A stretch of 39,398 nucleotides of DNA from Candidatus Synechococcus spongiarum LMB bulk15M (GTDB taxonomy: Bacteria; Cyanobacteriota; Cyanobacteriia; PCC-6307; Cyanobiaceae). The position numbers and the translations under genes are program-made. The stretch covers positions 17,376 to 56,773 of the forward strand of contig MWLD01000007.1 of assembly GCA_002018045.1 (NCBI GenBank), written 5' to 3'. Position 1 is the first letter of the stretch. Each line of letters starts with the position of its first letter. Below the pieces are notes generated by a model that saw nothing but the letters and a program-made list of their open reading frames with translations, searched no databases and was not told the origin of the DNA. Shown here piece after piece: positions 1 to 39,398 of this stretch.

Positions 1-543
1 AGCTGGGGAAAAGACTTCTCGAATCACAGTGAGGACTCGTCCCCCTTTGAAAAAGCGATAGTGGCGACACCAAAGGGGGCTGGAGACCGAAAAGCGCTGC
101 TCCAGCACCTCACTTTCCACCTGCCCCAGGCCATCCACCTCCCGAAACAATTCCACCCGATCCTGCCGCAGGCTGGCCCCGATGGGCTGGCGCAGGTCTC
201 GGATGTGGTCTTGGGCGTCCTGCCGATTCCACCAACTTTCTGCCCACATGAGGGTTTCTTTACCACAGCACAGCCAAACTCGCCGTCGCAGCAACGGACT
301 ATCGAGTTCCGCCACTTCATCCGGGAGTTGAAGGGAGGCATGGGTTTCGGGTTCCATGCCGATGAGTTCCACCTCCACCCTCTGGCCGGTGAGCAACTGC
401 AAATGGCGGGTTGGACTCCCGTCCCCCATGAGCATCAAGCGCCAGGAAGGACTGAGCTGAACCGGGGGTTCTCCCCACAAGACGCTACGACGACTGGCTG
501 TCCACAGAAAGCGCAGGCGCGGATCAGTTGAGCAGAAAACCAT
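1..543 (-). CDS. Chorismate lyase-like protein (DUF98/UbiC-type), partial at left edge
   Basis: An open frame of 181 codons starts at an ATG at 543 and runs off the left edge. The translation has MLMGDGSPTRHLQLLTG near residues 33-49 and GGRVLTVIREVFSPA at the visible end. These resemble the two halves of the chorismate lyase fold (DUF98, Rv2949c/UbiC-like). The family removes pyruvate from chorismate to give 4-hydroxybenzoate; in cyanobacteria this feeds plastoquinone synthesis in the cytosol. The Glu in REVFSP matches the position of the catalytic Glu in UbiC (TELFLP). It is the last visible gene of the leftward run that includes bioA, from which it is separated by a decayed gene. The family call rests on motif memory, not on a search. 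Confidence 0.75.
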   Translation of the reverse strand, partial: MVFCSTDPRLRFLWTASRRSVLWGEPPVQLSPSWRLMLMGDGSPTRHLQLLTGQRVEVELIGMEPETHASLQLPDEVAELDSPLLRRRVWLCCGKETLMWAESWWNRQDAQDHIRDLRQPIGASLRQDRVELFREVDGLGQVESEVLEQRFSVSSPLWCRHYRFFKGGRVLTVIREVFSPA

Positions 544-699
544 AGAGAAATCTTACGTTTTCCCGGTCTTTTCCGTGGGAGACCGTTGGTTGGCGCATTA
601 AAGTGGGCAACCCGATTCCCAGGAGACTCCCATCCCCTCCGGTAGCAAGGCTTTTCGGGAAGAAGTCGATAGGGATATCCAGCCAGGGGAGCCCCTGCT

Positions 700-1076
700 T
701 CATCCCGACTCGGGACTTGGCCGCCAGCAGGCTTTCCAGCACCCGGTCCAGCTTGTCGCCCAGGGCACTGATATCGGTATCGGCTTTCAGTTCCGCTTTG
801 AATGCAGCGTTATCCTGCCGTATCTCCCTTTATCTTCGCCTTGACATCGCTGCTTCGCTGGCCCGAATTTCCTCACGAAGCTTGGTCTCGGTGGTCCGGG
901 TTGCCTCACCGAGACTTGTCTCCGTGGAGTTGATGTCGACCCTTGAGAGACTGGAATACGGCCACTGCACCGGTCACCAGGGCGGCCACCAGGGCGATGA
1001 GTGACCGAATCGGCTCCGACCAACGACGCCACCACCTGGTGGTTTCGGCTGTCTTCCGTGGTGTCCTGGTCGTGGC
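700..1076 (-). pseudogene. Decayed TM/coiled-coil protein gene
   Basis: No single frame is open, but three frames in succession give a plausible protein. Frame one (1076 to stop at 906) has a membrane segment, RSLIALVAALVTGAVAVFQS. Frame two (about 922 to stop at 830) gives a charged helix including TETKLREEIRASEAAM. Frame three (from about 811) gives FKAELKADTDISALGDKLDR followed by VLESLLAAKSR. The plan (TM segment, charged coiled coil, KLDR-x-(V/L)E-x-LL-x-AK end) matches the intact small gene at 19117-19437, whose C-terminus is EKLDRLVEALLTAKQS. I read this as a relic of a paralogue with at least two frameshifts. It begins directly after the bioA stop codon. Function is unknown. Confidence 0.55.
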
Positions 1077-2387
1077 TCAGGACGTCAGCCCCTGCACGGC
1101 CCTTACCAAGGCTCCATAACACTGCTCCAGTTGGGCGTCGTTCATGGAGAGGGGTGGGAGCAGGTACAACACATGACCCAAGGGCCGCAGGAAGACCCCT
1201 TCTTCCAGGCAGGCCCGTTGGATCTGCCGCCCTGCCTGGTGGAGATAGCCGGGCTGGGCAACCCGTAGATCAATGGCGGCAACGGTGCCACAGAGGCGTG
1301 GATGCTCCAGGCAGGGCAGCCGCGCCAGTGTCTCCAGGTGGGGGCGGTGCCGATCTGCAAAGCCCTGATAGCGCTCCGGACGGGCATTCAACAACGTCAG
1401 GCTGGCATTGGCAGCCGCACAGCCCAAGGGATTGGCCGTGAAGCTATGGCCATGGAAGAAGGTGTGCCGTGGGTTGTCTGCCACGAAGGTCTGATAGACG
1501 CCCTCCCGCACCAAGCTCACGGCCATGGGTAGAAAGCCCCCGGTCAACCCCTTGGAGAGGGCCACAAGGTCCGGCTGAATGTCTGCTCGGTGGCTGGCGA
1601 ACAGGGCTCCAGTGCGGCCGAAGCCGGTCATCACCTCATCGGCAACGAGCAGGGCGCCCGCCGCCTGCACCCGTTGTGCCACCTGTTGGAGGAAGGCCGG
1701 GCGCACCATGGCCATGCCCCCGACTCCTTGCACCAGGGGTTCCATGATGACTGCGGCGGTCGGGATCTCCAGCAGTTGGTCCAGGTGGTGCAATGCGGAT
1801 TGCTCCCGGTCCTCCACGGTGTCGTCACCCCACCATGTGGCCGGGTACCGGCAGCGGGCCACAGCGAATAGCAGGGGCGCGAAGGGGGTGGTGAACAGAG
1901 AGCGGGCGCCCAGGGCCATGGCGCCGAAGGTGTCGCCGTGATAGGCGCCGTCAAAGGCGATCAACTGGCGGCGCGGCTCTCCCCGATTGTGCCAATACTG
2001 GAGTGCCATCTTGAGGCAGACTTCCACCGCAGTGGAGCCGTTATCCGAGAAAAACAACCGATCCAGGCCAGGCCAGGCCTGGCAGAGCCGTTGAGCCAGG
2101 GTGACCGCAGGGTGATGACTGAAATTGGCAAAGATCACCTGCTCCAACTGCCGGGCCTGGGCGGCAATGGCCGCGGCAATGGTGGGCTCCCCATGCCCAT
2201 GGAGGGTCACCCACCAACTGCTGATGGCATCTAGCACACGGTGACCATCCGTCAACTCGAGCCAGGGGCCGTGGCCTGCACGCACCATCCGGGGAGGATC
2301 GTGCAGGGCTTCCTGGGCAAAGGGGTGCCAGAGATGGGGGTGCCAACGGGCATGAGCCTGCTCGGGCTTCCGGGGAGGACCTTCCAT
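1077..2387 (-). CDS. bioA: Adenosylmethionine-8-amino-7-oxononanoate aminotransferase (BioA)
   Basis: BioA is a PLP-dependent class III aminotransferase. It uses S-adenosylmethionine to convert 7-keto-8-aminopelargonate to 7,8-diaminopelargonate, the penultimate intermediate of biotin synthesis. Visible hallmarks are LWHPFAQ near the N-terminus, SSWWVTLHGH, FSDNGSTAVEVCLKMALQYW, the cofactor Asp in ADEVMTGFGRTG and the Schiff-base Lys in ALSKGLTGGFLPMAVSL. The ATG at 2387 gives 436 residues, a usual BioA length. A GTG at 2444 would lengthen it by 19 residues but would overlap msrA by 32 bases, so it is less likely. The gene is last in the bamA-lpx-msrA-bioA leftward series. No other bio gene is in the window. 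Confidence 0.95.
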   Translation of the reverse strand: MEGPPRKPEQAHARWHPHLWHPFAQEALHDPPRMVRAGHGPWLELTDGHRVLDAISSWWVTLHGHGEPTIAAAIAAQARQLEQVIFANFSHHPAVTLAQRLCQAWPGLDRLFFSDNGSTAVEVCLKMALQYWHNRGEPRRQLIAFDGAYHGDTFGAMALGARSLFTTPFAPLLFAVARCRYPATWWGDDTVEDREQSALHHLDQLLEIPTAAVIMEPLVQGVGGMAMVRPAFLQQVAQRVQAAGALLVADEVMTGFGRTGALFASHRADIQPDLVALSKGLTGGFLPMAVSLVREGVYQTFVADNPRHTFFHGHSFTANPLGCAAANASLTLLNARPERYQGFADRHRPHLETLARLPCLEHPRLCGTVAAIDLRVAQPGYLHQAGRQIQRACLEEGVFLRPLGHVLYLLPPLSMNDAQLEQCYGALVRAVQGLTS

Positions 2388-2412
2388 GGGATGAGGAGAG
2401 GCGCGAGACACC

Positions 2413-3081
2413 CTATGCCTTCTCTGATCCCGACATAGTGTCACCCCAGACCTGCTTCAGGCGTTGATCGCGACCACAACGCCAACGGTAGTAATTATAA
2501 CGGAGAGAATTGGTTTTGGCATAGTCTTGATGATAATCCTCGGCGGAATAAAAAGGGCTGGCAGGGAGAACAGGTGTGGCAATGGGCTGATCGGCGAGTT
2601 GGGCTTGCACCGCATCCAGGGATGCCTCGGCCACCTCCCGCTGTTGGGGTGTGGTCACAAAAATGGCGCTGGTGTATTGCTCACCCCGGTCACAAAACTG
2701 GCCACCGTGATCCAGAGGATCGATGTTGCGCCAAAACACCTGGAGAAGATCCTCCAGGGGAAGCATCCGGCTGTCGAACGTCACCTCCACCACCTCCCGA
2801 TGCCCGGTGTTACCAGAGGAGACCTGGCGATAACTGGGATTGGCAACATGACCTCCGCTATAACCACTGACCGCCTCCACCACCCCCGGCAACTTCTCCA
2901 GGTCACTTTCCAGGCACCAGAAGCATCCACCCGCCAACACGATTGTTTCCGTGCTGTCCGGATTCTCTCCAGGGGTTGTGCTGTTCTCCTGCAACGGAGC
3001 AGCCAGGTTGGCGCTACCCGGCACGAGCAACAGGAAGAAACTCGCGCCAAGCAGCCAGGCGAGGGAACGGTGCATGGTCAT
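2413..3081 (-). CDS. msrA: Peptide methionine-S-sulfoxide reductase MsrA, exported
   Basis: MsrA reduces methionine-S-sulfoxide in oxidised proteins. The motif GGCFWCLESDLEKLPGV places the catalytic Cys at residue 53. GYSGGHVANPSYRQVSSGNTGH, DRGEQYTSAIF and the C-terminal YNYYRWRCGRDQRLKQVWG are also typical of the family. The first ~29 residues are a basic start plus a hydrophobic stretch (LAWLLGASFFLLLVPGSA), a likely signal peptide, so the enzyme probably works outside the cytoplasm. Its ATG overlaps the lpxB stop as ATGA, which points to coupled translation. A second ATG two codons on could also serve. It sits in an envelope operon, consistent with protein repair in the periplasm. Confidence 0.95.
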   Translation of the reverse strand: MTMHRSLAWLLGASFFLLLVPGSANLAAPLQENSTTPGENPDSTETIVLAGGCFWCLESDLEKLPGVVEAVSGYSGGHVANPSYRQVSSGNTGHREVVEVTFDSRMLPLEDLLQVFWRNIDPLDHGGQFCDRGEQYTSAIFVTTPQQREVAEASLDAVQAQLADQPIATPVLPASPFYSAEDYHQDYAKTNSLRYNYYRWRCGRDQRLKQVWGDTMSGSEKA

Positions 3082-4316
3082 GAAACGGTGGACGAAGCCG
3101 GCGTTGTGCCTTGGCTCAAGCGGAGGGTATCCAGAACGGCCCGGGCAGCCCGTCGGGTGACGCCAGGTGTGCCCAATTGGCTGCGCAGACGCCCATAGCC
3201 ATCCAACACCCGCTGACGGGCCATGTCACTGGTGAGCAGGGCATCGCCATGGTCTGCAACGGCAGCAGGGGTCAATGCATTCTGGAGCAGTTCGGGGACA
3301 AGTGGCTCATTCAGCACCAGGTTGACGGGAGAAATAAAAGGAATCTGAAAGTTCAACACATGGCGGGCCACCCAGGCGGTGGGTCGGCTGAGGCGATAAC
3401 CCACCACCTGGGGCACGCCATAGAGAGCCAATTCCAGGTTCACGGTTCCGGATTTGGTCAGGGCAAGATCGGCGGCAGCAAAGAGCTCGGCCTTGCGCTG
3501 GTGCGCCTCCTGAGCATCAAGAACCGTTGCAACGAGCCCTGTGTTCTGCACCTGCTGGCGAATGGTGGGAGCAAAGCTCTGCCGCCCGGCCGGGATGATG
3601 ACCTGCAGCGTTGGGTGGCGTCGCTGGAGCTGCGCCGCTCCCTCCAGCAGGGACGGCAAGAGGTAGCGTATCTCCTGGCTCCGCGAAGCCGGGAGCAGCA
3701 GCAGCAGTTTGCTGTCCTCCTCGAGATTGAGACGCGCTCGGGCAGCAGCGCGCCCGGGGCGACGGACCATGCTGTCCATCAGGGGATGGCCCACCCAATG
3801 CACAACAGCCCCGCACGCCGTGTAAAACTTCGCCTCTTCAGGGAAGACCGCCAGGATTTGATTGCTAAATCCAATCAGTCGTGTGGTGCCCCCTTCCCCC
3901 ATACGAAAGGCCCACTCCTGGGGGGCGATGTAGTAGCTGATGGGTAGATCCGGATCCATCCGTCGCAGCTTGAGACCCAGATTGACGTTCGGGCCCATGT
4001 AGTCGATCAGCACCACACCGTCCAGCCGCACCGTCCTGATCCACCCGTTGACCCGCGCCTGGAGTCGCAGAGTTGGCACCACGAACGGCAAGGTTTCCCA
4101 CAAACCAATGGCGCTCAATGACGTGGTGTCGGCGAGCAGGTGGGCGCCGGCCTGCTCCATCCGTTCTCCTCCGAGAGCATGGATGCAGAGGGGCAGGTTG
4201 CGGGCAGAAGCCTCTTCCCGCAAGGCCTTCACCAACCAACTTCCTTGCAGGTCACCCGAGATCTCTCCTGTGCTAATCAGGAGTTGCAGGGGTGCAGCGG
4301 GAGGGGTTTCAGCCAC
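3078..4316 (-). CDS. lpxB: Lipid-A-disaccharide synthase
   Basis: LpxB is a family GT19 glycosyltransferase. It joins UDP-2,3-diacylglucosamine and lipid X to make the tetra-acyl disaccharide precursor of lipid A at the inner membrane. Visible motifs include LLISTGEISGDLQGSWLVKAL, HALGGERMEQAGAHL, DYMGPNVNLGLKLRRMDPD, YYIAPQEWAFRMGEG, HWVGHPLMD, LLLLPASRSQEIRYLLPSLL and the C-terminal KSGTVNLELALYGVPQVVGYR. I prefer the GTG start at 4316, which overlaps the lpxA stop by 8 bases and puts LLISTGE about 11 residues in, as in relatives. An ATG at 4394 would add 26 Pro-rich residues and overlap lpxA by 86 bases. The stop overlaps the msrA start (ATGA). Confidence 0.93.
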   Translation of the reverse strand: MAETPPAAPLQLLISTGEISGDLQGSWLVKALREEASARNLPLCIHALGGERMEQAGAHLLADTTSLSAIGLWETLPFVVPTLRLQARVNGWIRTVRLDGVVLIDYMGPNVNLGLKLRRMDPDLPISYYIAPQEWAFRMGEGGTTRLIGFSNQILAVFPEEAKFYTACGAVVHWVGHPLMDSMVRRPGRAAARARLNLEEDSKLLLLLPASRSQEIRYLLPSLLEGAAQLQRRHPTLQVIIPAGRQSFAPTIRQQVQNTGLVATVLDAQEAHQRKAELFAAADLALTKSGTVNLELALYGVPQVVGYRLSRPTAWVARHVLNFQIPFISPVNLVLNEPLVPELLQNALTPAAVADHGDALLTSDMARQRVLDGYGRLRSQLGTPGVTRRAARAVLDTLRLSQGTTPASSTVS

Positions 4317-5133
4317 GGGCGGAGGGGAGGGGACCACGGCGCCCTGGGGCAAGGGACTGCTCCATGAAGTGCAAAAAGGTGGCAGCAGGGCCATGCCATG
4401 ATGTGTTGCGCACCTGCTCCAATGCCTGGGCCATGGTCATCTCGCTACGATAAAAAAGCTTCCAGATGTCTTGAAGTTCTTGCAGGTAGGCGGCGCCGTG
4501 AATGCTGTCAAGTCCACTGCGTCGTAGCCCCACCTTGTTGAGCCCCCGCACCCGGGCCGGGTGGCCCTCCACCATGCAATAGGGAGGGATATCCCTGTCC
4601 ACACGGCTCATGCCTCCCACCATGGCCAGGGAGCCAATCTGTACAAACTGGTGAATCCCCAGAGCGCCACCGATCACGGCACTGTCGTGGATACTTACAT
4701 GACCAGCCACTTGCACCGAATTGGACATGACAACTCCATTGCCCAGGGTGCAATTGTGGGCAACGTGACAATAGGCCATGACCAGGTTGCCGTCCCCCAC
4801 CTGCGTCATCTGGCCCTCTTCCGTTGCACGGTTCACCGTGACGTGTTCCCGAAAGGTGTTGCCGTTTCCAATGCGCACCTCCGTATCGCACCCCTGGTAT
4901 TTGAGATCCTGGGGAGCCAGCCCCAGGCAGGCGCCAGGAAACACCCTGTTGTCCCGACCCATGGTGAGACGCCCTTCAAGAACCGCATGGGGGCCAATCC
5001 GGCAGTTGGGACCGACGGTCACCTTGGCGCCAATAACGGTATACGGACCAACCGTGACCCCTGGGGCCAGGGAGGCTTCCGGGTCCACAATGGCGGTGGG
5101 GTGAATTTGTGGCTTGAGAAGGTCCGCCTGCAT
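4309..5133 (-). CDS. lpxA: UDP-N-acetylglucosamine acyltransferase (LpxA)
   Basis: LpxA transfers a hydroxyacyl chain from ACP to O3 of UDP-GlcNAc, the first step of lipid A synthesis. The N-terminal two thirds is a left-handed beta helix of hexapeptide repeats (IHPTAIVDPEASLAPGV, VTVGPYTVIGAKVTVGP and so on). The catalytic His is in YCHVAHNC; the second His, residue 126, corresponds to E. coli H125. The C-terminal helical part contains HPARVRGLNKVGLRRSGL. Its 274 residues fit the family. It begins one base after the fabZ stop, and its own stop overlaps the preferred lpxB start, in the conserved order lpxC-fabZ-lpxA-lpxB. The tail APGRRGPLPSARG is longer than usual and overlaps lpxB. Confidence 0.97.
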   Translation of the reverse strand: MQADLLKPQIHPTAIVDPEASLAPGVTVGPYTVIGAKVTVGPNCRIGPHAVLEGRLTMGRDNRVFPGACLGLAPQDLKYQGCDTEVRIGNGNTFREHVTVNRATEEGQMTQVGDGNLVMAYCHVAHNCTLGNGVVMSNSVQVAGHVSIHDSAVIGGALGIHQFVQIGSLAMVGGMSRVDRDIPPYCMVEGHPARVRGLNKVGLRRSGLDSIHGAAYLQELQDIWKLFYRSEMTMAQALEQVRNTSWHGPAATFLHFMEQSLAPGRRGPLPSARG

Positions 5134-5134
5134 C

Positions 5135-5623
5135 TCAATCCAGAAGAGAAAACATCAGTTCGCCGTCGCAAACCAACTCGCCATCCACAGCGACCCTCCC
5201 CCGCACCTTACTGAAGCGTTGGCGACGGATACTGATGAGTTCGCAACTGATGCGTAGCTGGTCGCCAGGTACGACAGGCCGGCGAAAGCGCACCCCGTCA
5301 ATTCCGGCAAAGACGAACAGCCCTTTGGGGAGGTTGGGCATCTGCATCAGGATCAGGCCACCCACCTGGGCCATGGCTTCCACAATCAGCACGCCAGGCA
5401 TCAGCGGGCAGCCAGGGAAGTGCCCTTGAAACTGGGGCTCGTTGATGCTGACGTTCTTGATGGCTACGGCCCGCTGGCCTGGCACCTGCTCTACGACCCG
5501 GTCCACCAGGGCAAAGGGGTAGCGGTGGGGAAGGAGGTTGAGGATCTGCTCACTGCGCAACTCCTGGCTCAGGGCGTCGGTCCGGGTTGCGTCGGGAGTG
5601 GTGGTGGGGGATGGGGGCATCAT
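5135..5623 (-). CDS. fabZ: 3-hydroxyacyl-ACP dehydratase FabZ
   Basis: FabZ dehydrates 3-hydroxyacyl-ACP in the type II fatty acid elongation cycle. It has a hot-dog fold with catalytic His in [14 protein letters not shown] and catalytic Glu in [27 protein letters not shown] and [15 protein letters not shown] are also diagnostic. The ATG at 5623 gives 162 residues and overlaps the lpxC stop (ATGA). The frame is open further upstream to 5731, but that part overlaps lpxC out of frame and does not look like FabZ. The gene lies between lpxC and lpxA, so acyl chain supply and lipid A synthesis are co-expressed. Confidence 0.96.
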
Positions 5624-6477
5624 TCGGGTGCGGTGGTACGTGCAAAACAGGACACAGCCAGCCTTGAGGCCAGTTGGGTGTGGAGGGCATGGCCGGAGCG
5701 ATAGGCGCTGATGTGGCCCCGGGGAAAACATCCGACCAGGGACAGATCACCGATCAAGTCCAGCAGCTTGTGGCGCACGGGCTCGTTGGCGAAACGCAGC
5801 GGGGGGTTGAGCCAGCGCCGGGCGTCACACACCAGGGCATTCCGGAGGCTCCCTCCCTGGATCAGACCAGCAGAGCGCAGGGCCTCCAACTGTTCCTGAA
5901 ACCCGAACGTACGGGCTGGGGCAATGTACTCCACAAATCGTTCCGGGGTGAGTTCCACCTCGTAAAATTGCTGACCAATGGCTTGCGAGGGGTAATTGAC
6001 AGCCACACTGAGTCGCAGACCGTCATAGGGCAGAGCCAGGATATGGCTGTCACCGGTCCGGATGCAGGTCGTCTCGCGAACCACCAGCGGAGACCGTTCA
6101 CCCCCGAGGGAACGGAGGCCCACGGTGGCAACTGCGTCTATCCAGGGCAATGCCGATCCGTCCAGCAGGGGGATTTCCTGTCCCTCCACGTGAATATGCA
6201 CATCGCTGATACCCACACCGGCCAGAGCAGCCAGCAGGTGTTCCACTGTGCGGACCAGGCCCGTTGGCAACTGCAGTGCGGTGCAAAGACGCTGCTCCCG
6301 CACCAGGTCGGGGTGTAGATGCACAGGAGGAGCGTCCCTGAGGCCCACGCTCAGGCCCCCTGACGTGCGGGGTACCAGAGTGACGCGGCTGGTGAGACCG
6401 CTGTGGAGGCCCACGCCGGCAAGAGCCACCTCTGCGGCAATGGTCCAACGACTTGTGTAGTCGGGAGGCCAAAGCAT
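5620..6477 (-). CDS. lpxC: UDP-3-O-acyl-N-acetylglucosamine deacetylase LpxC
   Basis: LpxC is the Zn-dependent deacetylase of the committed step of lipid A synthesis. The metal ligands are visible: His80 in [10 protein letters not shown], and His236 and Asp240 in [19 protein letters not shown]. The catalytic His263 is in YRSGHALH. The N-terminal [16 protein letters not shown] and the [14 protein letters not shown] motif are typical. At 285 residues it is slightly shorter than E. coli LpxC (305), as is common in cyanobacteria. The ATG lies 11 bases after the bamA stop and its stop overlaps the fabZ start, so it belongs to the same transcript. Confidence 0.97.
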
Positions 6478-6488
6478 GGTGACGGCCC

Positions 6489-8927
6489 CTAGAATTTCCA
6501 GCCTACGCCAAAATTGAAGCGCCAGTTATCACTGTGGTTGCCTTTGGCGATCTCTCCACGCAGGGGTCCCAACGGTGTGTTGAGAACGACGCCGACGCCA
6601 TAGCTGAAACCACTGTCCGGCTTGTTCAGAAGTGCTCCGGGATTGCCGGTCACACTTGTCTGGGATCCCAGCACACTGCCGGCATCGGCGAACAGTTCAC
6701 CACTGACAATTCCGATGATCGGGAAGCGATACTCCACTGCAACTTCTCCGAAGGTTGTCCCAGGGCCGACGGCACATTCGGCGAAGCCGCGGATGGATGT
6801 GGAACCACCGAGGCAAAAGGATTCGTAGGACGGCGCACTCCCCAGAAGGGTACCACCTGTCACTTGAGCGGCCAGGGTCTGAGGGCAGTCTTCCGCTTCT
6901 CCGGGTTCAGGACGACAACCACGGTGGATTTTGAGCAGCTTCATAGGAATAAAATGGGCAAAACTGAACTGCGCTCGGTTGAATGTTGGCGAACCTTCTC
7001 CTACAGAAATATATTGCTCTGTGGAGAAACTGGCAAAATTTCCGCTAGTTGGGTTGGTTTTGTTGTCTAAGGTATTATAGAGAAAGCCGAGACGCAACCC
7101 GGCTAGAATATTGCTGGATTTACAATCATGACCTACACAAAAGAAGTTGTCGGTCGTTTCCTGATCCTTAGGGGGTCCCTTTGCATACGCTTTGGCGTCA
7201 CCATCGGCATCCTGAATGGTTACTTGCTGTAAGGTCAGGCCAGCGGAGGCGGTCCATTTGATATTCTCAGCATGGGGATTGCCTTGGTTAAGAGGTCGGA
7301 TGAACTGGAAGTTCATGCCATTCCGCTGTAGACGGACCGATTCGTTATCGGCATAGTAAAGGTTGGTGGTTTCAGGATTGTGAGTGCCCCCGCCTTTATC
7401 TTGTTGAGAATATATTCTATTTGTGGTAGAATCTGGGGCTTGATGATAGTAATCAACCACTCTGATATCGGCCTCCTCGTCATGCTGAAACTGGAGGGGT
7501 ATTTCTCGGCTTAGAAAGATATTCATCCGAAAGGCTGTGCGATAAGGATCGTCTTTGATCCAGGGATCGTGGAAAGCAAGGTCCAGCAGTGCGCCATACT
7601 GGCCATAGGTGATCTGTGAATTTGTTCTCCAGGCACGGCCAAGTAGATTGTCTTCGCTAAAGGAAACCTGACCGTAAACTCCCTGAATACCACTATAACC
7701 AAGGCCACCGGACAGGGAGCCTGTCTTGGCTTCCTGGATCTTCAAGACAAGGGCCACAACACCAGGGTCGGTGGGAATGGGCTGCAGGGAAACATTGATG
7801 TCGGAAAACAGGCCTGTGCCATAGAGGCGTTCCAGGTCCTGCTGCAGGACGCGGCGGTTAAAGCGGTCCCCCGCCTTGGTGGACAACTCTCGGGTAATGA
7901 CCCAGTCCTTGGTGCCCCCGCGGATGGGTTCCCCATCCTCATCCGTGGTTTCGCCATCGTCGTTGGTGAAGGCAATCTCGACGTCTGCCACCCTGCCCTC
8001 ACGAACCGTGAGGACAACCACGCCTTCCGGGGTGATGCGCGCTGGTCCCAACACCCTGGCCAAGGAGTAGCCCTGCTCGGCGTACCACTCCTCCAGACGG
8101 GTCAAGCGCCTCTGGAGGCTCACCAGGTTAATGGTTTTGTCCTGGTCCGCCGCAAAGGTTTCTTCCAGCACCTCCTCCGGCAGCAGCGCGTCCTGCTCCG
8201 CCAACTCCACAGCACGCAGAACCGGGTTGGGGGTGACCGTCACGTCCAGGCGTACCCCCAGAAGTCCGTCGGTGGGAACAATCCGCACATCACTGAACCA
8301 GCCCGTGGCGTAGACGGCGGTAAGGTCTTTCTCCAGTTGGGTGCGGGTTGTGCTTCCACCCGGCCGCACCTCCATGGCGTCGTAGACGATGATCTCAAGG
8401 CGTTCCTCTTCAGGGTGACCCGACAGCCCCACGACGATCACTTCGGCGATGGGCACCTGCTGCTCGGGGTCGATGTCCCGAATCGCTCCGGACGGGACTT
8501 CCTCCGGAAGAATCTGCTCCCGCCCAGGGTCGTCCGGCGCCTCCTCCGGCAGTGTCTCCTCCAGGGGCAAAGACGATGGTTCCTCAGTGTCGTCCCCGGT
8601 GTCTTCCCCGTCTGGCGCCTGGGTCAGCTTCAGGTTTTCGACGGCCTGGGCCACCTGACGTCGGATTTCAACCGTGCTGCGGACCACGGGATCCAACTGG
8701 AGTTGATCCTGGTCCACACCATGGGTCAGAGTTGGCGTCTGCAGCTCGTCAACAGACCACCGGGATTCGGCGAACACCTGCGTGGGCAGCGTTGTCGTGA
8801 AGAGTCCCGTAGCGGAGAAGGTGCCGAGCAGCAGGCGGGCAAGCCGAGGCCGGGAACAATTCAGCGCGGAGGACAACAGGCCCATGGGATTGAACATGCT
8901 TGACTGACGTGGTGTGACCCGATTCAT
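6489..8927 (-). CDS. bamA: Outer membrane assembly protein BamA/Omp85
   Basis: This 812-residue protein is the Omp85 insertase that folds beta-barrel proteins into the outer membrane. A basic and hydrophobic N-terminus (about residues 26-53, ending near QVFAES) is a likely signal peptide. An acidic, Pro/Glu-rich linker (about 105-150) follows. Then come POTRA domains, recognisable in PIAEVIVVGLSGHPEEERL, LEKDLTAVYATGWFSDVRIV and LQQDLERLYGTGLFSDINVS. The C-terminal half is the barrel, with the lid motif STSIRGF and a terminal aromatic (NFGVGWKF) as the barrel-assembly signal. It lies 9 bases after purC and 11 bases before lpxC. Cyanobacterial Omp85 proteins generally have three POTRA domains; I did not delimit them exactly. 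Confidence 0.95.
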   Translation of the reverse strand: MNRVTPRQSSMFNPMGLLSSALNCSRPRLARLLLGTFSATGLFTTTLPTQVFAESRWSVDELQTPTLTHGVDQDQLQLDPVVRSTVEIRRQVAQAVENLKLTQAPDGEDTGDDTEEPSSLPLEETLPEEAPDDPGREQILPEEVPSGAIRDIDPEQQVPIAEVIVVGLSGHPEEERLEIIVYDAMEVRPGGSTTRTQLEKDLTAVYATGWFSDVRIVPTDGLLGVRLDVTVTPNPVLRAVELAEQDALLPEEVLEETFAADQDKTINLVSLQRRLTRLEEWYAEQGYSLARVLGPARITPEGVVVLTVREGRVADVEIAFTNDDGETTDEDGEPIRGGTKDWVITRELSTKAGDRFNRRVLQQDLERLYGTGLFSDINVSLQPIPTDPGVVALVLKIQEAKTGSLSGGLGYSGIQGVYGQVSFSEDNLLGRAWRTNSQITYGQYGALLDLAFHDPWIKDDPYRTAFRMNIFLSREIPLQFQHDEEADIRVVDYYHQAPDSTTNRIYSQQDKGGGTHNPETTNLYYADNESVRLQRNGMNFQFIRPLNQGNPHAENIKWTASAGLTLQQVTIQDADGDAKAYAKGPPKDQETTDNFFCVGHDCKSSNILAGLRLGFLYNTLDNKTNPTSGNFASFSTEQYISVGEGSPTFNRAQFSFAHFIPMKLLKIHRGCRPEPGEAEDCPQTLAAQVTGGTLLGSAPSYESFCLGGSTSIRGFAECAVGPGTTFGEVAVEYRFPIIGIVSGELFADAGSVLGSQTSVTGNPGALLNKPDSGFSYGVGVVLNTPLGPLRGEIAKGNHSDNWRFNFGVGWKF

Positions 8928-8936
8928 ACCCTGACC

Positions 8937-9704
8937 CTAGAGCCATACGCGTCGGGGCTTGAGATCAAGCGTCTGGATGCGCCGGTTGATCTCCTCGTAG
9001 GCATCAACCAATCCACCAAGGCCCTGACGAAATCTGTCTTTGTCAAGAATACGTCCCGGGCTGTCAGGACTCTGCCGCTCATCCCAGAGGCGACAATTGT
9101 CCGGGCTGAGTTCATCGGCGAGCCGGAGTTGGCCCGAGGCGTCCCGGCCGAACTCCAGCTTGAGGTCCACCAGATCCAGCGCAAGCTTGCCCAAGACCTG
9201 ATGCAAAGTACGGTTGACCTGTCGGGCCATGGTCTCCAGTTGACTCCGCTCCCGGGATGTGACGATGTTTAAGGTGGCCAGCCGGGCCTCGCTGAGGAAG
9301 GGATCCCCCAAGGCGTCGTCCTTGAAGTAAAGGTCCAACAGAGGTGGCTCCAGTTGTTGCCCCGCTACGGTGGGGAGTTGCCGCAGCAGAGAGCCCGCTG
9401 CCCGGTTCCGTAAGACCACTTCCAGAGGAATCATGCGCAGGGGCCGGACCAGCATCCACCCATCGCCCAGCAGTCCCTGGAAATGGGTGGGCAGCCCCGA
9501 CTGCTCCAGAAGGGTGAAGAGCTGGGCTGAAATCCGGCAATTGAGCTTACCTTTGCCAGGCAAGCGAACCTGGTGACGACCGTTGGATGCCGTTGCCGTG
9601 TCCTTGAACTCCACAGCGCAAAGCCGGGGATCGGTTGTGGCATGAAATCGCTTGGCCTTCCCTTCATGGAGAAGGGAGCCAAGGGCAAGGGCCGGGGTAT
9701 CCAT
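8937..9704 (-). CDS. purC: Phosphoribosylaminoimidazole-succinocarboxamide synthase (SAICAR synthetase)
   Basis: PurC ligates aspartate to carboxyaminoimidazole ribotide with ATP in de novo purine synthesis. Recognisable motifs are LLHEGKAKRFH, EFKDTATASNG, GKGKLNCRISAQLF, the basic MIPLEVVLRNRAAGSL, LVDLKLEFGRD and ELSPDNCRLWD. The ATG at 9704 gives 255 residues. The frame can be read from a TTG at 9719, but the ATG is preferred. It faces away from purD across about 79 bases, so two purine genes are transcribed divergently from a shared control region, an arrangement familiar in picocyanobacteria. Confidence 0.96.
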   Translation of the reverse strand: MDTPALALGSLLHEGKAKRFHATTDPRLCAVEFKDTATASNGRHQVRLPGKGKLNCRISAQLFTLLEQSGLPTHFQGLLGDGWMLVRPLRMIPLEVVLRNRAAGSLLRQLPTVAGQQLEPPLLDLYFKDDALGDPFLSEARLATLNIVTSRERSQLETMARQVNRTLHQVLGKLALDLVDLKLEFGRDASGQLRLADELSPDNCRLWDERQSPDSPGRILDKDRFRQGLGGLVDAYEEINRRIQTLDLKPRRVWL

Positions 9705-9783
9705 GATCGGCACATGCAACGTTCGGTTCGACAGACCAAGCTAAGGGGAAGCGCATCCGCGCACCCGCGAAGATTCCGGATCC

Positions 9784-11082
9784 ATGACTGCAAACATCCT
9801 GGTGATTGGCTCAGGTGGTCGTGAACACGCCCTGGCCTGGGCTTTGTCCAGAAGTCCGGGTGTCGAGGCGGTTTGGGTGGCGCCAGGCAACGGGGGCATG
9901 GTCAGTCCTGCAACAGGGGGATCGGCGGCCATTGCCGTGGTGCCGGTGGCCGCAGACGATGGCACGGGAATCGTCGGATTCTGCCGGGACAAGGCCGTCA
10001 CACTGGTGGTGATCGGACCCGAGGCGCCTCTGGCTGCAGGTCTGGCAGATGAGCTGCGTGAACAGGGCCTGACGGTATTCGGTCCTGGCGCTGACGGGGC
10101 CCAACTGGAGGCCAGCAAAGCCTGGGCAAAGCAACTCATGACCCAGGCCGGTGTGCCCACGGCCCCCAGTTGGGTGGTGACCAGCCGGACGGAAGGCCTG
10201 GACCTGCTCCACCGTCTGGGGCGTCCTCCGGTGGTGAAGGCCGACGGGCTGGCTGCGGGAAAGGGGGTGACCGTGGCCAGCACCATGGCCGAGGCTGAAG
10301 CCGCTGTGGATCGGGCCTTTGCCGGAGCTTTCGGCCGTGCGGGGGAACAGCTTGTACTGGAGGAGCGATTGGAAGGCCCGGAGGTGTCCGTGCTTGCCCT
10401 CTGTGATGGGCGGGATCTGGTCCTGCTCCCCCCTGCCCAGGACCACAAGCGCATCGGCGAAGGCGACACCGGACCCAACACCGGCGGCATGGGGGCCTAC
10501 GCTCCGGTCCCGTTCCTGGACCAACAGGCCCTGGAGCACATGCGCAGCACCGTTTTCCTGCCCGTGCTGGCGGCCATTCGGGATCGGGGAATCGACTACC
10601 GTGGCGTCATCTATGCGGGCATGATGCTCACAGCCACAGGTCCCAAGGTGATCGAGTTCAACTGTCGCTTTGGCGATCCGGAGTGTCAGTGCGTTTTACC
10701 CCTGCTGGACGGCAACCTGGCCGCTGTGCTCCAGGCTTGCGCCCTTGGTCAACTGGCGGAAGCCCCAGCCCTGAGCACCCGAAAGTCCGCGGCCTGCGCC
10801 TGTGTGGTGGCTGCCGCTGAAGGCTATCCCGGACCCGTTCGCCGTGGGGATCCCATCACGGACACTGGCAACGCAAGTTCCGAGGGTATGGTGTTCTACG
10901 CGGGTGTGAAGCGTGGGGAAACAGGACAGATCCAGACTGCTGGAGGGCGCGTCCTGGCCAGTGTGGGGCTGGGGGACGACTTTGACCAGGCCTTTGACCA
11001 GGCTTACAATCGCCTCGGTCGGATTGACTACGCTGGCAAAACGGTCCGCTCCGATATTGGCCACCAGGTGCGTCGACGCTGA
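9784..11082 (+). CDS. purD: Phosphoribosylamine-glycine ligase (GARS)
   Basis: PurD joins glycine to phosphoribosylamine with ATP, the second step of purine synthesis. The N-terminal MTANILVIGSGGREHALAWAL is the GARS N-domain. GPEAPLAAGLADELREQGL, VVKADGLAAGKGV and the ATP-grasp signature (DHKRIGEGDTGPNTGGMGAY, then FNCRFGDPECQCVLPLL) follow, with the C-domain after them. The 432 residues are full length. nblS begins 26 bases downstream in the same direction, so the two may share a transcript. Confidence 0.97.
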   Translation: MTANILVIGSGGREHALAWALSRSPGVEAVWVAPGNGGMVSPATGGSAAIAVVPVAADDGTGIVGFCRDKAVTLVVIGPEAPLAAGLADELREQGLTVFGPGADGAQLEASKAWAKQLMTQAGVPTAPSWVVTSRTEGLDLLHRLGRPPVVKADGLAAGKGVTVASTMAEAEAAVDRAFAGAFGRAGEQLVLEERLEGPEVSVLALCDGRDLVLLPPAQDHKRIGEGDTGPNTGGMGAYAPVPFLDQQALEHMRSTVFLPVLAAIRDRGIDYRGVIYAGMMLTATGPKVIEFNCRFGDPECQCVLPLLDGNLAAVLQACALGQLAEAPALSTRKSAACACVVAAAEGYPGPVRRGDPITDTGNASSEGMVFYAGVKRGETGQIQTAGGRVLASVGLGDDFDQAFDQAYNRLGRIDYAGKTVRSDIGHQVRRR

Positions 11083-11108
11083 GAAGCACTGCAGTAAAGC
11101 ACGACATC

Positions 11109-13516
11109 ATGGACATCCTGAACGTTCTGCTGACTGCGTTGCGGCAGTGGTGGTCGGAGTTCACGCTCCAAGCCAAGTTGCTGGCCCTGTCCACCCTTGT
11201 GGTGAGCCTCATCATGACGGGGCTCACCTTCTTTTCCTTGTCCTCCATCCAGTCGGATGCCCGCCTCAGCGACACCCGTTATGCCCGGGACGTGGGCCTG
11301 TTGCTGGCTGCCAACGTGACGTCCCTGGTTGCGGAAGGGCAGGATCGTCAGTTGATCACCGTAGCCAACCGCTTCTGGCAGCAGAGCAGCAGTATCCGCT
11401 ACATCCTCTTTGCCGACCCTGACGGGGTGATTTACCTGAGCTTCCCCCTCGACAACGTTGATGAGGACAGCACCCTGCTGCTGAGCCGTCGCATGGAGTT
11501 ACCGGACAGCATCTACGACCACCCCGGGAATCCTCTGGTGCGTCAGCACCTGGCCCCTGATGGGCAGGTCACCGACGTGTTTGTGCCCTTGACGGCCAAC
11601 GGGCAAAACCTGGGTGCCGTGGCTCTGGGCCTCAACCCCAATGAAGTGGTTCTCAACACAACAGCGTTAACCCGCAAGGTGACCATTACCGTGTTTATTG
11701 CCATCTGGGTGCTGGTGATTCTGGGGGCTGTCTTCAATGCCCTCACCATCACCCATCCCATCAAGGCACTGCTCCACGGGGTGCGCAAGATCACTGCTGG
11801 CCAGTTTTCTACTCGCATTGCCTTGCCCATGGGCGGTGAGCTGGGGGAGTTACTGGATGGATTTAATGCCATGGCCAGCCAACTGGAAGTTTATAAAGCA
11901 GCCAACATCGAGGAGATGAAGGCGGCCAATAAGGAACTCAAGGTGGCCCAGGCCCAGCAGCAGTCCCTCATTGTGATGGGCAGGTCACCGACGTGTTTGT
12001 GCCCTTGACGGCCAACGGGCAAAACCTGGGTGCCGTGGCTCTGGGCCTCAACCCCAATGAAGTGGTTCTCAACACAACAGCGTTAACCCGCAAGGTGACC
12101 ATTACCGTGTTTATTGCCATCTGGGTGCTGGTGATTCTGGGGGCTGTCTTCAATGCCCTCACCATCACCCATCCCATCAAGGCACTGCTCCACGGGGTGC
12201 GCAAGATCACTGCTGGCCAGTTTTCTACTCGCATTGCCTTGCCCATGGGCGGTGAGCTGGGGGAGTTACTGGATGGATTTAATGCCATGGCCAGCCAACT
12301 GGAAGTTTATAAAGCAGCCAACATCGAGGAGATGAAGGCGGCCAATAAGGAACTCAAGGTGGCCCAGGCCCAGCAGCAGTCCCTCATTGCCACCATGGCG
12401 GATGGGGCCATGCTGCTGGATGCCCGGGGATGTGTGGTGCTGGCTAACCCCACGTCCCAACGATTGTTCCGCTGGGAGGCCCGCAAGCTGGTGGGTGAAC
12501 CGCTGGTGAATCTGCTGCCTGAATCCTTGCTGATGGACGTGGGGGAAGCCCTGCAGCAGGTGTTGGCGGGTGAACATGCCACCCGGGATATCCGTTGTAG
12601 CTTCGGTTCCCCCACCCGCACCTTGCGCATTGTGCTGGTGGCGGTCACGGATCCCAGTAGCAATGCCCTTAAAGGTGTCACCGTCACGCTGCAGGACCTG
12701 AGCCGTGAGGTGGAACTCAATGCAGCCAAAAGCCACTTTATCAGTAACGTATCCCATGAGCTGCGGACCCCGCTGTTCAACATCAAGACCTATGTGGAAA
12801 CCCTTCACGATTTGTGGACACAAATCAGTGACGAGGAGCGCAGCGAATTTCTGGCCACAGCTAATGCGGAAACCGATCGCCTGACTCGCCTGGTCAACGA
12901 CGTGCTGGATCTTTCTCGTCTGGAGTCGGGTCAGGAGTTTCGCTTTGAACCCATGGAGTTGCGCCCGGCCCTGGAGCAGACCCTGCGCAACTACCGCCTC
13001 AATGCGTCCGACAAGGGTGTGCGGCTGCTCTGCGAGGTGGAACCCACCCTGCCACGGGTTCAGGCCAACTTCGATCTCCTGCTCCAGGTGCTGGACAACC
13101 TGGTTGGCAATGCGCTCAAATTCACGCCGTCCGGCGGACTGATTTGCCTCCGGGCCTACCTCTGGCCTGATTCCTGTCCGGTACCCGACGTGAGCACCAG
13201 TGCCACCATCAACGACCTCACCTCCCGGATGCCACGGTTGCGGGTGGAGGTGTCGGATACGGGATGCGGCATGAACGAACTGGATCAAGCCCGGATCTTC
13301 GGGCGATTCTACCGGGCGGAGAACACGGTCCACACAGAGCAGGGGACCGGCCTTGGCCTCGCCATTGTGCGCAACATCATGGAGAAGCAGGGCAGCGTAC
13401 CCAAGCTGGTCAGCAAGCCCGGTGTTGGAACCACGTTCTGGTTTGAACTTCCCTTGGAAGGCAGCGACGACGACGAGTTGGCGCTGCTGGCGGAGCGGGT
13501 CCAGGCGGACACCTGA
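11109..13516 (+). pseudogene. nblS: NblS/Hik33-type sensor histidine kinase, frameshifted by tandem duplication
   Basis: NblS (Hik33, DspA, Ycf26) is the conserved cyanobacterial membrane kinase controlling high-light, nutrient and phycobilisome-degradation responses. The frame from ATG 11109 encodes TM1 (LALSTLVVSLIMTGLTF), an external sensor, TM2 (ITVFIAIWVLVILGAVF) and the HAMP domain, then stops at 12008. A second frame (from GTG 11993 or further in) repeats the end of the sensor, TM2 and HAMP, then continues with PAS (ATMADGAMLLDARG), the phospho-acceptor His in VSHELRTPLFNIK and the ATPase domain (GTGLGLAIVRNIMEK). The cause is a perfect 416-bp tandem duplication. Removing one copy restores one 663-residue frame, a normal NblS length. 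It is followed tail to tail by kaiC after 13 bases. Either a real mutation or an assembly error. Confidence 0.9.
11558..12389 (+). repeat. Perfect 416-bp tandem duplication inside nblS
   Basis: Bases 11558-11973 and 11974-12389 are identical by direct reading, with no mismatch. The bases just outside differ on both sides (11557 is c, 11973 is g; 12390 is c, 11974 is t), so the unit boundaries are exact. As 416 is not a multiple of three, the second copy puts the rest of nblS out of frame. The unit covers the end of the sensor domain, TM2, HAMP and the linker to PAS. Confidence 0.97.
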
Positions 13517-13529
13517 AACCACATGGCGA

Positions 13530-15083
13530 TTATTCCGCCGCGTCGCTCAGACTGACAATACGGCGAAGGCTTTGGCGCTCATCATCACTGATCCGGCTGG
13601 GGATTCCGCTGATGATCCGCTCAAAGTCCTTGAAGGAGTCCTTGATCTCGGCTCCCGTACTGCTAATGAGGAACTCACGGATGCCTTTGTCATGCCAGGA
13701 CCCTCGCATCTTGAACACATTGATGGCCCGCGACATTTCACCGCGAATCTCCACGTACTGCAGCAGCAGAATTGAATCGGTGATGGTGGAGATGTGGGAG
13801 TCGGTGATGGAATGGCTGCCCATGAACTCTTCGGAGGTATTGGTGAACAGCCCGGTAATTTCCTCCTGCTTGACATAGCCGGTGACACCAATGACGAACT
13901 GGCGAAAGGCGTTTTGACTCACACCCCGTGCCAGAGCCGAGAGGGAATCAATGGCTATACGGGTTGGCTTGAACTGCTCAATGGCGGTCTTGATGATCTG
14001 AAGATGGTCTTCCAGGCCCGTGGATTCGGGATAGGCGCAGATGATCTTCACAAGTCCCGCCTGCTCCATCTCCTCGAAATCCATGCCCCAACTGGTGGCG
14101 TTGCGCATCAACTGGGCGCGGGACTCCTCGTAGGCAAAGAGGACGGCCCGTTCTTTCATCCGATAGGCATCCTCAAGGAACTTGCTCACCAGAAGTGTTT
14201 TGCCTGTCCCTGTCGGTCCGGTGGCCAGGATGATGGAGTCTTTGAAAAAGCCACCGCCGCACATCTCGTCCAGGCGGGGAATCCCCGAACTGATGCGTGT
14301 GTTGGAAGAGCGGGACGTGAGCCGCATGGCTCCCAGAGCGAAAATATTGATCCCCTGCACGCCAATGGTGAAGGGGAATTCCCCTTTCATGTGGCTGGTG
14401 CCCCGCAGCTTGAGAATTTCACAGGTTCGCCGGCGCCGCTCCCCCTCCAGAACGTTGCGCAGGATGACCACGTTGTCGGAGACAAATTCCTCCACGCCAT
14501 AGCGGGCGATCGGACCGTACTCGTCAATGCGTTCCGTGGTCATCACCGTGGTCACTCCGATTTCCTTGAGCCGGGCGATCATGCGGAACACCTCGAGACG
14601 CACCACCGAGACAGCGTCGTATTGCTGAAAGACCGCGGTCACCGAATCGATGGCCACCCGTTTGGCTTTGTACTTGCGGATGGCGTAGTTGATGCGCTCA
14701 ATCAGACCGGACAGGTCGAAGCTGCCTGCCATGTCCTGGCCTTCCGGGTTTGGAGAGGCGTCCAGAACAAAGAGCTTGTCCTGCTGCACCAGCTCCTGGA
14801 GCGACCAGCCGAAGCTGCTGGCATTGCGCAGGATGTCAACGGGAGACTCCTCAAAGGTGACAAAGATTCCCGGCTCCCCGAACTGCTTGATGCCGTTGTA
14901 GAGAAAGTGGAGGGAGAATACGGTCTTGCCCGTGCCGGACGTGCCGCTAATGAGGGTGGCGCGACCCGTGGGCAGTCCCCCATGACAGATGTCGTCAAAG
15001 CCTTCAATGCCGGTGGGGACCTTCTGAACATGGCCGAATCCCTGGCTGCGGGGATCCGGTAGGGAGGAAAGCGGACTGGTCAT
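13530..15083 (-). CDS. kaiC: Circadian clock protein kinase KaiC
   Basis: KaiC is the hexameric autokinase/ATPase at the core of the cyanobacterial clock. The duplicated RecA-like domains are clear: CI Walker A GTSGTGKT (47-54) and CII Walker A GPTGTGKT (289-296). The adjacent phosphorylation sites are Ser432 and Thr433 in TDSHISTITDS, matching S431/T432 of S. elongatus. The CII end (EIRGEMSRAINVFKMRGSWH) and the C-terminal tail region (ERIISGIPSRISDDE) used by KaiA are present. The ATG at 15083 gives 517 residues; the open frame upstream overlaps kaiB and is not KaiC. It follows kaiB by 4 bases, so kaiA-kaiB-kaiC read as one unit. Confidence 0.98.
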   Translation of the reverse strand: MTSPLSSLPDPRSQGFGHVQKVPTGIEGFDDICHGGLPTGRATLISGTSGTGKTVFSLHFLYNGIKQFGEPGIFVTFEESPVDILRNASSFGWSLQELVQQDKLFVLDASPNPEGQDMAGSFDLSGLIERINYAIRKYKAKRVAIDSVTAVFQQYDAVSVVRLEVFRMIARLKEIGVTTVMTTERIDEYGPIARYGVEEFVSDNVVILRNVLEGERRRRTCEILKLRGTSHMKGEFPFTIGVQGINIFALGAMRLTSRSSNTRISSGIPRLDEMCGGGFFKDSIILATGPTGTGKTLLVSKFLEDAYRMKERAVLFAYEESRAQLMRNATSWGMDFEEMEQAGLVKIICAYPESTGLEDHLQIIKTAIEQFKPTRIAIDSLSALARGVSQNAFRQFVIGVTGYVKQEEITGLFTNTSEEFMGSHSITDSHISTITDSILLLQYVEIRGEMSRAINVFKMRGSWHDKGIREFLISSTGAEIKDSFKDFERIISGIPSRISDDERQSLRRIVSLSDAAE

Positions 15084-15087
15084 GGCC

Positions 15088-15426
15088 TCAGATTGCCTCT
15101 TCCGGGCCAGAATGCAACATATCGGTCTTATCGCCGGAAAGCTCCTCGAAGAGGAGATCCAGGCCAATGAGAACACGCTGGCGGTCCGATAGATCACCGA
15201 TAATGCGGCGCACCGGGGGCGGCAGAATTTTTGCCAACGTTGGCGTGGCCAGGATCTTGTCCTCTTCGGCAAGCTGGGGATTTTTCAGGACATCAATCAC
15301 CTTGAGGGCATAGACGCCTTTGAACTCTGTTTCCAGGATGTCCTTCAGGGTTTTGAGCGCTCGCATGGAGTTGGGCGTGTTGCCCGCCACGTAAAGCTTG
15401 AGAATGTAGGTTTTGCGAGGGCTCAT
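15088..15426 (-). CDS. kaiB: Circadian clock protein KaiB
   Basis: KaiB is a small thioredoxin-like, fold-switching protein that binds the CI ring of phosphorylated KaiC and sequesters KaiA. The sequence [20 protein letters not shown], the following [11 protein letters not shown], and [20 protein letters not shown] are characteristic. ATG 15426 gives 112 residues; its first base is shared with the kaiA stop (TGATG), which favours coupled translation. The acidic C-terminal tail ([19 protein letters not shown]) is longer than the core fold, as in many cyanobacterial KaiB proteins. It lies 4 bases upstream of kaiC. Confidence 0.97.
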
Positions 15427-15809
15427 CAAGTGGTTTCCGGCGATCGGGTCGACTGGGAACTGGGTGGATCCATGGCCATGGCGTTGCGGTACGTCTCCGC
15501 CAAGCGTGCCATGACGTCAATGAGGGCCAAGCGGTAATCCTTCAGAAATGCGGTGCTATGCCCTTCCATTTTGAGCTGGGTGGCCAATTGATCCATGATC
15601 TGAATGTGGATCTTTACCAGCAGTTGAGCCGGCACGTCCGCAGAGAACGTAGTGGAAACGAAACGCTCTAGTGCTTCTTCCGCAGTGTCTGTCCGGTCAA
15701 AGTAGCTTCTCAGCAAAACCCGGTAGCGCTGCTTGAGGCTCTGCAACAGCTCCTGCTTGCCGGGTTCGGGCAGGTTGCAGAAAAAATTGCGACGATTACG
15801 CTCGTACAT
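15426..15809 (-). CDS. kaiA: KaiA, C-terminal KaiC-binding domain only
   Basis: KaiA promotes KaiC autophosphorylation by binding the KaiC C-terminal tail. This 127-residue product starts at ATG 15809 with [20 protein letters not shown]. It holds the helical dimerisation and KaiC-binding domain ([60 protein letters not shown]). Full-length KaiA (about 284 residues in S. elongatus) has an N-terminal pseudo-receiver domain, which is absent here. Upstream bases up to rplU cannot hold it, and no remnant was seen in the three minus-strand frames. The frame is technically open to 16070, but that stretch overlaps rplU and does not resemble KaiA. Short KaiA proteins are known in Nostoc-type cyanobacteria. 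Confidence 0.88.
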
Positions 15810-15903
15810 CGTCTCAACGCTACACGTGCCAACACGATGCAATACAAGCAGCAGGGAGTAAAGCCAGACTACTGCAAGGCCTTCAACCCTACGGGGACAA
15901 GCC

Positions 15904-15931
15904 TTGACGGGAAGACGGGAAGACGTTAAGA
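15904..15931 (+). promoter_or_regulatory. Candidate promoter for rplU-rpmA
   Basis: TTGACG (15904-15909), a 16-base spacer and TTAAGA (15926-15931) resemble a sigma-70 promoter. It lies about 90 bases before the preferred rplU start, in the gap between divergent kaiA and rplU. The -35 match is good and the -10 match is moderate. This is a pattern match only. Confidence 0.3.
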
Positions 15932-16018
15932 CTATGGGTTCTTCATTCTGCTGGTCAGCACGTTTGGTTTGCAATGGGGTTTGTTCGCGAGCCCAGCCAA
16001 GCTGCGCCATTCTCGTCC

Positions 16019-16435
16019 ATGTCTTCATCGTCAGCTTCTCCGTCGGGCAACGACAACGCAAGCGCCACACAACCTTCTCCAGCCCCTGCCGCCGACCCCG
16101 TCGGCACGTACGCCATCGTTGAGGCCTCTGGCAAGCAGTTCTGGCTCCAGCCTGGACGCTACTACGATCTGGACCGCCTTGACGTCGCAGTGGATGAGAC
16201 GTTACGGCTTGATCAGGTGCTCATGGTGCGTTCCGGCGCCGGGATCACCGTGGGGACTCCCTACGTGAAAGGCGGGCAGATCAACCTGACGGTTCTGGCC
16301 CATCGCCGTGGACCCAAACTCCTTGTCTACAAGATGCGCCGCAAGAAGAAAACCCGCAGCAAGCGAGGGCATCGACAGGCCCTGACCCGTGTGCGCGTGG
16401 ATTCCATCACTGTGGCGGGGCAACCCCTGGCCTGA
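16019..16435 (+). CDS. rplU: 50S ribosomal protein L21
   Basis: L21 binds 23S rRNA in the large ribosomal subunit. The core [20 protein letters not shown], then [18 protein letters not shown]-like [20 protein letters not shown] and [20 protein letters not shown] are typical. The ATG at 16019 gives 138 residues with a Ser/Ala/Pro-rich N-terminal extension of about 28 residues, as in marine picocyanobacterial L21. An in-frame ATG at 15974 would add 15 residues. rpmA follows after 44 bases, the usual rplU-rpmA pair. Confidence 0.96.
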
Positions 16436-16479
16436 TCCCGTCTCCCGACCCTTCCCTTCTCTTTCTCTTTTGCACTTCA

Positions 16480-16743
16480 ATGGCCCATAAAAAAGGCACC
16501 GGCTCCACCCGCAACGGTCGTGATTCCAATGCCAAGCGTCTCGGCGTCAAGCGTTACGGCGGTGAGCGAGTCCATGCGGGATCCATCCTGATTCGTCAAC
16601 GGGGGACTGCCATCCTTCCCGGCGAGAACGTGGGTCGCGGACGGGACGACACCCTCTTTGCTCTGGTGGATGGCGTTGTCGGCTTTCAGACCATTCGTCG
16701 CAAAGGCACCTGCCGCAAGCGGGTTCAGGTGGTTCCCGCCTGA
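16480..16743 (+). CDS. rpmA: 50S ribosomal protein L27
   Basis: L27 lies near the peptidyl-transferase centre of the 50S subunit. The sequence [60 protein letters not shown] and [20 protein letters not shown] is an ordinary full-length L27 of 87 residues. There is no N-terminal leader of the kind cleaved in Firmicutes. It is co-directional with rplU and ends 30 bases from the convergent gene at 16774. Confidence 0.98.
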
Positions 16744-16773
16744 CGATGTACGGTGTGTCGCAGGCAGCAGAGC

Positions 16774-17565
16774 TTAGCGACCAGGGCCAGGAGATTCTTC
16801 GCTGGAACTGATTGCCCCCAGTTCCCGGCCCTGCCCCGGGATGTCCAGATGCTGACGCAGCCAACCCACCAGCCAGTAGCAGGGCAGAGTGTCTGCCAGG
16901 GCACAGAGGAACTTGAAGCTGTACCCGGTCAGGACGAACCCAGCCAGTTGGGGCAGGACGGCCTGGCTGGACGACAGGGGCAGCACGTCACTGCTGAGGT
17001 GGGTGACGAGCACCACGACGCTGGTGTCTACCAGTTGGCTCACCATGGTGGAGCCGTTGTTGCGCAGCCAGAGGTAGCGACCACGGGTAAGGCGCTTCCA
17101 GGCGTGGAATAGCCGCACGTCCGTAAGCTGGGCCGTTAGATACGCCACCATGGATGCCATGGTGGTGCCCATGGTGAGCCGCCGCAACTCGAAAAACAGG
17201 GGCTGACGACCTGCCTCGTCCACAGCAGGCAAGCCCGTGGTGGGGTCGATCTGCTCGAATCCCGGCAGTATGCCCCCAAACCAGACAACCAGCAGAATCC
17301 AGACGTTCACCAGTAGACCCACCCACACCAGTTGAGAGGCGCGCCGTTCTCCCCAGATCTCGCTGATGACATCGGTGCAAAGAAAGGTGATGGGATAGGG
17401 CAATACCCCTATCGTCACAACGATGGGGAACGGTCCAATCCGGCCGAAGTTGATGAAACGGCTCAGCCCCAACACGTTCAGCAGACTCATACTGCCAAGA
17501 AACAGGCCCGACAACACCAGAAACGCCAGTTCGCGGCGGGTGTTCAACCGATTTTGGGACGGCAT
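16774..17565 (-). CDS. yhhQ: VUT/YhhQ-family queuosine precursor transporter
   Basis: This 263-residue protein has about six hydrophobic segments, for example LAFLVLSGLFLGSMSLLNVL, IGPFPIVVTIGVLPYPITFL and QLVWVGLLVNVWILLVVWFG. It has the family signature LPYPITFLCTDVISEIWGE, and RYLWLRNNGSTMVSQLVDTS near the middle. The family (VUT, YhhQ) imports 7-cyano-7-deazaguanine-type precursors of queuosine across the inner membrane. It is divergent from truB, 64 bases away, and convergent with rpmA. Both truB and queuosine act on tRNA modification, but shared regulation is not shown. The substrate is known for E. coli YhhQ and is inferred here. Confidence 0.88.
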   Translation of the reverse strand: MPSQNRLNTRRELAFLVLSGLFLGSMSLLNVLGLSRFINFGRIGPFPIVVTIGVLPYPITFLCTDVISEIWGERRASQLVWVGLLVNVWILLVVWFGGILPGFEQIDPTTGLPAVDEAGRQPLFFELRRLTMGTTMASMVAYLTAQLTDVRLFHAWKRLTRGRYLWLRNNGSTMVSQLVDTSVVVLVTHLSSDVLPLSSSQAVLPQLAGFVLTGYSFKFLCALADTLPCYWLVGWLRQHLDIPGQGRELGAISSSEESPGPGR

Positions 17566-17629
17566 ACCGTGGACTTGGGAGCGGTGCTTCAGCCACCAGA
17601 TGCTAGGTGGTGGTCAAACCGGGAGCACC

Positions 17630-18517
17630 ATGGTCAGCCTGAGCGGTTTTCTCGTTCTCGATAAGCCTGCAGGATGCACCTCCCATGACTGCGTATCCCT
17701 GCTGCGGCGCTGCCTGGGGCTGCGGCGCATTGGCCATGGGGGCACCCTGGATCCGGATGTAACCGGTGTACTGCCCATGGCCGTGGGTAGCGCCACCCGC
17801 CTCCTGCCCTACCTGAATGACGACAAGGCCTATGAGGGAACCATTACCCTCGGTCTACGCACCAGCACCGACGATCTCTCCGGTGCCGTCCTGCAGCGGC
17901 GGCCTGTCCCTGAACTGGGTGTGGTGGACCTGGAGCGGACTCTGGCCCGCTTCCGTGGCGCCATTCGCCAGCGCCCACCGGCTGTCTCCGCCGTCCGGGT
18001 GAAGGGTGAGCGCCTCTACGTCAAGGCCAGACGGGGTGAAGCGGTGGCGCCGCCGGAACGTCAGGTGACAGTCCGGACCCTGGAACTGCGCCGCTGGAAC
18101 CCTCCTCACCTCACCATCCAGGTGCGTTGCAGTGCAGGCACCTACATCCGCGCCATCGCCCGTGATCTGGGAGACGTCCTCGGCTGTGGCGGCGCCTTGG
18201 CCAGGCTACGGCGCACAGAGGCCCTGGGATTCGGCTTGGCGCAAGCCGTCACCATCCCCCGGTTGCAAGCCCACGGGGCCCCCACAACCCTGCTGCTGGA
18301 TCCCAGGCAGCCCCTGGCGGCCCTCTACCCCCAACATCGACTCGACCCTGCCGAGCACAGCCGCTGGCGTTGTGGACGGGTGCTCCCCATCCCCACTGCT
18401 CTACCGGTGGGGCAAGTGGTGGTGGTGCTCACTCCATCCGGCGTTCTGGCCGGCATGGCAATTGTCCGGTTCCCAGGGCAACTGCAACCCAAGCTGGTGC
18501 TGGATCCCCGGAGTTGA
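17630..18517 (+). CDS. truB: tRNA pseudouridine(55) synthase TruB
   Basis: TruB makes pseudouridine 55 in the T-loop of tRNAs. The N-terminus GFLVLDKPAGCTSHDCVSLL and the catalytic motif GHGGTLDPDVTGVLPMAVG (catalytic Asp41) are clear. DDKAYEGTITLGLRTSTDD, RQRPPAVSAVRVKGERLY, CSAGTYIRAIARDLGDVLG and ALARLRRTEALGFG follow. ATG 17630 gives 295 residues; the open frame further upstream overlaps yhhQ on the other strand and is not TruB-like. The YCII gene starts 34 bases downstream. Confidence 0.96.
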   Translation: MVSLSGFLVLDKPAGCTSHDCVSLLRRCLGLRRIGHGGTLDPDVTGVLPMAVGSATRLLPYLNDDKAYEGTITLGLRTSTDDLSGAVLQRRPVPELGVVDLERTLARFRGAIRQRPPAVSAVRVKGERLYVKARRGEAVAPPERQVTVRTLELRRWNPPHLTIQVRCSAGTYIRAIARDLGDVLGCGGALARLRRTEALGFGLAQAVTIPRLQAHGAPTTLLLDPRQPLAALYPQHRLDPAEHSRWRCGRVLPIPTALPVGQVVVVLTPSGVLAGMAIVRFPGQLQPKLVLDPRS

Positions 18518-18551
18518 GGCTGCAAGCTGGAACAACCTGCCGCACTCCACC

Positions 18552-18866
18552 ATGCCCTGGTACATCAAGACCGAACGGTTTCGTGCTCCTGCTCAAGATA
18601 TGGGCCAGCACCTGAGCGCCCATCGCCACTGGGTGCGGCAGCAACAGCAGCAAGGCCGGGTCGTGGTGAGTGGCTACCTGGTGGATGGCCATGGTCAACC
18701 CGGGGGCGGTGGGCTGATGGTTCTGGAAGCAGAGAACCATGGAGCAGCCCTGGCATTCATCCAGCAAGATCCCATGATCCTCTCCGGTTGTGTGGAATGG
18801 CGGCTGCAGGGATGGATCCCCGTGATGGGTGATCTGTGTCTGTTGCCTGCGCAGAACCTCCCGTGA
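18552..18866 (+). CDS. YCII-domain protein
   Basis: A 104-residue protein starting MPWYIKTERFRAPAQDMGQH. It has the YCII (YciI-like) pattern: an N-terminal strand, a helix with a conserved His region (LSAHRHWVRQQQQQGRVVVS), DGHGQPGGGGLMVLEAENHG and AALAFIQQDPMILSGCVEWR near the end. The fold is ferredoxin-like; the biochemical role is not settled for most members. It lies directly after truB in the same direction and is probably co-transcribed. A poly-Gln stretch (RQQQQQG) is present. It ends just before the accessory region. Confidence 0.75.
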   Translation: MPWYIKTERFRAPAQDMGQHLSAHRHWVRQQQQQGRVVVSGYLVDGHGQPGGGGLMVLEAENHGAALAFIQQDPMILSGCVEWRLQGWIPVMGDLCLLPAQNLP

Positions 18867-19053
18867 GGTGAACGTGTTGGGTGTCCGGGCGCAGGGCCTG
18901 GCCGGTAGTTTTCTTTATTGCTCTCCCTTCAACCTATGCGATCCTCTACCGTGCAAGCAGGAGCGCAGATCCAGGACTAAAGAGCTTGATGCCTCCTCAC
19001 CGATGAGCGCCTACTGTCGGTCAACTTAAGTATGTAGTTCCTAACATAAATTA
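18867..19053. other. Intergenic, no gene seen
   Basis: About 190 bases between the YCII gene and the first 52-bp direct repeat. The reading frames here show no recognisable protein and I found no RNA gene signature. The base composition becomes more AT-rich towards the repeat. Confidence 0.5.
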
Positions 19054-19105
19054 TCAAGTACTCACTCAATGCCAGTCAGAACTTGAAGAGATTAGTAAGA
19101 TTCAT
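19054..19105 (+). repeat. 52-bp direct repeat, left copy
   Basis: This copy begins tcaagtactcactcaatgcc and ends with agattagtaagattcat. It matches 19506-19557 with three mismatches in 52 bases. It lies 11 bases beyond the stop codon of the coiled-coil gene at 19117-19437; the other copy lies upstream of that gene's start, so the pair brackets it. Confidence 0.9.
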
Positions 19106-19116
19106 TTCCTTTATTT

Positions 19117-19437
19117 TTAAGACTGCTTGGCTGTCAGGAGTGCTTCAACCAGACGATCCAGCTTCTCGTTCAGGGCTCTGTTGTCTTCCCGCTGCTCAGC
19201 CCTGCACTGAGCAAAGCCTTCCTTCACTTCAGTACGAAGTTCCTTCATATCCTGCTGTTGTCTGGCTTCACTCGCCTTCAGGTCAGCCCGGAGTTCGTCA
19301 ATCCGCTTGCCTTGCTCGTCAATCCGTTTACCTTGTTCATCAATCCGTTTACCTTGCAGACCCAGGATCAGCCCCAACACTGCCAGGAAGACACTTGGCG
19401 CAAACCACTGACCGAGTTCAGTAGGGAAGGAAGGCAT
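19117..19437 (-). CDS. Small membrane-anchored coiled-coil protein, unknown function
   Basis: A 106-residue protein from ATG 19437. It begins MPSFPTELGQWFAPSVFLAV with a hydrophobic segment (about residues 11-27) fit for one membrane anchor. GKRIDEQ occurs twice and GKRIDEL once in succession, from a 21-base tandem repeat that includes two near-identical units. A long charged helix ending EKLDRLVEALLTAKQS follows. The heptad-like spacing suggests a coiled coil. The C-terminus matches the relic at 700-1076, so this is one of at least two family members in the window. The frame is open upstream to 19521, inside the right copy of the direct repeat, but the ATG at 19437 starts just before the membrane segment. 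I do not recognise a named family. Confidence 0.6.
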   Translation of the reverse strand: MPSFPTELGQWFAPSVFLAVLGLILGLQGKRIDEQGKRIDEQGKRIDELRADLKASEARQQQDMKELRTEVKEGFAQCRAEQREDNRALNEKLDRLVEALLTAKQS

Positions 19438-19505
19438 GGGGCGCCCGATGGACTTGCCAATGATTCTACAGGGCTTGTGGTGGGTGCAGGGCTTTGGAAG
19501 CGAAA

Positions 19506-19557
19506 TCAAGCACTCACGCAATGCCGGTCAGAACTTGAAGAGATTAGTAAGATTCAT
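19506..19557 (+). repeat. 52-bp direct repeat, right copy
   Basis: This copy begins tcaagcactcacgcaatgcc and ends with the same 3' part as the copy at 19054-19105. The start-to-start distance is 452 bases. Together the two copies bracket the coiled-coil gene. Confidence 0.9.
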
Positions 19558-20004
19558 CCGCTTACTCGTTGTCTGGCAGTGGGTGCCAGCACTCCCACTG
19601 AACCATGGCCAGCAGGCCTTCACGTTTTCTGGCGTCCCATTGAATGCCGACATTTATTAAGAATCGTGAAAACACTTGACTTCCTCTTCGTTTTGTGGTT
19701 AAATATCTGGCACAGCTTCCTGCTGACTAACTTTACAATTTATATCATTCTTGAGACTGCCCATTCTTGCCCAATCTTTTGGCCAACCCTTGAAATTGCG
19801 TTAGCCGGTGAGACTGGCTGGTAGAGTTCAAGAGAAATAGTAAACGGTAAAACCCTTACTACCACTGAGTTCCTGGCAAAATGGGATTCTTCCCCGACCG
19901 CTGCCCATACCTACCCAGAAGGGCTGAAACCTCAGTGTTCACGGTAACACTTCCAGCTTCAATAGCAGAGCCTTATCGAGTAGCCAGAACAACGGGACTA
20001 TAAT
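19558..20004. other. Intergenic between direct repeat and CRISPR distal end
   Basis: About 450 bases, AT-rich in its middle (19650-19760). No protein was recognised. It holds a promoter-like site (19676-19704) and a short perfect inverted repeat, AGTGTT and AACACT, at 19934-19951 with a 6-base loop. The inverted repeat lies about 50 bases outside the degenerate CRISPR repeat. It has no T-run, so it is a weak terminator candidate at best. Confidence 0.5.
19676..19704 (+). promoter_or_regulatory. Promoter-like site pointing at the distal end of the CRISPR array
   Basis: TTGACT (19676-19681), a 17-base spacer and TTAAAT (19699-19704) form a good sigma-70-like pair in AT-rich sequence. No gene starts downstream on this strand before the array. 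If active it would make an RNA running towards, and antisense to, the presumed array transcript. Confidence 0.4.
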
Positions 20005-20041
20005 GCCAAGCGGAAGGCCAGGGCCGAAACCCTGGCGACAC
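20005..20041 (-). repeat. Degenerate leader-distal CRISPR repeat
   Basis: These 37 bases align with the array repeat and share its 3' end on the plus strand (gcgacac) and the ggccgaaaccc core. They sit 38 bases (one spacer length) before the first intact repeat. Read on the minus strand the hairpin is CCAGGGTTTCGGCCCTGG, against CTGGGGTTTCGGCCCCGG in intact copies. The stem is therefore kept by paired changes. The outer part of the repeat has diverged. A decayed last repeat is usual at the old end of an array. Confidence 0.9.
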
Positions 20042-20079
20042 CCGAGGCGAAGGGGAACGATGTGACCATGGCCAAGAAA

Positions 20080-21286
20080 CGCTCAACGAAGGCCGGGGCC
20101 GAAACCCCAGCGACACCCTTGCTGGCGCCCAGGGCGCCGGTCTCAATGAGGCGCGCTCAACGAAGGCCGGGGCCGAAACCCCAGCGACACTTTTCCGCAA
20201 GCGTGGCAAGTGCTCGGACAACGGGGCGCTCAACGAAGGCCGGGGCCGAAACCCCAGCGACACCCCCCGCAGAAAATCGGACTCCTCACGCACCCGCCAC
20301 GCTCAACGAAGGCCGGGGCCGAAACCCCAGCGACACCATTCCCAGATGGGTGGCGAGGGGCTCAAAGCTGCGCGCTCAACGAAGGCCGGGGCCGAAACCC
20401 CAGCGACACCCGATGGTGCATCCCGCAATGGATGCAGACCGCCGTCGCTCAACGAAGGCCGGGGCCGAAACCCCAGCGACACAGGCACAGCAGATACTGT
20501 TTCTGACCATTCTATACACGCTCAACGAAGGCCGGGGCCGAAACCCCAGCGACACTGGTCAGGCATGTCCAGCGGTCGGTGTGGTGGTCCCTCGCTCAAC
20601 GAAGGCCGGGGCCGAAACCCCAGCGACACCCCCAGCAGAGGAGCTTCTCTCAACGCTTGGGGCCGCGCTCAACGAAGGCCGGGGCCGAAACCCCAGCGAC
20701 ACTTTGCAAGCAGCTAGCGAAACACATGATACAAACGACGCTCAACGAAGGCCGGGGCCGAAACCCCAGCGACACTCCCGAGGCCTTGGAGAACCCGCTC
20801 CCCCTCCTTGGCCGCTCAACGAAGGCCGGGGCCGAAACCCCAGCGACACTTCCAGGAAAGAAGGATCCACCCAGCGGTCAAGCGCGCTCAACGAAGGCCG
20901 GGGCCGAAACCCCAGCGACACGGCAGACGGACGCACGCAGGGAGCCTGATCGAGGGTGCGCTCAACGAAGGCCGGGGCCGAAACCCCAGCGACACACCCA
21001 CTTCGGGGGCAAGTGTCACGTCTGTTATAGCGCTCAACGAAGGCCGGGGCCGAAACCCCAGCGACACTTTTATCAGCCGTCGCCTGATCGTTATCACGTG
21101 AGATCGCTCAACGAAGGCCGGGGCCGAAACCCCAGCGACACCCAGGCGCCAACTCCTGCCATGTCCCTGGCTCACTCGCTCAACGAAGGCCGGGGCCGAA
21201 ACCCCAGCGACACGGCCGCTCTACCAGGGGGCCTGCTCTCCGCCTAAACCGCTCAACGAAGGCCGGGGCCGAAACCCCAGCGACAC
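20080..21286 (-). CRISPR. CRISPR array, 17 intact 37-bp repeats, 16 spacers
   Basis: The repeat on the plus strand is 37 bases: cgctcaacgaaggccggggc followed by cgaaaccccagcgacac. Repeats start at 20080, 20154, 20227, 20300, 20373, 20446, 20519, 20593, 20666, 20739, 20813, 20885, 20959, 21031, 21105, 21177 and 21250. All 17 look identical. Spacers are 35-37 bases and all differ. On the minus strand the repeat can form a hairpin with GGGG and CCCC around the loop TTTCGG, with an outer C-G and a U-G pair; this is a likely processing site for the Cas6-like part of Csb2. The leader lies on the high-coordinate side next to cas2, because the repeat at the low end is degenerate and a promoter is visible at 21392-21421. 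Newest spacers should be near 21249. No spacer visibly matches another part of this window. Confidence 0.98.
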
Positions 21287-21298
21287 CCTTGAAGGGTT

Positions 21299-21327
21299 GC
21301 ATGAGCCAATACGAGGCTTGCTCATGC
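21299..21327. promoter_or_regulatory. Inverted repeat in the leader near the first CRISPR repeat
   Basis: GCATGAGC (21299-21306) and GCTCATGC (21320-21327) are a perfect 8-bp inverted repeat with a 13-base loop, 12 bases from the leader-proximal repeat. It has no T-run on the transcribed strand. It could be a protein-binding site used in adaptation or a leader RNA hairpin. Confidence 0.55.
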
Positions 21328-21391
21328 GGGGAAAGGCAATTTTTCGAGGTACCTTGGGGAAGGGGCAGGGAAGCTTCAGCGGCGCAGAGGG

Positions 21392-21421
21392 ATTGTACAA
21401 CAAAACACACCGATCTAACAA
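21392..21421 (-). promoter_or_regulatory. Array promoter in the leader
   Basis: On the minus strand TTGTTA (21421-21416), an 18-base spacer and TACAAT (21397-21392). The -10 matches the consensus at five of six bases and the -35 at four. Transcription would start near 21385 and enter the array about 100 bases later, in the same direction as the cas genes. Confidence 0.5.
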
Positions 21422-21485
21422 CAAAAGGCCGGGTCCAGGGGCATGTTGGGCGGTTTGCGAGGAGAATCACCGGAGGTTCGCAGGA

Positions 21486-21776
21486 TCAGACCATCCAGGG
21501 CTCACCAAGACCTTTTTGCTGAGGGCGACCAAGATGGTTGGCAAACTTTTCGATGTTGTCGGGGAAACGGTACAAAATGACCGAATCCTGTTGGTGGTCA
21601 ATCACGTCTTCCACTTCGCTGATCAGGCGCGCCAGCCGCGTTGGGGAGAACCGGAACTGAAAGACGGAAAACTGTATCCGTTGGCCGTACCGTTCGCAAA
21701 CGGCGGAAAGGCGTCTGAGCCGGGCGGCGCCGCTCTTGCTGGTGTCGGCAATGTCGTAGGTGAGCAGAACATCCAT
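21486..21776 (-). CDS. cas2: CRISPR-associated endonuclease Cas2
   Basis: Cas2 forms the core of the Cas1-Cas2 spacer integrase. This 96-residue protein begins MDVLLTYDIADTSKSGAARL, with the conserved Asp8 after the first strand. RIQFSVFQFRFSPTRLARLI and the C-terminal strand SVILYRFP follow the ferredoxin-like Cas2 pattern. It starts 3 bases after the cas1 stop and is the last gene of the cas operon before the leader. Confidence 0.95.
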   Translation of the reverse strand: MDVLLTYDIADTSKSGAARLRRLSAVCERYGQRIQFSVFQFRFSPTRLARLISEVEDVIDHQQDSVILYRFPDNIEKFANHLGRPQQKGLGEPWMV

Positions 21777-21779
21777 CGC

Positions 21780-22796
21780 TCAAGACAGCACAAACGGAGG
21801 ATAAGCGGGAAGGTCACCCCGTAAATGGCGTGCAAGCAATGTGGCCTGAACCGATGGCAGCGCCCACCGCTCCACTGGCCGACCCAGGAGCCGATGCTGG
21901 ATCTCCGCCCCCTTGTGCTCTTCCCATGCGGTCAGCAGTTGCGTACGGCCATCGTCATTCAGATACACACCGCCCCCTGGTGTCTCCTTGAAGCTATCCG
22001 GGTGCAGTTGTCGTCGCCGCACCAGTGACACCACAAAACGGTCGGTTAAAGCACGAAACTCTTCAGCGATGTCGAGGGCAAGGGAAGGGCGGCCTGAGCG
22101 CGGGCGATGAAAGAAACCCATCTGGTGGTCCAGGCCCACGCTCTCCAAGGCGCCGATGCACTCTGTCACCAACAACCCATAACAGAATCCGAGCATGGCA
22201 TTGACCGGATCCCGAGGCGGTCGTCGGCTTCTTGCAGTGAACGGCAACGAGCTCGACGCGAGCGCTTCACCCACCGCCCGGAAGTAGATCCTGGCGGCAT
22301 CACCCTCGATACCGCGCACATGATCACCGGTCTCGGCATCAACAAGGCGGGCGATTCGGGCTCGTATCATTTCACTGCGTTCCGCCAGGCCGTCGCTCTT
22401 TGCCGAGTTCTTTTCATCTCGCGACCAACGGCTAACCACGATCCCGCTGTTTTGCAGTTTGGCCGCCACAATGGCCCTGGAGAGATTCAAAGACCGTGAT
22501 GGGTCCATGGCCGTCTGAAACAATGCACTCCGCAGATGCACGTTTCCACCTGTTGCAGCGTTGACAGTGAAACGGACAGAGCCACCTCTTTTCAAGGCGG
22601 CCACACGCACACCACGCTGAACACAGGCATCAATGGCCTGCATGGTGATCTGGGCGCCACCCAGCACAACCAGGCCATCAATGGCCTCGATGGGAATGCG
22701 CTGGCTTCCTTCCGGTGAAGACACCAACAAGGACCCGCGTCGACACTGCACGCGGGCGCGGTGGCTGCGGACATAGACCGTGTTCAGGTAGCGCAT
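21780..22796 (-). CDS. cas1: CRISPR-associated endonuclease Cas1
   Basis: Cas1 is the integrase that inserts new spacers into the array. The 338 residues have the N-terminal beta domain (IPIEAIDGLVVLGGAQITMQ) and the catalytic helical domain. The metal ligands are visible as Glu164 in RGIEGDAARIYF, His230 in MGFFHRPRSGRPSLALDIAE and Asp242 in the same stretch. In many I-U/I-G loci Cas4 and Cas1 are one fused protein. Here they are separate frames overlapping by 13 bases. The ATG at 22796 gives a complete Cas1. Confidence 0.97.
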   Translation of the reverse strand: MRYLNTVYVRSHRARVQCRRGSLLVSSPEGSQRIPIEAIDGLVVLGGAQITMQAIDACVQRGVRVAALKRGGSVRFTVNAATGGNVHLRSALFQTAMDPSRSLNLSRAIVAAKLQNSGIVVSRWSRDEKNSAKSDGLAERSEMIRARIARLVDAETGDHVRGIEGDAARIYFRAVGEALASSSLPFTARSRRPPRDPVNAMLGFCYGLLVTECIGALESVGLDHQMGFFHRPRSGRPSLALDIAEEFRALTDRFVVSLVRRRQLHPDSFKETPGGGVYLNDDGRTQLLTAWEEHKGAEIQHRLLGRPVERWALPSVQATLLARHLRGDLPAYPPFVLS

Positions 22797-23404
22797 CCGA
22801 AAACCACGTCTTTGAGGTAGCTGCGCACCTTGCGTGGTGCGTTTGCCAACTGTGGAAGACAGTGATGCAGAAGTTGGCAGGCACTGCAGCGTTCGTCATC
22901 CACGGCGGCAGGCAACTGTCCGCTCAGCAGTTGTTCGCGGATCTCCTCGACAATGCCACACACCTCATTGCGCAGTGCTGTGGTGAAATCCACCCGCAGG
23001 CGACGTCTCGGTCCTCCATACCAGACATAGCCGTAAGGGATCTCGGCTTTGAGCATCTCTTCGAGACAGAGCGCCTGGGCACACAACTGGAGGTCGGCTG
23101 TAGGGCCATGCCGCACACCTGCCTTGTATTCCACCGGCCGTATGGCATCGTCCTCAGCGATTTCAACTGCGTCCGCACGCCCGGACAATCCCAGAACCTC
23201 CGACCAGAGTGGAATGCCGCGAAGTACCAACTGTCCCCGTTCACGGCGATGCTTCCCGCTATCGACGCGGCGATGGGCGCGAGTTCCACGGACGGTGTGT
23301 TCGTTGTCGCTCCAAACCCCGTCACAGTGAATCAGCGCACATTGTCTTGGACAGTAGGCAAAGTGTTCGATGGCGGAAATCGGAACAACGAGTTCAACAC
23401 TCAT
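22784..23404 (-). CDS. cas4: CRISPR-associated exonuclease Cas4
   Basis: Cas4 is a RecB-like nuclease with an iron-sulfur cluster that trims prespacers and selects for the PAM. From ATG 23404 the protein is 206 residues: MSVELVVPISAIEHFAYCPR, with QC next, and the nuclease core GRADAVEIAEDDAIRPVEYK (Asp and the E-x-K pair). The C-terminal CSACQLLHHC completes the four cysteines with the N-terminal CPRQC. The ATG overlaps the preceding stop (ATGA), and the C-terminus overlaps cas1 by 13 bases, so the adaptation genes are tightly coupled. The frame upstream of 23404 overlaps the Cas8-like gene and is not part of Cas4. Confidence 0.92.
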   Translation of the reverse strand: MSVELVVPISAIEHFAYCPRQCALIHCDGVWSDNEHTVRGTRAHRRVDSGKHRRERGQLVLRGIPLWSEVLGLSGRADAVEIAEDDAIRPVEYKAGVRHGPTADLQLCAQALCLEEMLKAEIPYGYVWYGGPRRRLRVDFTTALRNEVCGIVEEIREQLLSGQLPAAVDDERCSACQLLHHCLPQLANAPRKVRSYLKDVVFGCAT

Positions 23405-24309
23405 AGCCGCTCGGATCCATAGCCCCTCGTGGGATCGTTCGTGCTCAGGGCTTCGTATCTGGCGCTCCGCCAAGCGGCATGCACACCAAAGCGCTGACAT
23501 CGTTTTTGCCTGTCCGGATTCCACAGATCCAACAGATCCAGAAGAGCATCGATACTGTGAACATCCAGGGGCTGCTGCCATGCCGGCCAGTGAAAGCGGG
23601 GGGCTCCCCGAGAATTAGCCGGTTTCCGCCATCCTCGCTGGCGTCCTCCCTCACCAGAGGTCCTGGACCCAAGCCGACCATCTACTCCGGGACCACGCAT
23701 GGGCAGCAGGGAGAGTCCGAAAAACGTCATCACTTCCACAACGGGGTCTGTGTAGATATCTGTTTTATCTGCCTGCGAGCCGATCCTCGCCGGATCAAAA
23801 CCGAGTCCGTTTCCTTTCACCCTCGGCGCCTCACCCACTAGCGAAGCCCGGATCCGCTGCACCGAAGGTTGTTTCACATGGTTATGAGTCTTTAGCAATC
23901 GATGGTGCAACCACTTGATCGTGCCTGGACCAGAAGGATCAAAGGGTGCATGTGCGACTTCTCCGTCCTTGTCTACGCTCAGATCGGTCATTGTTGATGA
24001 CAGTGTCCATGCATGGGGATGACTCCTTGTCGCTTGCACCCGTTGCCTGAACGAATCGACCGGAACCTTCCGCTGGAGCTCTCCCGTCCCCTTCCGTTGT
24101 TCGGCTATTGGCAGATCCTCCAGTAGCGCTTGCTTCGGCCAGGATTCCGCTAGAGCATCCACGGGATCACAATCGGCCGCTGAGAGAACTGCCAGATGAT
24201 CGCTTGTTGTCCAGTGCAGCCGAATCCGAGGATCAAGGACGGTCGCTCCGATGGCGGCAAGCCAGCCATTGATCCAGAAAGCCGGTAATCCCTGGCAGAT
24301 CACTTCCAT
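23401..24309 (-). CDS. Csb3/Cas8-like large subunit of the type I-U (I-G) effector
   Basis: This 302-residue protein lies between cas3 and cas4, where I-U/I-G operons carry the Cas8-type large subunit (Csb3, also called Cas8u2/Cas8g). The N-terminus MEVICQGLPAFWINGWLAAI, with GATVLDPRIRLHW after it, and the central DPVVEVMTFFGLSLLPMRG resemble the helix motifs I associate with the Csb3/Csx17 group. The family diverges fast and I cannot align it fully. Its expected role is PAM recognition and holding the target in the Cascade complex. Its ATG overlaps cas3 by 10 bases and its stop overlaps cas4 by 4. The alternative is a Csx17-type protein, but that is usually about twice as long. Confidence 0.65.
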   Translation of the reverse strand: MEVICQGLPAFWINGWLAAIGATVLDPRIRLHWTTSDHLAVLSAADCDPVDALAESWPKQALLEDLPIAEQRKGTGELQRKVPVDSFRQRVQATRSHPHAWTLSSTMTDLSVDKDGEVAHAPFDPSGPGTIKWLHHRLLKTHNHVKQPSVQRIRASLVGEAPRVKGNGLGFDPARIGSQADKTDIYTDPVVEVMTFFGLSLLPMRGPGVDGRLGSRTSGEGGRQRGWRKPANSRGAPRFHWPAWQQPLDVHSIDALLDLLDLWNPDRQKRCQRFGVHAAWRSARYEALSTNDPTRGYGSERL

Positions 24310-27149
24310 GAGCCTCTCCTCCCATTCATGCTGCCCGACACGGCGTGATCCGAGCGGATGACGATCGCCTCAAGCAGCGCCAGTCCCCAGGGTCCAAAGT
24401 AATCGTTGAGCCGTCGGAAACGGGCTGGCTGATCCCAGTCGATCCTGGCCAGATCGGCTGAAGCCTCAACGGCAACTCCCGCAACCACACCACGTACACG
24501 TTCTCCTGTGCCGTCGGCTGCTGGCGGCACAATGGGCCTGCCTTTACCGTGGTGACTGATCACCAGATGCACCAGCAGGTCCCGCTCAATGGGAGTACCC
24601 CAGTCGGGTTGTTGCTGCAGCCAGGCAAGCACCAAGCGGGCTGAAAGGTCCTCGTGACGCCCACCGCGGGGCCACCCGGATCGAATGCGCATGGCTTCCC
24701 AGCGATGACGCGGTGTGTCCGACTTGGCCATGGCCACGCCATTTGTATCTTCAGGATCCAACCAGAGCTGAAAACGCCGGTCGGCCTTGCCAATGTCGTG
24801 CAGACAGGCGGCAAACCGAACCACCTCACATAGGCCCGCTGGCAGCCCAACCTGTTCGGCAACCATCCGTGACTGGTCACCAACCGCCTGTCCGTGTCCA
24901 TCAAGCGTTGCCAGCGTTGGATCCGGATGGTGCAATGACGCCACGAGCGAGTTCTCGTCAAAGTCGCCAATGGGGGTTTCTCCTTCCGGCTGCGGCCTCC
25001 CGACTTTCAGCCTGGCTACTTCCCTGCGGGATTCCATGATTTCCGGCTTGAGGGAATTGGTGAAGTCACTCCATTCCACTGGGTCCCAGCCCTGCGGGGT
25101 CTCGACAGCACGGATTGCCTTGAGGATGTCGATAATTGCCTGGTGTTTTTCGCTTTCATCCATCTCGTCAATTTCATCATCTTCAGTACCGAGAACCTTT
25201 TTGATTTCACTGGTGAGATCAATGTCGCATAACCGCTTGATTGCTTTCTCGTCGAGGGGGAGTCCCTGGCCGGCCAGAGAAACATCCACCACCGGGCCAG
25301 TCGCGTCAGCGTCCCAGCCGAAGTTGTCCAGGAGACCACGGTCTGTGGGCAGTACGATGCGGTCGCCGGGACGAAGTTCGGCTTTTCCTATCAGTGGTTC
25401 CATTGTGACGCTGTCGCTCCCAAGGCGATGAATGATCTCGTCATCGTTCAAAACAGCCTTGAGCTCATTGATCGCTATATCTACTGCTTCCCGGTCCTTC
25501 GCCCGTGGCCACAAACGCCGACCGGGTTCCGGCACATGGACCCGCCAGATCACCGAGACGGTGTACTGCGGGCTCGCTATCCCACTGAAGTAGGGCTCGA
25601 CCGGTGCTTCTCCCTCGGGGGGCGTGGTGGTCTTGACCCATTCCCACAGAATTCCCGGTAACACTTCAGGTGCGCGACCAGGGGCATCGCCGGGCGGCCC
25701 CAGCACGTCAGCCACCCGCCGTGGGGAAAGGTTGATCATTCCATCAGGTGTTGCTGGGCATTGTTTGAGCCGTTGGAGTACGCCTGCAGGCTCCTCGCCA
25801 TACACCGGCCACACGGTCTCTGTTTTTTCTTTGCCTCCGCGACGTTTCCCCGGGGGCAAATGAATGTAGAGAGCACGGGCATCTGCGTAGTTCCCGAGTC
25901 GGTTCAGCCGGCCGAGGCGCTGGGTGAGTGCGCGAACACCACAGGCTTCGGTGATCAGGTATTCCGCATCAAGATCGGCCCCCACCTCCAGGGTCTGGGT
26001 TGCCACAACCACCAGATGGCGCTCACGAGGGGTAGTTGCAGACCGCGTTGCAGCCATTCCATGGTCGGGATCAACGATGTGCTTGCGGATGCACTCGGCT
26101 TCCTGTTCCCGCGTCAGGCCGGTGAGGAGTTGTGGTGGATCCATCGGTATGGAAGTTTTTTTGCTTTTTCTGGTCTTCGCCTGCTTCTCGAGGCGATTGA
26201 ACACCTGGCGTGCGGTCTTCGGGGTGTTGGCAAACACCAGGAACGATGCTGGGCGGCTTGCTTCGTCCATCAGACGAATCGTTCCATCAACCAGATGACG
26301 TGCGATATCCCCGGATTCTTTAACCTCCAGGTCCAGCCGCTTGGTTGCGTCCAGTCGTTGCCGGATCACCCCATGACGTTGATCGTCATCGTCCAGATCA
26401 AAGCGGCTCTTGCTGGCAGGATCACCAGTGGCTGTCAGCGTTACCACTGTTGCTGTTGACCGTTGGCTGTTCAGCAGTGGCTGCACACCGGGCATGCACT
26501 CGCCCAGGGCGCCCGTCAGTGATCGCAGATGGGGCGCCAGATGCGCCTCGTCAAGCAGCACCAGGCTGTCGGTCCCGGCCATGGCAGCGTCCACCGCACG
26601 GAGGCTCGACCCGTAGCCACGGAACAGCAACCGTGAACCGTACATGGGCAACGTACACAGAATCACGGTGGGACAGGATGGATCGGTGGGCGTCCGGGAG
26701 GCAATGCCACCCCGCAGGGAGATCACCTTGAGGGGTGGTTCACCACGGCCAGCCGAGAGGGAGCACAGCCGCTCGGCCACCATGGCAAGAGCGTCTGAAT
26801 CTGGTGTCTTGTTGCCTTCTGAACTACTGCTGTTCCGGAAAGCGTCCAGTTTCTTTGCGAGTCGCTCGGCTTGTTCCGCCGTCGAATCCACCAGCAGTCG
26901 GCGGTTCACCACCCACCATATCCGTGTTGGGGCGGTTCGTTCCTCCGGTGTACGGTCGGCTTGCGAAGCCAGCCACCAGATCGCGATCTCAAGGCAGGCC
27001 GTCTTGCCCATTCCCGTTGGCACACCGATCTCGTCAGGCCAGCTCTCATTCGCGGCAACATCCCTGGCGAGGCGGTCCTGCCACGGAAAGGGGTCGCGGT
27101 CGTTGACCGCCCGATAGAACTCCGGGAAGGTGGGCAGGGGTGTTGTCAT
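24300..27149 (-). CDS. cas3: CRISPR-associated helicase-nuclease Cas3 (C-terminal HD, subtype I-U/I-G)
   Basis: Cas3 is recruited by the effector and unwinds and degrades the target DNA. The 949 residues have a superfamily 2 helicase first: Walker A in GVPTGMGKTA (about 42-51), the DEAH box in LVLLDEAHLAPHLRSL (200-203), TLTATGDP and a C-terminal helicase domain (TQTLEVGADLDAEYLI, RALTQRLGRLNRLG). The HD nuclease is at the C-terminal end: FAACLHDIGKADRRF (His784, Asp785) and VISHHGKGRP (866-867). In most type I systems the HD domain is N-terminal; a C-terminal HD is a known mark of the I-U/I-G Cas3. The start overlaps the csb2 stop (ATGA). Confidence 0.96.
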   Translation of the reverse strand: MTTPLPTFPEFYRAVNDRDPFPWQDRLARDVAANESWPDEIGVPTGMGKTACLEIAIWWLASQADRTPEERTAPTRIWWVVNRRLLVDSTAEQAERLAKKLDAFRNSSSSEGNKTPDSDALAMVAERLCSLSAGRGEPPLKVISLRGGIASRTPTDPSCPTVILCTLPMYGSRLLFRGYGSSLRAVDAAMAGTDSLVLLDEAHLAPHLRSLTGALGECMPGVQPLLNSQRSTATVVTLTATGDPASKSRFDLDDDDQRHGVIRQRLDATKRLDLEVKESGDIARHLVDGTIRLMDEASRPASFLVFANTPKTARQVFNRLEKQAKTRKSKKTSIPMDPPQLLTGLTREQEAECIRKHIVDPDHGMAATRSATTPRERHLVVVATQTLEVGADLDAEYLITEACGVRALTQRLGRLNRLGNYADARALYIHLPPGKRRGGKEKTETVWPVYGEEPAGVLQRLKQCPATPDGMINLSPRRVADVLGPPGDAPGRAPEVLPGILWEWVKTTTPPEGEAPVEPYFSGIASPQYTVSVIWRVHVPEPGRRLWPRAKDREAVDIAINELKAVLNDDEIIHRLGSDSVTMEPLIGKAELRPGDRIVLPTDRGLLDNFGWDADATGPVVDVSLAGQGLPLDEKAIKRLCDIDLTSEIKKVLGTEDDEIDEMDESEKHQAIIDILKAIRAVETPQGWDPVEWSDFTNSLKPEIMESRREVARLKVGRPQPEGETPIGDFDENSLVASLHHPDPTLATLDGHGQAVGDQSRMVAEQVGLPAGLCEVVRFAACLHDIGKADRRFQLWLDPEDTNGVAMAKSDTPRHRWEAMRIRSGWPRGGRHEDLSARLVLAWLQQQPDWGTPIERDLLVHLVISHHGKGRPIVPPAADGTGERVRGVVAGVAVEASADLARIDWDQPARFRRLNDYFGPWGLALLEAIVIRSDHAVSGSMNGRRGSWK

Positions 27150-28564
27150 TGGTCACCCTCCCCCCGATCACGCGGCACACAGAGCCCGAAGCCCCGCTGA
27201 CGTCCGGCGCCAATAACCACCGGGCCGGCTACAGGCTCGGCAAAGCACAATTCCACGTGCGAGTAGGGGAGCCCGGGCCTTCCTGGTCGGTTCACCTCGA
27301 TGGGCGCCAGGTCCAATGCGCCAGGAACGAGGGGTGTGCGCGATGAACGGAAGGCAACCGGCTCCGGAAGTCCTGCGTGTTGGCACCAGCGCGTCAATTC
27401 CAGGAGGTCAAGGGTACGGCGCCGCTCGTGGATGGCCGGGAAAGCTGTTGCCCAGAGACGGGATGGGTACGTCCACCGTTGCGGATGGGCTGCAAACGGG
27501 CGCCGCTCGTCGTCATCACGGGGAGCAACAGCAACATCAATGCCCCTGCCGACGAGACGACGGATGGAATGGGCGGCATCCCGCGCCTGGCGGCGAGGTG
27601 CCCCGTCGGAACCCGGTGGCATCCAGAGCGCCAGTCCGTAAATTCGACCACGGGAGTGCTCGTAACCCACATCCGGAAGTGCATAGTAACGGGTAATCTC
27701 GTAGCCCTGGCTGCCGCAGCCATGGCCATGGAGGATGCCGGGGGGATCGCCGTGGATCCGCTGATGTTGACTCAACACCGCTTCCTTGAAACACCGTGTC
27801 AAGGAACTGATGCGGCGCCCTGAAACAGCAGTGCCCAGGCGGAGCCACGCCACCACCTCTCCCCTGTCAACCGGTTGGGGTGCATCGGGTGAGCGATAGG
27901 GTACGTTGTGCCGCAGGGAAGGAAATTGCAGCCGAGCGACCGCCGCACCGCGCTCACACCACTGGTCGTACATCCTGTCCAGGGTCTTGATGTCGCCCGG
28001 CTGGGCAACACTGATCACGGCATCACCTCCCTCTTCCGGCACGAAGATCTGTTCCGGACAATTCGGGGGCATTTGCGTTGCAACACGTATACGCACCGGC
28101 GAGTCGGATGTACCGAGATAGCCAACCCGTGCAGCGCGTAACTTCAACGCCACAAGCGTTGTTGCGGAGGGCGGTTCCACGTCCCAGCAATAAGCCACAC
28201 GGGGCTGGCGCAACGCAACCCGAACGCCTGGGCGGCTGAGTGTACTCAATCGGGCAACGTACTCCTGGTGTGTTCTGTTGGCTGGCCCCGTGGCGTTCTT
28301 CACGACATATCGATCCAGGAGCGGTTGGTGGTAGACCTGTGGACCCGCATGGATGTGCGGTGGTGGCAAACGCTCGAACCACTCCAGTTCAGAGCCGTCT
28401 GTGACCCGGCAGCGCTGCCGGGTGCCGTCTGCGGCAACCAGAGCCGCAAACAACCGGGAGGCAGACGGCGGCCATTCCCCATGGCGCAGTTGGCCAGTAT
28501 TGGCTGTCCCATCGGGATCCGCACGAAAGGTTCCATGCAGGAACTCCACGGAAACGGTAAACAT
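27146..28564 (-). CDS. csb2: Csb2 (GSU0054 family), Cas5-Cas6-type protein
   Basis: Csb2 is the signature protein of subtype I-U/I-G. It combines Cas5-like and Cas6-like RAMP domains in one chain and is expected to bind the crRNA 5' handle and process the pre-crRNA. The 472 residues start MFTVSVEFLHGTFRADPDGT. The N-terminal half has GEWPPSASRLFAALVAAD, and RPGVRVALRQPRVAYCW follows. The C-terminal half ends in a Gly-rich RAMP loop, VIGAGRQRGFGLCVPRDRG. Its ATG shares one base with the csb1 stop (TGATG) and its own stop overlaps the cas3 start. The family call is firm from the N-terminus and gene context. Confidence 0.92.
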   Translation of the reverse strand: MFTVSVEFLHGTFRADPDGTANTGQLRHGEWPPSASRLFAALVAADGTRQRCRVTDGSELEWFERLPPPHIHAGPQVYHQPLLDRYVVKNATGPANRTHQEYVARLSTLSRPGVRVALRQPRVAYCWDVEPPSATTLVALKLRAARVGYLGTSDSPVRIRVATQMPPNCPEQIFVPEEGGDAVISVAQPGDIKTLDRMYDQWCERGAAVARLQFPSLRHNVPYRSPDAPQPVDRGEVVAWLRLGTAVSGRRISSLTRCFKEAVLSQHQRIHGDPPGILHGHGCGSQGYEITRYYALPDVGYEHSRGRIYGLALWMPPGSDGAPRRQARDAAHSIRRLVGRGIDVAVAPRDDDERRPFAAHPQRWTYPSRLWATAFPAIHERRRTLDLLELTRWCQHAGLPEPVAFRSSRTPLVPGALDLAPIEVNRPGRPGLPYSHVELCFAEPVAGPVVIGAGRQRGFGLCVPRDRGEGDQ

Positions 28565-29772
28565 CAGTCAGCCAGCTCCGGCCATGTGGAAGAGACAGCT
28601 TTCTTCAGGTTGTCCTTGGGCAACAGAATGGTGGGCGACTGGCCCCAGCCATGCAGCGGCACGCCAGCCGATTCGGCATACGAACGGACGGATTCCAGCA
28701 AGGCTTGGGTGTTGTTGGCGTTTCCAGGTTCGCACTCTTCGTCCGCGTCTGCTCCCAGCCAGGTGAGGACAGTTCTCCTGGGCCTTAACGCCGCACCTGA
28801 GCGCAGGAAAAACCCACGCCCGAAGGCCAGTTGGTGGGCACGCAATCCGAGCGCCACCAGCAGTGCCCGCATCGCTGTATCTGCATCAGCCTCCTGTCCG
28901 AGGCTGAGCCGCCGTAACTGGGCAAAAGACAGGGTTGCCCGTTGCGTAATACGGGAGAACGAGACAGGCGCCAGCGCAGCATCCTTGTCCGTGAACGGCA
29001 CCTGCCCATGGCCAATATTGGATAGCTTTTCCTTCTTCCTCTTCGTATTCTTGCTGTCAGAAGCCTTGCTGCCAGTACCAATATCCCATTTCATTTGATC
29101 GTCTACGTTCACACTCACGGTCTCCTCAATGCTCAGGTTCAGTGGATCTCCCTTCACACCGAAGGTCCGGGTCTCCGTTGATGCCGGTTGCCAACCGATG
29201 ATCTCGGACACCCAGGCGCGAGCATGCTTCGTGTTTGCCCGCTTCTTGCCCAGGTGAGACTGCCAGAACCCGTAGAGCAGCGCCTGCGGGAACCAGGCCA
29301 CCAAAGCACCGCAATTCTCAGCCGTCGCGGCGAAAATCGACTTGCCGAGTTCTGTGTTGATAAAGTCTTTTCCGTTCAATGTGGCATCACGTAGATAGGC
29401 GTCCCCATTGCGGTGCGGAAATTGCAGGCTTGACAACTGCCTCGGCAGGTGGGCTGGTAGATGGGCCAGATCAGACAGATCGAGCACAAGCTCAGGTATG
29501 GCAATAGCAGCGCGATGACGACGCAGGGCCTCCTCCAGGCGGTTGGCCTGTGATGGCACGTTGTCAATGACGATCACATCCGTCGGCTCTGCAGTGTCCG
29601 GGGTGGCCCATCGACGATCCAACTGATAGGTTCCACCGGCATAGGTCGCTGGCTTGACAGGGCCGCCAGCGCCGGCAAGCGGTTCAAGCTCTACGTCGAT
29701 GCGAATACCAGCGTCGAAGGATTGCTCTGCGCAACCGTGGAGCAATGCGTCGAGGTCAAGGTTTCGGGCCAT
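28564..29772 (-). CDS. csb1: Csb1 (GSU0053 family), Cas7-type backbone protein
   Basis: Csb1 is the I-U/I-G version of Cas7, expected to form the repeated backbone along the crRNA. The 402 residues begin MARNLDLDALLHGCAEQSFD. Characteristic parts are the VKPATYAGGTYQLDRRW stretch, DNVPSQANRLEEALRRH, PHRNGDAYLRDATLNGKDF, and FGRGFFLRSGAALRPRRTVL near the end. A Lys-rich loop (about residues 235-255, KNTKRKKEKLSN) is present. It is the first gene of the cas operon; the 474 bases upstream separate it from the divergent mnmE. I see no strong promoter there. Confidence 0.92.
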   Translation of the reverse strand: MARNLDLDALLHGCAEQSFDAGIRIDVELEPLAGAGGPVKPATYAGGTYQLDRRWATPDTAEPTDVIVIDNVPSQANRLEEALRRHRAAIAIPELVLDLSDLAHLPAHLPRQLSSLQFPHRNGDAYLRDATLNGKDFINTELGKSIFAATAENCGALVAWFPQALLYGFWQSHLGKKRANTKHARAWVSEIIGWQPASTETRTFGVKGDPLNLSIEETVSVNVDDQMKWDIGTGSKASDSKNTKRKKEKLSNIGHGQVPFTDKDAALAPVSFSRITQRATLSFAQLRRLSLGQEADADTAMRALLVALGLRAHQLAFGRGFFLRSGAALRPRRTVLTWLGADADEECEPGNANNTQALLESVRSYAESAGVPLHGWGQSPTILLPKDNLKKAVSSTWPELAD

Positions 29773-30246
29773 GAACGGTCGCCTGAATTGTGTAAGCGTA
29801 ATGCAGCGTCGGCCCGATATTGCTCCAAACTCCAGGTATCGAGCGCAGCCACAGGGCAGGGTTGGTCAGTCCTTGACCGTGCCGGATAACATTTCTTGTA
29901 TGAGCTTCTGATGGTTGTCCAGACCATGGAGTAGGCAATGGATCCCCTGTCACCAAGCGAGTTAAGAGCGAGTAAGTGCGTAGAAGTTTGGTAGCAAAGA
30001 CCGGGAATGGACAAGAATCGGATGAGTTGTCGCCCTCCTCACCTACGAGGCAGACGTTCCGAAGGGCCGGGGCTTCTCGGCAGGCCTTGCCTTCAATCTC
30101 GATCCCGTAACCGAACGGGGCCTTCCCCTCACGTGGGGACAGGACCTGGTAAGAAGAGCAACACAATGGAGGCAGACGGACAACAGGGGCGGAGTTACAC
30201 CCCCGTCTGCTGCCACACTCATCATTGAGGTTCCTGTTGTCAACGC
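29773..30246. other. Intergenic between divergent csb1 and mnmE
   Basis: This gap must hold the promoters of the cas operon and of mnmE, but I see no convincing sigma-70 pair on the cas side. Open frames here show no recognisable protein. The only clear structure is the inverted repeat at 30172-30210. Confidence 0.5.
30172..30210. other. Inverted repeat upstream of mnmE
   Basis: GCAGACGG (30172-30179) and CCGTCTGC (30203-30210) are a perfect 8-bp inverted repeat with a 23-base loop that can form a small inner GGG/CCC stem. It ends 36 bases before the mnmE start. No T-run follows. It could be a regulator site or a leader hairpin. Confidence 0.4.
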
Positions 30247-31635
30247 ATGAATCGCCCAGGAAGCACCATTGCTGCAGTCGCCACGGCAGTGGCTGCTGGC
30301 GTGGGTAGCGTGGCCATTGTGCGCATCTCTGGTCCGCAAGCACAGGCCGTTGGTCAGCGTGTGTTCCGCCCGACAGGTAAACGCCAACCGGTGTGGGAAA
30401 GCCATCGGGTGCTGTATGGTCACGTGGTGGAACCTGCTAGTGGTCAGGTTCTTGACGAAGTGCTGCTGCTCTATATGCAGGCCCCACGAAGTTTTACGGG
30501 AGAAGATGTAGTGGAACTCCACTGTCATGGGGGAGTGGTTTGTGTGCAGCGGGTGCTGGAGCAGGTACTGACCAACGGTGCAGAGGCCGCAGCGCCCGGG
30601 GCCTTCAGCCAGCGCGCTTTTCTCCATGGCCGTCTGGACCTGACCCAGGCAGAAGCTGTGGCGCAGGTGATCAGTGCCCGCAGTCGCCGGGCGGCGGGGT
30701 TGGCGTTGGCAGGCCTGGACGGCGGGATTGAACGCCGCATTGAAGGGCTACGTCAGCAGTTGCTGGAACAGTTGGCCCAGTTGGAAGCTCACCTGGATTT
30801 TGAAGACGATCTGCCCCCTTTAAGGCCTGAAGCTGTGAAAAAGAAGATACAGGAAGTAGCAAAGAACTTGTCCCATCTTGTAAAGGATAGTCTCCAGGGA
30901 CAATCCTTACAACAGGGGCTACGGGTTGCCATTATTGGCTGTCCTAACGTGGGGAAATCCAGCCTTTTAAATTATCTCGGCGGCCGTGATCGGGCCATTG
31001 TGACAGATTTACCTGGAACCACGCGAGACACCTTGGAAACCGAGGTGGTTCTACGGGACGTTCCCATTACGCTGGTGGACACTGCCGGTATTCGCGAAGC
31101 CAGCAATCCGGTGGAGAAGCTGGGCATTGCCCGTAGTCGTCAAGTCCTCAAACAGGTGGATTTGATTATATTGTTATTTGATGTTCACCTGGGCTGGAGT
31201 GAAGCTGATCAAGCCCTTGCCAACGAACTCCCGGAAGACGTTCCTCATCTGCGGGTTGGCAACAAAGTTGATCTATTGGACCAGAGCAGATACCAGGCCA
31301 ACGGTGGATCAAATGATGCACTGAAATCCTCTCTGGCCATTAGCTCGATTACAGGGCAAGGGATGGAAGCCTTCACCGATGCTTTTTTCAGGTGTTGTGG
31401 CCTTACAGACCTGGAGCGTCTTGACATCAGTCTGAACCGACGTCAAACCAGTATGGCCCAGAAGGCGATTGAGGCTCTCATCCGTTTAGAGACTACAGCC
31501 CAAGCCGGATTGCCTTGGGACTTCTGGACCATTGATCTGCGAGATGCGATCCATTATCTTGGAGAAATCACTGGAAAGGAGATCAGTGAAAATATTCTAG
31601 ATGAAATATTCAGTAAATTTTGCATTGGAAAATAA
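30247..31635 (+). CDS. mnmE: tRNA modification GTPase MnmE (TrmE)
   Basis: MnmE, with MnmG, adds the carboxymethylaminomethyl group to wobble uridine 34 of certain tRNAs. The 462 residues have the N-terminal folate-binding domain (GVGSVAIVRISGPQA, FTGEDVVELHCHGG). The helical domain and an inserted G domain follow, with G1 GCPNVGKSS (231-239), the switch TDLPGTTRD, G3 DTAGI and G4 NKVD. The C-terminal FCIGK carries the conserved Cys. All are intact. The gene is a core gene lying between the CRISPR-Cas locus and the restriction-modification island. Its 3' third is more AT-rich than the other core genes here. Confidence 0.97.
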   Translation: MNRPGSTIAAVATAVAAGVGSVAIVRISGPQAQAVGQRVFRPTGKRQPVWESHRVLYGHVVEPASGQVLDEVLLLYMQAPRSFTGEDVVELHCHGGVVCVQRVLEQVLTNGAEAAAPGAFSQRAFLHGRLDLTQAEAVAQVISARSRRAAGLALAGLDGGIERRIEGLRQQLLEQLAQLEAHLDFEDDLPPLRPEAVKKKIQEVAKNLSHLVKDSLQGQSLQQGLRVAIIGCPNVGKSSLLNYLGGRDRAIVTDLPGTTRDTLETEVVLRDVPITLVDTAGIREASNPVEKLGIARSRQVLKQVDLIILLFDVHLGWSEADQALANELPEDVPHLRVGNKVDLLDQSRYQANGGSNDALKSSLAISSITGQGMEAFTDAFFRCCGLTDLERLDISLNRRQTSMAQKAIEALIRLETTAQAGLPWDFWTIDLRDAIHYLGEITGKEISENILDEIFSKFCIGK

Positions 31636-31652
31636 TTATCTGATTATTTTTT
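31629..31652 (+). terminator. AT-only hairpin at the end of mnmE
   Basis: AAAATAAT (31629-31636), loop tatctg and ATTATTTT (31643-31650), then two more T. The stem overlaps the mnmE stop codon. Being made only of A-T pairs it is weak, but the U-run and position fit an intrinsic terminator. Confidence 0.35.
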
Positions 31653-31713
31653 GATGCAATGCTGTAAGAAATATAATGTATATTACGAATAAGTCATCCT
31701 TACATTAGAGAAA

Positions 31714-31932
31714 ATGAGAGGCCATCAAGAGGAGGCGATTCCCTGTTCTCCTACGTCTCGATAGAGGAACGGGTTTCTCTGCCCAGCATCCGCTGCGGCA
31801 GATACAATTGTTGGGCCATGAGGCAATAAAGCGTCCGGACAGAACCTTTGAGCGTCTCTATGGCTGTGCTGGTCGTCCATCGATACCACCAGAGCAGTTG
31901 TTATCGGAACTGTTACTCCAAACCATCCGTAG
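31714..31932 (+). pseudogene. N-terminal remnant of an IS5-type (DUF772) transposase
   Basis: Three frames in succession give the start of a transposase. ATG 31714 gives MRGHQEEA, then FSYVSIEERV in another frame, then HPLRQI and FERLYGCAGRPSIPPEQLLS with ELLLQTIR in a third. The GRPSIPPE-x-LL motif is typical of the DUF772 N-terminal domain of IS5-like DDE transposases. The catalytic domain is missing and at least two frameshifts are present, so it is dead. Confidence 0.7.
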
Positions 31933-31934
31933 AC

Positions 31935-32266
31935 AGGCTATGTACCAGACCACTTTCATCGTTCACACCAACGTGGCGCTTCATGCCCAAGTGCCACTGC
32001 TGTCCCTTCCTGCTCTGCTTCATCTCGCAATCACGCTCCCCTGCCTGGTTCGTCGTCGTCGATGACGGTGCGGCAACGATGCTGGCAGCCATGATCGTCC
32101 CTTTCTTCAACTTCAACCCTTGACTCCCTGGATGCTCATTGATCCTCTCCAACAGCTTGACCCCCGATCCCTGGCACTCCGGCAGGTGGCGGCAGTTCAA
32201 GATCGTGGTCTCGTCCGGTACCTTCCTCGGTTGGATACCGGTAAGCATCGCCAGCCGTCACCCCCA
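31935..32266 (-). pseudogene. Internal fragment of an IS5-type transposase, opposite orientation
   Basis: On the minus strand an open stretch reads RKVPDETTILNCRHLPECQG, INEHPGSQGLKLKKGTIMAA, SIVAAPSSTTTNQAGERDCE and RKGQQWHLGMKRHVGVNDES, followed by GLVHSLSTDG. This is the middle of an IS5-family DDE transposase. No start codon context, N-terminus or C-terminus remains; an in-frame stop lies just upstream. It meets the plus-strand fragment head-on near 31932, so this is scar tissue from at least two events. Confidence 0.75.
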
Positions 32267-32290
32267 AACCACGGCGCCCGATGACGTACG

Positions 32291-35239
32291 ATGGCCAAGC
32301 CAGCGCCCTGGGCCATGTCCAATGAAAAACCATCCAATTCACGGCGGAAGCCGGTACAGGTGCTCAGTTACCGCCATGATGAAACGCGGGTGAACAACCC
32401 CGACGTGGGGATGGTCCATGCCGGAACAGACCCGGACGGGCAAACGACCACCTGGACCCATGATCCGCACCTGGACCCGGTGCTCAACTTCGACAGCGCC
32501 CGGGCCGGGATTGAGACGCTCATTGACGACGCCCTGGCTTCGGGAGATCCTGAGCGGATGAAAACAGCGCTGGAGGAGTTGAAGCGGCTCCAGCGGCCCT
32601 ACCTCACCTGGACGGGCAAGGCGGAGACCACCAGCTTCACGGTGGACACAGTTTCTCTCTACATCCATGAGCGGGTGGATCCGGCAACCATTCTGGCCAA
32701 TGTGGCCAAGCGGCTGAGCAGCAAGGACGCCGCCCACCAATGGCAACAACCGGACCTGTTCGCAGCGCCGTTCGAGAATCTGCCCCTGCGGCAGGCGCTG
32801 GAGTTCTACCGCCACGAAAAAGGCTGGTCCAACCGGCTGGTGGCGGGGGACAGCCTGCTGGTGATGAACTCCCTGCTTAACAAGGAAAGCATGGGTGGCC
32901 GTGTGTCAATGATCTACATGGACCCGCCCTATGGAATCAAATACGGCTCCAATTTTCAGCCCTTTGTAAATAAGCGGAACGTGAAAGATCGCGCCGATTC
33001 GGATCTTACCCAGGAACCGGAAATGATCAAAGCCTTCCGGGACACCTGGGAGCTGGGCATTCACTCCTATCTGACTTATCTGCGGGATCGGTTGCTGCTG
33101 GCACGGGAATTGCTAAGTGAGAGTGGATCAGTGTTTGTGCAGATTTCTGATGAGAATGTACATCATGTTCGTGAGCTGATGGATGAGATTTTCGGTATCG
33201 ACAACTTTTGCTCAATAGTTCAAGTACAAAAGACTGGCAGCCAAGAAGGAAAACTATTGGCAACAACGGTAGATTTTCTAGTTTGGTATGCCTTCAACAA
33301 GAAGAATGTTAAATATCGCCAAATCTATCTAGGAAGAACACCAGGTCATGTTTCGTTAGACCGGTATGACCAAATAGAAATGAACAATGGAGAAGAAAGA
33401 CGACTTTCCCGAAACGAACTTAATAGAGAGGTTAAGATTCCAGAGTGCCGGATCTTCCAGCATACAAGCCTTATTAGCTCTGGTCAATCCTCACATAATC
33501 AAAGTTGCAAACTCAAATTTTTTGGAAAGTCTTTTGACGTTGGAGCTGGTAGCCATTGGAAAACCACAATTGATGGCATGAAAAATCTGCACAAGGCTGG
33601 TCGTATATCTGACGGTGCATCAACAATCCGATACAAGCGCTTTCTCGACGACTTCCCCGTGCTGCCAATATCTGATCGCTGGGAGTCAATGCAGATTGGC
33701 ACAGGCTTAATGTATGTTGTCCAGACGAGTGTATCAGTCATCCAACGCTGCCTCCTCATGACCACCGACCCCGGCGACCTTGTCCTTGATCCCACCTGCG
33801 GCTCCGGCACTACCGCCTATGTGGCCGAGAAGTGGGGTCGCCGCTGGATCACTTGCGATACATCCCGGGTGGCCATCACCTTGGCCAAGAAGCGGCTGAT
33901 GACTGCCTCTTTCGATTACTACACATTGCGTGATCCCCAGGAGGGATTGAGGGGAGGTTTCAACTATGAAACCGTCCCCCACATCACCCTCAAAAGCATT
34001 GCCAATAACCCGGAAATCGACACAATCTATGAAGAGGATCACCCCAAGATCGCTGCGGCGCTTGCTGATCTCAATGAAGCGCTGACCGCCGCGCCGCCCC
34101 AGCCTTTCCAGCCTACCCAAGGCGTGCGCAAAGGCACGCTGGTGAGGTTTGGTGATGGGGAAACGCTCCATGAATGGGAGGTTCCTTTTGATTGGCCGGA
34201 GGATTGGCCCGCCGCCGCCCGTGGTCCATTCGAGACGTTTCGCGAGGCCCGGGCGGCCATGCAGCGGCGCATGGATCAGGCCATCGCTGATCGCGCCGAG
34301 CAGGAAACCCTCTACGACAAACCCCGGATTGACAGGACCCGCTTGCGCATCACCGGCCCGTTCTCGGTGGAGGCGGTGCCGGCCCCCACCGTCCTGTTCC
34401 TGGATGACAGCCTCCCGCCCCAGGAGGCGGACGCCACCATTGCCCGCAGCGGCGAAACCTCACGCCAGGCCATGTGGCAGGATGAGCTGCTCAAAACAGG
34501 TGTCCGGGCCAAGGGGGGCGCGATGTTGCATTTCGCCGATTTGGAGACGCTGCCTGGTCCCAAAACCATCCATGCCCGCGGTTCACTGCAAAGCGACGAG
34601 TCTGTAGCTGTCAGTTTCGGCCCCGCCCACGCCCCCCTGGAACAGCGGCAAGTGGAAACGGCCATGCAGGATGCTTACGCTTTACTGCCCCGTCCGCAGC
34701 TTGTTCTGTTTTGCGCGTTCATCTTTGATCCGGAAGCTGCCAAGAATATTGATGAAATGAACGTGCCGAACATGACCTTTCTCAAGGTACAAATGAACAC
34801 TGATTTGCTCACGAAAGACTTGAAGAAAAAACGAGCCTCGAATCAATCGTTCTGGCTCATGGGCCAGCCGGAGGTGAAGCCGCACAAGCGGGAGGATGGC
34901 CTGTGGGAGGTAGAAGTCCACGGCTTCGACTATTTTGATCCCGGAAGGGAAGATCCGGTGCCTGGCGGCAAAGAGCAGATTGCCATGTGGTCGTTGGATA
35001 CCGATTATGATCAGCGCTCGCTGATGCCGCACCAGGTGTTCTTTCCCATGGCGGATGCCAGGGACGGCTGGCATCGGCTGCGCAACACCATCCGTGCCGA
35101 GCTGGATGAAGGCCTGCTGAAGCAGTTCCACGGCACCGTCTCCCTGCCGTTTGAAGCTGGGGACAATCGGCGGATCGCCGTCAAGATCGTGGATGATCGC
35201 GGCATTGAATCCCTCAAGATCATCACCCTTGAGGACTGA
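32291..35239 (+). CDS. Type III-like DNA adenine methyltransferase (Mod)
   Basis: Mod methylates adenine N6 at the host's recognition sites. The 982 residues have motif IV IYMDPPYGIKYGS (DPPY 211-214) before motif I VLDPTCGSGTTAY (about 498-510), the beta-class order of type III Mod proteins. The N-terminal part (VLSYRHDETRVNNPDVG, PYLTWTGKAE, VSLYIHERVDPATIL) resembles a subgroup of large methyltransferases paired with DEAD-box nucleases. Residues about 300-480, the likely target-recognition domain, are much more AT-rich than the rest. An ATG at 32315 is an alternative start; the region upstream is transposase debris. res begins 4 bases after its stop, as a two-gene operon. Confidence 0.88.
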   Translation: MAKPAPWAMSNEKPSNSRRKPVQVLSYRHDETRVNNPDVGMVHAGTDPDGQTTTWTHDPHLDPVLNFDSARAGIETLIDDALASGDPERMKTALEELKRLQRPYLTWTGKAETTSFTVDTVSLYIHERVDPATILANVAKRLSSKDAAHQWQQPDLFAAPFENLPLRQALEFYRHEKGWSNRLVAGDSLLVMNSLLNKESMGGRVSMIYMDPPYGIKYGSNFQPFVNKRNVKDRADSDLTQEPEMIKAFRDTWELGIHSYLTYLRDRLLLARELLSESGSVFVQISDENVHHVRELMDEIFGIDNFCSIVQVQKTGSQEGKLLATTVDFLVWYAFNKKNVKYRQIYLGRTPGHVSLDRYDQIEMNNGEERRLSRNELNREVKIPECRIFQHTSLISSGQSSHNQSCKLKFFGKSFDVGAGSHWKTTIDGMKNLHKAGRISDGASTIRYKRFLDDFPVLPISDRWESMQIGTGLMYVVQTSVSVIQRCLLMTTDPGDLVLDPTCGSGTTAYVAEKWGRRWITCDTSRVAITLAKKRLMTASFDYYTLRDPQEGLRGGFNYETVPHITLKSIANNPEIDTIYEEDHPKIAAALADLNEALTAAPPQPFQPTQGVRKGTLVRFGDGETLHEWEVPFDWPEDWPAAARGPFETFREARAAMQRRMDQAIADRAEQETLYDKPRIDRTRLRITGPFSVEAVPAPTVLFLDDSLPPQEADATIARSGETSRQAMWQDELLKTGVRAKGGAMLHFADLETLPGPKTIHARGSLQSDESVAVSFGPAHAPLEQRQVETAMQDAYALLPRPQLVLFCAFIFDPEAAKNIDEMNVPNMTFLKVQMNTDLLTKDLKKKRASNQSFWLMGQPEVKPHKREDGLWEVEVHGFDYFDPGREDPVPGGKEQIAMWSLDTDYDQRSLMPHQVFFPMADARDGWHRLRNTIRAELDEGLLKQFHGTVSLPFEAGDNRRIAVKIVDDRGIESLKIITLED

Positions 35240-35243
35240 GCCC

Positions 35244-38039
35244 ATGTCGCTGATTATCAACTCCCCCTATCTCTGCCCGGCACAGCACTGGTGGAGCGAA
35301 GACGCAGGCGGCAGTCTTAGCATCAGGCCAGGTCGGCGGCACGCCAGCACCGAGATCTTCGATCCCCGCAACAACACCAGGCGCAGGGAACCGCTGGAGC
35401 TGGTGAACAGGATTCGCGACCGTGTCAACCAGTGGCGGGAGGCGGGCTATCCCGGTGTGACCATCGTCACCCGCAAACTGCTGGAGCACTGGCATGACCG
35501 GGATGCGCGGCAGTATCCCTTCTACTTCTGCCAGTTGGAGGCGGTGGAGACCCTCGTCTGGTGGATTGAGGGTACAGAAAATTATAAACAAGGCATTGAG
35601 ATTCCTGGGGATGGCGGCCCCTGGGAACGGCTCTGCAACAAGATGGCAACGGGAGCCGGCAAGACCACAGTGATGGCCATGATCATCACCTGGCAGGTTC
35701 TGAACGCCCTCACCTACCCGCAGCGGAATCAGGATTTTAGCCGCGCCATCCTTGTTGTGGCGCCGGGGTTGACGGTGAAGGAACGGCTGCACGTGTTGCT
35801 GACCAGTGAGAACAGCTATTATGACCAATTCAATCTCTGTCCCTCCGAGGCGTTGCGGCAGAAGCTCAACCAGGCTGAGGTGCTGATTGAGAATTGGCAC
35901 ACGCTGATGCCGTTGAAGGAAGTGGATCGCTCGGTGGTCAAGAAGGGGCGTGAGTCGGACGAGGCCTTCACGCGCCGGGTTCTCGGTAAGCTGAGCCGCC
36001 ACAAGAACATTGTCGTCATCAACGACGAGGCGCACCACGCTTATCGTCAGCCGCCGGAAGTGAAGATCAGCAAGAAGCAAGCGGCTGAGCAGGGCATTGA
36101 TCTGGATGCAGCGACCCGCTGGATTGAGGGCCTTGATCGCCTCCACAACACCCGCAGAATTCAGCGATGCTTTGATTTGTCCGCCACACCCTTTGCCCCG
36201 ACGGGCAAAAGGAGCAAGGACGCGGCATTGTTCAACTGGATTGTCTCGGATTTCGGCTTGAACGACGCCATTGAAGCGGGACTGGTGAAGACCCCGCGGG
36301 TTGTTGTTCGCGATGACGCTTTACCTGATGCCGAAACACTGCGCCCCAAGCTCTACCACCTCTATCGCGACTCAGCCGTATCCCAGGACATCAACAGGAA
36401 AGCCCAGCCCCATGAAGCCCTACCCAAACTGATGCAGGATGCCTACACGCTCCTTGGCGCCGACTGGCGGGAGACCCGACGGCAGTGGCGCGAGGCCGGC
36501 CATTCCTCGCCGCCCATCATGCTGACCGTGTGCAATCGCACGGAAACCGCTGCACGGATTGAGTATCACTTCAATCAGGGAAATGCCCACTGGCCGGAGC
36601 TTCATGCCCCCCTACAAACACTGCGGGTTGATTCAAAAGTGCTTGAGAAGGCGGAGATTGGCGAGACCGCAAGTCCGGGCAGAAGCAACGATTATGAAAG
36701 GCGGCTGAAGGACATCATCCAAGCCACCGATCTTCCGGCAACGCGCAAGCGCCAACTTCTGGGTATGAAAAAAGAGGAGCTGTTGCGCGAGATTGTGGAC
36801 AACGTGGGTAAGCGGGGTGCTGCTGGTCAGGATCTGCAAAACGTCATCTCGGTTGCTATGTTGTCTGAAGGTTGGGACGCCAAAAATGTAACCCATATCA
36901 TGGGCTTGCGAGCCTTTACCTCGCAATTGCTCTGTGAACAAGTGATTGGCCGAGGCTTGCGGCGCGTGTCCTACGACAGGGACGAAGCGGGGCGGTTTTT
37001 GCCCGAATACGTGAATGTCTTTGGCGTGCCACTGTCCATCTCGGAACCTGGCGAAGGGGGCGAGGCGCCGCCACCCCCCAAGCCCACCACCCAGATTGAG
37101 GTTGTCCCGGACCGCGCCCATCTTGAGATCCGCTGGCCCAATGTTCTGCGCATTGAAGCTGTCGTCAGGCCCAGGCTGGTCGTGGACTGGGACACGGTGA
37201 CCCCTCTCCCCGACCTTGATCCGGCCACAACACCCATCATCGCTGAGTTAGCCCCCGCCCTTGGCGGCGCAACCCACATGGACCAGGTGACGACCATCGA
37301 TCTTGAGACGCTGCCGGATGGGTTTCGCTTGCAGCGGATCGTCTTTCGGGCGGCCAGCAAAGTGCTTGCTGAGCTAGGCCGTCGGTTCTCTGGAGAGACA
37401 ACATACTTGGCAGCGCAATTAGTGCGCATAATCGAGACCTTTCTGAATTCTCGGTTTGTGCAGATTCCGTCTCTTTTTCACTCGGATCCTCTACGGCAGC
37501 GAATCCTAATTGCCCTCAACATTGACACTGTTGTTCAACATATTCTTCAGTTCGTCAGGGAACAGAATACTGAGCAACTGACGCCAGTGTTTGACCAGGA
37601 AAATCCCATCGGCGCTACTGGTCAGATGCGCACTTGGTACACAACCAAGCCATGCTTCCCTACGATCAGATCACACATTAGCCATCTTGTTGGGGATTCT
37701 AGTTGGGAAGGGTATGCTGCAAATATTTTTGACACATCAAACCACGTTATTGCCTACGCAAAGAATGATCACCTGGGCTTTGCCGTCTACTACATGTGGA
37801 ATGGCTCTCGGCGGCGGTATGTTCCAGATTTCATAATGAAATTATCAAATGAAACGTTTCTGGCCCTTGAGATCAAGGGCAGCGATAGCCCACAAAACAG
37901 AGCCAAGCGTGATGCTCTCGATGAATGGGTCAGGGCAATCAATGCAAGTGGTGGTTTTGGGCACTGGGCTTGGGCTGTGGTGTTTGAGCCTGGTTATCTT
38001 CAAGATATTATTATCAATTATTCCCAGCCTCTGGTATAA
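35244..38039 (+). CDS. Type III-like restriction endonuclease subunit (Res)
   Basis: Res cuts DNA in complex with Mod, using ATP. The 931 residues (ATG 35244) have a superfamily 2 motor: Walker A NKMATGAGKTTVMAM (135-142), the DEAH box VVINDEAHHAY (261-264), CFDLSATPFAPTG, MLSEGWDAKNVTHIMGLRAF and QVIGRGLRRVSYDRD. The C-terminal nuclease domain has the PD-(D/E)XK pattern: YVPDF (Pro861-Asp862) and LEIKG (Glu876, Lys878). The frame continues upstream to 35151 inside mod, but the ATG at 35244 follows mod by 4 bases and starts the homologous sequence. From about 37380 the gene turns AT-rich. The closest named group I recall is the BPTD_3080-type restriction enzymes. Confidence 0.88.
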   Translation: MSLIINSPYLCPAQHWWSEDAGGSLSIRPGRRHASTEIFDPRNNTRRREPLELVNRIRDRVNQWREAGYPGVTIVTRKLLEHWHDRDARQYPFYFCQLEAVETLVWWIEGTENYKQGIEIPGDGGPWERLCNKMATGAGKTTVMAMIITWQVLNALTYPQRNQDFSRAILVVAPGLTVKERLHVLLTSENSYYDQFNLCPSEALRQKLNQAEVLIENWHTLMPLKEVDRSVVKKGRESDEAFTRRVLGKLSRHKNIVVINDEAHHAYRQPPEVKISKKQAAEQGIDLDAATRWIEGLDRLHNTRRIQRCFDLSATPFAPTGKRSKDAALFNWIVSDFGLNDAIEAGLVKTPRVVVRDDALPDAETLRPKLYHLYRDSAVSQDINRKAQPHEALPKLMQDAYTLLGADWRETRRQWREAGHSSPPIMLTVCNRTETAARIEYHFNQGNAHWPELHAPLQTLRVDSKVLEKAEIGETASPGRSNDYERRLKDIIQATDLPATRKRQLLGMKKEELLREIVDNVGKRGAAGQDLQNVISVAMLSEGWDAKNVTHIMGLRAFTSQLLCEQVIGRGLRRVSYDRDEAGRFLPEYVNVFGVPLSISEPGEGGEAPPPPKPTTQIEVVPDRAHLEIRWPNVLRIEAVVRPRLVVDWDTVTPLPDLDPATTPIIAELAPALGGATHMDQVTTIDLETLPDGFRLQRIVFRAASKVLAELGRRFSGETTYLAAQLVRIIETFLNSRFVQIPSLFHSDPLRQRILIALNIDTVVQHILQFVREQNTEQLTPVFDQENPIGATGQMRTWYTTKPCFPTIRSHISHLVGDSSWEGYAANIFDTSNHVIAYAKNDHLGFAVYYMWNGSRRRYVPDFIMKLSNETFLALEIKGSDSPQNRAKRDALDEWVRAINASGGFGHWAWAVVFEPGYLQDIIINYSQPLV

Positions 38040-38160
38040 AGCCCACATCAGCACCATGAACGACAGTCGGCCCCGGTGCTGAGAAGCATCCTGGCGGTTC
38101 AATCCTGAGTTGGTCAGGCATTTGCTGGTCAAGATGCGCTAAACCTGCGCCGCATCAAGA
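38040..38160. other. Decayed sequence after res
   Basis: No recognisable gene. A short frame ending NLRRIKNAEAFLSALFKVHD (stop near 38220) looks protein-like but has no start and no family I know. Confidence 0.3.
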
Positions 38161-38343
38161 ATGCTGAAGCTTTCTTATCAGCACTGTTTAAGGTGCATGA
38201 TAGAATTGATATTGTTTGATACTGACAAGCTGAGGCAGCGTGTTGAGGAAGTGCGGAGAGCCAGTCCGCAAGGGAGTGAACGCTATGTAACTCTACAGCG
38301 CTTCATGGATGCTTTTAATGAGCGCTGGCATGTTGACCAATGA
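38161..38343 (+). CDS. Short unknown ORF, possibly a gene fragment
   Basis: A 60-codon frame. The C-terminal part (DTDKLRQRVEEVRRASPQGS, then ERYVTLQRFMDAFNERWHVD) has the look of a real helical protein. Its N-terminal part overlaps another frame ending NAEAFLSALFKVHDRIDIV, which could be the same gene before a frameshift. I do not recognise the family. It may be the tail of a broken gene rather than a complete one. Confidence 0.3.
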   Translation: MLKLSYQHCLRCMIELILFDTDKLRQRVEEVRRASPQGSERYVTLQRFMDAFNERWHVDQ

Positions 38344-38564
38344 TTTTGCAATCCCCATGAGCCTTTATGCTGGATTCTTTTCCTACCCAACTCAATAATA
38401 AACAACTTGGCGATGGTCAAAAATCTCTGCCTACTATATTCATTACCACCGCCGTGAACCTATAAGACAAGCCTTTCGCTATGCAGAATCCTGAAGAGCG
38501 TTGACCATCACCCCACACCTCCGAGCCCGAAGCAATGAATCACTAAATCTCTCTATTCCAGGAT
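38344..38564. other. Intergenic, nothing seen
   Basis: About 220 AT-rich bases without a recognisable gene, repeat or RNA signature. Confidence 0.4.
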
Positions 38565-38771
38565 GTGCTCTTGCTGCAGGCATCTGCTGGACCATCTACT
38601 ACTGCAGAACGTGCATGTCTGTCCAAGCTTAGCTGCACTAGCTGCAGGGTGGGTCACGACGGGGATGTGAACGCAGTGTACATATCCTCCTCGTTCCCTC
38701 TGCACTATCACAGCAGAAGCAAGGCACTTGAGCCCATCAAGCAGAACAGGATGCTTGAGAGGCTGCTATGA
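38565..38771 (+). pseudogene. Possible C-terminal scrap of an IS605-type TnpB
   Basis: The frame contains KLSCTSCRVGHDGDVNAVYI. It resembles the second half of the TnpB zinc finger and the final catalytic Asp-Asn-Ala stretch (C-x2-C ... D-x-NA-x-x-I). The rest of TnpB, including the RuvC core, is absent. The match is short, so this is tentative. It would add a third mobile-element remnant to the region right of mnmE. Confidence 0.35.
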
Positions 38772-38907
38772 GCAACTAAGCCCCCTTGCCAACCCCCCCT
38801 GGTCCACGCGGCCTATGAACATTCTCCAACCCGTGAACTCTGGTAGTTCAGGGCGGATCCGGCACACCCGGCATTTACCTGGAAAGCCGCCACGCTAAAA
38901 CCGGTGA

Positions 38908-39398
38908 TCACGCTTTGGATCTCGATTGTTCTTCTTGAATCAACTGCTGCAAAGTTTTGATGAAAACATTAAAACTTTTAGAATTGTTCTTTGTCAAATC
39001 AAGGTGCTGACTGATATTTTGTGCCCGCTGAACCTTGGTTTGAATGTTGATTAAGCGTCCGAGTTCTTGCGAAGCATTTCCCAACTTGTCTGGCTTACGA
39101 AACTTTGCCCTGGCTCGAATTCTTGCTTCAGGATATGCTCTTCTGATTGCCTCCGGATCACCGAGAAGCCAACTCTCCAGTTCTTGACAAACAATTCGCA
39201 CATGAAAAGGTTTGTCATATGGATTTGCTATGGTACACAATTCCTGTTTTGTCTTAAGACAATCATCCTCTCCATCATTATCTTGAAGAATGATAAAGTG
39301 CGGATCCCCGTAATTCTTCCATCCTTTCATTTTTTTGGGAATTGACTTTTTCAGGTCGCTCTTGCCTTGAAATGACAAGACGAACCAGTTTAAACCCT
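38908..39398 (-). CDS. DUF4276-family protein, partial at right edge
   Basis: The frame is open to the right edge and ends at 38908. Recognisable parts are FQGKSDLKKSIPKKMKGWKN, FIILQDNDGEDDC, VRIVCQELESWLLGDPEAIR, KFRKPDKLGNASQELGRLI and SFNVFIKTLQQLI. These match what I know of the DUF4276 family, whose acidic QDNDGEDD stretch and CQELESW motif suggest a Toprim-like metal site. A TTG at 39378 is the first in-window start, but homology-like sequence continues upstream of it, so the true start is outside. Members often lie beside an AAA ATPase in defence loci; such a partner would be off the right edge. Composition is strongly AT-rich (17 of 60 G+C in 38941-39000), unlike the core genes. Confidence 0.75.
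   Translation of the reverse strand, partial: GLNWFVLSFQGKSDLKKSIPKKMKGWKNYGDPHFIILQDNDGEDDCLKTKQELCTIANPYDKPFHVRIVCQELESWLLGDPEAIRRAYPEARIRARAKFRKPDKLGNASQELGRLINIQTKVQRAQNISQHLDLTKNNSKSFNVFIKTLQQLIQEEQSRSKA

Follow-up and report, generated by a model that had tools for sequence, protein, structure and literature searches.

A perfect 416-bp tandem doubling that breaks nblS in a draft "Candidatus Synechococcus spongiarum" genome is probably an artefact of assembly or amplification

The sensor histidine kinase of cyanobacteria called NblS, Hik33 or DspA carries HAMP, PAS, HisKA and HATPase domains in that order within one whole frame. The locus described here resembles it in this order of domains and differs from it in that the frame is broken by a doubling, in this assembly only. 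It lies in a window (the whole stretch of DNA analysed) of 39,398 nucleotides from "Candidatus Synechococcus spongiarum" LMB bulk15M, which is part of contig 33 of a draft of 84 contigs (1.5 Mb, 74% complete) whose contigs contain internal runs of N. From our reading of the translations, a purD-like gene lies upstream of nblS and a kaiC-like gene downstream, which we take to be the arrangement around NblS, Hik33 and DspA elsewhere. The doubling itself can be compared with two kinds of described event. Natural small bacterial tandem duplications also have directly abutting copies, but they usually form between short homologies, of which there are none at this join. Duplications that arise in drafts by assembly or amplification are like the one seen here in having perfect abutting copies, in occurring several times per assembly, in being absent from relatives and in the company of N gaps. 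A difference within this second kind is that blunt joins are unusual among chimeras made by phi29 polymerase (PMC5372508).

The features of the locus, in coordinates of the window, are as follows:

11109..13516, forward strand: whole nblS locus as assembled, a frame of 663 residues when one copy is left out
11109..12008, forward strand: upstream open reading frame of 299 residues, whose N-terminal sensor and HAMP parts run into an out-of-frame tail up to the TGA at 12006
11558..11973, forward strand: first 416-bp copy, covering the end of the sensor region, the second membrane helix, HAMP and linker
11974..12389, forward strand: second 416-bp copy, identical and directly abutting, with the join at 11973/11974
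11993..13516, forward strand: downstream open frame of 507 residues from GTG 11993, predicted to hold one membrane segment, HAMP, PAS, HisKA and HATPase

TRF run on the window reports positions 11558-12389 with a period of 416, 2.0 copies and 100% match. A script confirmed the identity of the copies and their exact borders: the first copy is preceded by CTGGCCCC, both copies begin with TGATGGGC and end in CTCATTG, and CCACC follows the second. Two adjacent identical copies of 416 bp had been claimed within nblS from the letters alone, and both analyses bear this out. The doubling is the longest exact repeat of the window (the runners-up are 42-nt CRISPR matches), and the identity of its copies is far beyond chance. 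Because the doubled unit is not a multiple of three (416 mod 3 = 2), the frame of nblS is shifted, and the first in-frame stop past the junction is the TGA at 12006-12008. With a single copy the script recovers an uninterrupted frame of 663 residues, in agreement with the sequence-only reading, which had expected an intact kinase of this length once one copy was removed. That reading had also described the two-copy form as a 299-residue sensor plus a possible second product with one membrane segment, HAMP, PAS and kinase; the open frames are laid out as it described, the products themselves being predictions.

Its assignment of the gene to nblS holds as well, since both pieces have NCBIfam NF045911 (NblS) as their top match, at 401.2 bits and 674.4 bits. 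The two pieces were scanned separately and each is partial, so their scores fall, as expected, below the cut-off of 1000 bits that applies to the whole protein. A domain scan finds HAMP in the upstream piece, and HAMP, PAS, HisKA and HATPase_c, in the order of NblS, in the downstream frame. NblS had further been said to be essential in Synechococcus elongatus; no statement on essentiality was found in the portions available of the literature on NblS, including PMC13421787.

The locus could be taken at face value, with both frames translated and both the split sensor (299 aa) and the shorter kinase (507 aa) functional. The downstream frame is indeed open from GTG 11993 and so laid out that it overlaps the stop of the upstream frame at 12008; it retains a membrane segment, HAMP, PAS and kinase. 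However, both open frames arise automatically from the doubling of an open frame, GTG 11993 has no clear ribosome-binding site in front of it, and the layout is seen in no relative. We regard a functional split protein as highly improbable.

Among named relatives the kinase was found in "Candidatus Synechococcus spongiarum", in further drafts of that genus and in a single Aphanocapsa feldmannii. The 416-bp segment is single-copy in all nine congeners and in A. feldmannii, and the stop-to-stop frame around the kinase measures 660 to 713 residues at nine of these ten loci. In the SH4 draft (L010, around 4001-5499) the nblS frame is shorter, at 612 residues between stops. A search for the 26-nt junction that tolerated as many as three mismatches found it in none of 39 other genomes of relatives. 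Comparison with related strains had been proposed as a check on the doubling, and its outcome, single-copy throughout with the junction in none of the 39, speaks for an artefact and against a reversible on/off switch. In such a switch, recombination between the 416-bp copies would restore nblS, and the stress response would become phase-variable. Perfect direct repeats of 416 bp are able to recombine in principle. However, relatives have only the single-copy form and never the two-copy one, and like doublings occur at unrelated places in the same draft (contigs C18 and C63, listed below). The switch would moreover be one-way, because losing a copy is easy, while to our knowledge there is no route by which a single copy would give rise to the identical blunt duplication again. 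The sequence-only reading had offered a very recent event, a reversible switch and an assembly artefact as its three options; of these the artefact is now favoured, and the switch, for which nothing speaks beyond the identity of the copies, is extremely unlikely.

The draft was scanned for further doublings over 0.83 Mb of non-N sequence in sampled stretches, with the following results:

L052 1032-2353 (contig C18): doubling of 661 bp, perfect, abutting, with 0 bases shared at the join (blunt)
L160 1181-3748 (contig C63): doubling of 1283 bp with 2 mismatches, abutting, with about 2 bases shared at the join
L073 9493-9840 (contig C54): doubling of 187 bp at 98.8%, the copies separated by a piece with a 28-nt inverted repeat
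L162 17928-18500 (contig C67): hli-like (high-light-inducible) genes in a 214-bp array with about 2.4 units

The 661-bp doubling has an AAA ATPase gene on one side and a class-V aminotransferase gene on the other. That of 1283 bp duplicates part of an apparent transporter operon, creating a fused long frame, and its region matches as one copy in all four congeners that hold it. The inverted piece in C54 forms a palindrome of 55 nt. The 214-bp array was dropped as another doubling, being a hli-like gene array common to congeners; it is probably natural, because congeners share its sequence, and in two congeners contigs stop within the hli region.

The same scan found no abutting doublings in 0.40 Mb of one closed genome of the family, and none in 1.01 Mb of congeners, a control that is biased, because short-read assemblers tend to collapse or break at tandem repeats and their assemblies thus tend to lose them, an example being the congener contigs that stop within the hli region. 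A repeat in one congener (L109; 354/414 bp, 60-bp spacer, 99.4% identity) was rejected as an abutting doubling. With three events, all in the source draft, the contrast in rate has a p value of about 0.05, and with four events, the hli array included, of 0.02; the contrast in doubling rate between draft and controls is thus modest.

If the sequenced cell or strain had truly undergone a recent tandem duplication, nblS would be broken or a split product left, and the variant would be transient, either neutral or harmful, and removable by recombination between the copies. The perfect copies and clean junction are consistent with such an event, a true tendency to duplicate could lie behind the presence of several doublings in one genome, and the 2 mismatches between the 1283-bp copies suit a somewhat older true event. 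The hli array common to congeners further indicates that the draft can hold true tandem repeats. However, the nblS junction is blunt and without microhomology, the event would disrupt a kinase kept in nine of nine congeners, and the draft's further doublings suggest that all have a shared technical origin. A Ku gene was searched for in this genome, which is incomplete, and none was found, so the blunt joins lack that natural explanation. On this evidence a real, recent duplication appears rather unlikely. With 0 differences in 416 sites the divergence of the copies is bounded at <0.7% (95%), and copy identity alone is a weak clock for the age of the doubling; if the doubling is an artefact, this identity is silent on age. 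It seems very unlikely that the duplication is both real and fixed, so that the NblS of this sponge symbiont would be split or truncated in the course of genome decay. A real doubling would mean that a symbiont carries a broken form of a photosynthesis regulator that ranks among the most conserved.

We consider that the 416-bp doubling in nblS is probably an assembly or amplification artefact, since the draft has more large doublings and none were found in the control sequence, the junction is blunt, and the relatives are single-copy. Two assembled pieces overlapping by 416 bp in an intact nblS may have been joined end to end and left unmerged; alternatively, the assembler may have traversed a chimeric amplified molecule as a loop. 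The cell's own gene would then be an ordinary single-copy one, encoding a 663-residue NblS sensor kinase. Blunt joins, as found in the 416- and 661-bp doublings, are expected if overlapping ends were stitched; by our computation about half of all random joins would have no base in common. Unmerged overlaps across the N gaps of the sampled draft were looked for, and none were seen, a result that counts against the artefact. Drafts of "Ca. Synechococcus spongiarum" have been produced by multiple displacement amplification (sorted cells, phi29) and SPAdes, reaching about 1.5 Mb and at most 80% completeness (PMC5408123), and by analogy an amplified source is plausible for the present draft. The joins of phi29 chimeras, as measured on inverted chimeras, have a short overlap, mostly of 3-13 nt, which was lacking in just 0.4% of those examined (PMC5372508). 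The overlap at 11973/11974 is 0 nt, and this blunt join makes it less likely that a phi29 chimera alone caused the doubling. Because the draft holds several large doublings, that in nblS serves as a warning that broken genes in this draft are not readable as pseudogenes without a read check.

Elsewhere in the window, three 21-bp tandem repeats (TCGTCAATCCGTTTACCTTGC) lie at 19295-19357 with 88% matches. They are followed at 20059-21286 by a CRISPR array whose 17 repeats are each about 37 nt long, with a period of about 73. The adjoining cas genes, on the reverse strand at 21780-29772, match Cas1, Cas4, Cas3g, Cas5/6g and Cas7g, and Cas8g weakly; judged by these matches, array and genes together are a predicted type I-G (formerly I-U) system.
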